NCBI GenBank assembly: GCA_000733355.1
Contig: JNVV01000080.1
Location: 58,196-122,195 of the forward strand
DNA length: 64,000 bases
Direction: 5' to 3'
From: Falciphora oryzae
Lineage: Eukaryota; Ascomycota; Sordariomycetes; Magnaporthales; Magnaporthaceae
The notes beneath the pieces are model-generated. The model saw only the letters and a program-made list of their open reading frames with translations. It made no database searches and was not told the DNA's origin. A program made the translations under genes and the position numbers. Every line of letters begins with the position of its first letter. Within the stretch, counting starts at the first letter, position 1. Positions 1-64,000 of the stretch are shown piece by piece.

Positions 1-304
1 GAGCTCGTTGAGGTCCGCCCGCCGATCGAGGAAGGCGGTAAAATCCTGCAGGAGGCGTTAACGGGGTTATCCGGGAGCTCTGGACGGGTGGGTCCAGGCC
101 GACGCCAAGCATAAAGCGGCGTCGCGCGAGGCTTCGCCCAAGGAGTACCGGTTCGTAAGCTGCGGGGTGGAGCTCGAAGCCGGCCGCTACGAGGTTGTGC
201 TTAAAATTACGGCGATGCGGGACTCGAGCAAAAAGCTGGCCGAGGATATCGTCCACGGACCGAGAAAAACCCGCAGAAGTTCCGCCAAATCGGCATGCAG
301 TACG
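1..304 (+). other. Unassigned open segment left of a solo LTR
   Basis: A reading frame is open for about 180 bases up to the LTR-like block that starts at 305. The encoded stretch is charged and shows no motif I recognise. It may be the 3' end of the internal region of the retroelement that owns the LTR, or an unrelated relic. Function is not assigned. Confidence 0.2.
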
Positions 305-490
305 TGTCAAAGCAGTCGAGGGCAGAGAAATTGGAGTAGCAGGAAGATGATATTCGGAGTAGGCTGGAGGCCGGAGGCCTGGCCCTGCAGAGATTTGGGA
401 TATCTCTGTGCGGGCTCCACCCTTATCTGACGATAAGGGTCTCCGGTCCCAGCTCCTCTATCTACAGTCAAGGCCCTACTGGCCGTGACA
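305..490 (+). repeat. Solo LTR, family 1 (copy a)
   Basis: The segment begins TGTCAAAGCAG and ends GGCCGTGACA. It is homologous to 2002-2204, 36025-36227 (inverted) and 53715-53931. It is slightly shorter than the other copies, with a deletion near the middle. The flanks (GTACG and GCATG) do not form a target duplication, unlike the other three copies, so this copy may be recombined or may be the 3' LTR of a decayed element. Confidence 0.7.
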
Positions 491-932
491 GCATGTAGGT
501 CGCTCTTTTTGGGTTTATCACGTCTAAGCCTTTAATAAAACTCCACAAAAAATGACTTCCTTTTTGCAAATGCTAGACAACGCTATTCTATGCTGTAAGA
601 CTGGAAAAACCGTGCCCAAAGCTCAAACCAACCCCAGGGAAAGGGTTTGTGGAAGAGCGCAGGATTGGGTTCGGGTGAAAAACCATCCCTGTGCTTAGGC
701 GCGTCGTTTTTTACGGGTGAGAGTTCCTCCTCCCTCAACCTTGAAATTAAGAGTGACAAATCTCTAGCCGGGACAATGTGAGTGCCTCCCGCTAAAACAA
801 AACCAAGCCAAGCCAAAAGGCGCAAAAGCAAGGTCTCCCACGTCGTGGGGAAGTGACCTAATCTCTAGTCGTCGCGTGATTCCTCGCTCTTCGCGAAACG
901 CGGGCGGCGGGGACGGTGCTGCTGCGGCGCGC
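491..932. other. Intergenic, no gene seen
   Basis: No coding signal is recognisable in either strand. It lies downstream (3') of the minus-strand secreted-protein gene and probably contains that gene's 3' UTR. Confidence 0.5.
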
Positions 933-1226
933 TTAGCAGCGGCAGCCGACGTTGAAGCCGCCGCAGGCGACGCAGCTGTTGTGGTACTTGCCGCAGCCGC
1001 CAGGGCGGAGATTGCGGCCGGCGAGGCAGTTCTTGCAGGCGATGATGATGGCGTCGCAGGCCTTGTCATTGCGGGTCTCGAGGGCACTGGCGCCAGCGTC
1101 GATGTCGGCGGGAGCCCGGGGGGCGAGCTCGCCGGAGCCGAGCACGGCGGCGACGGCGGGGATAGCGAGGGCAGGGGCCGAAAGGGCCAGGATGGCGAAG
1201 GCCTTGACGACGTTGGCGAACTGCAT
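933..1226 (-). CDS. Small secreted cysteine-rich protein (97 aa)
   Basis: A single-exon gene of 97 residues. Residues 1-21 form a clear signal peptide (MQFANVVKAF then a hydrophobic stretch ending ALA), so the protein is predicted to be secreted. An Ala/Pro-rich linker follows. The last 41 residues carry eight cysteines (C57, C64, C67, C78, C85, C88, C95, C97), which could form four disulfides. A glycine-rich stretch sits between them. Size, signal peptide and even cysteine number are typical of fungal effector-like or antimicrobial small secreted proteins, but I recognise no named family. I chose the ATG at 1226 because it starts the signal peptide exactly; the frame stays open upstream, but in pyrimidine-rich leader sequence. 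Proteolytic removal of a propeptide after residue ~53 (TRN/DK) is possible but speculative. Confidence 0.75.
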   Translation of the reverse strand: MQFANVVKAFAILALSAPALAIPAVAAVLGSGELAPRAPADIDAGASALETRNDKACDAIIIACKNCLAGRNLRPGGCGKYHNSCVACGGFNVGCRC

Positions 1227-1520
1227 TTTGCTGTTTGGTTTTGTTGTCTTGTTGACGACGAAAAGTCTTGAGAAAACACACTTGACGAAAACAAGGTCGG
1301 GAGAAACGAGAATGGAGGAGTAGCAAGTGCGAGGTTGTCCACCGTAAAACCGAAAAGGTGATATGGTGAAGGAAAGAAAGGAAAGAAAGGACAATAAGGA
1401 GATGACCAAGGAGATGACTAAAGAACAGAGTAGGAGAGGATGAGGATCGTGAGATGGGGAAAAAAGGAAGGGAAAATATCCAAACGAAGTGGCCTCTTTC
1501 TTCGATATATATACCCATTT
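1227..1520 (-). promoter_or_regulatory. Promoter and leader of the secreted-protein gene
   Basis: On the minus strand a TATATATAT block lies at about 1504-1513. It is followed by a CT-rich tract (about 1365-1430) up to the ATG at 1226. A TATA box plus pyrimidine-rich leader is common in strongly expressed filamentous-fungal genes. The start site is not determinable here. Confidence 0.45.
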
Positions 1521-2001
1521 CCTCTGCCAACCTCCGGACCCAACTCAGCCTCTGTGCTATCTGAAGGACTTGACACCTCGGCCGCGTCCTTGCCGGGTCG
1601 AATGCCGGGCATCGTACCATACTCCGTACCTAATGAGTCACGGCATAGACACACAAGTCAAATGCGGCATGCTATACTGCACTTAGCACGCGTTAAGACC
1701 CATGGGGCAAGGGCAAGCCTCCAAAACGCACTACATGGACATCACCCAAGGGTCAGAAAGGTTAATATTTTTTTTATTTTAAACAAAATGTCATCTTTCC
1801 TCCTCGTTTGGACTTCTCACACTCTATGTGGCCTGGCGTTGGTGGGTGGTAGTAATTGCAGTGGTAGTATTGTTTAACAAACCGCCTCTCAATACGAAAT
1901 GGTCTCCACCATAAGTTGATGACGCGGCAGTCTCCGGGTCCCAAACGCACGAGTCGCGGTTTACATTGCCGCGAATACCCGCTTACGATCAGCGCAGTTT
2001 T

Positions 2002-2204
2002 TGTCAAAGCAGTCGAGGGCAGAGAAATTAGAGGAACAGAAAGATGATATTCGGAGTAGGTTGGAGGCCGGAGGCCTGGCCCTGCAGAGATTTGGGATAT
2101 CTCTGTGCGGGATCCACCTTGTGGAGCCTCCGCCCTTATCTGACGATAGGGGCCTCCGGTCCCAACTCCTTCTATCTACAGTCAGGGCCCTACTGGCCGT
2201 GACA
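2002..2204 (+). repeat. Solo LTR, family 1 (copy b) with 5-bp TSD
   Basis: A 203-bp element with ends TGTCAAAGCAG and GGCCGTGACA. It is flanked on both sides by GTTTT (1997-2001 and 2205-2209), a perfect 5-bp target-site duplication. That establishes the exact ends of family 1 and its LTR-retrotransposon nature. No internal region remains, so this is a solo LTR produced by LTR-LTR recombination. Confidence 0.9.
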
Positions 2205-2219
2205 GTTTTTTAAAATCTG

Positions 2220-2377
2220 TGTGAGAGCCGATAGGTAGGTCGTCAGAAGTGGTGGTTAGGTGGGTTGTATTAAGAAGAATTGCAAGCACCAGGGCCGGAG
2301 GCCCTGGGTGCAAGATATCTGTGCGTGCCTGGAGGCCAGGTCACGTGGCGGGCCCAGGCCCTCTGTCAGCCACGACA
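2220..2377 (+). repeat. Solo LTR, family 3 (copy a) with 5-bp TSD
   Basis: A 158-bp element beginning TGTGAGAGCCGATAGG and ending CAGCCACGACA. It is flanked by ATCTG on both sides (2215-2219, 2378-2382). Homologous copies lie at 4631-4789, 40737-40894 and, inverted, 45131-45280. Confidence 0.9.
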
Positions 2378-2721
2378 ATCTGCCTCAGTTCGGGATCGCC
2401 GTCCCGAGTCAATCAGCGCCCGGCCCCAGGCGGCGACGGTGGTATGACAAGGCATGTGAGTGAACTACCAGTCCAAAATAAAGTTCAAAAAATCTAAGGA
2501 TTGCACTCCGGCGCGCGCGTGAATCGCCGAAAATGGAGCAACGCATAACAGGTCGCAGCAAAGGGGGTTCATCCTGGTAGGCCCCTTACGCCGCACTGCC
2601 AGCAGCGACCACCCTCGCCAGGCGTGGGGGCTTAATAAACACCCGGCTCAGGGGAACAAGGACGTGGTTGAAGCCGGCTGCTGCCCATAACAGAAAGAGA
2701 GAGTGAGTGAGTAAGTGAGTA
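2378..2721. other. Repeat DNA receiving the Fot1-like insertion
   Basis: No gene. The end of this stretch is a purine microsatellite (GA/GTGA units, about 2690-2719). Together with 4561-4630 it forms the interrupted version of the repeat seen uninterrupted at about 32310-32410. Confidence 0.5.
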
Positions 2722-4558
2722 AGTCGGGTACCCCCCTGTCCGACCAACCCCCTGTCGGACCACTCCAATTTTGTCCGGAGGCGGCACGACCCTACACCGC
2801 TACTTTCGCATATCTCAACCAAAATGCATCCGTTTTCCATAGTTTCTACTGCATTTTGTAGGCGAAAAGATGATGAAGCAGTATACCGAAGCCCAGATCG
2901 AGGAGGCCTGCCGTTTGGCCGACGCCGGCATGCCAATCCGGCGGGCCGCCGCCGTACAAGGGATACCCTACTCTACCTTCCGGGGCAGATATCTCGGTGC
3001 AAAGTCCTATCAGCAGGCACAAGAAAAACACCAGAGGTTATTTGAGGAGGAGGAAACGCACCTGGCCACCTGGGTGGCCCTACAGGCCTCCCTAGGGCTT
3101 CCACCAACCCACGGGGAACTGCGCTTTTACGCCACTGAAATCCTCCGTACTACGGGGGACTCCCGGCCCCCAGGGAAGAACTGGACCCGGGGTTTTCTGC
3201 GCCGGAACCCTCAAATAGAGGTTCATCGAGGCCTACGCATGGAAAACGCGCGAGCAAAGGGTGCAACAACCGATATAATACGAGGTTGGTGGCCCAAGTT
3301 GGCTATACCGGAGATCGCCGGGATCCCAGCCAAATATAGGCACAACGTCGACGAAGGGGGCCTGCAGGAGGGTCGTACGGGTAACGGCCTCGTATTAGGT
3401 CTTGCCGGGACTCGTCCTTTGCACAGAAAAGAGCCCGGATCTCGTGCCTGGACCTCGTTTATCGAGTGCGTCTCGGCCACGGGGGTCCGGCTTCCTCCCC
3501 TTATAATTTTCAAAGGAAAACACCTGCAAGGCCAGTGGTTTCCGGATCAGCAGGGCTCTTTTGACGACTGGGAGTTCACTACAACAGAAAACGGCTGGAC
3601 TTCTGATCGCACGGCCGTAGAATGGCTGCAAAAGATCTACCTCCCTCGCACCCGGCCGGACCCCCCTCAACCACGTCTGCTGATCCTAGACGGCCACGGA
3701 TCCCACGTAACAAAGGCCTTCCAGTACCTTTGCTTCCAGGACGACGTTTATCTTTTATATTTACCCCCTCATACCTCTCACGTTCTGCAGCCTCTCGACT
3801 TGGGAGTTTTCTCCCCTGTTAAACGGGCCTACCGGCAGGGAATAGAGGCCCAAGCCCAGTTCTGTTGCTCTACAGTTGTAGGGAAAAGACTATTCCTTAC
3901 AGAATATAAGGCCGCACGAGAGAAAGGGATAACCCCTGCAAATATAAAGGCAGGGTGGGCCGCATCGGGCTTGTGGCCGGTCCGGATCAGCAAACCCCTT
4001 ATGAGCCGCCTTTTGCTCGAGAACTCCAACACCAGGTCTCCAGGGACCTCCGACGCTGGTCCCATGCAACAGAGGGCGCCGGAGAACCCTAGGAAGGTCC
4101 CTGTTACTTGCAAGAGGTCCTGGAAAACTCCCACCAAAAGCCGGGAATTGGCCGCGCAGATGGAGGATTTCACTACTACAATCCGGACCACCCCCACAAA
4201 GCGACTATTCCTTCGGAAGGTCCGCAAAGGCTTTACGCTAAAAGACCTCGAAATAGCTGATTGTCACCAAAAAATCCGCTCTTTAGAGGCACAACTGGAA
4301 GCTGCCCGTCCCCGGAAAAGGAAGAGGGTGGTGCCGGATCCCAACGAGACTTTCGTGACTGGGCGGCAGGTTTACTTGGCAAGGGAGGGTAATCCAGCTA
4401 CGGAAGATGCATCATCGGAATCAGCGGAAAGTTCTGAACAAGAGGATGTACAAGATTGTATAGTTGTTAGCTGGTAGAGCCGTGAATTTGGAGTTGAAAG
4501 GTGGTGTTATTGTTGGGAACAGGCAAAAATTGAGTGGTCGGACAGGGGATACCCGACT
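2722..4558 (+). mobile_element. Fot1/pogo-type DNA transposon, structurally complete (1837 bp)
   Basis: Terminal inverted repeats begin AGTCGGGTA at the left and end TACCCGACT at the right. Matching extends about 25 bp (left ...CCCTGTCCGACCA, right its complement). A TA dinucleotide flanks both ends (2720-2721 and 4559-4560), the target duplication expected of Tc1-mariner/pogo elements. The left TIR contains a second, slightly altered copy of its CCCCTGTCCGACCA segment, a subterminal duplication missing from the right end. Length (about 1.8 kb), a single long ORF and TA target all fit the Fot1 group. The paralogous repeat at 32310-32410 shows what the uninserted site looks like. Confidence 0.92.
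2870..4477 (+). CDS. Fot1/pogo-type DDE transposase (535 aa)
   Basis: An intact 535-residue ORF inside the 2722-4558 transposon. The N-terminus (about residues 4-45, YTEAQIEEACRLADAGMPIR...) is a psq/CENP-B-like helix-turn-helix for TIR binding, followed by a second HTH_Tnp_Tc5-like segment (about 55-125). The DDE_1 catalytic core follows. The three acidic residues are visible as D161 (NVDEGG), D274 (ILDGHGSH) and D310 (LQPLDLGVF). The 36-residue spacing of the last two fits the pogo/Fot1 DD35D layout. The C-terminal third is basic with a coiled-coil-like segment and an acidic tail. The first D sits in NVDEGG where most Fot1-type proteins have NMDE(K/A)G, a mild difference. With intact TIRs, TA duplication and no stops, this copy could still be active. 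Confidence 0.92.
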   Translation: MMKQYTEAQIEEACRLADAGMPIRRAAAVQGIPYSTFRGRYLGAKSYQQAQEKHQRLFEEEETHLATWVALQASLGLPPTHGELRFYATEILRTTGDSRPPGKNWTRGFLRRNPQIEVHRGLRMENARAKGATTDIIRGWWPKLAIPEIAGIPAKYRHNVDEGGLQEGRTGNGLVLGLAGTRPLHRKEPGSRAWTSFIECVSATGVRLPPLIIFKGKHLQGQWFPDQQGSFDDWEFTTTENGWTSDRTAVEWLQKIYLPRTRPDPPQPRLLILDGHGSHVTKAFQYLCFQDDVYLLYLPPHTSHVLQPLDLGVFSPVKRAYRQGIEAQAQFCCSTVVGKRLFLTEYKAAREKGITPANIKAGWAASGLWPVRISKPLMSRLLLENSNTRSPGTSDAGPMQQRAPENPRKVPVTCKRSWKTPTKSRELAAQMEDFTTTIRTTPTKRLFLRKVRKGFTLKDLEIADCHQKIRSLEAQLEAARPRKRKRVVPDPNETFVTGRQVYLAREGNPATEDASSESAESSEQEDVQDCIVVSW

Positions 4559-4560
4559 TA

Positions 4561-4630
4561 TATTTAACGTCGGCAAGTCGGGATCTACCGGTCCCTGCCT
4601 CCCTAGGGGCATACGACGTGCTAGCACTAC
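4561..4630 (+). repeat. Right half of a dispersed repeat split by the transposon
   Basis: The sequence starting TATTTAACGTCGG and running to GTGCTAGCACTA recurs nearly unchanged at about 32337-32405. There it is joined directly to a GA microsatellite with no transposon in between. Confidence 0.7.
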
Positions 4631-4789
4631 TGTGAGAGCCGATAGGTAGGGTCGTCGAAAGTGGTGGTTAGGTGGGTTGTATTAGGAAGAATTGCAAGCC
4701 CAGAGGCCGGAGGCCCTGGGTGCAAGATATCTGTGGGTGCCTGGAGGCCTGGTCACGTGGCCGGCCCAGGCCCTCTGTCAGCCATGACA
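4631..4789 (+). repeat. Solo LTR, family 3 (copy b), no TSD
   Basis: Nearly identical to 2220-2377 and 40737-40894, beginning TGTGAGAGCC and ending CCATGACA. The flanks ACTAC and TTGCG do not match, so the copy has lost its duplication or arose by ectopic recombination. Confidence 0.8.
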
Positions 4790-5570
4790 TTGCGCGTGCG
4801 TGCTTATGCAAGCCAATCTTGGGCTGTGCGTATCGTTGGGTTGCGGTCGACCGAGGAGGAGTCGCGAGGTGGCAGGGGACGGCGGCGGCCGGTGCCGGCT
4901 TGTTCGTCCAAGTATTAACTGCATACCGGCCAGCAGTCTTCTTGTGCGTTCGTATTCGTTTCGTCTCGCAACGTCCGCGAGGCAATGTCAATGGTGGAAG
5001 CCGAAGGGTGGTCGTGGTGGTGCGAGGAGGTTGTAGCAACAGATGGTCGAAAAATGCCGCGCGGAAGCGCGCGCCCTGGGCTGCGAGGGTGCAGGCCTTT
5101 CCGTCAGCTGGCAATAGGCACCCTCATACCTTCGCGAGCCTTTTCTGCACCTCCAACCCAGTTGCGTCGCCGTCGTCGTTGTTGAAAGGACGCTGGCGAA
5201 CGCGGGTAGAACAGAGCCAATGGCTTGTTAGAACCCACATAGCTTACCTGTAACGGGGTTGCCTGTAAGGGACCGCCGTGGTTTGATATACAATGTGCCA
5301 GAGGGTTTAAGCACGAAGTGCTTGAACTGTTGGATCTTTTGGTCCATGTAGTCGAGTGGTTACTCCGGCGCACTCCCTTACAAGCATACAGGGAACTACA
5401 TACCGGAAACTGGCCAATCTCCCTATGTAAGCCAGCGACTTTTCCTTCTAAAAGACGATTAATAACTCAACACAATCCCAATTTGAGTGGCTGCCCTTTT
5501 TCGGCAGCCTAAATTTAAACGGGAGTGTTTTGCTCAAATACTATTAGCCAAATCGGGAGTCCCTCCATTG
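4790..5570. other. Repeat-derived sequence, no gene
   Basis: The part at about 4840-4915 (GCGGTCGACCGAGGAGG... through CTTGTTCGTCC) is repeated at about 60805-60875. The same dispersed repeat therefore has copies near 4.6-4.9, 32.3-32.6 and 60.6-60.9 kb. No coding frame is convincing in the rest. Confidence 0.5.
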
Positions 5571-5584
5571 TTAACAGGGCTTGG

Positions 5585-5772
5585 CGGCGAACCAGAGGCT
5601 TCTCATCAGCCTCGGGTCGGTAGAAGTCGTCCTCGGAGGACAAATGCGTTGGGGAATACATCCCGCAGAAGCCGGGCGAGCGTCGTCTTCCCACTCGACG
5701 AGCAGCCGCTGATCCCGACTATGACCGCCTTTGCTGACCCATCTGGTCCGTCTGTGATCTGGTTTAGGCGGT
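5585..5772 (-). pseudogene. P-loop kinase fragment resembling nicotinamide riboside kinase
   Basis: The minus strand reads SAKAVIVGISGCSSSGKTT, a Walker A loop (GxxGxxSSGKTT) in the style of uridine kinase/nicotinamide riboside kinase N-termini. About 20 residues later, in a shifted frame, comes EDDFYRPEAD. That matches the HxDDFY(R/K)P segment that follows the P-loop in NRK1-type enzymes. The one-frame shift between them and the missing remainder (about 200 residues) make this a broken gene fragment, not a working gene. No start codon or intron can be assigned. Confidence 0.5.
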
Positions 5773-6847
5773 GATCCAGAGCCGGGTTTTTGGTTAGGCT
5801 TTTAAGTTACCTTTTAGCGTTGTGGCCCAGGTGGGATCTCGATCGACCTGCCTTGGCAAGTTTCCCCCGAGGATTTTTGGCCAAGCGCCCCGTTTGGGTT
5901 AGTTTGGCATCGCGGCCCCGGCGACCCGACCCAAGCCCGCGTTTAACCCCGCTTGATAATGCTGAGGAGAAAATTACTAGGCCGTGGAAGGGATGGTGTT
6001 GGGCTCAGCTCCGAAGCTCCTGAGCACCGTGTGCTAATGACCAAACCTCCTCGTCCCAAGTCGGAGAACGGCAGCAAGCATGTGAGAGAGGCAATACCGG
6101 TGAGAGAGCTGCGAGACGTCACACTGGCCAATCCCATCGGCGACATTGCACAGCTTATTTGCCAATCTGTGCGCCATGGCTGAACCTGTGTGCCGCCGGA
6201 CCACTCCCCCGGAAGCCTGCTTGCTGGTTGTCACTTGGTGGCGCCGCCATGGGCGAGGGGTTGACGACCCGGGTCCGTGCGGCTTTGACTTTGTTGCCTC
6301 TCCGGCGACGGTCAACACTCACCTGCCCCCGGTTTTTGCAGCCTAGCGCCCTGAACAATGCTATATTTGATGGTGGCACCTCAAGCCTGCTGCTTTTAGC
6401 TATTCCTGTCAAGCTCAGCGTGCTGCCTTTGCTCTTTTTTCTTTGTTCCCCTGCCCGTTTTGTGCCTGCCTGCCGGGGCTGTGAAATTACCGGCGACGAT
6501 CCGACTCCGCGGCGGAGTTGACAGCTGCCACATTCTGTGATGGGAAACCCTCGTGGCGTCGTCGAGGTGTCGGTGCTAAAGAATTTGCCGCCGTTGTGGC
6601 TTCCATCCTCAGCGCCAATCCTGAGCTTGAGTGTCGACGAAGCGAGGAGGCTTCGACGCCCTCTCCTGTCCCTCCTGTCCGGAAAGGTCGTGTTTGGGTA
6701 TGTAGATAAACTTAACTCCACACAATTTCCAGCCCCCAGTTTCTTCCCAACTTGCTTTAACCAATTGCTTGATATTTATGAGCAGTTTGTGCAAAAGATT
6801 TTGGCAACCTGGAAGCAGACGGACCGTATGGTTTCGGTCGACACGCC
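5773..6847. other. No gene recognised
   Basis: The stretch has moderately GC-rich overlapping frames on both strands but no domain, splice pattern or repeat that I recognise. Its right end is the upstream region of the 7TM gene that starts at 6848. Confidence 0.4.
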
Positions 6848-8323
6848 ATGGCCCCGCTCACGTTCCAGGCAAGCATTGTTAGTACCCGACCTGCGCGGCT
6901 TGTGTTACCCCTCCTTCCCTGCCCGCCCGGGATGTTTCCCAATACCCACGACTGACCTTTTATCCGACAGGCGCTTCAGAGCACGCTGGCCTTCATTGCC
7001 CTGGTCCTCCTCTGCGCCCGTTTCCACCTTAGAATTAATATCCAGCGCAAGTTGCCCGAAGTCAGCGACTACTTTATCCTCCTCGCTTGGTTATGCGCCA
7101 TTGTCACCTCGTCGGCCGACGTGTATGCGCTCCGCCTGGGCTGGTCTTCAAACCTCCTAATGTCGTTCGAGAATTATGGGGGCAGCCCGGAAGACTACGA
7201 GTCTTTCAACAAGGTACGCCAGCCGGTTTGATCGAGACGCAAGCACGCGCCGCGCCGCCTTTTCAGGGCAGGCGGCTAATACGCCCGTCGACAGTACTGG
7301 TACTTCACCGGCTTCCCATTTTACGTCGGCTTTTACGTGTGCAAATTCGCTATCCTCGCCCTTTACCTGAACATGTTTCCTCAGCAATTCATTTACGAGA
7401 GATATGCGCTTTATGGGACCATAGCATTCACTATCAGCGGGTGTATTGTGACAATTCTGGTGCTCGCCTTATCGTGCCTCCCGGCATCACGTATCTGGTA
7501 ATTACCTGCCTATACCGCTCCCCAGTCTTCGTTGGGTATACCACGGCCTTTTGGTTAACCAATGCCAGGTCACTTAACCCGGAAGATGCGTGCCCCTCGG
7601 CCCAGACATTTGAGATTTTGTGGTCGATTCACTTCGTTTCCGACATTTTGAGTATGAACGCCCCTTCTCCTACAACAAACTGCTGCTGTCAGCGACGAGA
7701 TTCTGATCGGAAACCAGTTTTTATTCTCCCGTTCCTGATTCTGCGTCAGGGCACGCACATGGCGAAAAGAGTGAAAATTGGCCTCTACGCTACGTTTGGC
7801 CTCGGTATTATCGACATCGGTGTCTGCCTAGGACTGCGCTTCATCCTGGTTCGGCTCACTCTCTCGACCATCACCTTGGCATCTTTGGGTGAGAGTTGCN
7901 NNNNNNNNNNNNNNNNNNNNNNNNNNNNNNNNNNNNNNNNNNNNNNNNNNNNNNTTTTTTTTTTTTTTGTCCAAAGACTTTTATTCCGCCGTCGACCTCT
8001 ATGTTTGTCTGATCATCGCCTGCCTGCCGCCACTCCGACCGTACTTGCGCATGATATCCCCCAATTCCACCACCGCGTCGGGAAGGAGCGGGCCAAAGGG
8101 AATGGCGACGGCCAGGACTGCGACTGGTCACCAGTCGACAAGCTCGAACCACCGAAACCCTGCGTGGTTATCCCCGATACCACCGGCAGCCAAAGCCTCG
8201 CGCTTGGGAAGCACGGACGCCGTGCACGACGGTAGCGGTGCCGGCCCCGATTATGAATTGGAAACCCTACCACAGGGCACGGCAAGTGGGGACGTACATG
8301 TAGGCCGGGAGCGAGCCGTATGA
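6848..8323 (+). CDS. Rhodopsin-like (Pth11-related) 7TM integral membrane protein, split by a gap
   Basis: Exons read by eye: 6848-6877, 6971-7213, 7295-7497, 7569-7651, then 7718 to the N-gap and on to the stop at 8321-8323. Introns have GT...AG ends and phases that join in frame; the first has a CTGAC branch site. The predicted product starts MAPLTFQASI and has the layout of the fungal rhodopsin-domain family: TM helices near ALQSTLAFIALVLLCARF, DYFILLAWLCAIVTS, YVGFYVCKFAILALYLN and AFTISGCIVTILVLALS. The family hallmark WSIHFVSDILIFILPF spans intron 4, followed by KIGLYATFGLGIIDIGVC. After the gap SAVDLYVCLIIACLPPLRPYLR is the last helix, then a polar cytoplasmic tail. Such proteins sit in the plasma membrane; Pth11 itself is a receptor-like protein, but this one's ligand is unknown. 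The exon structure across 7900-7965 cannot be completed. Confidence 0.75.
7900..7966. other. Assembly gap (N) followed by poly-T
   Basis: A run of N followed by a T homopolymer. It falls inside the 7TM gene, probably in or beside an intron, and hides the last exon junction. Confidence 0.95.
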
Positions 8324-9069
8324 CCTCCTTGCCCGCTGTCGCATGCGGAGGGCGGGCTATCAAAGGGGCTCAGGGACTCTTAAAAGAAAGTTACAGCTGG
8401 GACTGGAGAAACAGGGCCCGCGACTGATAAACAGTTACATTCGATGGCCCCCGGCTGGTATTCGGTAAAGGCTATGGCACGCATTTCTAACGGTTTGTTC
8501 CCGGGTACGGAGCTGGGACAGCCGCGAGGCTACACTTATTATTGTAAAGGGAGGCTAGCGCTGTTGTTGTAACTGGTGCGTTGTGGCAGGAGGGCCGCCG
8601 CCATCCAGGCTCCTTATGGGATGCGCTACGACCACTTCTAATCTACTTTACAAGAGTGAGAGAAAAAAAAAAGGCCGGCAGCAACGAGAAAGGATCCGTT
8701 TATTTCGGCATCGGCTAACTAGGAACAGGCATATATGCCTTTCAGCGGCGCGGGCTCCTCGGGGTGGCCGCCGAATGCGGCCTTGGCGATCCGGGATCGA
8801 CCGGAGTGGAAGCGAAGGCGGCTTCCTGGAGACGACGCTTTGCGATTCTTTTGCTACGGCGAGGGGGAGCTTTTCCTAGAGGCAGCGGCAAAGTACCGGC
8901 GAAACCTTTCGGTTTTTTATTTTTTTTTTTGCGAGGTGGCTCCGGCGCGTCCTCCGCAGCCCCTTCGTTAGCGAGTGATGCTCGGTCCCTTTTCCTCTTC
9001 AGCCCTTATGACTGTGTAAATGTGACGGTTCCGCCACGAGTCCCACAACTGTGGGGCAGGCGCAAGCGC
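8324..9069. other. No gene recognised
   Basis: Presumably the 3' UTR of the 7TM gene, then GC-rich sequence with a short poly-T near 8920-8931. No domain or repeat was identified. Confidence 0.4.
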
Positions 9070-9402
9070 GCAAGCCACATAGAGGGGGCTCACAACAACT
9101 TCAGGCGCGTGTCGCGCCGGCGCGACCAGCGCCTTTTCCGTTCCTTCAGTGTAGAATCTTCGTTCATAGCGCCAATGCAAGGCCCTCGTGCCTCCATTAG
9201 TCTGGCCGTAACAATAATGTTAATGAGTTCGGGGAGCGAGGCACGCCGGCATCGGGGATTATTGTTACGGCCAGACTAATGGAAGCACGATGGCCTTGCA
9301 TTGGCGCTATGAACGAAGATTCTACACTGAAGGAACGGAAATGGCGCTGGTCGCGCCGGCGCGACACGCGCCTGAAGTTGTCGCGATCTGTGTGGCTTGC
9401 AT
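9070..9402. repeat. Long near-perfect hairpin whose loop copies a nearby gene segment
   Basis: The left arm (about 9072-9218) and right arm (about 9258-9402) are reverse complements over about 145 bp. The central 125 bp differ at only about four positions. The 39-bp spacer (9219-9257) contains, in reverse orientation, a 38-bp stretch of the JmjC-type gene 2.1 kb downstream (11340-11377) with a single mismatch. The structure lies about 300 bp upstream of that gene's ATG. A transcript through it would fold into double-stranded RNA carrying a gene-antisense loop. Confidence 0.85.
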
Positions 9403-11397
9403 GCTTGTATGTTGCACAGCGTAATGACCAAAGATGATCTGACGTAATTGTTGATTGATTCTCTTCCGCCTCTCTGTGTCCCTCCTAACAAGCGGTCTGC
9501 AAAATTTGCACTGAACGCGTCTACGGCCACACAGCCCGTGCACCATTACTAATCAGAATTACACGTGACCCAACAAACTTGCGCATGGTGCAACACTCAG
9601 CCCTCAAGTGCCACTGTTGATGTGCACACCGCCGACTACATCATCTTCTTCATCATCATCTTCTTTCCTCACAGCCATGACTGGATGAGACGTGGCCCGA
9701 CGCAACATGGCTCCTGTTGATAAAATTCCCGCCGTCGATCTCGGCGACGACCTCCTCGTATTAAGCCTCGACCAAGCCCGGCAAATTGACCAGTTCCCTA
9801 CACAGATCCGCCTTTGCGAAACCGACACGGAGAAATATAAGCTTTGCGCCCAGACGCGAGATGACGTGCTCGAGCGGCATACCGAGGTGCAGCTCCTAGT
9901 CGCTGCTTATGAGCATATTATAGTGGGCGAGTGTGTCGGATACAAAGAATGGGAGGAGAAGGGAGGAGAAGGGCAGAGGTTGCCAATCAAAACCAGAGAG
10001 GATGCGGCCAAGTGGGAGAGATTCGTCGACATGGCGCGAGGCGGATCAGAGGTCAAGTCCAGATGTATCGGTCCTCTGAAAACGGTAGACCGATATTGGG
10101 GCGCAGATTTTGTCCAGCACTATCAGTTGGCTTCCAAGGGGGTGAGATATTGCGAAGTTACCGGCGCCGCAGCGCGGGAGGTTCGCGATCTGGACGAGGC
10201 TGTGACGAAGTTGAACAGATTGATGCTGCGGCGGCATCTGGCCACCGGGCGGGGGCTGCGTCGACCGCGCGAAGTGGTCAACCCGATCGATCAGGCCGAT
10301 CTAGTGAATCTAAAGGCCTGGTCGCACCGAGATTCATTCGACAAGGACAAAGACTCTCTTCCGTACCGTAAACTGGCTGCTGCCGACTTGCCTCCCGGCT
10401 TTGGCTTCGACAAATTTGGGCTTATGGTGCGAGAGGAATTTGCTGTCTCGTTGCCCGCCGATACCGTTGAAACGGCAGCCGCGTTCGGTGCTGATATCAC
10501 TGGACATTCGGGACCGAACGATGCTTGCAAAGTCGGCGTGCCGGGGCTTGATCCCCCGCATGGCGCCAGCCCGGGGGGTTCGAATTTCGACCGTTTCGTC
10601 GAACAGGTCCTCGGTGCTGTCCTTGCACATGAGGAACCCAAGGGGCTATCCGCCGCCAACGAGAACAGTGAGGACGCTAGCTCCACAGAGCGTCATGCCG
10701 ATACCGCCCATTCCTCTTCTCCGGGTTGCTCCCAGTCGACAACACCTTTAAGCTCACCGCCAGAGTCTCTTCTTGCCACCCTTTCCGCTGCCGGAGTTCC
10801 ATCTGGGGATGCCGCACGGGGTCTGGCGGACATAAGCCCATCTAGCGATAGCGACGGCGACGATTGCCGGCTCCCCGAAAGTCAACCATTCCGTCAGATT
10901 CTTCGCTCACGAGCAACAAACGCCGGCAAATCAGGTGGCAGAACAGCGGCAGAAAGTGCTAAAAACGCGGACTGCCAATACGCCACCAATGCTCCTGCAG
11001 CACGACTCCGAGGACGGAATGGCAAGCCAGACTACCACGAAGCACCGCCGAGAAGGTCCAAACCAGCACTCCGTCAGCCCGAGCTGCTCAGCACAGCGCG
11101 TCTGCAGGAGCGATGTTGTCCACCCAAAATATCATCAACGCTCCTAGCATTTCTGGACAAGATGAACGGCGCCGCAATTGGGCAGATGCCTGCATTCATG
11201 TTGGTCGGCGTTCCTTTTCGGGACATATGTCATACACATCTCAAGAAGTACACAGAGGCAATCACCAGCACAGAGTCCTTCAGGTCGTCTCCAAAGGCGG
11301 AGGAGGATCTCCAAACGGCCGGCCCTGATACAAGCGACAATCCCCGACGCCGGCGTGCCTCGCTCCCCGAACTCATCGTCACCACGCCTTTAAAACG

Positions 11398-12836
11398 GGG
11401 ACTTAATCGGTTCACACACTAAACCTACGCACACCCCCACAACGGCCGATATCGCCGATTATGTAATTTTGCGTGCGCCACACGCGCAAATCCACACATG
11501 ACACAATTTTGACTGCCGGCCACGTTGCAGGGGACTTTGCACAACAACGAACAGCGCTACAAACAACTTAAGGCTATTCCCAAGCCCGCCATGACGTCGC
11601 CAACGCCGTCAGGGCACTCTGAAAGCGACGGGGACGTTCGCAGTCCCTCAGAGAACCCAGAAACACACGTCTGGCATACAGATTGGGACGGAAAGCCATA
11701 GCGCGCGGCTTTGCCGGACGATCTCCTGTCAACCCTTTGCGAACGGGCCGCCTACCTGCAAACGGAGGATAAATACAAAAAATATAAAGAAAAAGGGACC
11801 TCCTCTACCACGCGGATCAGGCACGACTACAGCAATAAAGCCTGGCTGGGAGAGTTACCCTTGCGCGTTTCTGGCTGGTGCCTCGATATCCTTAGGTCCC
11901 TGCACTCCCAGGCACGTCGGGCGCGTCTTTTTCCAGCCCGTGAGCCCCTGCCGGCTTGCACGGGGTCGGTGCGCCGGGAGTTTGGCCTACCGTGCGCTCA
12001 CGAGATCTGGGAGGTCCTCGAGGGCCTAGAAAAGGGCACGCGGGCCGGCTTTACCCTTGAAAAGGTTAACGACTTTTGGGTGACCCAGGCACTACCCCGC
12101 GATACTAACGATCCCTACTGGGGAGTGCAGGACCCCGTAGGGGTCCGGAAAGGCCGGCCACGGGGTCAAGGGCCGTTTAGCGACGACGAAGGGGTGCCAG
12201 AGGGTCCTAGGCCGCGCGGCCGGACTGCCAACGGTATCCGTGATACTGCCAGACGTAATTACTCCCACTGGGAGTTGGGGGGCACCCTCGAGGCTGCAGA
12301 CGAGGCTGATTCTGGCACCCCCCCCCCCCCCCCCCCTGCCGCGGTTACTGCGGCCTCTCCTGCACTCTCTGTGATCGTTGTCGCTTCCGTAGGGCCGGCA
12401 GGCCCTGCCGGCCCTTCCGGCCCTGCAGAAGAGGATCCAGACGACCCCTGGGCGCATCTGCCAGTTACAGAGGTGGAGAGAAAGGCTGCAGAGGAGACTA
12501 TTGCACAAAGGGTGGCTGCAAGGAGGGCACGGGAGGTGCGGGAGGCGTCACAGGACCGCTTTGATCAAGAGTTCCGGAGGGAGATGGAGTGCGGGCATTG
12601 GGACGAGGAGGGTCGCTGGATTATAGAGTAGATTTAAGGCTATCGATTCATTTATTTTTCACCTCTGAATAGCTTCATTTCGTTGTTCTGCGGCCTTTTT
12701 TATCTTTGGGGTTGATGGCCTGTGTTTTTTTTATATCGGTGCGCCACAGAAAATCACATGATTCCGATACCGGCCGTGGCGGAGGTGTGCGTACGATTAC
12801 TGTGCGTAGGTTTACCGTGTGAACGGATTAAGTCCC
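11398..12836 (+). mobile_element. MULE-type transposon, internally deleted, with 8-bp TSD
   Basis: Terminal inverted repeats start GGGACTTAATC and match over about 36 bp with about three mismatches; weaker similarity continues further inside. TTAAAACG flanks both ends (11390-11397 and 12837-12844); a ninth matching base is ambiguous because it overlaps the TIR G-run. An 8-9-bp duplication fits Mutator-like elements. Subterminal sequence (GCACACCCCCACA...GATATCG...ATGTAATTTT) resembles that of the second MULE at 37632-38848. The element interrupts the JmjC-type gene. Confidence 0.9.
11591..12631 (+). pseudogene. MULE transposase remnant: N-terminal tag joined to SWIM-type C-terminus
   Basis: From the ATG at 11591 a frame runs to 12631, interrupted by one in-frame TAG (11699-11701). 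Near the middle, CTGSVRREFGLPCAHEIW is the zinc-binding SWIM-like motif (C...GLPCAH) found near the C-terminus of fungal MULE/FAR1-type transposases. Downstream come a GRPRGQGPF segment, a proline run encoded by a 20-base C tract (12317-12336) and a charged helical tail. The central DDE catalytic domain (several hundred residues) is absent. The element is therefore non-autonomous even without the stop. The second MULE has the same architecture. Confidence 0.75.
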
Positions 12837-14081
12837 TTAAAACGGCTGCGGTCTGATGATCAAGATGCGTCTGGTCATAGCCGTCTGCCGGCTACGTCAA
12901 GACTAGACGGCGCTCCGAAACATGATCCGATTCGCGACGAAGCCTATTGCTGGCGAGTGCTTAGGGACATTGAATCGACGGAACATGAGCCCAATTCTTG
13001 GGGGAGTCAAACGGACGTGTTGGTTTCCCAAATCCTGTCTAAGAGCAGGCCGCCCACGGACGAAGAAGCATACTTCCTAAGCGGAGAGGAAGCAGCCCAA
13101 CGTGCCGAGCTTGGATCGGTCGACGTGCCTATCTTCACGCAAGGCCAGCAGCGATTCCGGTGGAAGGGGAATGACCGCCCAATTTTACAGCTTTTCCATC
13201 ACATGGAAGACCTTGGCCTCGATCGGACCGTATCCGTTCAGGTGCCCTCTCGCAGTTCGCTCAAGGAGTCGTCGGAGCGCAAAATGCTTTTGCAAATCCG
13301 AGACCGGTTCCTCAGCCAGCGGTCAACAAGCGACCCCTGGAACCTTCTTGATCTTCAGGGTTCATTGCCTTCGACCCTGCCGTCTTTCTTGGAAGGCGAC
13401 AACTGCCAACTTCTTCTCCGAGTCCGCGATGCCATTCTAATGGGCAACGACGCTCAAAGGATAGCAGCATCTGGAGAAGATTGGAACACATGGCGCAATG
13501 TTGTAGAATGGGCACTCCTATCGGAAGGAGGACATAACACGGAGCCGCATATGGACAGCCATGGCTACTCAACCTGGATTACGGTCCAAGAAGGAAACAT
13601 TGGCTTTGGATGGATGTCACGCCCAAGTCAGCAGGAAGAAGATGAATGGATATCCAATCCGCATGGCTATGCCGGCGATAAATGGAGATACGTCATTCTC
13701 TCACCAGGGCATACGGTATTTTTCCCCTCTGGCACGATTCACTTCGTCTTCCGGGTACGAGGAGCACAGACGTTTGCGTTAGGCGGCCACATCCTTCAAT
13801 AGTCTGGCATTGAGCGGTGGCTTCAAGTGGTCGTCGCTCAACTGAAAAATCCGGAAATTACCAACGAGGACATGGCATCAAGTGCGCCAAAGCATGTTCA
13901 GGTCGTCAAGCGACTTGTTGCAAACAGGATCAAGGCTGGCCGGGTGGAAGAGATGGGCGGTCGAGATGCAGTCGCCAGACTGTCCGCCTTACTAAAGGTA
14001 AGGGGTTTACACATCACGTTTGCGACATGCGGGCTAATGATCGTTAGGATTTCGACAGCGTTGCTGGGGGCTCGCGTATAG

Positions 14082-15229
14082 AAATGAGCAAACCCTGAAC
14101 ACCCCTGCGCCAACAGAAAGGTGTGTGCATAATCCCCTTTGGAAATTTCGTCGCTAATTATGAAGGGGACGCTCCAAATCTCGTTCATTCGATCCCTTGT
14201 CGGCCTCCTAGGCGTCTGCTGCCGACATGTGCCCCAAAACGTTCCGCCTAAGTTCGAGCCAGGGTACCGGACCGCTTCGGAGCTGGGCAGGGTCTTCCGG
14301 GCCATATTTGGGCTTTGAGTGTGGTTATTACTACGCCACCTGCTGTCCTATTCGGACCAGGGCACTGAATGGCAGATCTGGAAGATTGCTCACCAGGCGG
14401 GTCCGGACATTAACAAGGCTGTGGCTGTCAGGGTCAAGTGGTATCCGCAGCCGCCGCCGCTGCTGCTGCTGGTGTTACGCGTCCCAACATGGCAACCACT
14501 GCTAACGCTCGGGGCAGAAAAGTGTTAGCCGTGACAGTAATAAGCGTCCGCAGCACGAGGTGAATGGGGCCAACTCCCTATGCCCACTATGCATGTAGAT
14601 AGATCATCTCTTCTGGTATCAACAAACGGTGGGACGCTATGCGCAAAACAGGTTGACAGAAAATCACGTGACCATAAGGGGGTCACTCATTGACCGTTGT
14701 GCAACATAGCGCGCCGGGTTTTTCCAGGCCTGGCTGAAGGTGATCGTGGAAAGTGCCCCGTCTAGCCTCCCTTAACTATCTACGGCAAGCATGCGCAGGG
14801 TCGTAGCCAGCAGGACCGCCAATGTTGCCACATGACCTGGTCCTCTGCCTGCAGACTTGCGAAGTGCACTTCGGCGGCTGGATCCTTGCGTGGCGCTCCG
14901 GGCAGAAGGTTGCCGCGAGCACTTCGGCCGGGTCGCCCAATTCCTTCCTGATCACGGCAGGGCCAACACCGACCGCAAACCGACGGCAGCTCTTAGGAAA
15001 GTCGACGTTGACCACAGCCATCAGGATCCAAAGATCCGGTGTCCCTCGGGCTGAGGCTTATCGCTGCAGATAAATTGCTTTGCGGTCTAGGGTTGGGAAT
15101 GCGAGAACCACACCGTAGCTCTCTTGAGATCGTTGCTCTCGCCTGCACCACGTCTGCAGTTGAAACTTGTAAATCTTTCCGCATTTCACGTATTATTCAG
15201 CCCTCCATGCCAACCTGAGAGACGAAACC
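14082..15229. other. No gene recognised
   Basis: Downstream sequence of the JmjC-type gene. It contains short overlapping frames and a CAG/CCG-rich patch (14447-14475) but no motif, intron pattern or repeat that I can support. Confidence 0.4.
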
Positions 15230-15232
15230 TTA

Positions 15233-15461
15233 GGGCCTGTCCTAGACTAACGGTTTTTTGGTTTTTTGGTTTTTTGCTAAATTTTTTCTAAAGATTGAAA
15301 GCCTTGCATTAAAAAGGAAGCATATGAAAAGGATTTGTATTATTTAAACCCGCATCCATATTAATTTGTTTTTGCTATCCTGCCTTTGGTGTTGATATAT
15401 TTTAGAAAAAAGTTGAGCAAAAAACCAAAAAACCGAAAAACCGTTAGTCTAGGACAGGCCC
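15233..15461. mobile_element. 229-bp MITE, PIF/Harbinger-like, TTA target duplication
   Basis: Perfect-looking terminal inverted repeats of about 45 bp begin GGGCCTGTCCTAGACTAACGG and continue into repeated GGTTTTTT units. The element is flanked by TTA on both sides (15230-15232, 15462-15464). The 3-bp duplication and GGGCC start fit PIF/Harbinger (Tourist-like) elements. The AT-rich interior has no coding capacity. The element at 56493-57342 has related ends. Confidence 0.85.
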
Positions 15462-15490
15462 TTAAACGCAGTCATTTCTTTCTGGCAACA

Positions 15491-15658
15491 ATGCATGTAC
15501 TGCATGACCACGCAGGCCGAGTCACGCGTACGCACGCACTACCAGAGAAGCGCGTGTCTGACGACGTCCAATATCTCGGCATGGTCAAAAGACATCTTGC
15601 CCCACCGCAGAATGGCGTCCCTGACGACGACGTCATCTATCTTGGTACTGTTAACTGA
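15491..15658 (+). CDS. Short ORF with duplicated DDVxYLGxV motif (55 aa)
   Basis: An open frame of 55 codons contains DDVQYLGMV and DDVIYLGTV 22 residues apart. That acidic-hydrophobic pattern reminds one of SUMO-interaction-like peptides. No signal peptide, homologue or splice context is recognised; it may be a decayed gene end rather than a gene. Confidence 0.2.
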   Translation: MHVLHDHAGRVTRTHALPEKRVSDDVQYLGMVKRHLAPPQNGVPDDDVIYLGTVN

Positions 15659-16029
15659 GGTCACGCCCTAGAAGAAGCGGTTTGCGTTGGCAATGCAACC
15701 GTCCAAAACACGGCCGGAGGAGGACCCGCGAACCAGAGACCCAAAGCCAGAGCGAGAACTTCGAGTAACCAGGGTCCTTCACGCCCAAAGTGCCCATCTC
15801 ACGGAGGCGCTATATCGACGCCGCATCCTTTCCGAAACCGCCGGCGATCCAGCGCACCACACCGACAAACCAGGATCCCTCCTCACATAGTAGATGGATT
15901 GGTCAAACTGGGTTGGTCGCGACGTTTGGATGGAGGGCGGCAAGAAGTTTACGGCTCTTTCAGCCGCGCCGGTCGCTTTTGTTACTGGCTTGATACTGCC
16001 AAGTCAGACCCGATTGCGCAGAAGGACGT

Positions 16030-16980
16030 TCAATATGTCCTCTCGACGAGCGCCTTCACTACGCCCACGTCGTCGGCCGCGGACCTCATAACGGCCAGGT
16101 GGAGCGGTTGTTCGCCGTCGGCTGTTGAGCCTTCCAACGCCTTGTGTAATGGCGTGTTGCCCGCGTCGTCGCTGATTTTCGGATCCGCTGACCTGAAAAG
16201 GAGGAGCTCCAGCATCTCTCGACGTCCGTACCTAACCGCCCAGTGCAGCGCTGTCTGCCCGCCTGCGCACCGGGCATTAACGTCGACCTCCGGATGGGAA
16301 TCGAGGAGACGCTCCGCCCAGCTTGTGAGGCCGAAGTGCACGGCGGCGTGCAGGCCAGTCATATGCTTGAATTCGCTATTTGCGGTGTCCGCAATGGCTC
16401 CGAAGGCTCTGGCGAGCTTGCTACTGTCTCTGAGAAATCTCAGCGCCAACGCTTCCGTCTCCAAGTCGACTTCCTGTCCCTTGCAGCAGAGATGCGCCGA
16501 CCAGTACTTGGCGGCGTACTGCAGAAACGAAGGCTTGCCTTCTTGCTCGCCGGTATCGGCCAGGAGGTACAGCAGGCACGCCTTAGCCATCTCGAGGTCC
16601 GCGTTTTTGGGTATAATGTCGTGCGTGTACAGACACTTCTGCACCAACTCGTCGTGGACCAGGCTGAGCGTCTCTTTGTCTGGGCTCATCACTACCAAGC
16701 CTTTGCAGGCGGGTAGCAGCAGCTCTGGAGCGGGCCGATGTTCTCGGAAGGGCTGCCCCTTGCCCGCCTGCACGGCGAAGCTCTCCCGAATCTGCTCCAC
16801 GTTCAGCTCATTTTTCGCATGTATAACCCAGGTCAAAATGTGCGTGGCCAGGACACCGTCGCAATTGTCGCTTTTGTTCTTGAGATTCTGCGCAATTTGT
16901 GCGGCCAACCCGTCAAATATAGTGCCTGCGCTGTCCGGCAGTTGCTGCGCCGCGCTCTTGACCTCGATCGGAGTCCAGGA
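16030..16980 (-). pseudogene. NACHT-ankyrin NLR fragment (5' truncated)
   Basis: The minus frame begins around WTPIEVKSAAQQLPDSAGTIFDGL and continues through ILTWVIHAKNELNVEQIRESFAVQ. This is the winged-helix region that follows NACHT in fungal STAND proteins. It ends in ankyrin-type repeats (GLHAAVHFGLTSWAERLL, GGQTALHWAVRYGRREMLELLL, AGNTPLHKAL). The NACHT P-loop and N-terminal effector domain are missing, and an in-frame TGA precedes the conserved part (near 16990). The frame stops within an ankyrin unit at 16030. It is therefore a fragment cut at both ends. Full-length relatives act in non-self recognition and cell-death control. Confidence 0.75.
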
Positions 16981-17099
16981 GTGATATCACTGCCAAGGTC
17001 CCCCCCCAAGCGTTCCCGAAGAAGTCGGAAAGAAATTCATCATGGGTCGTTCCCTAGTAACACAAATTTGACATATTAGAATGGAGGTACCTTTAGCTG

Positions 17100-17781
17100 T
17101 CAAAAGTAAAATTGCTGCTGCTGGGGTTGACCCGGCGGCGGTTGGGCGAGGAAGTCGAAGTTCATCGAGTCCATTCCCGTGTTCCATGGGTCGGGGGATT
17201 CTACGAGGCGAAATCCAGTTAATACCACGAGACGCACAAGAGGACGGATCAGGGGTGAGAAAAGGAGAGCCTACCCCAGAAGATTTGATCGTAGACATCC
17301 GTCGGCGACATATAGGTGGATGGGTCGATGACGGTATGATTAACAAGACCTTCCTGCATCTGCGGGACGAAGGCCAGAGTGCTATGGGTCGGAAAAGAAA
17401 GCCAGGCCGACGTCAGCACGTGAAACGATTGTGCACTACGATCCAAGTGCCCACAATTGCGTGGAAAGAGAGATACTAGGGGAGAGGAGAGCGGGGCAAA
17501 TGAAAGCATGGTCGGGACGTACTTGGAGAACTCGGAAAGTGCATTTCCATTCTGCATCTCTGCCATGGCGAGGGCCGCGCCCTGGTGCGGATCCAGCGTG
17601 GCCGAGACACCATTGAGGAGCTGCTGCTGCGGGTCCTGCCCGCCAGCGCCAGCTGGTAGCACGGTCGTCGCGGCGCCGAACTGCAAGTTTCTGCGCACGG
17701 ACATTTGACCCCCTTTTTGGGCTGCACAGTGCATGTTCCCTAGCACAATGTACTGCCACTTTGAATACTCCCCCACGACTT
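17100..17781 (-). pseudogene. C-terminal exons of a possible transcription-factor gene (partial)
   Basis: Three exons can be spliced in frame on the minus strand: 17781-17523, 17381-17275 and 17200-17100 (TGA). The introns are 141 and 74 bp. The product starts VVGEYSKWQYIVLGNMHCAAQ, passes AEMQNGNALSEF and PSTYMSPTDVYDQIFW, and ends GMDSMNFDFLAQ plus a Gln-rich tail. The style resembles C-termini of fungal Zn2Cys6 regulators, but the DNA-binding part is absent and upstream sequence is unrelated (NLR remnant). I infer a gene truncated by rearrangement. The coding nature is well supported by phase-consistent introns; the family call is weak. Confidence 0.5.
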
Positions 17782-17943
17782 CTGCTTACATTTGCTCTCG
17801 ATAGGCCGTCGACTCTGGCCTTCATATTACTTGAACTGATTCAGTACAATATCCGCACAACTCATCTATGGGCGATCAGCCCCTTATCCCTATAAATGCA
17901 GAAACCGAAGCTGACTAATGCCATCATTAGAGACATTGTGCCA

Positions 17944-19344
17944 TCACGAAGACACTGGCACCTTCTCGAAGCTCGTTCTATGGGGTATAAAATAGCGATG
18001 CGCCCTAGGAACTGTGGAAGGGCAAAGGTAAGAGAAGATATACTGTATATTCCCCAGGACGATTTGGCATTTCGGGTGAGACGGACCTAAAGCGCGTTCG
18101 AAGCCTTGCAGCGCGCGCTCGTACAGGGCCTCAGCCTCGTCGAGCCGGGCCCGATCGGAGTAGAGGTTGGCCAGGCTGTTGACGGTCGAGAGCGTCGACG
18201 TGTGGTCCGGCCCGAGCGCTGTCTCGTAGCTCTGCAGCGCGCGCTTGTACAGGGCCTCGGCCTCGTCGAGCCGGCCCCGATCGGAGTAGAGGTCGCCTAG
18301 GCGGCGCATTGCACCCATCACCGGGATGTCAACGAAGCTCCCTTCAGCCCCACCGGCCCCGCCTCTCTCCCATCCACCATGAACACCGCTCCGCATGCGG
18401 GAGAAGCCGCTGCTGCAGCACCCAATAGTCCTTCGTGGTTCTACTAGGCACTGTTTCCCCAACCATCACCATCGCCAGCCGCAAGAACTCTCTCTTCTCC
18501 CGGTCGTTTTGTATGTGTGCCGTCCACCGATGCGCCACGGGGTGCATCGTATAGCTTCCTTGTATGGACTCCTGGGCTTCGATCATCGAATAGCGGAGCA
18601 GCAGTCGAACCGCAGCCATGAACCTGACCTCGCTGCAGGCCATCCCATAGAGCCAGGCCGGCCACCGTTCTTCATCCGCAGCTGCTTCCACCAAACCGTG
18701 CCACAGGTCTTTATTGTCGAGGAATGCCCAAAGCCGGATCAGGTTTGCCGCACTCTTGTTCCCTTGCTAGACTGCATTAAACGATATCGTCCATGTCGTC
18801 CCAACGCTCCGCTGCTCGTAGTCCGCCAGCGGCGAGCCGGTCTCTTCGGACTTCATTAGGTCGTCCCACTGCTTTTGATAGAGCCGAACGTACGATGCCA
18901 TGTCGAGCTCGGTCTCGCGGAGATACGCGGCGGCTTGTGCTAGCGCCAGGGGCAGACCGTCTAGTTGACGGAGTAATTAGCTCTTTGCCGGCCTCGTCCA
19001 TGACTGAAATTAAATCAGTTCTGAACCTCACTTGCTTATGGAGAGGGCTTACCTAGCTCTGCTCCACGCCACTGCTGGAAAATGGCCTTGCCCAGCTCTT
19101 CGTCGACCTTTTTTAGCTGCTTCGAATTGCCGAGCTGCGTGAGCCGTGATAGTCGTGTGGTGACCAGCACCGCCCCGTGGTCGGCAGGTAGGTACTGTTG
19201 AACATCGTATGCGCCGGTCGCACCGCCTTGCTCATGGTCCTGGTCGACGTTGTCAAAGACGAGCAGCCAGTCGACGTTGTCCGGCCGCGCCAGCCACTCC
19301 ATCACGTCCGCTACCACGGCGTCGAGTCTGTGGATGTGTTTTGG
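17944..19344 (-). pseudogene. NB-ARC-TPR NLR remnant
   Basis: On the minus strand an NB-ARC segment (HIHRLDAVVADVMEWL, Walker B WLLVFDNVD, sensor VLVTTR) is followed by an intron (GTAAGC... at about 19055). Next come the GLPLALAQAAAYLRE segment, the post-NB winged region (DEERWPAWLYGMACSEVRF, SYTMHPVAHRW) and kinesin-light-chain-like TPRs (LGDLYSDRGRLDEAEALYKRAL, LANLYSDRARLDEAEALYERAL). Breaks: the P-loop side is missing (homology ends near 19344), there is a one-base frameshift near 18972, an in-frame TAG at 18767-18769 and a second frameshift near 18365. Fungal NB-ARC-TPR proteins are STAND-type sensors; this copy is dead. Confidence 0.8.
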
Positions 19345-20416
19345 CAGGACCCACTGCAGCCTCAAAGGCTTTGCGGCATTCAGCTGGCCACAGCCCGCTT
19401 CGGCGGTGGTGTCTTCCCTTTTTGGTTCGGAGTGTGCGAGCTTGTGCCATGGATTTGCAAGAGCAATATCGGCCGGGCCCATGGCCTGCAGCCCGCAGCC
19501 CCTTCTGCCCCGCCAGCCCGCTCTCTCAGCCATGCTCCACATTTCGCAGCCCCTACGGCCTGGGATTACTGGGATCCCTTCTGATTTGCCCAGCCCTTCC
19601 GGCCAGCTCTCGTCAGCCTGACCATTACACCATGGCTCCGTACTTGGCACAGCCGCCCCACCTGGCTTCTATTCTTCTCCTGACCAACTTTCCATGGAGC
19701 TGGTTCGCACCATCATCGGCCCAGCCTGACCATTTGCTACCCCGCTCACACCTCGGTCCGGCACCACATCCTATCGGCCAAATTCGGGGCGTCGGTGGCC
19801 TGCAGAAGCAGAAGCAACCAGTCCTCCCATGATTGCATTAAGAGGTGCGTTATTTGGGGGGCTCCTTGGCATGTAATGGCCTGCATGAGTGTGTATTCAG
19901 CTGTGCAGGAAGGCTGGATGGAACAGGCTCGCTATTGGTCCTAGCTGCGTCGAGGTCGGTGTATTATCTCCGCTTCCCTCCGCTTGCCTCCGCTCCCCGG
20001 CCCCCAAAACACCGAAGGACCCACGCGCACAACCAGAGTTCGGTGTTCCAGCCTGACCAAAGCTGCGCCCTCGGGGACTGAACAGAGCCTCCCTGTCTTC
20101 CCATCCGACTTCCCGTTCTTCCTGTTCATCTCCTCCCCCTTTTTACCCCCTCCCTCGTCCTTTGCATCCGCATTCCGTGCGCCTCTTGTCCCGCCGTTCA
20201 AACTCTGGCCAGCTCGTTCTATGCTGGCACTGTCTTTGGCCCATACATTTTCCGGCTTCCGTGTGCCATTCGATTCTTCCTACCCTGCTGGTGCTGCCTT
20301 GCCAAGACAAGAGCCTCGATCATAGCATATCTGCCGTTTCTCCTCCTTGGTCACATCCCTTCTCTTTCGTACCCTCTCTCCTCCTCCGTCTCGTTGCTCT
20401 CCTATTGCCATTAACC
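19345..20416. other. Unassigned stretch and upstream region of the PNP gene
   Basis: No gene recognised at 19345-20080. From about 20080 to 20416 the plus strand is pyrimidine-rich (CT tracts), like fungal promoters and leaders, and probably drives the PNP-domain gene that starts at 20417. Confidence 0.4.
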
Positions 20417-21640
20417 ATGTTGCCACCGATCGACCGCAGCGGCTTCCATCTAGCCATCATCTGTGCGTTGCGCATCGAATCGGACGCTGTGAGGCTCCTC
20501 TTCGACGACATTTACGAGAAAAAGTACGGACGGGAGACCGGCGACACCAACACATACACGACGGGCCGCATCGGGAACCATGCCGTCGTACTCCTCCTAC
20601 TCCCAGGCATGGGGATGGAGGCATCGGCGGCAGGCGCAAGGAGCTTGCAGTCGAGCTATACCAACATCAAACTTGCCCTGACCGTCGGTGTTTGCGGAGG
20701 TCTGCCCCAGATCCGTGGTCGGGACGCCTTTTTGGGTGACGTGATTGTTAGCAAGAGCATCCTCAACCATGACTTCGGCAGGCGATACCCGGACGAGTTC
20801 GTCGTCAGGTCCACTGAGGGCACGCTGGGACAGGCCAACAACGACATCCGCGGGCTGCTCGAGCTGCTGGAAGGGGAAGACGAGCTGGAGCGCCTGCAGA
20901 GAAAGGCGACGGCGAACCTGGTGGCGCTGCAGGCCGCCGCCGTCGAGAAGAAGCGGAAGACCAGCTACAGCCCTCCCCCCGACGCCGCCGACACCATATT
21001 CCCTGCCGAGTACGACCACATCCACCACAAGGAGGACTGCGACGAGTGCGAGGCAGATCCCCCGCGCTTCTGCGAGCCGGCCTCCAAGCTCTCTTGCGAG
21101 GAGGCCGGGTGCGAGACGCCGCGCTGCGCCCCGAGGCAGAACCGGCAGAAGGAGCGCCCGGCGGAGCTCGTACCTCGGGTCTTCATGGGCAGAGTGGCCT
21201 GCGGCAACGCGGTCATGAAGTCGGGCAAGCACCGCGACGCGGTTGCCGAGAAGCACGGCGTGATTGCCTTCGAGATGGAAGGGGCCGGGGCTTGGAAGGA
21301 GGTCCCTTGCATCGTCGTCAAGGGCATCTGTGACTACGCCGACAGCCACAAAAACAAGCAATGGCAGAACTTTGCTGCGGCAACGGCGGCTTCGGTGGCC
21401 GCGGCGATACTTGACCGATACGAGGTGTCAGGCGGCGTCAAACAAAGGAGCTCTGAACCAATGGGCCGCAACAGCACCACGACCAACAGCCACAACGTCA
21501 ACGACAGCCACGTCAACAACAGCCACAAAGTCAACAATAGCCACAACGCCACGACCAATAGCCACAACACCATCACAAACGGGGATGGGGCAGTGGCTGT
21601 GGGTGGCAACGTGGGTGGCAATATCAGTATCGGCAAGTAG
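20417..21640 (+). CDS. PNP-domain (nucleoside-phosphorylase-like) NLR N-terminus, probably first exon of a fusion
   Basis: The ATG at 20417 opens a 407-residue frame. Residues ~10-330 form a PNP_UDP_1-type domain as found at the N-terminus of many fungal NLRs. Visible motifs are FHLAIICALRIESDAVRLLFD, YTTGRIGNHAVVLLLLPGMGMEASA, LALTVGVCGGLP, FLGDVIVSKSI, VIAFEMEGAGAW and IVVKGICDYADSHKNKQWQNFAAATAAS. Between them lies a Cys-rich insert (CDECEADPPRFCEP). The last ~54 residues are Asn/Ser/His repeats. The frame ends TAG at 21638-21640. A phase-1 donor (GTATCG, 21627) inside the last codons could splice to an acceptor at 21884 with a CTAAT branch. That would continue in frame into a NACHT P-loop and then an RdRP. 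I cannot decide between a stand-alone 407-aa protein and the N-terminus of that fusion; NLR logic favours the latter. Confidence 0.8.
   Translation: MLPPIDRSGFHLAIICALRIESDAVRLLFDDIYEKKYGRETGDTNTYTTGRIGNHAVVLLLLPGMGMEASAAGARSLQSSYTNIKLALTVGVCGGLPQIRGRDAFLGDVIVSKSILNHDFGRRYPDEFVVRSTEGTLGQANNDIRGLLELLEGEDELERLQRKATANLVALQAAAVEKKRKTSYSPPPDAADTIFPAEYDHIHHKEDCDECEADPPRFCEPASKLSCEEAGCETPRCAPRQNRQKERPAELVPRVFMGRVACGNAVMKSGKHRDAVAEKHGVIAFEMEGAGAWKEVPCIVVKGICDYADSHKNKQWQNFAAATAASVAAAILDRYEVSGGVKQRSSEPMGRNSTTTNSHNVNDSHVNNSHKVNNSHNATTNSHNTITNGDGAVAVGGNVGGNISIGK
21466..21637 (+). other. Asn/Ser/His-rich low-complexity repeat in the PNP protein tail
   Basis: The codons here give repeated NSHN, NDSHV, NNSHK and NNSHN-type units at about 6-8-residue spacing, then a Gly/Val-rich GDGAVAVGGNVGGN end. 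Such Asn-rich repeats in NLR proteins can be amyloid-forming linkers; that is inference from composition only. Confidence 0.6.
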
Positions 21641-21884
21641 TTTGAATCTTGTTTAGAAATTATCAATTGCTCAACCCATCGAACTACCACTCTGTGGGAC
21701 ATACGCCCCAAGAAGCCCAAGTCTTCGGATGACGGCGACGACTCTTCAGACTGAAGGGCAGGCAAGGAGGCTGACCAGCTAAATAGACCAGCGAACTCAA
21801 ATCTACGCGGCATGTTAGTTTCCATTTCCCATTGTAATCAACATTGACTTATTTTCACTTTTCAAATCTAATCGTATCGCTCAG

Positions 21885-24800
21885 ACACACATGAACCTCC
21901 ACAGCCATCAAAAGATTCCCTCAGATCGCTCGCCTTTCCGCAAATGCACAATCGCTCCCATGACATTGACCGCGCCGTCACGGGGACATGCGAGTGGCTG
22001 CTTGGACACGAGAAGTATCGGACATGGGCCGCTCGCGATCGAGACCTGCTCTGGATTAAGGGGAAGCCGGGCTCCGGGAAGTCGACATTGCTAAAATACG
22101 CCCTTGACAATGGAGCCGTGCCCAGCGCCGGAGATACTACCCTCGTTCTCCCGTTCTTCTTCCACGATCGCGGTCATGAACTCGAAAGGAAGCCGGTGCC
22201 GGGCCCTCCACAGAAGCGCAATCAGCTTCAGGAGCGCTTGGATTTGGTTTGGCGTATGTGCTTCTGCAATTATGTATTTGATATCTCTTCTTCCGTTCAC
22301 CGGCGTTGCTTCGAGTCTAATTTCAAACAGCCAGTTTCCCCGACTGGCTTAGGGCGGCACCACTGGCAGTCGCCTGGGAGGTCTGTCGCGTTGCTCTTCA
22401 CTGTGGAGTTGATCCCAGCAAGGTCAAGGGAATGGCATATGACCCGAGCTGGGTCGAGCAGAAGAAGCTCTGGTCTGCATTGTACCAACGCTCTGAATTT
22501 CAACCCCATGCTTTTCCGGAGCAGTCGCCCCCGCTCGCCTGGGCCGCCGCCCTGGACTCGTTCAAAAGCCGAGATCAGACCGTCGTCCTTTCAGCCAGCC
22601 TGGACTTCAACATGGCCTCGTCCGGCCCACTCTTCGTCCTAAAGATGCTTCCACTGAACCTCGACGACTCGCACCGTCTAAGTAGACGCTTCGGCTCGGA
22701 CCGCTTTCTTGAGATTCTATACCCCTCGCCAAACTCGGCCAACGTCCCATCAGCGCTTCGAGGTGAAGATGCCCGAGAGGCTGCGAATAAGTGGCTCGCG
22801 CGAGGCCGCCATTGGCTGGTCGGCAGACAGTGGGTGTCTTTTTACACCAAAGATGCCGGGTACAAACATCCTGCGACCGACGTGAAGCTTGGGCCAGAAT
22901 CACTCAAAGCGGTGTTCAAAGACAGGACGTACTTCTTCGCCGTTGACGGCCACGGCTTCCGGACCCCCTCTCCAAGGGACAGCTTGCCGCCTAAGGACCA
23001 AAAAGTCACAGGGAGGACTAGACTGTCGGTGCATAGGATGGTAGACTGGCTGCTACAGATCCGGGAGAACACAGATCAGCCATACTTGAAGCTATTCTCC
23101 CGCATTAACCTTGGTACGTCTCCTCTTTTGTTCACTTCGAGTGGGTCGGGAGAGGTAGAATAATTAGGCTGCTGACCTCTTGCACAGGACTGAGCAAAAC
23201 GTATCCAACGGTCACGTTTGAGTCCCGCCAAATCCGCGCACAGCCAGAGGACCTCCTTTCACCCAAGGGCAAAGTCATGAACGACGGCGTTGGCCTGATG
23301 TCTCGCTCTGTCGCTCGTAAGATACAAAAGATCCTGGGCCTCACCATTCTTCCCTGCGCAGTTCAAGGGCGTCTTGGCAGTGCCAAGGGGATGTGGATCA
23401 TCGACATTGAAGACCTCAGCGGCAAGGATTGGATCGAGACCTACCCTTCCCAGCGCAAATGGGTCTGTGACGTCAGCGACCCCGACCATCGTACGCTGGA
23501 GGTGTGGAGCCATGCGTCGGAGCTTCATTCCGCTCGCCTTAACCTCCAGTTCCTGCCAGTGCTGGAAGACAGGAGTAGAGACAAGGCTGCCTTCCGCAGT
23601 GCTGTTAGAGACTTGCTCGAGGAAAACCTCCAGGCCGAGCTAGAGGGCCTTCGGGTGGCCTTGAACAGGCCAATCCAGCATCGGCAGTGGGTTCACGAGA
23701 ATTCCACAAATCGTGACACTCGCATCCGATACGGCGAAGTTCCGTTTCTTGGGGGCATTCCCGACAAAGACGAGGAAACCATGGACATGATGCTGGATCA
23801 TGGCTTCGATCCCAAGAAGCAAAAGTACCTGCAGGATCTGGCCTGGGTACTTCAGAAGCAGAAGTGTGAGACTTTAAAGAAGAAGCTCAACATCAGCGTT
23901 GGGAGATCCACCTACATGTACATGGTTGTGGACTTTTGGGGTCTCCTGGAGGAGGATGAGGTGCACATCTGCTTCTCCAACAAGCTCCAGGTTGGCGACT
24001 TTGCAGATACGCTGCTCGACGGCATTGACCTGCTGTTGGCACGGTCCCCGGCTCACTACGTCAGCGACATCCAGAAGGTCAAGGCAGTCTTCAAGTCCGC
24101 CCTCAAGGATCTGAAAGATGTCATCGTCCTCCCGCGCAAAGGCAATGTGGCACTCGCCGACAAGCTTTCCGGAGGCGATTATGACGGAGACATGGCCTGG
24201 GTATGCTGGGACCAGGCCATCGTGTCCAACTTTATCAACGCCCCCCTGCCTCACCCGCCCGACCTCTTCAAGATGGGATATCTCAACAAGATCAAGGAAA
24301 AAATGGAGGACCTCGTCATGGAACACGGATTGGAGGTCGCCACGTCGGAGCTGATCGAGCGCAGCTTCTTGTTCAACATGCGACAAAACTACCTTGGCAT
24401 CTGCACCAACTTTAAGGAGAAGCTCTGCTACAAGCGACGCAACGTGCACGACGGCTGTGCCGTTCTTCTCAGCACGCTCCTGAGCAATCTTGTCGACCAA
24501 TCCAAGCAGGGGATCGGGTTCTCAGCCAGCCAGTGGCGACGGTTGAAGGCCGACCTCGGTGAGGACAGGGAGCTGGACCTGCCGCTCTACAAGGAAGGAA
24601 ACTGGGCCGGGGTTAGCGAGCCCAACCACATCATCGACTACCTCAAGTTCTCGGTCGCCAAGCCGCTGATAGACCGCGAGCTGGGCGCATTCCACAAGGC
24701 GATCAGCAGCGGAAAGACTACGCGGGGTGTCAATGATCTCTCCGCCTCGCCATCCAAACCCGGAAGCGGCGAGGCGGCTGATGATGGCAGCAGCGAGGCG

Positions 24801-25418
24801 CACTATTACGACGCTGATCTGACAGAGTACTTCAACGAGTTCAGCAAGATGGAGTCGGCTTCGGTCAAGAAGCTACTAGCGAGCCTCAAGAGGGACATCT
24901 ACATGGTCGAGAACGAGTGGAAGCGGGCGATGGCGTCGACAAACGAGGCTGGCACTGGCGAGGGCGTCAACAAAAGCGGCGGCGACGCCGACTTCCGGCG
25001 CAAGGTGCTCGAGGTGTACGGCATGTGGTGCGGGATCCAGCCGGACAAGGAGGCGCACAAGGCGCTGGCCGACTCCAAGGTCGTGGCGATGCTGGAGCAG
25101 CCGTTCCTGCACCCGGAGGCCAGCCAGTGGGCGCTGCTGCGGGCGTCGGCGGCGTTCAAGCTGCTCTACCGCACCGGCCACAAGTTCGTCTGGCGCATGG
25201 CGGGCAGGCAGCTCATGCGCCTCAAGTCGCTGGCGGTGGCGAAGCGGGAAGGAGGAGGACCGGCCCTGGCGGTCGTGCCGGGCATGTACGTGGCGCTCCG
25301 GCCTGACGGCAAGCTCATCAAGCAGCTCGTCGCGAGGGAGGAGGGCAGCGGGTCCCAGTACACGGGCGCCGACGGTGGTGACGACGGGTCGGATTATGGG
25401 GATGATGGCTGGGACTGA
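21885..25418 (+). CDS. QDE-1-type RNA-dependent RNA polymerase with an N-terminal NACHT P-loop segment
   Basis: Exons: 21885-22253, 22331-23113 and 23188-25418, with introns of 77 bp (GTATGT, CTAAT branch) and 74 bp (GTACGT, CTGAC branch). The first exon reads SLAFPQMHNRSHDIDRAVTG, then LLWIKGKPGSGKSTLLKYAL (Walker A). This is the start of a fungal NACHT module and breaks off after FFFHDRGHELE. It then runs without a stop into RdRP sequence: QERLDLVW joins across intron 1 to PSFPDWLRAAPLAVAWEVCRV. The catalytic double-psi beta-barrel signature GGDYDGDMAW has its DxDxD aspartates at 24177-24191, intact. The RdRP part is about 1000 residues, the size of the crystallised QDE-1 catalytic core; the usual N-terminal extension is replaced by NLR sequence. 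Alone it starts at ATG 21944. With 20417-21626 as first exon the total is 4593 nt, a 1530-residue PNP-NACHT-RdRP protein. RdRPs of this family make dsRNA/aRNA for quelling-type silencing. Confidence 0.8.
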
Positions 25419-25807
25419 TTTTTGCTCATTTCTGGGGGAGACTGACAGGGCTTGGTTAGTTGCTGTCCTGTTGGTGCGTTTGGATTTCGGTCTGCTCAAT
25501 ACCTTTACGTCGAGTTTCCTTGGTTTCCTTTGTTGGATTGCCTTTTCTTCCTTTTTTATTTTTCTCATCACCCGTTTCCTCACCCCTTGTTTGCTCGTAC
25601 TTCTTTTCCGACTTGTTGGATTTCTTTCCTATTGTGATCCTCTCCTTACCACGTTTTTCCTTCTTGGAACCATTTCCTTTCGTGACTCTACCTGTCCCTT
25701 TTTTTCTGTCCTTGTTGTGGGAGAAGTTCGTCGTGGCGCGAGTTGGTCAAGACGTTTGTCCGTTGTGGTGCCGTTAATGGGAAATTGGACCATGTCCAAG
25801 CTGAAAT

Positions 25808-25832
25808 CCCGCTGAACTTAAGTATATCAATA
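25808..25832 (+). other. 25-nt piece of the 5' end of 28S rDNA
   Basis: The stretch starting CCCGCTGAACTTAAG matches the universally conserved start of fungal large-subunit rRNA over 25 bases with one difference (C to T, in a CpA context). Neither the upstream 5.8S/ITS2 side nor the downstream D1 region is present, so it is a stray fragment, not an rRNA gene. Confidence 0.6.
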
Positions 25833-26321
25833 CTGTCATTGGCCTGAAGTTGAGGCCTTGGGCTCTGCGTCTTTCTGCCGCAGCAGGCTGGTCTCCTGCC
25901 GGGACAGACCTGGGTGCGAGAACCAAGAGAGAATGCAGGCGGTGGAGTAGCCGGGCTGCTGTCCGCGGAGGCCAAAGAACGCGGGCGGCCGAAGGCTCTC
26001 TGCTACGAGGACATTCAGCTAATGATAGTCCGTCATCCGGGAACGGGACGGGCAACCCCCGCGATGGCCATTAAGTTTGTCCATCACAAGGGCTCGGACA
26101 ACAGGCCAAAACCGTAAGTTTTACGCCTGCCGCACGCGATCCATGTAATCTCATCTACTTCTTCGACTATCTTCTTCTTCTACTACTAACCACGTCTAAA
26201 AGTGCACGGTTTTGCGGCGAGTAGGATCGTACCTTTTTGCGGGCCGCAAGCTGTAAAAGTACTTGATTCCTTAACAATTTGGTAGTGCAGAGGTAATTTT
26301 TGCGGGAAAATACCCCGGCGC
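25833..26321. other. No gene recognised
   Basis: Short overlapping frames only; no domain or repeat identified before the LTR at 26322. Confidence 0.4.
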
Positions 26322-26544
26322 TGTCACGGCACCAACGAGGGCGAAGAGGCCGAGCTGCAACAAACCCTCAGGTTGATTTGGCTATCTAGAGTTAAGGAAC
26401 AAAAAAGGAAGAGTTTGTGCGTTGCACCTGTTCGGATCGATTGCCTTAGGTAGGGCAATCGAGCCGAGCTCCACTTGTCGCACGGATCTGCCAGGCGCCC
26501 GTGCAACAGGTGGCCGAGCCCTACCAAGGCTACGTGCCATAACA
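26322..26544 (+). repeat. Solo LTR, family 5 (copy a)
   Basis: Begins TGTCACGGCACCAACGAGG and ends CTACGTGCCATAACA. An inverted, well-conserved copy lies at 56179-56412. Flanks GGCGC and GGGCC do not match. The ends TG...CA support an LTR; size is about 223 bp. Confidence 0.7.
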
Positions 26545-26660
26545 GGGCCCACATCGTCAAATCTTACACGTACTTCTTTTTTACGGGATTCCATCAATTT
26601 TGATCCGTTTTCCTTACTTATTTCTGCGTTGCAAAGCTGAGATGCCGAAAACAGTATACA

Positions 26661-26950
26661 TGTTGGTGGGAGTAGGTACTCCTGTAGGCACGGAGATCTC
26701 CAAATGGGGTGAACAACGATCCCTAGCTCTGAGGAATGGATAATCTATTGTGCACGAAACGGAAAGGATCTATCTGCCAGAGAGGGAGCAAGAGGGAGGC
26801 TATATATACACGTCCTGGATCGGCCAAAGGCCATTCCCCTGCTCGCGGGCCCACCGGCCCTCAGATCCCGTGATCTCTGATCACGGGACCGGAGGATCCA
26901 GGCCTCTCTGTCGCTTGCCGATTGCCTGCGGCAGTCAACACAATCCAACA
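26661..26950 (+). repeat. Solo LTR, family 6 (copy a)
   Basis: Begins TGTTGGTGGGAGTAGG and ends CAATCCAACA, so the ends are a short inverted repeat. It contains a TATATATA box near 26801. It is homologous to 50853-51152 and, partly, to about 50683-50850. No target duplication is evident. Confidence 0.75.
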
Positions 26951-27000
26951 GGAACCAAATATTTGCAACGTTCAATTCTATTCAAACACCTCCTGTCGAA

Positions 27001-28688
27001 CTAGCAGTTTTGCGATAGCGAGTTCGTCTTATAGAGAGCCGAGACAACATCGCCGCCAGCCTTGGGCAGGGCGATGTTGAAGGTCGTGCTCCAGCCCTGC
27101 GCCTCGAGTGGCATCTCAGCCGAGTACAGCGAATAGGGCCCGCGGGTAGTGCCCAGCGGCTTCATCTCGACCTTCTCCATATTAAGTCTGGGCAGTACCA
27201 CGTTTGGCAGCTTGACCTTGTGTGCCAGGTTGACCACGGGCGCCCCCTGTCCTCCGCGCACACCCGCCGTCACCCGCATCGTCATGTTGCCGTCGACGAC
27301 CTGCGTGTTGAGGCACGAGTCCGCCTGCAGGAACAGCAGGCCGCTCTGCGCCGGGTAGCCGCCCGCGCTGCTGCCGCTGTTGTCGAACGTCTTGGTGCTG
27401 TTGTCGGCCGCGCTGGTCAGCTTGATGTTAAACGACGAGATGCCCGCCTCAGCGTCCAGCTTGGTGGCGAAGTCGAACCAAGTGAACTCCTCCTGGAAGA
27501 AGCCGTGCGACTGCCCGTTGCGGAACCGCGACCGCGTCGCCGCCACGGCCGACCGGTTGCCGGTACGGTCGGCCACGTCGAGCGCCACCGAAAGCGCCTC
27601 GGCGTCCCTGCCCGTTGTCCGCACGCGCACACGGCCCTCGAAGGCGATGGACGCCGAGCCCGCGTCCAGCTGCAGCTTTTCGATATACGGCTTGACCTCC
27701 TGCAGCTCGATAGGCTCGCTCAGCCGCACGTCCTTGGGCACCGTGTCGATCATGCGGCCTAGCAGCGAGCCGCACGTGCTGCTAAAGCTGGCCGGGTCGG
27801 CGAGCGCGCGCATGGTGGCGTTGTTGCCGTCGGCGCCGAAGACGCGCTTGTCCGAGTTGGTCGTCTCGTTCTTGCCGAACACGAGCGGGTTGACGCCGTC
27901 GCCCTCGAGGTACTCGTTGACCACGGCCGGGTCGAACTGCGCCGACGTGCGGTCAAAGACCGCCACGTTGGCCGCGCTCGGCGCGCCTTCGACGAGGTCC
28001 GGGAAGTCGACGCTGTGCACCTGGCCGATGGAGTGGCCGCACGCAACCAGGCCGATCATCTCCTGGCGCGTGAAGCCCATGCGGTCGAACGCCGCGACCA
28101 TGGTGTCGATGTGGTCGGTGTGCTTGGGCACGCCCAGGGGCCCCGCGGCGCGCGCGTCGATGCGACCCGCGCGGAAGGGGATCTTGGGCCCGCCGCAGGA
28201 CGCGATGGACGCGACGACGCCCAGGGCGATGAGGTCCGAGGCGGACACGTCCGGGGTCACAAACTCGAACAGGTCTGAGAGCGTATGCTCAAAGGCCGCG
28301 CCCTCGTTCTCCTCCCGATCGACCTCGTACATGATGGAGGCGTCGAGGCCGCCGGTGCCGGCGGAGGCATCGTGGGTCGCCATATCGTGGAACGCCGTCC
28401 GCACCCACTCGGCCGAGTTCTGCTTGCCGACCTGGTTGGACCCGAAGCCGCAAGGCACGACAACTGTCAAGGACAAGGTCAGTGGCGGCAGCAGTGGTGT
28501 TGTCATACAGAAACAAAATACTCACGGTCGGTGAAGCCGGGCCGGATCATGCCGTTCTGCATGGCGATCATGTCCTCGAGCACATCAAACTGCGAGGGCC
28601 AGACGTAGGCGCCCTGGGCCTGGCCCATAACGCCCGCCAGGGCCAGAAGGGCCAGCTTGGTTACCCTTACCGACTCGCGTGTCATCAT
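27001..28688 (-). CDS. Secreted class II-like fungal heme peroxidase (541 aa)
   Basis: Exons 28688-28526 and 28463-27001 (TAG) join over a 62-bp intron (GTGAGT...AG). Residues 1 to about 26 are a signal peptide (hydrophobic LALLALAGVMGQAQG). The plant-peroxidase-fold core follows. The distal site EWVRTAFHDM gives Arg76 and His80. A GTGGLDASIMYE calcium/heme-pocket segment follows, and MIGLVACGHSIGQVHS gives the proximal His198. The C-terminal ~250 residues, rich in beta-type sequence with N-glycosylation sites (NMT, NRS, NST), are an extension beyond the peroxidase domain. It should oxidise substrates with H2O2 outside the cell; the substrate is unknown. No Mn-site or exposed catalytic Trp can be claimed from the sequence alone. 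No stops or frameshifts are seen, so it looks functional. Confidence 0.85.
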
Positions 28689-29318
28689 GGCTGTCTGAAG
28701 GTATTTTTACGTAGAGAGATAGATCGATCTCTCGTAGCGAATGTGGGAGTAGCTCTCTAGTAACGAGCGTTAGAGCGGCTCTCGAATAGCGAATGGAGGA
28801 TGATGCACACGAAGGGTTGTCGGAGCATACACGATCATGCTTCTTCCACGCAGCCCCAGCCGGGCGGCACGCTTTTTAATGTCTCTCATCGTCGTCACCC
28901 CTTTTCCTTTCAATGCCGACTTGGGCGGGCCGGGCCCACTGCTCGTCGGGCTTCCCGCTTTCGTATCCTCAATCCTGGGTAGCTGACTTGGGTCTATACG
29001 AACTTGAGTGACGTCTGTCGACCCATAGCTTGGTCCGCCCGAGCGCCTCCAACGCGCAATATGGATTCGGCACCCTTAAAGCTGCTGCTGGGGCTTGTTA
29101 TGGGTGGAGAGGCGGGAAAACGTGCTCCTTCCAGCGCGACGGGGTGGTGCTGGATCGAGTGTCCGTGCAACCAATCAAGAAGCGGATAATCTGTTTGCAT
29201 CTCGTATTTTTTTTTTTTTTTTTTTTTCAGCAAGACGGCCCCACTAAAGTCCCCCAGCTTTTCCAGGCCCATCAGTGGGGACTTGGCAGGGGTTAAAAAA
29301 GGGATGAGAGAGGTCACT
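28689..29318. other. Peroxidase promoter side and unassigned sequence
   Basis: Near 28700-28800 short imperfect repeats of a CTCTCG/TAGCGAATG type occur upstream of the peroxidase. A poly-T tract lies at about 29206-29228. No gene is seen before the NLR remnant. Confidence 0.45.
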
Positions 29319-30950
29319 AGCGGATAAGCAGACACCTCGAGAGATTGAGGCCGCTCTGGCGGATAAGAACAAGACGTACGAGAAGCCGTACGAAAACACC
29401 ATAAAGCGCATCGAGGGTTCCGGCCAGGCTCAATTTGCCAAGAAAGCCTTGTCGTGGGTCGTGTGCGCAATGCGCCCGCTTACGACGTCGGAGCTTCTGC
29501 ACGCCCTCGCTATAAACCTCGGAGACACAGTTTTGGACGAGCGCAATATCCCCGACATGGACGGGGTCATATCAGCTTGTGCTGGCCTGTTGACGGTCGA
29601 TGAGGGAAGCGGTGTCGTCCGCCTCATCCACTACACCGCCCACGAGTATTTAGCAAATGGCTCCGGCAACAAGACCCTCCTCTCAGATGCCGAGGCGTAC
29701 ATCGCAGGCATATGCACCACCTACCTGTCCTTTGACGACTTTGAGAGAGGCTTCTGCGCTACGGACGCCGGTCTCGAGGCCCGGTTGTCGAAGCACCCTC
29801 TTTATCGTTACGTGGCGCGCAATTGGGGATATCACGCTCGTGAGGCCTCCCTGTCGCCAAGCGATAGCAGCCTCCGAATCTTTTTGAGCAGCGCATCCAA
29901 GATGGAATCCGCGGGCCAGGCGATGATGGCCATTAGGGAGCGGAGCCCCTGGGCCGGCTACAGCCAGGAGGCCCCCAGGGGGGTAACGGGCCTGCATCTG
30001 ACTGCACGCTTCGGCGCCGCAAACATCGTCTCGGACCTCCTCACCCGGTGCGAGGCCGGAGATTGCGATGCACAAGAAAGCCACCACCGAACTCCGCTCA
30101 TGTGAGTGGTAGCGTTAAGCAACCTCGGGATCGCGCGGATGCTCGACGCGGGCGCAGACCCCAACTTGAAAGACAAGGACGGTCGAACGCCGCTATCCCT
30201 AGCCGCCGAGAACGGTTTCGCGGACATCGTGAGACGCTGCTGAAGGAGGAGAGGCTCACCATGCGCGGTGATTCGCAAAGGGACGAAGCAGGCCTCCTGC
30301 CGCTCTTTTGGGCGGCCCGCAACGGCCACGTCGATGTTGTGAGGATGCTGCTGGCGCGATCGAGCCTCGAAGGCGGGGAGGCAGACAACCCTCTCTTATG
30401 GGCCGTCCTGCAAGACAACGAGGCAGTCGTCAAGACCATTTCGGAGGCTGCCCTCCGGGGGGCGGGCCCGGGCTGGGGAGAGAGAATAGCACCCAAGGCG
30501 CTGTGCTTGGCGGCAGAGATCGGCCGGGTGCCCATATTTACCCACCTCCTATCCGCTCTCGGGGGCGACGTCAACTGCCGCGGTGACAACGGGAGGACGC
30601 CACTGATGCAAGCCGCTCTTAAAGGCCGCGATGAGATGGCCGGGTGCTACTCCATTTCGGCGCCGATCCCAGTATAAGTGATCAAAGTGGTCGGACTGCC
30701 TTTTCCCTAGCCGCCGCATTCGGCCAGGATGCCGTGGTCAGCCTGCTCCTCCTTCGTGCACCGGTCGAGGTCGAGGTCGACGGCGCGGACAGGAACGGCC
30801 GGACCCCGCTATCACTGGCCGCGGAAAACGGACACGAGGCCGTCGTGCAGGCGCTGCTGGGGCTCGAGGGCGACGTGGTGAGCGTCGACGCGCGGGACAA
30901 GGCGCGGCTTATGTTGAGACCAAGTCTGCTTTTCTGGAAAGCAGTAAAAA
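29319..30950 (+). pseudogene. NACHT-ankyrin NLR remnant
   Basis: The plus strand starts inside the region following NACHT (YENTIKRIEG, KKALSWVVCAMRPLTTSELLHALAI, VISACAGLLTVDEGSGVVRLIHYTAHEYL). It continues into ankyrin repeats (GVTGLHLTARFGAANIVSDLL, DGRTPLSLAAENG, NGRTPLMQAALKGR, GRTAFSLAAAFGQDAVVSLLL). Breaks: an in-frame TGA near 30103 and frame changes near 30233 and 30645. The N-terminal domain and NACHT P-loop are missing. It is a 5'-truncated pseudogene of the same general class as 16030-16980. Confidence 0.8.
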
Positions 30951-31880
30951 CTGCTTTACCATCCGTACCGTCGGTCCTTTGACCGTGGAGGGTGAGCGCG
31001 GTGATGGCTTAAGAAAGAAACTTGCTAAGATTAACTACGATTACCATTCGGATGAAGACGACTAGGCGAGCAGCCATGGCCATCCCAGCTAGTTCAGTCG
31101 GGCTTTTATCTTAGGGCGTGTTTGGTGGTAGTGGATCGTTGCTTAACTTTTATGTGAAGAAGACTAACACTAAAGGCGGGGTGGAAGGTAGGTATCAGTG
31201 TGGCGAATTTTTAAATAATTTAAATTCTTTAAATAAACTCCTTTTTTTAACGAAAGCTTTTCGCAAAAATAATAAATTTAAAAATCCGTTAACTAGTTAA
31301 CTAGTTATTGTAACAGGCCTTGGCTCTACTATAGCAAGCTACAGCAGTGTCAGGCCTGGAAAAGGGGGGGTTCTCTCAGGGAGATCTCAGAGGTCCAACA
31401 GCTCAACAGTCGTATTCGTGCAGGGCTAAAAAAGCTTGTTAAAAGAACTAATGTGTTTAGGTAAGGTTGGGTGCATAAGCCCAACCTACATTACTTTCCT
31501 TAGATTATCTAGCCTGTACTGTTGTGAGGTTGTGCACAGGAATAGCAAACAGGGCTTATAGCGTGCTTAAAAGTGGCTTACAGCACCCACAGCACCTACT
31601 GGAAGCCTGTAACAAACGGCGGCCTCCTCAGGGAAGGGAGGTCACGTCTGAAGGGAAAAGGGGGATCTCAGAGGTTCAGCAACTCAACAGTCTGGTTTGT
31701 GCCAAGCTCGACAAGCTAATGATGACAAGAAACAAGAAACGATTGCTTGGCCTTCGAACTCCCTTCATAGGGGGTCCTGCAGGCCCTTCTTATGCACGGC
31801 CTCCCAGCCACCCCTCGGCTGCCGTCGGCAGAGTCTCCTCCTCCATGATGCCCGTCCGGGCTGGCTGTGCTTTGGTGCGT
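30951..31880. other. Repeat-like DNA without a gene
   Basis: AT-rich near 31110-31300. Two diverged copies of a GATCTCAGAGGT(C/T)CA-type segment occur at about 31382-31440 and 31666-31720, pointing to an internal duplication. No coding gene is supported. Confidence 0.4.
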
Positions 31881-31881
31881 C

Positions 31882-32078
31882 ATGGTCTGGAACAACATGC
31901 CACTGACCTCTGGTTTGGAACAACATGCCACTGACCTCCTGGTCTGGAACAACATGCCACTGACCTCCTGGTCTGGAACAACATGCCACTGATCCTCTGG
32001 TTTGGAACAACATGCCACTGACCTCCTGGTCTGGAACAACATGCCACTGACCTCCTGGTCTGGAACAACATGCCACTC
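31882..32078. repeat. 29-bp minisatellite, about seven units
   Basis: Units of the form CTGGTCTGGAACAACATGCC plus ACTGACCTC repeat about seven times with few substitutions (GGTTTGG in two units, GATCCT in one). Units are 28-29 bp, so reading frames stay open for long stretches on both strands, but there is no sign of a gene. Confidence 0.9.
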
Positions 32079-32309
32079 TGGCGTACGCCCCTTTGGCCAC
32101 TACCGGAGTCCCCCCTTGAGGCTACCGGTGGCGGTCCTTAGGGCTGCTGATCGTGGCTGCGGATCGGGGTGTTACAAAGCCTAAGGGTAACCTATAGCTC
32201 CTGTGGGATGCCTAAGCACCCAAGTCAGCCGTTGTGGGTCGTACTGACTCGCCTACCCTGCACATCTACCCTGCACAGAATTGATCAGGAGTCAATTTGC
32301 ACAAGTCAG

Positions 32310-32930
32310 AATTGGAGAGAGAGAGAGAGAGAGAGTTTATTTAACGTCGGTAAGTCGGGATCTACCAGTCCCTGCCTCCCAAGGGGCATACGACGTGCTA
32401 GCGCTACCTAAGCTTGACACTAGGCTATGTGTTGCTATCGAGGCGGCTAACAGAATCAAACCCGTAGGCACACGGAGTTCGGGTCGCATTCCGGCGCTCC
32501 TTGTTGGTGAGCGGGCAATCGGCAAAAGGGCAAGTAAACGCCTGGGCGCTGTTAGCGCTGCTGTTGGTAGTGATGCTGTCGGCCGGCGGGTGTGCCGGAA
32601 AAGGGGGTTAGGCCGGGTTTGGGCGGGGGGGTCCTCGGGACCCCCCTGGGCCCGGCCGAAGTCAGAATTGGAAGCCCAACGCGGAGGTGGGTTTGGTGGC
32701 CGTGGGTCGATTTTTTGAGAATCCCATACAAAATAATTTTTCGGAAAATCGCCCGCGGCACCGGAAGCCCCCACGGCGGAAAACCTCCGGGATCGATGTC
32801 GGTGGGTATATGAGGGAAGCGATTGTTGGCGGCCCTCAACTGCAATACAAGCCTGTTCCACCCACTAAGCTTGGGGCCCCGACAGCGCTATTTGTAGCGC
32901 CTGTCAGGGCCCAATCCAACTAACCGTGAC
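32310..32930. repeat. Dispersed repeat with GA microsatellite, uninterrupted copy
   Basis: A GA tract (about 32313-32335) runs directly into TTTATTTAACGTCGG and the segment ending GTGCTAGCGCTA, the same DNA that the Fot1-like element splits at 2720-4560. The following piece (CGGGTCGCATTCCGGCGCTCCTTG...GGTGAGCG) recurs at about 60635-60665. The family of this repeat is unknown. Confidence 0.6.
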
Positions 32931-34130
32931 CCTGCTGGCCACTGTGATCGTGCTGCACAGCCCGAATTAGGACCTTATATATTTAATAAAACAGAGGGAA
33001 GAACAGGGGACAACCTTTTCGTGCTTAGGAAGCCTGACATGAAGGGGCCCGGTTCGTATCAGTTTTGCTGGTCTGAGCGCCTTATATAGGTGGTCGAGGG
33101 GGGAGCGATTTCTAGCTATATCGCTGGCGGTCTTTTGATGCGGTGCTGGTGCGGGCTGCAGACGCAGCCCCTTGCGCCGCGGCGGCCCGCTTTGCGACCT
33201 TTGCAGATCTATGGGGGGTTAAGAAGGGGTATGGCCATAATGTAAACAACCCTGCCAACTTTTTGCATGAGAAAAGACGAATGAGAAGTGTGGTAGAAAT
33301 GAAAATAAAAACGAGATAAGGACCAAATGTTAACAGCTGGTAAAGCTTAAAACTTCCGCAAAAGCTTCAAGTTTAAAGGTACTCAAACACTAACGATACG
33401 ATGAAACAAACAGCAAAAGCAGCAAAAATTTCCAACCAATGTATAATGAAGTAAGCCCTTTGTAGCCGGCTCATCAGTAGCACAAGATATGATGAAAGGC
33501 CCCGGACGGGCAACGCTATCTATTACTTGCGCGAGCTTGAACCTGTAGCCGCTCCAGTGGGTTCGTTTGCAGAACCGTAAAGATTAGAACATTCCTCGAG
33601 AATTAGAGATTGATGCGTTCGTTAGCACATAAGCCCCCAGCGCACCGCGGTTAATACGAAAAAAAAGGTGATAAAACATGCCTGCTATAATCTGCTCCTC
33701 CCAAACCCCGTATTAGTAGTCGACAAGGCCATGGCGTTTAATTTGGTTACATAGCCTAAAAAGCTCTTTGGCCATCTCTTCGAGGCCTTCGCGACTGATG
33801 AGCGTTTGTGATTTTTGGAGCTTTTGGCCCGACTCCATGAGATCCTTCTGCATCTAAAGTAGGGACAGCCTAGTTTCAGAGGCTCAGACCATCTGGCGGC
33901 GAAGTCACAAAGTACTTTTGTGGCGCACCACCTTAATCCAACTAATCACAACCCCCAAAAAAACTTCGCCGCCATCGTGATTCCGAAAAACTTTTCCCCA
34001 GCCCCACCAGTGCCTGCAGTAACCTGCAAAGCCACAAAGCTACAAAGCCACGCACCCGTGCACCCTCCGGGTGCACCTTTTTCGGCATTCACGTCTGAGC
34101 CACTGAGACTACTTCAGCCCTCATAGTGTG
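32931..34130. other. No gene recognised
   Basis: A short minus-strand frame at about 33855-33716 (MQKDLMESGQKLQKSQTLI...) is helix-like and could be a gene end, but nothing else supports it. The rest has AT-rich patches and no identifiable element. Confidence 0.35.
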
Positions 34131-34134
34131 CGGC

Positions 34135-34435
34135 GAAGGGAATCCTTGACCACGGTATCCTAGGGCGACGGAGTGAAAACGTGGGCGTTGGTCCGGAAGC
34201 GCAGGATGCTGCTGATGGCGTAGAGCTGCAGGCCGCTGAGGGCCGCTGCGGCGACTTGAACCCCGACCTGTATGTTAACTCAGTTGTCGCGCACGATAGC
34301 CACCCTGGACAGCTCCCCGAAGTTTTGCTCCGTGATCCAGAGGCAAATGAAGCCTATGATGGCGGGTGCGGCGGCCGTAGCAAGCGCGAGACGGAAGCTC
34401 TTCCAGGCATGGGGTGGCTACAAATCGCGAGCCAT
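34135..34435 (-). pseudogene. Membrane-protein N-terminus relic
   Basis: The minus strand reads WKSFRLALATAAAPAIIGF...WITEQNFGELSRVAIV, an in-frame TAA, then VNIQVGVQVAAAALSGLQLYAISSILRFRTN. A helix, a polar loop and a second helix in this order recall the N-termini of multi-pass fungal membrane proteins of unknown function. Only about 100 residues survive and one stop interrupts them. Confidence 0.35.
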
Positions 34436-34796
34436 GGTAATTAATATTGCAGCAAACAAATGAAATTTTTTTGGGGTAGTGAAGGCAAGGTTTCAGGGAG
34501 GTTGTGGGAAAGACGAAGGTAGGTACTTAAACTGCGAAGTAAAATCGTTTTAAGGGAATGTTTCCACACGATATTTGGAGGGCCTGATTAATGTCAAAAG
34601 ATTCTACAGGACTTTACGCGAAGGTACAAAATTTCTTCATGTTTTTTGAAACAATTTCTACAACCTTCGACGCATAATATGGACGGTGGGCCTGTACCCA
34701 TCCAAAGGTTTATATAAAACCGTCCGTTCGCTTTGTAGATAGACAGTAGAGGAAAAAACCAAGGCTTTTCAATCCACTCATTCAAATAGCACTACG

Positions 34797-35495
34797 ATGT
34801 CTGAGCCTGACAGGTTCTTTACCCGTTCGCGGGCCTGAAGCGAAGTTTCCAACGGCAACTTCTCTTCGCCGAAGCGCCTTTGTCGGACTGAAGCACCAAG
34901 ATTCAACGCCACGGCCATGCCGGTGGCTTCTTTTGGGCTGTCTATGTATTACAAGAACGGGGGCTTGCGCCATACGAGCCAGAACGAGGGCTATAACGTT
35001 ATTTACGACTACAAAGCCGACGGCTGGAAGGCTTTGCCTCGAGATTTCGAGAACTATACGAAAAGCAAGCTGCTGGCAGGGAGGGAGGATCGCCACCTCT
35101 TTCTGGCGCTTCCTTCACTGTCTAAAACCGCCTGGTTCGACTTGGTTCCGATCGGAAACGACTGGGAGATCGGTCTTCTGCTGCGCAAAATGAGAGAATA
35201 AGGCTTCCCGGATTTCGACCAGATCTGCTCCGCTTTCATGCAGGGCGACACGCCAGGTTTAATTGCTATCGAGCACGGTGGCGACCTCGACACGACCTCT
35301 TTCACAGCGTTGGCTGCAGCGACTTTGGCTTCGCAAGGGGCAGTTTCGCCGCAAGATATATTTTGGTACTTGGAGCAAATTTTGAGAAATTTGGATCCAG
35401 AGCGTCTAAAAACGGACGCCTCTGCTCCCCCTTGCTCCCAGCCAAGCGTTCCCCTACCACACACCCACTTGTGTTCCAATGCTCCCATTAGATGA
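34797..35495 (+). pseudogene. Unknown gene with two nonsense codons (233 codons)
   Basis: From the ATG at 34797 a frame of 233 codons is interrupted only by TGA (34836-34838) and TAA (35199-35201). The latter is compatible with CAA to TAA. A TATATAA box at about 34712 and a short leader precede it. Encoded segments such as GLSMYYKNGGLRHTSQNEGYNVIYDYKADGW and IFWYLEQILRNLDPERL are clearly protein-like, but I do not recognise the family. Confidence 0.5.
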
Positions 35496-35637
35496 AAGCG
35501 CGGGGCACATGGATCCAATGGCGAGATTCCTGACGTAGGTCAGTGCACTTGGGCTGTCATCATGGAGGGTGGCCGATCAAGCACCCAACGGCCCTGATCG
35601 CCCCCGAAAGATGAGTCGAGAAAACTCAATGCAGTCG

Positions 35638-35922
35638 TGTCACACGGGAGAACCTGCGGACTCACCTAATCGGCCCCACAGAAGGTCCGGGAACCGGTTT
35701 AGGTGCCCAACGGCCCCGAGGCCCAAAGGCCGAAGGCCGGAAGGGCAGTGTGAATCATGTACTTAATACTTCGCACGGATCACAGGGTGGTTTATATAAA
35801 CCCTGCCATCTCCTATGTCTTCCATAAGAGATTCCTTCTTCCTCAAGCATCTCTTGAGCCCATAGAAAGATTATCTGCAATATAGAGATCCTTCTCCGAG
35901 CCGTCTTTGACCCCTTGTTACA
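35638..35922 (+). repeat. LTR, family 4 (copy a)
   Basis: Begins TGTCACACGGGAG, contains TATATAA near 35794 and ends CCTTGTTACA. It is homologous to 40613-41081 without that copy's nested LTR. GTCG lies on both sides (35634-35637, 35923-35926), a 4-bp match; the fifth base differs. Confidence 0.7.
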
Positions 35923-36024
35923 GTCGTGTTGCAGTCTGTGTACATGCCATAATGGCTCCCTTCGACGTGGCCTCCCAAACCGATAACGATACAATCCATG
36001 ATGATCGTAAGAACAGATCCGGGG

Positions 36025-36227
36025 TGTCACGGCCAGTAGGGCCCTGACTGTAGATAGAAGGAGTTGGGACTGGAGACCCTTATCGTCAGATAAGGGTGGA
36101 GGCTCCACAAGGTGGAGCCCGCACAGAGATATCCCAAATCTCTGCAGGGCCAGGCCTCCGGCCTCCAACCTACTCCGAATATCATCTTCCTGCTACTCCA
36201 ATTCCTCTGCCCTCGACTGCTTTGACA
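36025..36227 (-). repeat. Solo LTR, family 1 (copy c, inverted) with 5-bp TSD
   Basis: The reverse complement of the family-1 LTR, 203 bp, flanked by CGGGG on both sides (36020-36024, 36228-36232). The exact duplication shows an independent insertion. Confidence 0.92.
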
Positions 36228-36351
36228 CGGGGGAAGACACCCCTCACCGCAATCGCAAAATACAGCCCGCACAGTCCGATCAGGGGACTGGACTCCATGC
36301 CATCCTGTCCAGTACCATCGCACTCCACTGCAAGTCTGAGCAATCGCCATC

Positions 36352-37197
36352 TTACTTCGAATGGATTTTCTGCGCAGCTCCAACAGTCGCCTTCTTTGTC
36401 CTGCTATTCTGGCGTAGCCAGTGGAGACCCAGGGAAGTCATGACCACCATGAGCGTCCAGCGGTCGCCCAGCTCTCCCGTGAGGCCAGCTCCTTTCAGCT
36501 CCAGCGTAAACGCATGTTTCAGATTCATGACGTTGCGGAATGCGAGCTCAGCCACTGTCTGGGCGTCATCCGGCGGGGGAGAGGATGAAGATGATGGTGC
36601 TGCGGGATTTGACGAGAGACGATGCAGTGTATATCGACTGCTTGTCTCATGTGCGCCGTCCTCCTTGCCTCCTTCTGTCTTTCGCCATTCAAACTCCTCT
36701 CTCTGCCTCCTCTTTATACCAACCTCGATTGCAAACCGGAACACAACGCCGTGCTCTTTGCTGGTGGAGGCGTGTAGTATCTCGGTGACCATGTCCCGCG
36801 GGCTTTTCTCGAGGTCCAACGGCGGCAGTTTGACGCTCGTCTTGAGGTCAAACAGGCTGACAAGAAATGGGAGTGGATATTCGTCGCCCACACCTGCGAG
36901 GATAGGGTCCTTCGTGGTCGTCCCGTTTCGAAGATAGAAGCCACGTCCGAAGTGGAGAGGCCCTCGGGGGGTGTAGCCGAAATGCACCTCGACGAGATAA
37001 AGAGAGTCGTTCTCGGTAGCGCCGCAGAGTTTCTGGGTCTTTAGCGCTTTGAGAACGCCCGAGAAGTTGCTGTACAGGTGCATAACTGGGGGAAAGGGTC
37101 GGTATCCCGAAAACGCAGGGGTAACCGGCAAGTCTGTTGATGATCGGTCCGATTCGCTGCTTTGCGACGGTCGACCTGCTTTCTCAGCGTCGGCCAT
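36352..37197 (-). CDS. Conserved-looking fungal hypothetical protein (281 aa)
   Basis: A single-exon ORF of 281 residues, starting MADAEKAGRPSQSSESDRSS. It has a Ser-rich N-terminus and a compact central part (MHLYSNFSGVLKALKTQKLCG, LYLVEVHFGYTPRGPLHFGRGFYLRNGT, VSLFDLKTSVKLPPLDLEKSP). A Ser/Pro low-complexity stretch (about 200-225) precedes a C-terminal segment (FTLELKGAGLTGELGDRWTLMVVMTSLGLHWL) that could include one hydrophobic helix. The pattern is protein-like and uninterrupted, so I take it as a real gene; I cannot name a family. The domain-like order recalls tubby-like folds, but that is only an impression. Codon usage is GC-rich, like its intact neighbours. Confidence 0.6.
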   Translation of the reverse strand: MADAEKAGRPSQSSESDRSSTDLPVTPAFSGYRPFPPVMHLYSNFSGVLKALKTQKLCGATENDSLYLVEVHFGYTPRGPLHFGRGFYLRNGTTTKDPILAGVGDEYPLPFLVSLFDLKTSVKLPPLDLEKSPRDMVTEILHASTSKEHGVVFRFAIEVGIKRRQREEFEWRKTEGGKEDGAHETSSRYTLHRLSSNPAAPSSSSSPPPDDAQTVAELAFRNVMNLKHAFTLELKGAGLTGELGDRWTLMVVMTSLGLHWLRQNSRTKKATVGAAQKIHSK

Positions 37198-37631
37198 TGC
37201 TGTGAAAAGAGGTGAAGCCCAAAGTAGTGAACTGTGCTTTCGTATGGTAAAACGACGCCCGGGAGAGCTTTGAGTGAGCGTGAAGGCAAGCGACTGTGTT
37301 TGCTGCCCAGAAGGAGAGCAAGGAGGAAACCATGTGGGAGGTAATGGCTGCGGACTGGAAAGCGGAAAGGATCCGTAGAGGCAAATCAGGTGGTGTTTGA
37401 CGGCTCGTTGTGCCCTTGTTTAGCCGGACTTTTACTGCAGCTGGTAAGCCAACAGCAAATGACCCAAAATAATACAGCCAATCGGAATTTCTAACTGACG
37501 CTTCGGTTGGCCATACGACGGAAATACAAGCGGGGAAAAGGAATGCTTGCACAACACGTCCCAAAGTCAGGCGAGAACGCAAACAGGAGATGAACGGGCG
37601 GTTGTGATGAACTTCATTCCGAAAAAAAGAA

Positions 37632-38848
37632 GAGGCTCTATCCGGCCACGCCCCTTTTTTGCTACTTGCACGCACCCCCACACCGATATCGGCCCACATG
37701 TAATTTTCTAAGGCGCGCCCATATAAACGAACACGCTTTGCAATGCACAGCAAAAAATAAATAATAAAGGAGCGTTATTTTGAAGGCATTCCCAAGTGCA
37801 AATTAGCAATATATTAATAAAAACCCGGTGTTGAACCGCCAAACTATATAAAAAAAAAAGGGCACAGGCACGGCGTTGAGGCCGGATATCTAGTACTACA
37901 GAGGGGCCTAGGGACTCGCAAAAGGATCAACAAACTCCCCTGGAGACGGCGCAGACGCTGAGGGTGGTGCAAAGACCTCCCTGGGTGGCGTGGAGTGCAG
38001 GGGAGTGCCCAAGTCAAACACCCTATCCTCGTCAGCCTCGTCCCTTGCCTGCAAAGAGGCACCCAGTTCATGTTGCGAGTAATCTCGCCTGGCGCCGGCA
38101 CGGATACCGGTGCGGCTACTGCCACGAGGCCCTGCCCGGGCCGGCCGTACAGTATCGTTAAAGGGGCCCTGCCCTGGAGGACGGCCTTTGCGAGTGCCAG
38201 TTGGATCCGTTACCCGGAGAAAAGGATCCTCCGTATCCCGGCTGGCTTTTTGCACCCAAAAAGAGTGCACTGAATCAACTTGCAGCCCCGGGAAGTCGGG
38301 GTTTTCTCGTTGGGCCTCGTATAGATCCAAAAGCTCGTGGGCGCACGGCAGGCCGTATTGCTTACGCGTAGAGCGGGTGCAGGGGGGTAGGGGCAAGCCG
38401 TCGGGGTGCTTCCTAGAGGGCTAGTAGTTAACTGCACCCGGGCGATTACTCCCCAGGCCTCCAAAGCGTCACGGATATCGGAGAGGGTAGGGTAAAAAGT
38501 AGAGAGTATCTCTGTAGGCTCAACGAGCCAATCACGGCCGTCCCAGGGCGCGGGGCCGGTAGCCTCGTCTGCAGGGAGGTCGCCAGCCTCGTTCGCAGAG
38601 GGATCGGTGGCCTCGTCGTCGCTCGAAATAACGATAGGCTCGTCGTTGGTGCTCATGGCGGAGGCCGTTATTGTCGGAAAAAAAAAATACGGAAAAACGA
38701 TTGCAAATGAGCCAGAAATGGCGCAGAGTTGATTCTCCAGGCTAAATTACGTAGGCAGCGAAACCGGGCCGCACGGGCGGTGCACAGGCCAAAAGTGGAG
38801 TAGGGTGCGTGCAAGCAGCAAAAAAGGGGCGTGGCCGGATAGAGCCTC
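37632..38848 (-). mobile_element. MULE-type transposon, internally deleted, with 8-bp TSD
   Basis: TIRs start GAGGCTCTATCCGGCCACGC and match over 46 bp with one mismatch (37632-37677 versus the complement of 38803-38848). AAAAAGAA lies directly outside both ends (37624-37631, 38849-38856). Length is 1217 bp. The ORF content is a MULE N-terminus fused to a SWIM-type C-terminus, as in the MULE at 11398-12836, without a catalytic domain. Confidence 0.92.
37908..38656 (-). pseudogene. Deleted MULE transposase (N-terminus + SWIM C-terminus)
   Basis: The start MSTNDEPIVISSDDEATDPS (38656) resembles acidic N-termini of fungal MULE proteins. It is followed by LSTFYPTLSDIRDALEAWG, the beginning of a FAR1-like DNA-binding region. 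After a frame change near 38400, PPCTRSTRKQYGLPCAHELLDLYEAQ gives the SWIM motif, then GRPPGQGPF and the helical tail. The catalytic DDE region is absent. The second half is a close paralogue of the C-terminal half of 11591-12631. Confidence 0.75.
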
Positions 38849-38856
38849 AAAAAGAA

Positions 38857-39054
38857 AGCCGACCGGTCAAGCTTTCGCAGCCCGCTTTTACTGCTACCCA
38901 GCCTCGCCGGATCCATCCGCGGGCCCGCCCTTAGTGCTCCCAAGCTTCCTACGGATAAAAGGAGTCCGGCTGTGGTCCCGTGCCACCCTGGACCCACTAG
39001 ACGCATGCTGCACCCCCAAGCACACTCCACCACCCCCGCCGCCTTAAGATCATC
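38857..39054. other. Intergenic between MULE and LTR
   Basis: No gene; ordinary GC-rich sequence carrying the right flank of the MULE insertion site. Confidence 0.4.
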
Positions 39055-39315
39055 TGTTGCAAAGTAAAGGTGCATGCAGTAAACCGTTTGAATTGGCTAC
39101 TACCTCTAAGGAACTAGTAGGAAAGGTCTGTTGAGGGTGGGAGACCCTCGGTCTCTATATACACGGGTGCGCGGTAAGGATATCGAGCCCTCGTCGGCCT
39201 CGGCTGGTGCGTGTCACGCACCGGCCGAGGGCGACGAGGGTCTCTAACGGGCACCGGGGTCTTGTAACACGGCTTTGCCGGTAGATCCCCCGCAGAGACC
39301 CGCTCCTTTGCGACA
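39055..39315 (+). repeat. Solo LTR, family 2 (copy a) with 5-bp TSD
   Basis: Begins TGTTGCAAAGTAAAGG and ends CCTTTGCGACA; flanked by TCATC on both sides (39050-39054, 39316-39320). Homologous to 52019-52266 and 56772-57020. Confidence 0.92.
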
Positions 39316-39774
39316 TCATCTGGTGTGCGGCCTTTTCTTGCCGTAACGCGCGTTTGGGGCGCGGCTTTTGTTGGAATTTGATAGCTTGACCAATGGAAGC
39401 AAACGGGCGTGACTGCACAACAGCGGGCTGTGATAAATGATGTGATTCGAGTCTGTTGGTGATGTAATAAACTGTGGACGCGGTGACAGTTGAACGGGGA
39501 GTTCGGAATTGCCGTCGTCGGAGCCGTTGGCCTCCCACCGCCAGGTCTTCCTTGTTTCTGGCACAAATCCCGGCCCAAGCGACGGCATTCCCTTGGTGGA
39601 AATCTGTTGGTTATAATTCATTGTTGGTTTTCGCCTGGGGGGTTGCCTGCTGGCTCAGGCGCGGGGCAAGTCCGCGAAGTTGCAGTTGCATCACCTCCCC
39701 AAAACGCCCGCGCTTATGTGAACAGCCTGTTACCACTTCCATTGCGCCACAGCTGGGGGAGCCGGCCCGCAAAT

Positions 39775-40010
39775 CTAATATTCAGCTCGGCGGTTAAAGC
39801 GAGCCCAATACCATAAAGCGTGGTAATGACTCGCAGCCTTTTATCTTCTGTCAAGTTGTCGACTGTCCTGCGCCAGTAGTCTGCTTTTGCCTTCCGTACC
39901 CCTGCGATGTAAGCCTTGTCTCCTGGGGTTGGCCCGTTCCGTGGGCCAGCCGCTCGGCGGGCGACGCGGTATGTTTTCCTCAGGGCTTAGCGGTCTTGTG
40001 TCGACCAGGG
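39775..40010 (-). pseudogene. LINE (Tad1-like) fragment
   Basis: The minus strand reads SAPWSTQDR, a stop, then ALRKTYRVARRAAGPRN...AYIAGVRKAKADYWRRTVDNLTEDKRL. The W(W)T...R.A.R..R ... AK.DYWR pattern is the linker between the endonuclease and reverse-transcriptase domains of Tad1/R1-type LINEs. Neither catalytic domain is present. Confidence 0.5.
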
Positions 40011-40612
40011 GGCAGAGTGTCCCCGGTTGCTAGACGCTATACCTCCCGCTCTGAGAGCACTTTGCCACATGGGGTTGAAGGCCTTTACCTAGGAATGGGG
40101 CGCCTGCCCGTCCTTTGCTTGTTCAGGGTCTGGTAGGGCTCGTATGCCTGCGCAAAGGGGTTAAAGTCTCCTCTCACCACTGTCAGGCTGTCGGCGTTGT
40201 TCCGCATACAATGTCAAGAACCTCTTCGCTGGCCGTATCTCTTTATACGTTAGGATTTGGACACCATTCACTTGGAGCCACAGTGAGTCTCTTGTTTGGA
40301 CAAATTACCTGCGCGCCCGATGCTGTCTCCCAAGTGCTAAGAGGGCTCCAGGCAGGAATGCAAATAAATGACGTTGCCAGCTCCTTTAGGCATTCTTACC
40401 AGATTTTATCCTACCCATGTATTCCATCAAACCACGCAGGGAAGCAAGGTGGAGGGAGTATCTAAGAATTTCGTAAATTACAATATGGAGAAGGGAGCGC
40501 GGGTTAGATTTCAAAGTATTACACAGAAGAGGCCTCGCTAAGGATAAAGCTGTAAAAGAAACTGGTGCGAGGGGGTTGTCCGGGGGCAAAAAAAAGGCTT
40601 GTCGTATGTCAC
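40011..40612. other. No gene recognised
   Basis: Possibly further decayed LINE sequence; no domain can be supported. Confidence 0.35.
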
Positions 40613-41081
40613 TGTTACACGGAGATCTCCGTTAACCCCGCACGCACAAACCTATCGGCCTAACAAGGACCCGGAGGGTTCAGGCTTAGATAGATGCCCA
40701 ACGGTCTTAAGGCCTAACACCGAAAATTGGGGCCAGTGTGAGAGCCGATAGGTAGATCGTCAGAAGTGGTGGTTAGGTGGGTTGTATTAGGAAGAATTGC
40801 AGGCTCCAGGGCCGGAGGCCCTGGGTGCAAGATATCTGTAGGTGCCTGGAGGCCAGGTCACGTGGCCGGCCCAGGCCCTCTGTCAGCCATGACAGCCAGC
40901 ATGTATCTTGTAGCTACGTACCTCGTACGGGCCACAGGTTAGCCTATATAATCCCGGCCAACCTCGATGGCCTCCTCGAAAGATTCTGCTTCCTTAAGCA
41001 TCTTTTACGCCCCTAGAAAGATTATCAGAGAATACAAGAGATTAACCCTCCAAGCTGTCATTGATTTGACCCCTCGTTACA
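40613..41081 (+). repeat. Solo LTR, family 4 (copy b) with 5-bp TSD, carrying a nested LTR
   Basis: Begins TGTTACACGGAGATC and ends CCCCTCGTTACA; flanked by GTCAC on both sides (40608-40612, 41082-41086). Removing the nested family-3 LTR (40737-40894 plus its 5-bp duplication) leaves about 306 bp, similar to the copy at 35638-35922. A TATATAA box lies near 40947. The right duplication contains the stop codon of the 7TM gene at 41083. Confidence 0.93.
40737..40894 (+). repeat. Solo LTR, family 3 (copy c), nested, with 5-bp TSD
   Basis: A 158-bp element beginning TGTGAGAGCC and ending CCATGACA. It is flanked by GCCAG on both sides (40732-40736, 40895-40899), inside the family-4 LTR. Family 3 therefore inserted after family 4 here. 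Confidence 0.93.
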
Positions 41082-41082
41082 G

Positions 41083-43431
41083 TCACCCCGGGGTGGAAGC
41101 CCCGTGTGCAACGGCCCGGTGCTCGGACACGCCGCTGCGCTCCCAGTCGTAGACGTCGGCCCTGCCCACGCGCTCCAACGCCACGATGGAGTTACTCCGG
41201 CTTCTATCCTCGGCCCGGACCTCGACCGTCGAGACGACGTGGATGATGGCCCCGCCACCGCCGCCGCCCCCGTTGCCGCCATTGCTGTAGGGCTGCGGGC
41301 CGTACGTAATACTAGACGAGGAGACGGTGTTTCTTTCATCGACGGCGACACAGGCGCCGGCGTTTCCTTCAATGTCGTTTTCCTTGCCAGGACTTTTGTT
41401 GAGGGCTACTACCTCGGTCGTGCTGACGCCCGTTCCTGGGGCCATCAACGGTGGCAGCGCGGCAACGGCCGAGCTGCTGCCGGCTTGCTGCTGCTGTGGT
41501 TGCTCATCATCCGGCCCCGGCGACTCCGGGGATGCCATCCAGAGCGGTATTATGCACTCCGAGCTCGAGCCGGCCGTTGAGCTGCCCGAGGTGCGTTGCT
41601 GAAGCAGCAGCAGGTGTTGTTGTTGTTGTTGTTGGTTCCGCAGCTGTGGTTGTTGCTGCTCCACAGCCACCGGCGCGCCGCGGTAGATGCCTCCATTGAG
41701 CTCCATCTCGACGTCGCCGGGCGCAGCCGTCGTCTCATCCTCCATGCTGGCCCGCCCGGCGCTGCGGAGGAACGAGAAAAGCCCCTCGCCCAAGGCACCG
41801 CCGCCATTGGGGCTCGCTGCCCTTTTCCTTTTCTTCGCCCCTGAGCCCCCAATCGTGACGACTGTGGGCATTGTGTTGTTGTTGTTGTCTGGGTTGGTGT
41901 TGGTCGTGGTTGTGGTGGTGATGAGACCAAACTTGCGGCGCCAGAGCGACGACGTCGTGGTCCAAGTGGTGCTGCTGCGGCGACGGCGGCCGCCCGCCCC
42001 GTCCCGGGGCGACTCCCGCTCGCCGCCGCCGCCGGGGGTCAGGGAGCGCAGGCAGGGGAACCACTCGCGGAGCAGGGGCCATATCACGGGCGCGTTTGAC
42101 ACAAAGATGGCGACCGAGGCCTCGCGCATGTACCAGAGCATATAGTCCGGGTCCCAGACGTTAGAGAAGCCAAAGATCTTTGTTAGGGTGGCGGCGATGA
42201 TGATGAAGCCGCCCATGGAAAAGATGAAAAGCAGGACGGACTTTTGGCGCCAGGGGACGTTTACCCGCAAGATTAAGGGGGTAACGACGCACAGCATGAA
42301 GCAGTCGCTCGAAATGTTGAAACAGGCTTGGACAATGTTGTAGTAAAGAAGCGTGTTGCATTGAAGGTCCGGGGCGGGCATGGCCCAGTAGTTGTGAAAG
42401 GGCCGACAGCCGGAGAAAAAAGCGATCTGTGTGGAGGTGTAGCCGGTAACGACGTACCAGCTGATGTATTTTACGAGCTTTTGGGCGGTCAGGCCGAGGG
42501 TTAGACGCCGGTACATGATGAGCATGCAGGCTTTGATGGTGTAGATCACGTTGAGCATGGACTGCTCGCTGACCCTGTTGGACGTGGGTGTCGGAGGGAG
42601 AATTAGCGGCCAGAGTGGGAAGGGGGCATTGGCAAAAACCTCGATGTCTTTTTTTTTTTTTGTTTTTTCCTGTTCTTTCCGCGGGGCACGAGACTTACAG
42701 AACGATCTTGGATCCCAATATCCGGTCCCGGATCTGTTGGTCGGTGAAATTCTCCGGCGTCCATGGCGGGTAGAGGTTCGAGCCGCCACCCTGGCAGGTG
42801 ACGTTCAGTGTGACTATTAGTGTTGTGTAGAAGGCCTGTTGGGCGGACCGCGCGGGCGTCAGTTTTTCTTCTCGGGTGACTTTTCGGCCTGTCGTTATTG
42901 GCTTGAGAAGAATGGACTAGTCCTCCACCCCAGCTAATGCAGCAGCTTGTTGCTTACCCCGGCCAATACCATGAGGTAGTCGTCCGCCTGCAGATTCCTA
43001 ATGCCCAGCCTTTTTATCCTCGAGATCCTGTGTGGTGGCGGTCAATAATGTGCTGTCAGCTCTGCTAATTGAGGACAAGACGCCGACGAGAGGACAACCC
43101 GGGACGGTGGCAGCAGTTGCGCCGACCCGGTCTTATCGTGGGGCGGAAGCAGGAGGCTGTTGCGGCGGCGTTGGTGGTGGTGGTAGTGCTGCCGTCGGCC
43201 ATCACCACGCCGGAGGGTGGCATACATTCGCAGGATGATAAAGACCATGCAGACCGAAAAGAGGGACCAGCTCTGCGTCTTGACCTGGGCGATGAACTCT
43301 GGGTCGAAGTCGCCCCCGGCGGCGTGGGGCCTGGTGCTCAAGCTGCCCGGCTCTGGGGAGGAGCCGGAGGCACGGGGGCGGGGCGGTAGGTTGCCGTGCA
43401 GGAGTACTAGAGGCGGCGGCGGCTCCGCCAT
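41083..43431 (-). CDS. Rhodopsin-like (Pth11-related) 7TM membrane protein with long polar tail (634 aa)
   Basis: Exons 43431-43226, 43027-42958, 42835-42699 and 42574-41083 splice in phase (1905 nt). Donors are GTATGC, GTAAGC and GTAAGT. The N-terminal half has the fungal rhodopsin-domain layout: WSLFSVCMVFIILRM (TM1) continuing across intron 1 into ISRIKRLGIRNLQADDYLMVLA, an extracellular loop with NVTCQGG, then CMLIMYRRL, ISWYVVTGYTSTQIAFFSGCRPF, the hallmark NISSDCFMLCVVTPLILRV, LLFIFSMGGFIIIAATLTKIFG and VAIFVSNAPVIWPLL. The last ~300 residues are a cytoplasmic tail rich in Gln, Asn, Ser and Gly. The protein should sit in the plasma membrane; related Pth11 senses surface cues, but no ligand can be inferred. 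The stop codon lies inside the target duplication of the downstream LTR. Confidence 0.85.
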
Positions 43432-43439
43432 CGTTCACG

Positions 43440-44930
43440 GGCCGTCTCCGGCGGCCGACATAGGGCGACTAGTATCGCTAACGGGGAATAGGGTGGACGG
43501 AGACAGGCGGCTGTCAGCCAGCTACCCCACGTAGCTTTCTGCTAAAATGATAGGCAATGGGAAAACATCAAAAGACTGGGCTGGGGTATGAAGGTGCATT
43601 ACACAAGAGCTGGAAAGAGGGCGAACAAAAGCCGGGATGAGCGGCAAAAAACGAAAGAGGCAGCCGAACCGGGACAGACGGCTAACACGAGGAACCCGAT
43701 AAGCAATTGCGCGTGGGAGGGACACCCGTCACCTGGATTGGCGGACGAGCTACCCAGGGTTTGACTCGTGGGATTTGGCTCCCGTTGCTAAGCTTTCGAG
43801 TTTATTTGCGCTATGGGCGCCACGGCCTCGTCCCGCCATGCTGCAGCTTGGGGAGACCCTGCATCGTTCAAAACGCTTACGGGAGTAATGCTTGCATCAG
43901 GGCTTTTAGGTACATCTCTCCTCGTCGTGGCGCTGTCATGGCATCCCATTTGGCTGGCCACTCCCCGCGGGTGCTCTTCCCTGGCAAAGCGCCCAATTGC
44001 GCGCGACCAGTGGGTTTTAGCATGGCCCCGGAACCGCTGGACCGCAGACTTTTCCGCCCGCTCGAGCATGGGCGGCGGCGCGACGTCGTCGTGGAGGGGC
44101 GCCGGATATTGGCCAAATCTGCCTGCTTGCGCGGGCTTGAAACGCCCGTGCTGAGTCGGCCCTCTGGCTGGGATGGGCCGGTACCAAGAAGGGCTTTCTG
44201 TTTGTCCCGGTCGGCGAGATGGACTCTTTCGTGGTCTCGGCGCGTCGCCAACCTCGCCCCGTCTCCCGTCTCGTTCCAGGGCTTTGGCCAAATATGCGCG
44301 CTCTCCGACGTCCCCACCCCGCCACGGGACTCCGCAACGTCAGGATCCTGATTGACAATTCCTGGATCGACACCCTCAACCAAGCCGATCACCAGGCTCC
44401 CGAGCCGGCAACCGGGGAGCTAGACGACGACTCCTTTAACGACCAGCTTACCACCAGCCTGAAAATCCACGCGAGCGCGGCAAAGAATACAGCGCCAACC
44501 ACTGAGAAGAACTGCTCAATTACTACTGCAACCAGGGTGGTTGACGACCTGGAGCGACTGGCGGTAGAGGGGCACATGGAGCCGGATACTGGTGATGTCC
44601 TTGTCGACATCGGCATCGTTGCTTCTAAGCTCCGTCCTCTGCCCCTCTCGAGCGCTCTTCTCCCTCCTTGACCATTCTCGATTGCTAATTCTCCAAAATC
44701 GCAACATACATGGCCTGCAAAGACGTCATCGGGGTCGAGAAGTCGCAGCCGCGCCATATGCCACCACTGCCCAGCGCGCCATCCCACTGACTGCGCATAT
44801 GCGTCCAACGGTCATTGTTGTCCACCTTGAATTAGAATCCACTGATACCCGCCACCGCGGCCAATGGGGTACGGCTCCTCCCCTAATACTCTCCTGGCCC
44901 GTTAAAAATCGGCTCCCAGAACGACTAAAC
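43440..44930. other. No confident gene
   Basis: Long GC-rich frames occur on both strands (for example 44219-44671 plus and 44808-44389 minus, the latter with a hydrophobic stretch). They overlap each other and lack convincing starts, splice sites or domains. I see no basis for a gene call. Confidence 0.35.
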
Positions 44931-45005
44931 GCCGCGGAACTCACCACGCGGCATACCTAGGTTGTGCTTTTCGGTTTCAACCTTAATGCCATCATACTTT
45001 TTGTC

Positions 45006-48000
45006 CTAGACGCACCACCCCCACACGTTGCCGTTATATCTCGAGTTGCCGGACTTGATCGTCAGGCGGAAGCCCCTTTCGGTTAGGTTGTCTACATTGT
45101 ACGACAAACAAGCAGACCGGGTTTCGTCGTTGTCATGGCCGCCAGAGGGGGTCACGTGATGTGACCCCTCCAGGCAGATTCTTTACATAGGACCCCCCGC
45201 CAGGCCAGGCCTCCGGCCTCTGCCCTCCGAATACATCACCTTTTCACCACCATTCGAGATCCCCCATACTGGCTCTCACAGTCGTCGGTACCCCAGTCCG
45301 TTTCATAGTCGAGGGTGACGCACCACACGGCCGCCGTAGGGCGTGGTGAACTCGACGTCGAAACTAGCCTCCGTGTTGGACTGCTTTAGGTCCACTTTGC
45401 CTTGGAAGTCGAGGTAGCCTGTGTTAAAATTAACTTCGTTTTGGGGTAGCGCGAGCCACGAGTAGGTTAGGTGATGCATGTGTTTGGGCGCCAGTGTCTT
45501 GATAGAAAAGCGATCTTTTGTGACCGTGACGCCGCCGTCCTTCGCTTCACCGTCGTCCCGCCAGGACCACGACAGCGGCATCGGCCTCTCCTGATCGCGG
45601 CCGCGAACCTCGCTGAAGGCGCAGAGAACCTGGGGCTCATTCGGATATCTCAGACCGAGGGGCGCCGACTTCGCATTCCACCCACCCCAGAAGGCGTTGT
45701 CGACGACAATCTGGCCGCAGCGGCTGGGGACGTGGTTGTAGCGCTAGTCCTCCACTTCGGACGAGGAGTTTTCCGCTGGAGGCGGGATGTCACCCCACAC
45801 AAAGCTGAGGCGGAACACCTGGCGGCCCATGTGCTATCCGTAGTCGTTGCTGCGGCCAAAGAAGCCCTTGAGCGTCCCCTTGCTTAGGGGGCAGTCTACT
45901 CGGCGAATCTTGATCTCCGTGAACTCGTAATCGTCCTTCTCGGCCCTCCCGACGCCTGTTGGCCTGCTGAAGCGAGCCTCGGCCAGCAGGCTGCGCCCGC
46001 GATTGATCAATAGCGTCACGCCTAGAACGGTGCGATACATATACGCCCCTGGATATGGATAGTGCCGGTCTCGATAGACCCGGACGTGATGCGCTCGCCT
46101 GGAGCAAAATCCCCGAGCTCATAGCGATCGCCAGTGGGGTGTGGCTGATGGCCACCCCAGTTATTGTCGTTTTTTTCCTTCTCGCCGTAATTTAAGCATA
46201 CTCGGATGTCGTGACTTACATCTCCCTTCTTTACCCGCAGGCCATTTATATACTCGAGTTCGACGGACTGCACGCTTCCCTATGCAACGTGGACCACAAT
46301 GTTTCTGACTTGCCAGTCGTGTTGGAGAAACTCCAGGTTGTTAAAGGGCTCGCCTTGATCGCTGCTTCCGGCTGCTGGTGTGACGTTGATGTTGAGACCG
46401 ATAGTCGGGTTACGCGCGACGCATTGGTCAAATGCGTCGATCTCGTGCTCGTCAAAGGCAGCCTTGTCATCGTCTGTGTACAGCCGGGGTGCCGCCTCGA
46501 GCGTGGCATTATGCTTGCGCTCATCCTCCGTCTGCGCCTTCGGCTGGATCAGCTGGCCGGTCAGCGCGACGTCCTTGGGCTGAAGCCTAACCGGGTGGTT
46601 GACCTTGGGCAGTCGCACCTCGAATGAGGCCGGCGGCTGAAAGGGCTCCTGGTGGTCCTCCTCGGTTGCCAGCGTCGGGTCCGCCTCGATCGCGTCCACC
46701 TCGTTGACGATGTGGACCATCTGTCGGCGGACCTCCCTGCGTGCGTCTTCGAGGCCGTCAATGGAAGCTTCGAACCTGCGTCTGTCTCCGACCCCGCGGG
46801 TCGGCCTAGCGGGCTCTGCTGCCTCGACCTGCACTGAGGCTGCAATCCCGGCAGACTCAATCGTGTTGCCGGCGCTACACGGCTTGTCCACGTCGGTTGT
46901 ATTGGCCGGAGCAGCCTCCACACCTCCTTCTCCTTCTCTTCCGGGAGCCGCGGAAGCCACGACCTGGTCGGGACCCTGGTGAGGGTCTTTTGTCTCCCAC
47001 GACTGAATTACCATCGTCTTGTTCCGCACCGCAAAGATCTGTTCCGTCAGCTGTTCGTATAGGGCTTTGTAGCCCATAAAGGCCTCCATGAGCACGTTTG
47101 TGTGCATCAGTGCGTTCTCGTACGCAAGCCTGGAGTACTCGCGAGGCTGTTTGGCCACGAAGCTCCTCAGGCTATCGTACTTCGTCAGGATGGCGTAAGT
47201 GCGCTGCGGGCAGTAGGCGACAAGGTCTGGGAAACGCGCGGGGGACTGCATGAGGCTCTTGAGGTCCCACTGCTGTTCCATGGGCTTGATGTGGCCGCCT
47301 CCGCACCAGCTGACCTGGATGGTCGTCTCTGTGTTGGCCAATATGTTCTCGTGCGCGATGTCGACGTTGGCCTCGGCGTCGACATTCATGGGGCTCGTGG
47401 TGAAGGCGACCTTGGCCTCGTCCCGGATGTCAGTCTTCTTGGCCTTGTTGAGAATCCTCATGCTGACGAGCGCGTTGAACTCGCCGCCTTCGAGGAAGCC
47501 CGAGATGAAGCTGTCGCCGTAGAGTTTGGCGAAGTTTTCCTTGTTCAGCCCCTTTATCGGGTTGTACTCGAGCGCGTCCTTGAAGTTGAGCGTCTAATTG
47601 ACCACCTTGACCGAGATGTAGTAGTTGAGATCGGCCTCCTTGACTTGTCGCTGTCGATGAAGGACCCCCGGCCGCTGCCGCCGATCTTGGCCGCCTTGAT
47701 CGACAGCGAGCCCGAGATGCACATGTCATCCGTGATGTCGCTCAGCCGGTCGATGAAGCGGCTCGTGTAGGTGACTGTCTGGCTCGGCCCACGGGGAGCA
47801 GAGGCGTCAAACGCGTAGTCCTGAATGTTTTCGCCCATGCCGTTGAAACCTCGCGGGGCGAGAATCTGGTTCTTTCGCGCGATCTTTTTCATTTCGTCCA
47901 GCGAGATCCCGCCGCCGTTCTTGTCCGCCGCGCTGGTGATGGCCTTTTTTATGGCTTCTCGGCGCCTCTTGGCCATCTCGCGCCTCTCCTTGCGGATCTC

Positions 48001-49087
48001 GCGCTGTTCCTCGCGGCCCTCCTCGCGACGCCTCTTTTGCTCGGCACGATCCTCCCTCTCGAGCTCCTGCCTGTGCTCCAGCTGGGCCTTGACCTTTTCC
48101 AGCTCGGCCTTTTTCAAGCTGGCGACCAGCTCCTGCATCTCTGGCTGCTGTGCCGCCCACTTAACCCCATTTCGAAGCTCAATGGCGACATCCCTTGCCA
48201 CCCCGCGCCAGTAGGGCTCGTGAATGGGCGCCGCCGCCGCCGGCTCGCCTGTCGCTGCCCCGGATGTTGGTGGTTGCTGCGGGGGCTTGCCGAGCCCGCC
48301 AGAGGAAGAATGCTGATGGTTGCCAGCGGGAGGGGGCGGCTGCGAAACCGGAGAGGGCGAATGGGTGGGCGTTTGTTCCCCAGGCCTCTCGAGCGGCGTC
48401 GCCCTTGTAATCCTGGGCTGCGCGCCGTCGCCAGATGTGGCAGCGTTGGGCTCGCCATCGCTTCCATCGCGAGGTTCGGTGCTGGCCTCAGTACCATGCG
48501 CGACTCGTTCCCATGGCTCTCCGGAATGATGGCTTTCGGCCACGGATGGCGCGTTTCCGCGCTGCATTTGACATGCCCTGACCTGAAGGTGCGGCCACGG
48601 GCTCCTGCCTCTCCGCCGCAGCAATCTTGGCACCAACTGTCGTAACGGCCTTTCCACTGCCTAAAGACTCGAAAAGGGCAGCTCCGTCCGCGCCATCGTC
48701 TTCCTCTGCCACGCAAGCCACCTCTCCCTCCACCGCCTCGCTCCTCCCGAAACTGGAGCTGATGCCTTGAATCGTGAGAGGAGCGGGTTTCTCTTCTGCA
48801 ATGACCTCTGGCTGGCGCGTCCAGGCGGAGAGCTTTGACCCCGACTCGGCGAGGATCCGCATCGTGGTTCCGTCGTTGAGGAGGACGTTTTCGGCCCTTT
48901 CAGGTTTCACAACCACGGCATCGTCCACGCAGATTTGCTGCGTATACGAGTTGAATCTGTTATAATGTTGGTGCAAAAGGAATAACGGGTTGTCAGCTGA
49001 AGCCACAGGCGCGCGCCTAGTCATAAGGAGAGGATACGGCAAAACATTTGCAAGAACGTGCGCACCCTTGCCCAAGCCGCATGGCAT
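45006..49087 (-). pseudogene. Decayed MACPF-type (perforin-like) gene
   Basis: A multi-part minus-strand coding region. From the right: a polar N-terminal region (about 49000-48600), a Pro/Ser linker and a strongly charged coiled coil (about 48090-47930, EEQREIRKERREMAKRRREA). Next comes the MACPF-like core, with the segment YGDSFISGFLEGGEF (about 47525-47480) that typifies fungal MAC/perforin proteins, and a C-terminal domain ending before 45006. Breaks: frame changes near 48640, 47645 and 46050; in-frame TAG at 47594-47596 and at 46280-46282, both consistent with CAG to TAG; and a solo LTR at 45131-45280 in the last coding part. Family members form membrane pores or act in defence. This copy cannot make a full protein. 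Exon borders are not resolved, and I do not reconstruct it. Confidence 0.65.
45131..45280 (-). repeat. Solo LTR, family 3 (copy d, inverted) with 5-bp TSD
   Basis: A 150-bp reverse complement of family 3 (plus strand begins TGTCATGGCCGCC and ends GGCTCTCACA). It is flanked by GTCGT on both sides (45126-45130, 45281-45285). It sits within the 3' coding part of the MACPF-type gene: recognisable coding sequence resumes on its other side. Confidence 0.9.
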
Positions 49088-49719
49088 TGGTGTATGGCAC
49101 CAAGAGAAGTCCCATGGTTACACGCTGTTGAGGGACGCTGGCGAGAAAGATGTATTGTCTTGGAATCTTGTGCTGCCCCGCAAAGACCGTCAAGGAACGA
49201 GAGCCCGACAATAAAATCTGTCCACGGGCGAGATTGTTTTCTTGAGAATCTTAATAAGGACGTGGCCCACTTGTATTTTCTGATGGCCGCGAGCCCGATG
49301 CAAAACAAGAAGGAAAAAGGCAGGGGGCAACCTTCGCTTATGTTGGTGGCTGGGCTTCCTAGGCCCCGCCCAGCCCAAGCCGAGCCTCGGGCCCCGGCGG
49401 GTCTTGGGAACCTCTTTGGTCAAGCTTCTTGCTAAAGCGGTCTGGGACTTTCTGGGCCGACTGTCCTTGCGCTAGCGCCGCGAGCCAGACTCGGCCGCGG
49501 GCCAGACTCGTCCATGTCGGTGGAATGGGCTAAAAACGCGACGCATGCGCGAAGTGCAAAGAAGGTTTGCCTCCGTCTTCGGCATGTCTCGCTTGCTGAC
49601 ACTAGAACTAGCTATCACAGGGTCTTTTGGGGGTATCTGAAGACACTCTGCCGCTGCTGCCAATTACCCAGGTGATGTGTGACAGGCCAAACCGTGGAAC
49701 CCAACCTAGCTTGCCAACC
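49088..49719. other. Divergent intergenic region
   Basis: Between the minus-strand MACPF-type gene and the plus-strand gene at 49720. It may have held both promoters. GGCC-rich near 49345-49410; no coding features. Confidence 0.4.
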
Positions 49720-50240
49720 ATGCCAGCGAACCCCGTCCCATGGGTACCCCCGCCGTAGGGCAAGACGCCCTTCACCATCCCAAACTTTGAAGACCGGAAC
49801 TCCGTCGAGAGGTTCAAGCTGCAGAACCTGGTTCAAAACAAGCTCCCAATCACGCTGCCATGGGGCCAGGGCAAGACGGTCAGGCTAGAGACATGCCTGC
49901 ATTCCTCTCGCCTGGATACGGAAACCCCCTGGGAGGAGAAACAAAGCCCTTTTCTGGCTACCAACCTGTTCCAGCCCGCCGACATCGTGCTGAGGCGTGA
50001 ATCGGGCCTGGCAGCGAGCTTCCAGTCCACCCAGACGTCGTCAGGTTCCAACACCAAGGACCATCTGTCCTTGGGGTCCGGCGTCGGAGTTGGCCTGCCC
50101 TTTGTGGCTTCTGTCTCCGTCAAGGGGGATTACGACCAGAAAGTTATGAAGAACCAGGATGTGAGTATTGCAGAGAGCGAGTGATATCAGCTTCATATCG
50201 AGGACTCCACTGATGGCCACTTTTTACGGGTTTCATGCAG
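49720..50240 (+). pseudogene. Truncated gene divergent from the MACPF-type gene
   Basis: From the ATG at 49720 the frame reads MPANPVPWVPPP, a TAG (49756-49758, consistent with CAG to TAG), then GKTPFTIPNFEDRNSVERF and GQGKTVRLETCLHSSRLDTE. It continues to LGSGVGVGLPFVASVSVKG and NQD at a good donor (GTGAGT, 50161). An intron with acceptor CATGCAG leads to a tiny exon after 50240, after which coding similarity is lost. The G-V-G-V-x-L-P-F-x-A-S-V-S-V-x-G-x-Y-D pattern recalls N-terminal regions of fungal proteins that also contain MACPF-like parts, but this is a memory-based impression. The gene is 3' truncated and has a stop. Confidence 0.55.
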
Positions 50241-50682
50241 GCCTCGGCTTTATGCAAGGTAATCGGCCCAATCACCGTGATTAACTCCGTGTGACATTAA
50301 CCAAAGTGCATTAGTTATCGTAATACCGAAGTACCTACCATCATTACTGCCCAGGTCGGAGATTACGGAAAGTTTGCTGAGAATTAAAAAAATCACACCC
50401 GGCCGTGTGCACCAAGCGAGTCCGCCATACAGGATACTTTAATTTTGCAGGCGGCCGGCTTATCCAAAGGCGACTGTAGCTAATACACCGTAATCCTGCT
50501 GCTGCAAGGCACTACAGTCTTAAAATAAAGTAAGACAATGGAGGTTACGCCGACTCCGATAATGCACAATAAACAAGGAACTGAAGGCTTACGCGTTCGA
50601 TACCTTTCATGCACTCCCTTATATTCTTTTCTAGTCTGTAAGCCCAGGAATTGTTGCGCTTCGAGGAATTAAAATACTTTGA
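50241..50682. other. No gene recognised
   Basis: AT-richer decayed sequence following the truncated gene; no element ends found. Confidence 0.4.
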
Positions 50683-50850
50683 CTGTCGGTAGGAGTAGGT
50701 ACTCCTGTAGGCACGGAGACCTCCAAACGGGGTGAACAACGATCCCTAGCTCTGAGGAATTGTATTTCTATTGTGCATTAAGAAGGAAAGGAATCTATCT
50801 GCCAGAGAGGGAGGGCAATCAAGCCCTTATATGCATCGCCAATAGGGCTT
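50683..50850 (+). repeat. LTR, family 6 (partial copy)
   Basis: Starts TGTCGGTAGGAGTAGGTACTC and is homologous to the first ~150 bp of 50853-51152 and 26661-26950. The 3' part is missing. It lies in direct tandem with the next copy. Confidence 0.7.
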
Positions 50851-50852
50851 GG

Positions 50853-51152
50853 TGTTGGTAGGAGTTGGTACTCCTGTTGGCTCGGAGATCTCCAAAAGAG
50901 GTGAACAATGATCCCTTATATCAGAGGAATCATAATCTATTGTGCACGAAGAAGAAAGGAATCTATCTGCCAGAGAGGGAGCAGGAGGGAGGCTATATAT
51001 ACACGATCCAGATCACCAAAGGGCCCTTCCCCTGCTCCCAGCCTCCGCGAGCTTGCGGGTCCTCGGGTCCCATGATCAGGGATCACGAGACCGGAGGATC
51101 CGGGTCTCTCTGAGCTCTACCGATTGCCTGCACAGGCCAGTGCAATCCAACA
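50853..51152 (+). repeat. Solo LTR, family 6 (copy c)
   Basis: A 300-bp element beginning TGTTGGTAGGAGTTGG and ending CAATCCAACA, with a TATATATA box near 50995. The flanks CTTGG and CTCGG differ at one base, an imperfect 5-bp duplication. Confidence 0.8.
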
Positions 51153-51207
51153 CTCGGCCCTCCAGGTCACGGGGCCCCGTGGGCCCCCGTAGGCCCCTGG
51201 GCTTCCT

Positions 51208-51236
51208 AGGCTTCCTAGGCTTCCTAGGCCCTTCTG
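51208..51236. repeat. Three 10-bp tandem units
   Basis: The unit CTTCCTAGG(C) is repeated three times in a row in CCTGGG/GGCC-rich DNA. Confidence 0.8.
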
Positions 51237-52018
51237 GCTTCCCATCCTTCAAGTGCATGCGCCAAAATAATGTTGCAATAATGCCGGAATAATAATCCAA
51301 CAGAACCCAAATTATCGCCAATCGGGATAATTTGCTGCGCGCAAATACGCCGTAAAAGGCCAGCGAATTGGGCTTGCACTGATTTCGTATTGTGTGTAGC
51401 CTGGCGGGCGGGCTTCGTTATGGGCTAGGGATGGATGGTCCAGGTGCCGAAAAAAACGGACGGCGGCGGCCAGCGAAACCGCGGACGTTTGCAGGATCCA
51501 ATCGCGCTCGACGCGGACGTGCTGGGTCCGCTACGTCCGCGCCAATGGCCTGCGCTGGCGGAGCCGTGCGATGGAGCACATCGACTGGGCGGGCGGCGCC
51601 GTTGGTGAAGGAGGTTTGCGTGTCCGGGGGAGGGGGTCGACTCCGCCACGCAGCTTAATAGTCTGTTCCAATCTCACCAAAACGGCCAGAACCAGCCGAC
51701 AACCAAGCCGTTTGTCGGTGCCGTCATCCCCGGCGTATGCGTTGACCCGGCACTCGCACTCAATGTGCAGCTCATCTTCCGCCAGCGGGTCCGGCCGTGG
51801 CACGCAGCGAGTGCACCGGCGCACGAGGCGGCAGTGGCCATGCTGCGCTCCGCCCCGGGCCGCTTTTGAGACTTCAGCGCCGCTTTGTTCCGCTCCCAAA
51901 AGACTTTTTCGACGGCCGCGTGGCGCCCTGGGCGCCCATGGACAGCCGGTCCAAGAAGAGCCTCAAAGCCTTCGCCAGTTCCGGTGTGAGCTCGTGTAAG
52001 CGCCGCCGCTTGCTCCCC
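51237..52018. other. Possible gene relic, not assignable
   Basis: A plus-strand frame around 51680-51865 reads KPFVGAVIPGVCVDPALALNVQLIFRQRVRPWHAA and, in another frame near 51900, FFDGRVAPWAPMDSRSKKSLKAF. Both look protein-like but are out of phase, and I do not recognise them. Confidence 0.25.
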
Positions 52019-52266
52019 TATTGCAAAGTAGAGGGTATGCAGTAGAAGGATTGTCTTGATTTCTACCTCTAAGGAACTAATAGGAAAGCGCCCGAGGGTC
52101 TACCACCCTCGGGGTCTTTATACACGAGTGCGCAGTAGGAGTGGAGAGCCCTTCTCGGCGTCGCCGAGTGCTCTGTAACTGCTGTTGAGCACCTGCGACG
52201 CCGATGAGGGTGGTGATGCAGATCCCGGCCGGCACAGCCGGGGTACCCCCTCGATCCTTTGCGACA
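52019..52266 (+). repeat. Solo LTR, family 2 (copy b) with 5-bp TSD
   Basis: Begins TATTGCAAAGTAGAGG (one change from the TGTTGC of its relatives) and ends CCTTTGCGACA. It is flanked by TCCCC on both sides (52014-52018, 52267-52271). Confidence 0.92.
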
Positions 52267-53290
52267 TCCCCCCTGACCGGATGTGCGCGTACGCCTCGCG
52301 CATACGCTGGAACACGAACTCGTCGTTATCTCTCTCGAGCTCGAGGATCTGGAAGCCTTCGACGCACAAGAGGTACCGTCTCTCGGCGCTGAACGCCGGC
52401 CTCCCTGTCGCCCCCGAAACTAAAAAAGGGGGCATGGTGGGGTCAGTGTTGCTCAGTAAATCCTGCTGCGCTTTCACTAACATAATGATCAAGGCATTGA
52501 ACCCTCGGGTATCCAGAAACGCGTTTGGCACAAGTGGCGGAGGATGCGACGGCGTACTTTACGGACGCGTACATGCTTTCCAAGAAAGTGCCGGGGCAGC
52601 GGCTGGCTATTTGTCGCAGATTGGCGTGCCCAGAGCCTTACGATCGCTGCCGCCTCACGCCGGCGAAAATCGACAGTCCAACACGCTTGCAGCCCCAGCC
52701 TTGTCCTGACATGGATAACGTGCAGGTGCAGATGCAAGCCACCCATCCTAACTCGATCTCGACCGATTCCAACCTTGCGCGACATACTAACCACAAGCTG
52801 GGACTTGGGTCGTCCTTGCGTGGGCGCAACCTCTATCCAATTACTAATCAGACAGGTGTAACTTATAAATCAGAGCGAAGTAGTTCTGATTGGATGTCCA
52901 GTTGCGTCAAGGTGTGATCACCTTGTAGCCAAAAGGGGCGCCATGTGGGTGTCAGTTTTGTTGGTTGCGACGGCCGCGCTGGGGTTTCTATGGCAGTAGG
53001 CGAAGGGTGCGGCTTTCGAGCGGGCGTGAGGGTCGCATCGATCGAGAGCGTGAGGCAGCCGATTGGTGGTTTGGCGATGGCTTCGACGAGCCGGGACATG
53101 CGGGATTTGCCATTGGTCTTGCGTCCGCGCGGCATCCAAGGGGGGCTGCGGTACGAGGAGAATGCAAAGCCTCCCGCCTCGTTGTACCAAATGAAGGAAA
53201 CAGAAAATGTTGCTTTTAAAAAGTAGTCGTAATGCTTAGGTCTTGCTGCGGAGGGCAACGTTATGTGCGTGATATGATGGGCGTCTACTA
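52267..53290. other. No confident gene
   Basis: Short overlapping frames on both strands (the longest is a minus-strand frame of about 150 codons ending at 52863) without recognisable motifs. The right end is the target of the pogo-type insertion. Confidence 0.35.
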
Positions 53291-53407
53291 GAGTGGGGCA
53301 CCCGAACTTGGCCATCCCCCCATCTTGGCCATCAAAAAATCACACAGGCGGCTACAGGCAACGACACCACAACCAATGCAATTCCATTCAAATACATAAA
53401 AAAGCTA

Positions 53408-54421
53408 AGTCAAGTGACCCCCTGTCCGCCACCGCGCCCCTATATTAAATTCACAAAATGCTACTGTTTTGCAACGCAATTATAAATCGGGCAAAAATGG
53501 TAAAAATAAAAAGGATAACTATATATTCCAAAAGCCCGGAAGCAGGGCTTTTTATTGGTGTATACCTTTAATATTTTTAGCAATTATAGCGATCGTAGTT
53601 TTAATTTAAAAGTAAAAGTGCAAAATCTTACACAAATTGTATGGGAAAGAAAAAGTTAACTAAATAACTTTTTAAAAAATAAATTAATTTAAAGGGGGTA
53701 AATTTTAATATAAATATCAAAGCACGTAGGGGCGGAATAATCGGTGGCAGTAGGAAGATGATGTATTTAGGAAAGGTGGCCCTGCAAGGGCCGGTGCGCG
53801 TCAGGATCTGATATCCTGCGCGGCCGGCCTGAGCGGGGCCTGCCCTTATCTGGCCGATAAGGGCTACGGGTCTGCAGGGGTCTGCGGGCCCGCACCTCTG
53901 CTATCCACGGGAGGCCCTAGTGGCCGTGACAATAAATGTAAAATCCGGCGTATGCCGTTATTAAACCCTTAAGCATTTAATATTCTTATTTAATTTAATA
54001 TTAATTTATTTCGAAAATTTGCACAGTGTATTACACCGTGTATTACAATATCTAATTTATTATTTTTAAAAAAAATGTTTCGTAATTAGGGGTTTTAATA
54101 ACGGAATACGCCGGATTTTACGTTTATATTAAAATTTACCCCATTTAAATTAACGCATTTTTTAAAAAGTTATTCAACTTTTTCTTTCCCCTACAATTTG
54201 TATAAAATTTTGCACTTTTACTTTTAACTTAAAACTACGATCGCTATAACTACTAAACGTATTAAAGGTATATACCATTAAAAAGCCCTGCTTCCGAGCT
54301 TTGGGATTATATATCCTTTTTATTTTTACCATTTTTACCCGATTTATAACCGCGTTGCAAAACAGTAGCATTTTGTGAATTTAATATGGGGGCGCGGTGG
54401 CGGACAGGGGGTCACTTGACT
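53408..54421. mobile_element. Foldback (long-TIR) element nested in the pogo transposon
   Basis: Ends start AGTCAAGTGACCCCCTGTCC and their complement, with TA duplicated outside (53406-53407, 54422-54423). The arms are about 340 bp long and make up most of the element; only about 120 bp in the centre is unpaired. There is no ORF. The ends resemble the Fot1-like TIR (AGTCGGGTACC...CTGTCCG), so it may be mobilised by a pogo-type transposase. Its left arm is interrupted by a solo LTR. A related end lies at 63646. Confidence 0.9.
53715..53931 (+). repeat. Solo LTR, family 1 (copy d), nested, with 5-bp TSD
   Basis: Begins TATCAAAGCACG (one change from the TGTCAAAGCA of its relatives) and ends GGCCGTGACA, 217 bp. 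ATAAA is duplicated on both sides (53710-53714, 53932-53936). Removing it restores pairing of the foldback arms. Confidence 0.9.
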
Positions 54422-54429
54422 TATACAAA

Positions 54430-56034
54430 TCAATGGAAGCTTATGCCTCGTGCTTGTTCAATTCCTCCAATATTGTGGGAGCCGATGCGGACTTGATTTT
54501 CTCCACTTTTTTTTTGTGATTTCACCAAGGGGCCACGAGCCTCCCTGACGGCCTCCTGGGCCTCCTGGATACGCTCTATTTGATAGAATGCATCCTGTGC
54601 ACTCCTTTTGACTGTACGGCGAGGGGCAGGCTTGAGGGAGGCCACCTCTTCTTTTAAACGCTCGTTTTCCGCCCGCAAAGCCGCCGTTTCAATGCTCTGT
54701 TGGTCCAGGGCCCTAGCAGCCTTCCGGAAAAGCATGCGGAAGTCTCGTTGGCATCCGTTTACCTTCCCCTCAAAGCGCCGGGCTTGTTGCTTAAGCTGTT
54801 GGCCGCTTTTGGGAGTATACCAAATACGTCCTTTGTTATCCAGCTCGACGTGGGGCTCGGGGGTAGAGGGCTGGGCAGGCTCTAGGAAAGGCTCGATTAA
54901 CCTTTGGGAATCAGGGGCCAACGGGGGCTTGGTAGGCCAGATCCCGGCTTTCCGGAAGCCTGCGTGTATATTGCGCATGGAAATTGCGTTTGACGAGGCC
55001 GTGGCGTAGGCCCGGAGGAAGCGTTTCTTTTGTTCAGGGGCAGAGGTATCGAAAGAAGCAAAATGACGGGTTTCGCGTTTATAGTACGACTTTAGGGGGC
55101 TGAATACGCCCACGTCGAGGGGTTGGGTAACGTGGCTTGAATGCGGAGGCAGGTAAAGTATTAGCACTTTATTTTTGAAAGCCTCGTACATGAAAGGGAT
55201 CGTTACGTGGGTGGTATGCTCGTCGACGATAAGCAGGCGCCATTGGTCCCCCGGAGGCTTTGTTTCTGGCAAATAAACCTCCAATAGCCAACGGAGGGCT
55301 ATCGGGCCGTTGGACCAGCCACTGGACGAATGGTCGTACTTCCAAGCCTGGATCGAATCCGGGAACCGTTGGCCTTGAAGCGATCAGCCCGTGAATATAA
55401 TCACGGGCGTAAGGCGAGCCCCTGTAGCCGTTACAGATTCGAATATCGTCACCCACGTTGTGCAATCCGACTCTTTAACTTCTGCATGCTTTGTAAGGGC
55501 AGTGCCTACTACCCTTCCAACGCGCGTTGCCCCCTCTTGGATTCCGGCCTCGTCCATGTTGCATATATTCGCAGGAATGATATCGCGGGCGGCAACTACG
55601 CCTCGAAGACGGTTATAAAATGTGTCGATCTCTTCTTTGGTAGCTTCTTTGGCTCTGGAGGCCTCGAGGCCATGGCCGACTTTGGTAGTCACCATAGGAT
55701 TTCGCAATAAAAAGCCCTCGATCCAATGCTTCCCAAGCCAGCCGGGCTCGTCTTCAGGGGATAACATCATCTGCGCGAATTCCCGCACCATTTCTTTAGT
55801 AGGAGCTCGCCCTGCCTTTTCTTCCGTGCAAATCCAGTCAGTAACAAAGCTTTCCTGCACGGCAGAAAGTCGTTGGCAGGGCTCCTTGGCCTCATGTATG
55901 GTTAGGCCGCCTCGAAGTCGCCGGCGTAGGGTTGTGCGTGGGACATTCCAACGGCGCGCCGCGTCGGCCCGGGACCCGCCCGATTCGACAGACTTGATGG
56001 CTTCGGCCATTCGGTAGGCTTCGTCGGATGACAT
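54430..56034 (-). pseudogene. Pogo/Fot1-type transposase with a single nonsense codon
   Basis: From the ATG at 56034 to the TGA at 54430 the frame is continuous over 534 codons plus the final stop, except for one TGA at 55384-55386. The N-terminus has the HTH (MAEAIKSVESGGSRADAARRWNVPRTTLRRRLRG). The catalytic acidic residues are all visible: NMDEAGIQEG before the stop, and LLIVDEHTTHVT and TQPLDVGVFSPLK after it. A CGA to TGA change would explain the stop. Length is almost identical to the intact transposase at 2870-4477, but sequence divergence is substantial, so these are two different families. Confidence 0.9.
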
Positions 56035-56178
56035 GATGCAAAAAAACGCACTTAAATGATATTTTTTTCGTTCGAATCGGGTTTATTTTGATGAAGTTGT
56101 GCATTTGTTGCGTCGAGAATTACGTGGCCAAGATTGGGGGATGGCCAAGTTCGGGTGCCCCACTCTAAACGTCAAACT

Positions 56179-56412
56179 TGTCATGGCACGTAGCCCTGGC
56201 AGGGCTCGGTGCCAGGTAGACCCACTTGTTGCACGGGCGCCTGGCAGATCCGTGCAACGAGTGGAGCCCGGCCCAATTGCCCTACCTAAGGCAATCGATC
56301 CGAACAGGTGCAACGCACAACTCTTCCTTTTTTGTTCCTTAACTCTAGATAGCCAAATCAACCTGAGGGTTTGTTGCAGCTTGGCCTCTTCGCCCTCGCT
56401 GGTGCCGTGACA
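56179..56412 (-). repeat. Solo LTR, family 5 (copy b, inverted)
   Basis: The reverse complement of 26322-26544, ending GGTGCCGTGACA on the plus strand. No matching flanks. It begins 13 bp after the end of the pogo element. Confidence 0.7.
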
Positions 56413-56492
56413 AGCGTCCGGTTGCTGTCCAGAACGTCCGACAATGTGATGAAGATCATGGGGCAGCAGCTCGGCCAATTCCGAACGCTCTA

Positions 56493-57342
56493 GGGGCTGT
56501 TCTAGACTATTGGTTTTTTGGTTTTTTCGACCCCCAGCCGGTTTTTCAGATAAGCGAGGATCGCTACAAGGGGCCCTGCAATAAAAAATGTACTTTTATG
56601 AATAGATTTTTTTTTTTTTTTCAACCCCTAACAACAGTTTACAAACAAATTTCCCCTTCAGGAGGTGGCAAAAAAAAAAAAAAAAAGATTTATTATTATC
56701 TGGTCCTATTTGCACGCATTAAACCCTCGTACCCGGCTTTTTACACGTGCCCGGCCCTTTTTAGCGCGGCCTGTTGCAAAGTAGAGGCGCATGCAATAGA
56801 CCGTTTTGCTTTATTTCTACCTCTAAGGAACTAATAGGAAAGTGCCCGAAAGTTTACGACCCTCGGGGTCTTTATACATGAGTGCGCAGTAGGAGTGGAG
56901 AGCCCCTTTCGGCGTCGCCGGGTGCTTTGTAGCCGCTTGTTGAGCACTTGCGACGCCGACGAGGGTGGTGATGCAGACCCCGGCCGCACCGGCCGGGGGG
57001 GCCCCCGATCCTTTGCGACACGGCCCTCTTTGGAGCGGCCCTTTTTGGAGCGGCCCTCCTTGGAGCTCGAAATTTCCAAAGTAAAAGCTCCTCGAAAGGC
57101 GGGAGGGTGGCCGGCTTTATATATTTAACGCGACAGCTCTGGTTAGGGGGTGGCGCCGGAGGTGGCGCCGGAAGTGGCCAGGGCTTGTGTCAACGCGACT
57201 CGTTGGCTTGGGAAAAGGTACTTCTGGCGGGTCTTGCGAAGGATCTTCACAAGGGTTCGCGCGGATCCGCAAACCGGTTTTTAAACGGTTTTCGAAAATA
57301 GTATGGAAAAACCAAAAAACCCGATTACCCTAGAACAGCCCC
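56493..57342. mobile_element. Non-autonomous PIF/Harbinger-like element with nested LTR
   Basis: Ends GGGGCTGTTCTAGACTATTGG and their imperfect complement, with GGTTTTTT runs behind them as in the MITE at 15233-15461. CTA is duplicated outside (56490-56492, 57343-57345). The interior is non-coding with poly-T (56607-56620) and poly-A (56671-56687) tracts. About 596 bp remain without the nested LTR. Confidence 0.8.
56772..57020 (+). repeat. Solo LTR, family 2 (copy c), nested, with 5-bp TSD
   Basis: Begins TGTTGCAAAGTAGAGG and ends CCTTTGCGACA, 249 bp, flanked by CGGCC on both sides (56767-56771, 57021-57025), inside the PIF-like element. Confidence 0.93.
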
Positions 57343-57676
57343 CTAGACTATCGAGAAGACGGCTGCACAGCTACTATATTCTAAAGTAGATGGCTGCTAA
57401 AGATTGTAATAGAGGTCGCTGCTGAGAAAATAGGGAGCTGTTGCCAGCCCCCCGATTTCCACTAACGTCCGACTCCAATCCGAGCCGCTGTCGTGTCGAG
57501 CGACCTACACATGGAGCAGTCTGCTGTCAAGTCGGTGGATTCAATCTTGACTATAGACGTAGAGATATGTCTAGTGGGCGGCTTTGCCCAAACAGAAATA
57601 GGATATCTTCTGACAAGGCCACGGCTTGCATGGTCGTCTGGAAACTCCGACCTACCTGCGCTTCCTCAGACCCCAC

Positions 57677-59292
57677 TCAAAGCACGTTAGGGTCTCGTTT
57701 CTTGATCTCGAGGAAGGCGCCAAAGTCCGGGTTGTTGGTCAGCCCGTCAATCATATTTTTGGGTCGCAGGTCCTCGCCCCCCTTGCCGTCGACGTCGCCT
57801 TTCAGCCGAACGTCGAAGTGGCGGATGAACTCGAGCACGAGAGTCTTAACCTCGTAGATGGCGAAGAATCGGCCGGGACACGCGTGCAGCCCGTGGCCGA
57901 AGTTGAGTGAGTCGGGCCCCGTCGTGACGGCCTGGTGCTTGCTCTCGTGGCCGGGCGTGCCGCGCAGGCGCGCGAAGCGGAAGCCGTCAAAGGCCTCGGG
58001 GCCCTTATTCCCAACCTGTCGATTGAGTTTGGGGCTAAAGGTCTCGATGTCGGTCGAGTTGTAGACACCCCACATGGGGAAGCCGATGTTTGTGCCCTTG
58101 TAGAGCTTGAGCCCGTTGGCGAAGGTGTAGTCCTGCAGCAGGACGCGCGTCGACCCCACGAAGCCGAGCGGGTTGAGGCGCTGGCTTTCCTTGACAAAAC
58201 TGTCCAGCTTGCGCATTTTGGCGAAGCTCGACTTGGGGATGTAGCGCCGGCCGTTCTCGTCCACAGCTTCGCCGTCCTCGCGGAGTACCGTCGCCAGCTC
58301 GTTCCGCAGCTCCGGGATATACCACGGCCGCGACGCTAGGTCCAGCAGCACCATGGCCGACGTAATGGTGGTGGTGTGGATGGACGCGAACGAGACCAGC
58401 ATCTGGTCCATGGCGATCGTCTCGGCGGTCCGCTCATGCGCCGGCAGGTACTGTAGCAGCCACGAGATGAAGGTCCCGCGCGACCCCACCTTGGCATTGC
58501 CCATCTTCTCGAGGTCGCGTTTACTCAGTAGCTCGGCCACCAGTGGCTCCATCCACTTGCATGCCTTCTGGAGATCGGTGCGTGTCTGCCGCACCGGCTT
58601 GAGGAAGGGCGCCACAAACGGCCGCAGGAGGTAGTGCCACTTCAAGCCCTCGCGCTGAACAGCGCCCACATCAGAGGTGTAGTTGATGGACAGGGTGAGC
58701 CACTCATCCCCGCGCGAGAGCGGCAGGCCGACGAAGACGCGACCGCTGAGATAGGCCACCATGCGCAGCAGCTTGGTGTAGAGATGGATGGCGGTCCAGT
58801 CCTGCGGGTCGCCTAGCTCCTGTTTGAAGGCATACTCGGCCTCTTCCCGCACGAGGGACAGGATGTTGGAGATATTCTTAGTCAGGTCGTGTCGGACGGC
58901 GTTGATGACATGCGGGATCTCGCGGCCAATGCCCGTGTGCGCGCCCAGGAAGAGGTCGTAAACCGACTTGGTGAGGGAGATCTCCTCGTTCGGCGCGTGC
59001 ACCGCCTCATTGAAGAGGGACATGGGCAAGAAGACGCGAGGCGGGCTCGTCGGGACCACAAAGGGCTCGTCCGGATACTAGTATCTCGGGTCAGCTCGGC
59101 GGTCTGGACGGCGGACCTGAGGTGCCCTACCTGCTTGAAGCCCTCGATGACGGCGTATGATAGGTCCTTGTCGCTGGACTTGCCGACCACGGGAAACGGG
59201 AGACTGGGCACCCGGTTGTCTAGCACGCACTTGATAATCCACGCGACCGCCAGCAACACGCCGGCCACGGCGTACAAGTACGGGTGCAACAT
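57677..59292 (-). CDS. Cytochrome P450 monooxygenase (520 aa)
   Basis: Exons 59292-59131 and 59077-57677 (TGA) join over a 53-bp intron (GTAGGG, CTGAC branch). Residues 5-24 (YLYAVAGVLLAVAWIIKCVL) are the N-terminal membrane anchor, so the enzyme should sit on the ER. The I-helix region is SFASIHTTTIT (about residues 283-293). The ExxR motif is E351-S-Q-R354. The heme-binding loop FGHGLHACPGRFFA has the axial ligand Cys454. 520 residues is a normal fungal P450 length and no break is seen. The I-helix AxxxTTT and the FGxGxHxCPGRFFA style resemble fungal P450s that oxidise terpenoids or other secondary metabolites (ent-kaurene-oxidase-like), but the substrate cannot be read off. No other biosynthetic gene is adjacent. 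Confidence 0.9.
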
Positions 59293-60197
59293 GGTCGTGG
59301 TGGTCGTTGCAATACCGGCTGCTTGCGGGCTTGAGTGTTGCCTGGACACCGATCTTTTTTCCTTGGGATTGCGGCTGAGCAGCGGCACTCTCGGAAGTCA
59401 AATCTGGAATGCCTCTCGAATAATCCAGGCAGTCGAGATGGGTAGGGGCCGGGCGCATCTGGGGCAGGTGGTTTTACAGGCCAAAAATGCTATGGTAGTG
59501 CCCGGAGCTATGGTAGTGTTCACGCTTGCCGGGACGCTAAGAACGACCTACCGATCATTTCCACAATCATAATGGCGTGAGGATGACGCACAGTCTCGTG
59601 GAGGTGCTCAGCCGCGATGCCATTCAAAGCCCCCGGGGCAATGGCCAAACCGCCACCGTTGGCGCCGGCGCGCCCCTCGGCGTTGTTTCAGGGCCTGATG
59701 TGTGTGTGTGTGTGTGTTTTTTATGTGCATACAAGGCGCCAGCATGTGTGGAGAGCATAGCCGGTGTCGAGCTTAATTCAAGCCTAGCCTCAGTGGAGTC
59801 TGTGCCCGCGATACAGCATGCCCGCGCACTCCAGCACCCTAGCCGGAACCTTGACGTCTTAGCCAGACCGACTGCAGGCCATTACCAATCTCGCGATGCC
59901 CTGCAGCCAAGCCGTCAAGCGGCTGAGGACAGGGATAATGCTGGTGGAAAACCTGCCCAGAGCCCGCTGACTAAACGGACCAGACCTGGGAGTAAGTTCT
60001 CAAAGATGGCCCGCCCCACAAGGCTTATTGTGCGGAACAGACCCGTCACCTGTCCAACCACCCACCACCACCGCATTACAGCCGCCCATGCCCACGCCAT
60101 CAATTAATTGCATTATCATCCCGAACAAACATCGCTTGCAGCATCCCACATTCGCGCAATCGGGGCGTCGCGTATCGCATCCTGCGTCGCATACCCA
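59293..60197. other. P450 upstream region, TG microsatellite, no gene
   Basis: Contains a TG dinucleotide tract (about 59698-59717). The rest has no recognisable coding sequence or element. Confidence 0.45.
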
Positions 60198-60372
60198 ATG
60201 AATGAGCGCGAGTTTTTGCGGTGGCTTTCAGGTATTCCGGCGTGCGACGCGCCCGGTTTTCCCAAATCCGACGGTCGCAAGCGCAAGCGACCCAGCGAGA
60301 GCTTCCAAACCCCGCCTCCCGATCCGGATACCGATACTCCATCGCCCGCTTCCTTTCAATTGGGGACCCGCG
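60198..60372 (+). pseudogene. First-exon-like fragment of an unknown fungal protein
   Basis: From the ATG at 60198 the frame reads MNEREFLRWLSGIPACD and then a basic/Pro-rich stretch (GRKRKRPSES, TPPPDPDTDTPSP). N-termini of this form (short W-L helix, then a KRKR and P-rich linker) occur in fungal PD-(D/E)XK-type hypothetical proteins. Homology-like character is lost soon after, so at most a fragment is present. Confidence 0.3.
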
Positions 60373-60594
60373 ACTGCTGCTGGTCTGGCTTGTTTTGGAG
60401 GAGGTCGAGGGCAATGATGGTATTAGTGCCGACGGCTGCTATCGCGCGGGGCGTGGGTCTGGTTATTATCAGGGCCTGTCGCGGCGCTCTGGTGACGTTT
60501 CGCCGGTGTCTCCATAGTTGGTACTTGGAATATGCAAAGCTATCCGATTGTGCATGTGCGTCTACGCCATTGTTTCCCTCGGCGCATTTCCTAG

Positions 60595-60880
60595 GACTTT
60601 AGAGAGGGAGAGAGAAGGAGAGAGAGCACGGAGGTCGGGCCGCATTCCAGCGCTCCTTATTGGTGAGCGCTGTGCAGATCGTATACACAGGGGCGGCAGA
60701 CAAAGCCGCACGTGCGGTCAGGCAGATCTTGCGCGTGCGTGCGTAGGTGCGTAGAGCGGATCGTACGCCCGTACGTCAGGCGCGTATGCGTGCAGGGTGC
60801 GGTCGACCGAGGAGGAATCGCGAGCGGCAGGGGACGGCGGCGGCCGGTGCAGCTTGTTCGTCCAAGCTACCCCTCAGGAT
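60595..60880. repeat. Dispersed repeat with GA microsatellite (third copy)
   Basis: A GA-rich tract is followed by GGGCCGCATTCCAGCGCTCC and, further on, GCGGTCGACCGAGGAGG through CTTGTTCGTCC. It matches pieces of the copies near 4.8 kb and 32.3-32.6 kb. Confidence 0.6.
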
Positions 60881-61432
60881 TATCCGGATCGGGCTGCACG
60901 GTTGAGCAACCTGGGTGTTTGTCTTGGCGACAGGTATTTTCGGACTGGAGCGATCAGACGTTGACGAAGCCAGGGAATCCTTCGTCGCTGCCTTGCTACT
61001 GAGGTGGTAGGGTTAGGGTCAATCGGGGGTACCCAGAAGCAGACCGTGCGCTGTGCAGTGTGGGGTTCACCGCATATAGGCGTGCTGGAACCGCAACCAA
61101 GCACCTGCACATGCTTTTGTTGCTATATATGTTGTCAGTTGGGAGGGGGTTCCCAGGAGTGACGGGGATCACATGACATTACACGTGACCCCTGGAGATC
61201 AAGGTTTTGGCCAAGCGCGGTCACGATCGCGCATCCAAAACACAGAGATCATCACGAACAACAACGATAATTTGTACTGCCCAATTGACTGCACACGGTG
61301 CACCGCTGTCTGACAATACCTGTCCAACTTAAAAAGTAGAAAATCCGTTTCTCGTTCGGCGGTCCCCCCCTCTTTGACCAAGCTTCAGCGACCGATTCAG
61401 TCTGATCTTTCCTAACCTTTAAATCGCCTTAG
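60881..61432. other. No gene recognised
   Basis: Between the repeat and the zinc-finger gene. It holds a CACATGACATTACACGTGAC motif (about 61170) of unknown meaning, and probably the gene's 3' region. Confidence 0.4.
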
Positions 61433-61918
61433 TTAATCCCCCCAACCATCCCTCTCCCAGCTATTACCCTGCTGGCAACATCCTCGTTTGCAGCCCTCGC
61501 AGAGTTCCCTTTTATGTGGTGGGCCTTTGGCCGCGCTGTAGTGCTGCTCGTTCATCCGAATGCCTGCCCACCTCTTGAGCCGGTATGCTACCCGTTCGAC
61601 GTACGAGTTCTTGTCAAGTTCCATGTTGCCAAGCCCGTTGCAGGACTTGCAGCGCTGGTTGAAGACGACGGCGTTATACCCGTTCTCAGGGTATCCCCTG
61701 ATCAGTATGGCTACCTTCTTGCTACCCCACCCAGCATTGGAACAGGCATTGTTGTTGCATGTGAACCTGCCCATTACGTGGGTCGTGTATTCGTTGGTGG
61801 AGCCGCTGTCGCCGTCCTTTTCGTTGAACCACGTCGAGGTGATTTCATCAGAAATCGCGTCCGATACGTCTTGATGGAGCGACGGGAACATAAAGGAGGT
61901 CTTCTTCTTCCTTGCCAT
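61433..61918 (-). CDS. 3CxxC-type zinc-binding protein (161 aa)
   Basis: A single-exon ORF from the ATG at 61918 (MARKKKTSFMFPSLHQDVSD) to 61433. The order of motifs matches the zf-3CxxC family: GRFTCNNNAC (C54, C59), NQRCKSCNG (C90, C93), a helix KNSYVERVAYRLKRWAG, then KRELCEGCKRGCC (C140, C143, C147, C148). Invariant-looking aromatic and basic residues lie between them. A longer in-frame start exists at 62023, but the extra residues do not fit the family. In fungi these are small, mostly uncharacterised zinc proteins; related vertebrate 3CxxC proteins (RTP type) act in receptor trafficking. The short reading frame is clean, with no stops. Confidence 0.8.
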   Translation of the reverse strand: MARKKKTSFMFPSLHQDVSDAISDEITSTWFNEKDGDSGSTNEYTTHVMGRFTCNNNACSNAGWGSKKVAILIRGYPENGYNAVVFNQRCKSCNGLGNMELDKNSYVERVAYRLKRWAGIRMNEQHYSAAKGPPHKRELCEGCKRGCCQQGNSWERDGWGD

Positions 61919-62721
61919 ATTTGATAGTACAAGAATCACCCTGCTGGTGGGGGCTAGAATCAACCTCAACGGAAAGAAATAATGAATAATACGGAGAGGC
62001 GTTCGGTTTACCGACTTCCCCATGCTGTTTTTGTGCTCTTATATGAGATGGAGCGCAAGCTGCCTCGCGGTCGCGCCCCTTTCTACCGTGAATGTTATGC
62101 CATTAAAAATACACCGAGCTCAGTATCAGGCCGGTAGCTCCGGCGCACAGCTAATTAGCTGGATCAAAATGTCCTTGAAGTATAGTGTGATTATTGCATC
62201 ATGGACTTCCCGCGCGCATCTCGGGCACTTTGGGGCAGGTTTAAGCGCACAGGGATTGGACGGTCCTGAGCCACAGTCCTAGTTCACTTGCGTGCTTCGG
62301 GCTAGCGCGGGGCGTGCAGTTTGGGTCGACCTCCTCAAAGGAGCCCCGGAACGAGGCCATCCTCCGAGTTGCCTCCTACCACGGGCGGGACGGGGAGCTG
62401 ACTGGGGAAAGAAACTTGGAGCACGCCGAAATCCCAGCGCCAGCCAAACCACGGCTTGGTTGTGGCTCCCCGCTCCCAATTTTCGGGCTTTTTTAAGGAG
62501 GTCCCTCGGAAACACATTCAAATTGTCAACCTCTGATCCTGTATATGTTAGTACGTGTCATCCGATGGTGTGAATGTCTGTTTTGACATCGGTAGTTTGA
62601 ATCAACGCTAAGTGGAATAAACCAGTGAGACCGCCCTGGATTGCCTCGGTCGGGTCGGAAAGCATGTGAATATAGCCCGTACTGGCATGTCTGGGCTAAT
62701 TTCAAGCTTGGGATTGTTGAA
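61919..62721. other. No gene recognised
   Basis: Upstream region of the zinc-finger gene and unassigned sequence; several GC-rich overlapping frames without motifs. Confidence 0.4.
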
Positions 62722-62988
62722 ATGGATCGAGCCACCGTGGATCTCTCGCCGAGCTAGTACGCGCCCTGGTTCCTGCGCATCTACCACGACGGCCTCAGCG
62801 ACGCCACTGCGATAATTGCACGTAGTGACGAAGGGCGTCCCCACTGGCATGTAGACTGCCTGGCGTTCAGCAACTCGTGCAACGACTACATCACGTCCGT
62901 AGGGCTCAACACGTTGAGTTACATCGCCATTACAGCTCCCGAGAAGTATGACCGGTGCTACACGATCAAAACCACCAGCATAATATGA
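62722..62988 (+). pseudogene. Short unknown coding relic with one TAG
   Basis: From the ATG at 62722 an 88-codon frame is broken only by TAG at 62755-62757 (consistent with CAG to TAG) and ends TGA. After the stop the product reads YAPWFLRIYHDGLSDATAII and later HWHVDCLAFSNSCNDYITSVG, clearly protein-like and rich in aromatic residues. I do not recognise the family. It may be one exon of a larger lost gene. Confidence 0.4.
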
Positions 62989-63645
62989 ACGAGCAACGAG
63001 TTTGGCCTCCTGGTATCCTTAGGAGAGAGCGATAGAAATCGTGAATCGTGACTGGTTGTAGCAGAAAACGCTAGAGCTCGAGAGAGAAGCCTCCACCATC
63101 ATGATCCACCACGTAATCAAGTGAAGCCAAAACCAAATCGCGAGCTGCCTCGGCTCAGCCTAGAGACGGAGGAAAGGGAAGCCAAGGGAGGCAAGAAGAA
63201 GCTGCGTACGAGCAAAGCATGGTGCGGTAGATCAAGTAGAGAACCAGGACGTTGAGTAAATGAGAAATGTTGAGCCTTTGCACGGAGGGCAGATGGAGAT
63301 CCCAGTGCCTGCAAGCTACAGAACATTTTCCGAATACCAATGCTAATACTCCTTCAAAAATCACGGCGATGATTCCTCCGCCCCTGCCGCCCGGCTTGTG
63401 GTAGAGACCCGGATCTACAAGAGGAGCATCGCGCCCAAAACCGCAAAGCTCACGAGAGAAACAAAGACGACTGATTATGGTAGGCATTGTTTTTTGGTGG
63501 TAGATACCTAGCCATTTATCATGCAATACGCTACGCCCCAATTTGCCCTGCTGCGCCGCGACTACGCGCAGTACTGAGGTATGGTTGCAGAGTTAACAAT
63601 GTTTGGCTTGGCATCAAGCGACAAGCGTCTGTAGGAGAACGCGTA
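62989..63645. other. No gene recognised
   Basis: No domain, repeat end or splice pattern found before the AT-rich element at the right edge. Confidence 0.4.
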
Positions 63646-64000
63646 AGTCAAGACCCCTACTTTGCGCCACCCCCCACTTCCGGCCACCCCGATTCCCATA
63701 CTAAATCGCCAAAACGCACCGTTTTCAATCCGCAATAGCAAATCCAAATAAAATCGCACAAATGCAATCCCAAAACCAATCGAAAGCCGTTTTTTAACGC
63801 TTTTCAAAAATATTAATTTTGGATGTCTTAGGTACTGATGAATCCGGAAATTTAAATTTGAAAACAAAGGTTTAAAATACATACTAATTTTACGACATTA
63901 CACAGTTAAATAAATCTTCAAATTTATATCCGATTAGGCTTTGGTATTTTATATAATATGGAGTTTAAAAAGGACTTTTTAAAAGTAAAACCGTATACTT
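63646..64000. mobile_element. Left end of a foldback-type element running off the window
   Basis: Starts AGTCAAGACCCCTAC after a TA dinucleotide (63644-63645). It continues with blocks (CGCCACC..., ACTAAAT, AAAACGCACCGTTTTC, ATCCGCAAT) that parallel, in order, those of the foldback element at 53408 onwards. The AT-rich interior is also similar in style. The right end is outside the window. Confidence 0.6.

Follow-up and report, generated by a model that had tools for sequence, protein, structure and literature searches.

An apparently unique chimeric gene in Falciphora oryzae, predicted to encode a QDE-1-type RNA-dependent RNA polymerase behind an NLR-derived front

In an NLR the effector precedes a complete NACHT, which is followed by a repeat sensor. 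For domain-shuffled fungal NLRs, PMC4986451 (in excerpt) infers that de novo architectures came about through domain fusion events. The QDE-1-type cellular RNA-dependent RNA polymerases (RdRPs; PF05183), represented by the enzymes of N. crassa and Thielavia, have a native N-terminus that is called non-catalytic and of extremely low conservation in part of PMC4861493. In QDE-1 the slab domain starts at residue 390, with a core that forms a dimer (PMC1750930, in excerpt), and full-length QDE-1 and the ΔN fragment 377–1402 have similar activities (PMC2950127, in excerpt). The gene described here, found in a 64,000-nucleotide stretch of F. oryzae contig JNVV01000080.1 (the window), combines pieces of both kinds of gene. 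It resembles QDE-1-type RdRPs in its complete RdRP domain and active-site residues, and shares intron places with the paralogs C14 and C71, but the ~430-aa non-catalytic N-terminus and the promoter have been swapped for NLR material. It is like the PNP-NACHT-ankyrin NLRs of Gaeumannomyces in its PNP exon, linker, mini-exon and NACHT start, but has an RdRP in place of the remaining NACHT and the ankyrins. Unlike the domain-shuffled fungal NLRs of PMC4986451 and of the Sordariales survey PMC12258605, as excerpted, it has a gene other than an NLR as its fusion partner and does not retain the NLR core. With a probability of roughly 55%, we read the locus as a lineage-specific chimeric QDE-1-type RdRP gene with an NLR promoter, whose predicted product has a PNP cap and a working polymerase core.

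The translated frame runs from the PNP domain through a partial NACHT into a complete QDE-1-type RdRP with no internal stop. An initial annotation, made from the letters alone, had described this open frame as four exons, and the frame itself was borne out: the first four-exon model totals 4593 nt, a multiple of 3, keeps phase, has GT/AG ends and gives 1530 aa with zero internal stops. The exon boundaries fared less well, since homologs give five exons and leave the donor at 21627 unsupported. The homolog-supported model has a frame of 4626 nt and 1541 aa, all on the + strand. Exon 1 (20417–21632), which is NLR-derived, encodes the PNP_UDP_1 domain (PF01048, E 4e-15) and an Asn/His-rich linker. 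Exon 2 (21787–21813) is a 27-nt mini-exon found at the same place and phase in the paralog C51. Exon 3 (21885–22253) is composite, with an NLR-derived NACHT stub at 21885–22189 (PF24883, profile positions 1–67 of 164) and an RdRP-derived part at 22191–22253, PVPGPPQKRNQLQERLDLVW, which lies just ahead of and at the slab domain start. Exon 4 (22331–23113) covers the RdRP slab and the beginning of PF05183 (E 1.2e-14), and exon 5 (23188–25418) the catalytic, neck and head parts (PF05183, E 3.4e-109), with the stop at 25416–25418. The five-exon model was preferred because the GC donor (gcaagt) at 21633 after exon 1 and the mini-exon are both conserved in C51 and an NLR-type peptide results: the junction peptide GNISIDQRTQIYAAYTHEPPQ resembles NISIDQRTYVNACTYE of P0121 and NIDQRTYVNATYTHE of C51, and the mini-exon peptide is like the DQRTYVNA of the annotated Gaeumannomyces NLRs P0121 and P0122. 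The GT donor at 21627 (gtatcg) was rejected, as it sits in a stretch absent from the intact paralog C51; a GT at 21637, worked out by hand, is in the wrong phase with the acceptor at 21884. The exon 3 donor place and the exon 4 splice places are common to the C14 and C71 RdRPs. On the 1530-aa protein, Pfam placed PF01048 at aa 12–125 (E 1.9e-13), PF24883 (NPHP3_N), the best-matching profile for this NACHT, at aa 437–506, and PF05183 at aa 632–1277 (profile 8–582 of 582, E 6.1e-132). An Rfam scan at gathering level and a tRNA scan gave nothing.

If intron 1 is retained, translation ends at a TAG at 21638–21640 and yields a 407-aa PNP-only protein. The locus might then have two products, a stand-alone PNP protein and an N-truncated RdRP made from an internal start; an in-frame ATG at 21944 ahead of the RdRP core, the stop immediately after exon 1 and the GC donor of intron 1 all suit this arrangement. 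We consider it unlikely, given that the NLRs P0121 and P0122 are annotated as single proteins over intron 1 and that the exon layout is kept in the intact C51. The GC donor of intron 1, and the PNP-only product that its retention would give, were also counted against the favoured reading of the locus.

The front parent was the 5' part, including the 5' flank, of a PNP-NACHT-ankyrin NLR gene. Window positions 20001–22189 align with the C51 NLR at 86% identity, and over the first 337 residues, in the PNP part, amino-acid identity is 96.1% with C51 and likewise with P0121. C51 is an intact 1246-aa PNP-NACHT-ANK NLR with a matching exon layout; other intact relatives are P0121 (RB595_003687, G. 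hyphopodioides) and P0122 (RB593_001600, G. tritici). The NLR-derived 5' flank (19328–20416, + strand), presumed to be a promoter region, aligns in patches with the C51 5' flank (19328–19442 at 94%, 20001–20416 at 85%). As for domains, the phosphorylase-fold profile PF01048 matched, as is expected of a PNP_UDP_1 effector, and stands N-terminally as in an NLR; a complete nucleotide-binding domain and a C-terminal repeat sensor were not found. The NACHT start that had been named in the initial annotation holds for its Walker A part, GKPGSGKST at 22061–22087, and for nothing beyond the first ~40% of the domain: the NACHT is cut after Walker A, so that the fusion covers 67 of the 164 positions of PF24883, against 164 of 164 in C51 and P0121. 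A VWLFVDALDEC-type segment, which we take to be Walker B, is present in 12 aligned NLRs and missing from the fusion. No ankyrin, WD40 or TPR match was found in the fused protein with Pfam at E<=1. PF22939 (winged helix) likewise had no match in the fusion at E<=1, but the relatives' own matches are weak and below the cut-off (P0121 E 0.0026, P0122 0.0059, P0126 0.0002; none listed for C51 at 1e-5), so its absence is no test of winged-helix loss.

Because the RdRP sits behind a NACHT stub, with neither ankyrins nor the Walker B segment, the fusion has no receptor module left with which to sense non-self. The earlier proposals of an NLR that has a silencing RdRP for its effector, and of a link from non-self sensing to dsRNA synthesis, thus did not survive. 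A true sensor, in which an NLR-like switch would turn non-self recognition into dsRNA synthesis, could point to the retained Walker A and to the PNP and RdRP profile matches; with a NACHT reduced to 67 profile positions where C51 and P0121 have all 164, and with no Walker B segment or repeats, it is extremely improbable.

The back of the gene is an RdRP of the QDE-1 group with full PF05183. It scored 1057 and 1002 bits against the solved QDE-1 sequences of Thielavia and Neurospora, respectively (structures 5fsw and 2j7n; names partly from PMC4861493), in alignments that begin at residues 27 and 16 of the solved chains. DYDGD is intact at 24177–24191, and the equivalents of all six QDE-1 residues Q736, K743, K767, D1007, D1009 and D1011 (numbering of the active site from PMC1750930) are kept. 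These profile and homolog matches support what had been read earlier from the letters: a front derived from an NLR, a back of QDE-1 type and an intact DYDGD. What is not native is the N-terminal extension. The foreign part gives way to RdRP sequence around N. crassa QDE-1 residue 392, next to which NQLQERL aligns and at which the solved active fragment begins. A normal N-terminus of ~430 aa is present in C14 (1445 aa), C71 (1487 aa) and P0001–P0004. Five RdRP loci were found in the whole genome; C14 and C71 are unfused, and the C2 and C25 RdRP frames, in the stretches around the matches, showed no NLR-like front and no P-loop.

The NLR/RdRP breakpoint lies at 22189–22191, inside exon 3 and not at an intron. 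The C51 alignment ends at 22189 and the C14 alignment starts at 22191; the matches to the NLRs C102, C71:114.6k and C5 likewise run out at 22189/22190, and that to the C71 RdRP begins at 22188. The sequence there reads ...GAACTCGAAAGG followed by AAGCCGG..., with microhomology, by eye, of a few bases at most. The join is in frame for both parents, whose frames continue over it (HDRGHELER / KPVPGPPQKRNQLQERLDLVW). In-frame joining alone has a 1-in-3 chance; the strong match of both halves to known families is beyond chance.

The surroundings tell which DNA was the newcomer. The region 17008–17659 (+ strand) is the ancestral upstream flank of the RdRP locus, 76% identical to C14:165924–165243; in the 50.2-Mb genome it occurs in two places, the window and C14, where it has the same orientation and precedes the RdRP core by ~5 kb. 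On the other side, 22191–25941 (+ strand) is collinear with the C14 RdRP paralog (C14:160231–156504, 81.4%), 3' flank included. The block between, 17660–22189, occupies the place of the C14 RdRP exon 1 and its upstream region, and consists of a TPR-type NLR fragment and the PNP-NLR 5' part (19328–22189). The fragment (18098–19327, - strand), foreign to the RdRP locus, is 85% identical to C47:16433–17660, with a TPR match (E 9e-26) and, in a different frame, a DUF7779 match below the cut-off (E 0.00098); it is open merely in short pieces in differing frames. Because the flank is common to the window and C14 only, the RdRP locus is ancestral and the NLR material came in: these alignments show an ancestral RdRP locus whose exon 1 has given way to foreign DNA. 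The idea that RdRP exons moved beside an NLR was rejected on the same flank. Of the alternatives listed in the initial annotation, the truncation of an RdRP in frame by an NLR fragment came closest to this history; two adjacent genes, also among those alternatives, are a possible reading.

Another of those alternatives was an assembly join, in which unrelated contigs would meet near 22190. The window does hold one N run, a 55-N gap at 7900–7954, but there is no N near the join. On its far side the foreign block borders DNA that is collinear with the C14 RdRP locus and has no other match in the genome, and orphan halves were not seen. When C14 exon 1 was searched as DNA against the genome it matched only C14 and C71 (C71 at 68% over 2–798 of 1301), with no orphan copy. 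Nor was there an orphan NLR remainder close to C51: with 40 of 43 candidates scored, the best-scoring other match was 79%, and identities to the C51 remainder above 79% came only from short pieces, at most about 120 bases long, or from pieces of repeat units. The NLR copy itself differs from C51 by 8–14%. Misassembly is very unlikely because of the two-sided C14 collinearity, the lack of orphan halves and a join free of N's.

The relatives of the two halves were placed in trees. The best RdRP matches are P0001 (83%) and the Gaeumannomyces proteins P0002 and P0003 (81%); the C71 RdRP is 91.6% identical to P0004 of G. hyphopodioides. The host is probably close to Gaeumannomyces. With the tree rooted on more distant RdRPs, C14 and P0001–P0003 form a clade (support 0.993) with the window core outside, so placed that the window core is an older paralog relative to that clade. 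In the tree of the NLR half, the window groups with the whole NLRs P0121 and P0122, apart from C51 (support 0.963). From these two placements the fusion arose on the window's own branch. Protein searches, which reach proteins of 0.55–1.75x the query length with exact shared words, gave no second case of PF01048 or NACHT together with PF05183 among the matches listed. None of the best 120 of 434 RdRP relatives had PF01048, PF24883 or PF05729, and no PF05183 was shown for the best 120 of 1113 NLR-side relatives, domain lists for some being incomplete. For a query spanning the join, coverage reached at most 59% in the best 120 of 184 matches, none of which bears both families. A fusion ortholog that could show conservation was thus absent among the matches listed. 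The terms "RdRP" and "RNA-dependent" are absent from the main texts of the NLR surveys PMC4986451, PMC9815663 and PMC12258605, and no NLR-RdRP fusion appears in the titles and abstract openings of the papers listed from the open-licence PMC literature. The chimeric gene appears, on these comparisons, to be real, lineage-specific and unique.

How such a gene could arise and work may be sketched as follows. A DNA break would have joined, with the frame preserved, an NLR 5' part made up of the 5' flank, the PNP exon, the mini-exon and ~305 nt from the start of the NACHT exon to a gene for a QDE-1-type RdRP, landing a few codons ahead of the RdRP catalytic fragment. The RdRP's own promoter and its non-catalytic first exon of ~430 aa would thereby be replaced. 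The expected product, made from an NLR promoter, is a 1541-aa RdRP that bears a PNP cap together with an inert P-loop stub. The polymerase core would still copy ssRNA into dsRNA, as QDE-1 without its N-terminus does; we infer this polymerase activity by analogy with the active ΔN QDE-1 fragment (PMC2950127, in excerpt). Expression, localisation and partners of the chimera would probably have changed, and the PNP domain would be carried along, its copies perhaps brought together through core dimerisation. The PNP family in bacteria is described, in part of PMC10197012, as an immune ATP nucleosidase; that the PNP domain here is active, or is activated by RdRP dimerisation, is speculation. Doubtful, too, is a two-headed enzyme kept by selection, in which a PNP effector, possibly an ATP nucleosidase, would ride on a dimeric silencing RdRP under an NLR promoter. 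If it existed, dsRNA synthesis would be on in the same cells and at the same moments as the NLR repertoire, and non-self response and RNA silencing would have found a new way to become one gene. The join itself documents, at base resolution, a natural recombination between a fungal NLR gene and a gene unrelated to it: the break took away the receptor, left the NLR 5' flank and effector, and landed immediately ahead of an RNAi polymerase's catalytic fragment. If the gene is expressed, a single step would have placed RNA silencing under the control of an immune receptor, and the connection of allorecognition genes with dsRNA synthesis becomes directly testable. If it is not expressed, it would be a clean young in-frame chimera that gene predictors could mislabel as an "NLR-RdRP".

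The initial annotation took the clean frame as a sign of selection, which does not follow from the frame alone: because the families of both halves were under selection before joining, the open frame is inherited. A young functionless chimera, with the control of both genes destroyed and the frame open for lack of time, is accordingly a possible reading, though held tentatively. We modelled stops with a probability of 0.033 per substitution; indels, at an assumed rate, make the model stricter. For a neutral frame of this size the probability of having no stop is 0.05 after 0.02 substitutions/site and 0.0006 after 0.05. Post-fusion selection is thus needed only for an age above about 0.02 substitutions/site; below that age a stop-free frame by chance has p of at least 0.05. 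The upper age limit of the fusion is 0.037–0.057 silent changes/site on the window lineage (11.5 or 17.5 of 308 sites, the latter adding half of the unassigned changes), at which the chance of zero stops is just 0.004–0.0002. The fusion is accordingly young or under selection, and the data fit both. Youth also fits the lack of a conserved ortholog among the matches listed and three changed invariant RdRP columns, but the splice sites of both halves are kept and no acceleration is seen in the PNP part or in the RdRP part.

Substitution patterns were then compared part by part. For the RdRP core, the window and C14 differ by dS 0.53 and dN 0.089 (ratio 0.167); polarised by C71, the changes are 56 synonymous and 20 nonsynonymous on the window lineage and 97.8 and 50.2 on the C14 lineage. 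The core ratio and the window-lineage counts were taken as support for the favoured reading; much of this divergence may predate the fusion. Residues unique among the compared sequences number 38 in the window and 57 in C14 over the 1008 residues of the core. The window changed 3 of the 108 columns that are invariant in 94 full-length homologs (drawn from the best 120 of 434 relatives), where C14 and C71 changed 0; at the 97% level (166 columns) the window changed 3, C14 1 and C71 4, single homologs ranging from 0 to 3.6%. For the NLR part, polarised with the four open PNP copies C9, C17, C35 and C29 as outgroups and the broken C38 copy left out, the window-lineage changes are few and show no bias to silent sites, which was counted against the favoured reading: 4 synonymous and 6 nonsynonymous in the PNP domain (9 and 4 unassigned) and 7.5 and 8.5 in the stub (3 and 3 unassigned). 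Unique residues show no excess in the window's PNP part (3 of 337, against 9 each in C51 and P0121), which was likewise taken as support, and a slight excess in its stub (8 of 93, against 6 in C51 and 4 in P0121). Of 289 columns that do not vary among 12 NLRs, the window departs at 5, including one to the right of the join, a share within the leave-one-out range of 0.7–3.0% for the 12 NLRs. Some relaxation is possible, because of the extra unique changes of the stub and the three changed RdRP columns. Against C51, the PNP domain has dS 0.104 and dN 0.017 (ratio 0.16) and the stub dS 0.234 and dN 0.090 (ratio 0.38), and the whole of exon 1 with its repetitive linker has a dN/dS of 0.43. The values for exon 1 and the stub, both above that of the PNP domain, were likewise counted against the favoured reading.

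The linker behind the PNP domain, encoded by the 3' part of the fusion's first exon (window 21428-21632), is made up of Asn/His-rich SHN repeats and ends C-terminally in GAVAVGGNVGGNISI. By eye, this end is like the short amyloid-type motifs that adjoin PNP effectors; the linker did not, again by eye, fit the PUASM pattern in the form in which it is quoted in PMC9815663. Among the RdRP relatives listed (120 of 434), two database proteins also carry additional Pfam domains, of other kinds: PF14543 and PF00026 in P0007, and PF13599 in P0022. These may be merged gene models or more RdRP fusions.

A PNP-NLR copy on contig C38 (positions 1328-2354 of the stretch L039; 76% DNA identity) is disrupted by one stop and by frameshifts, whereas the copy in the window is not so disrupted. 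A lone winged-helix frame on the plus strand at window 29308-30102 (PF22939, E 1.3e-13) is of the same kind as those found in NACHT NLRs, and is possibly a further NLR remnant.

Immediately 3' of the RdRP, the stretch at window 25780-26330 opens with the motif CCCGCTGAACTTAAGTATATCAAT, which we take to resemble the 5' part of LSU rRNA; an Rfam scan at the gathering level gave no match for this stretch. Its first part is common to the 3' flank of the unfused RdRP paralog on C14 (80%), and its last part to C11 (88%). Short dispersed repeats at window 26321-26544, 35667-35924 and 56178-56412 have copies on C14, on C51 (the contig with the intact NLR) or elsewhere on C80, with identities of 91-95%, and may be MITEs or solo LTRs.

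DDE_1 and Tc5-type DNA-binding transposase domains were matched in a reading frame at window 2843-4474 (plus strand) and in a second, broken into two frames, at 54433-56082 (minus strand). At another of the genome's five RdRP loci, that on C25 (L005/L006), the two RdRP matches (127779 and 129625) are separated by a frame that by eye is transposase-like, as would be expected had a transposon inserted inside this RdRP gene.
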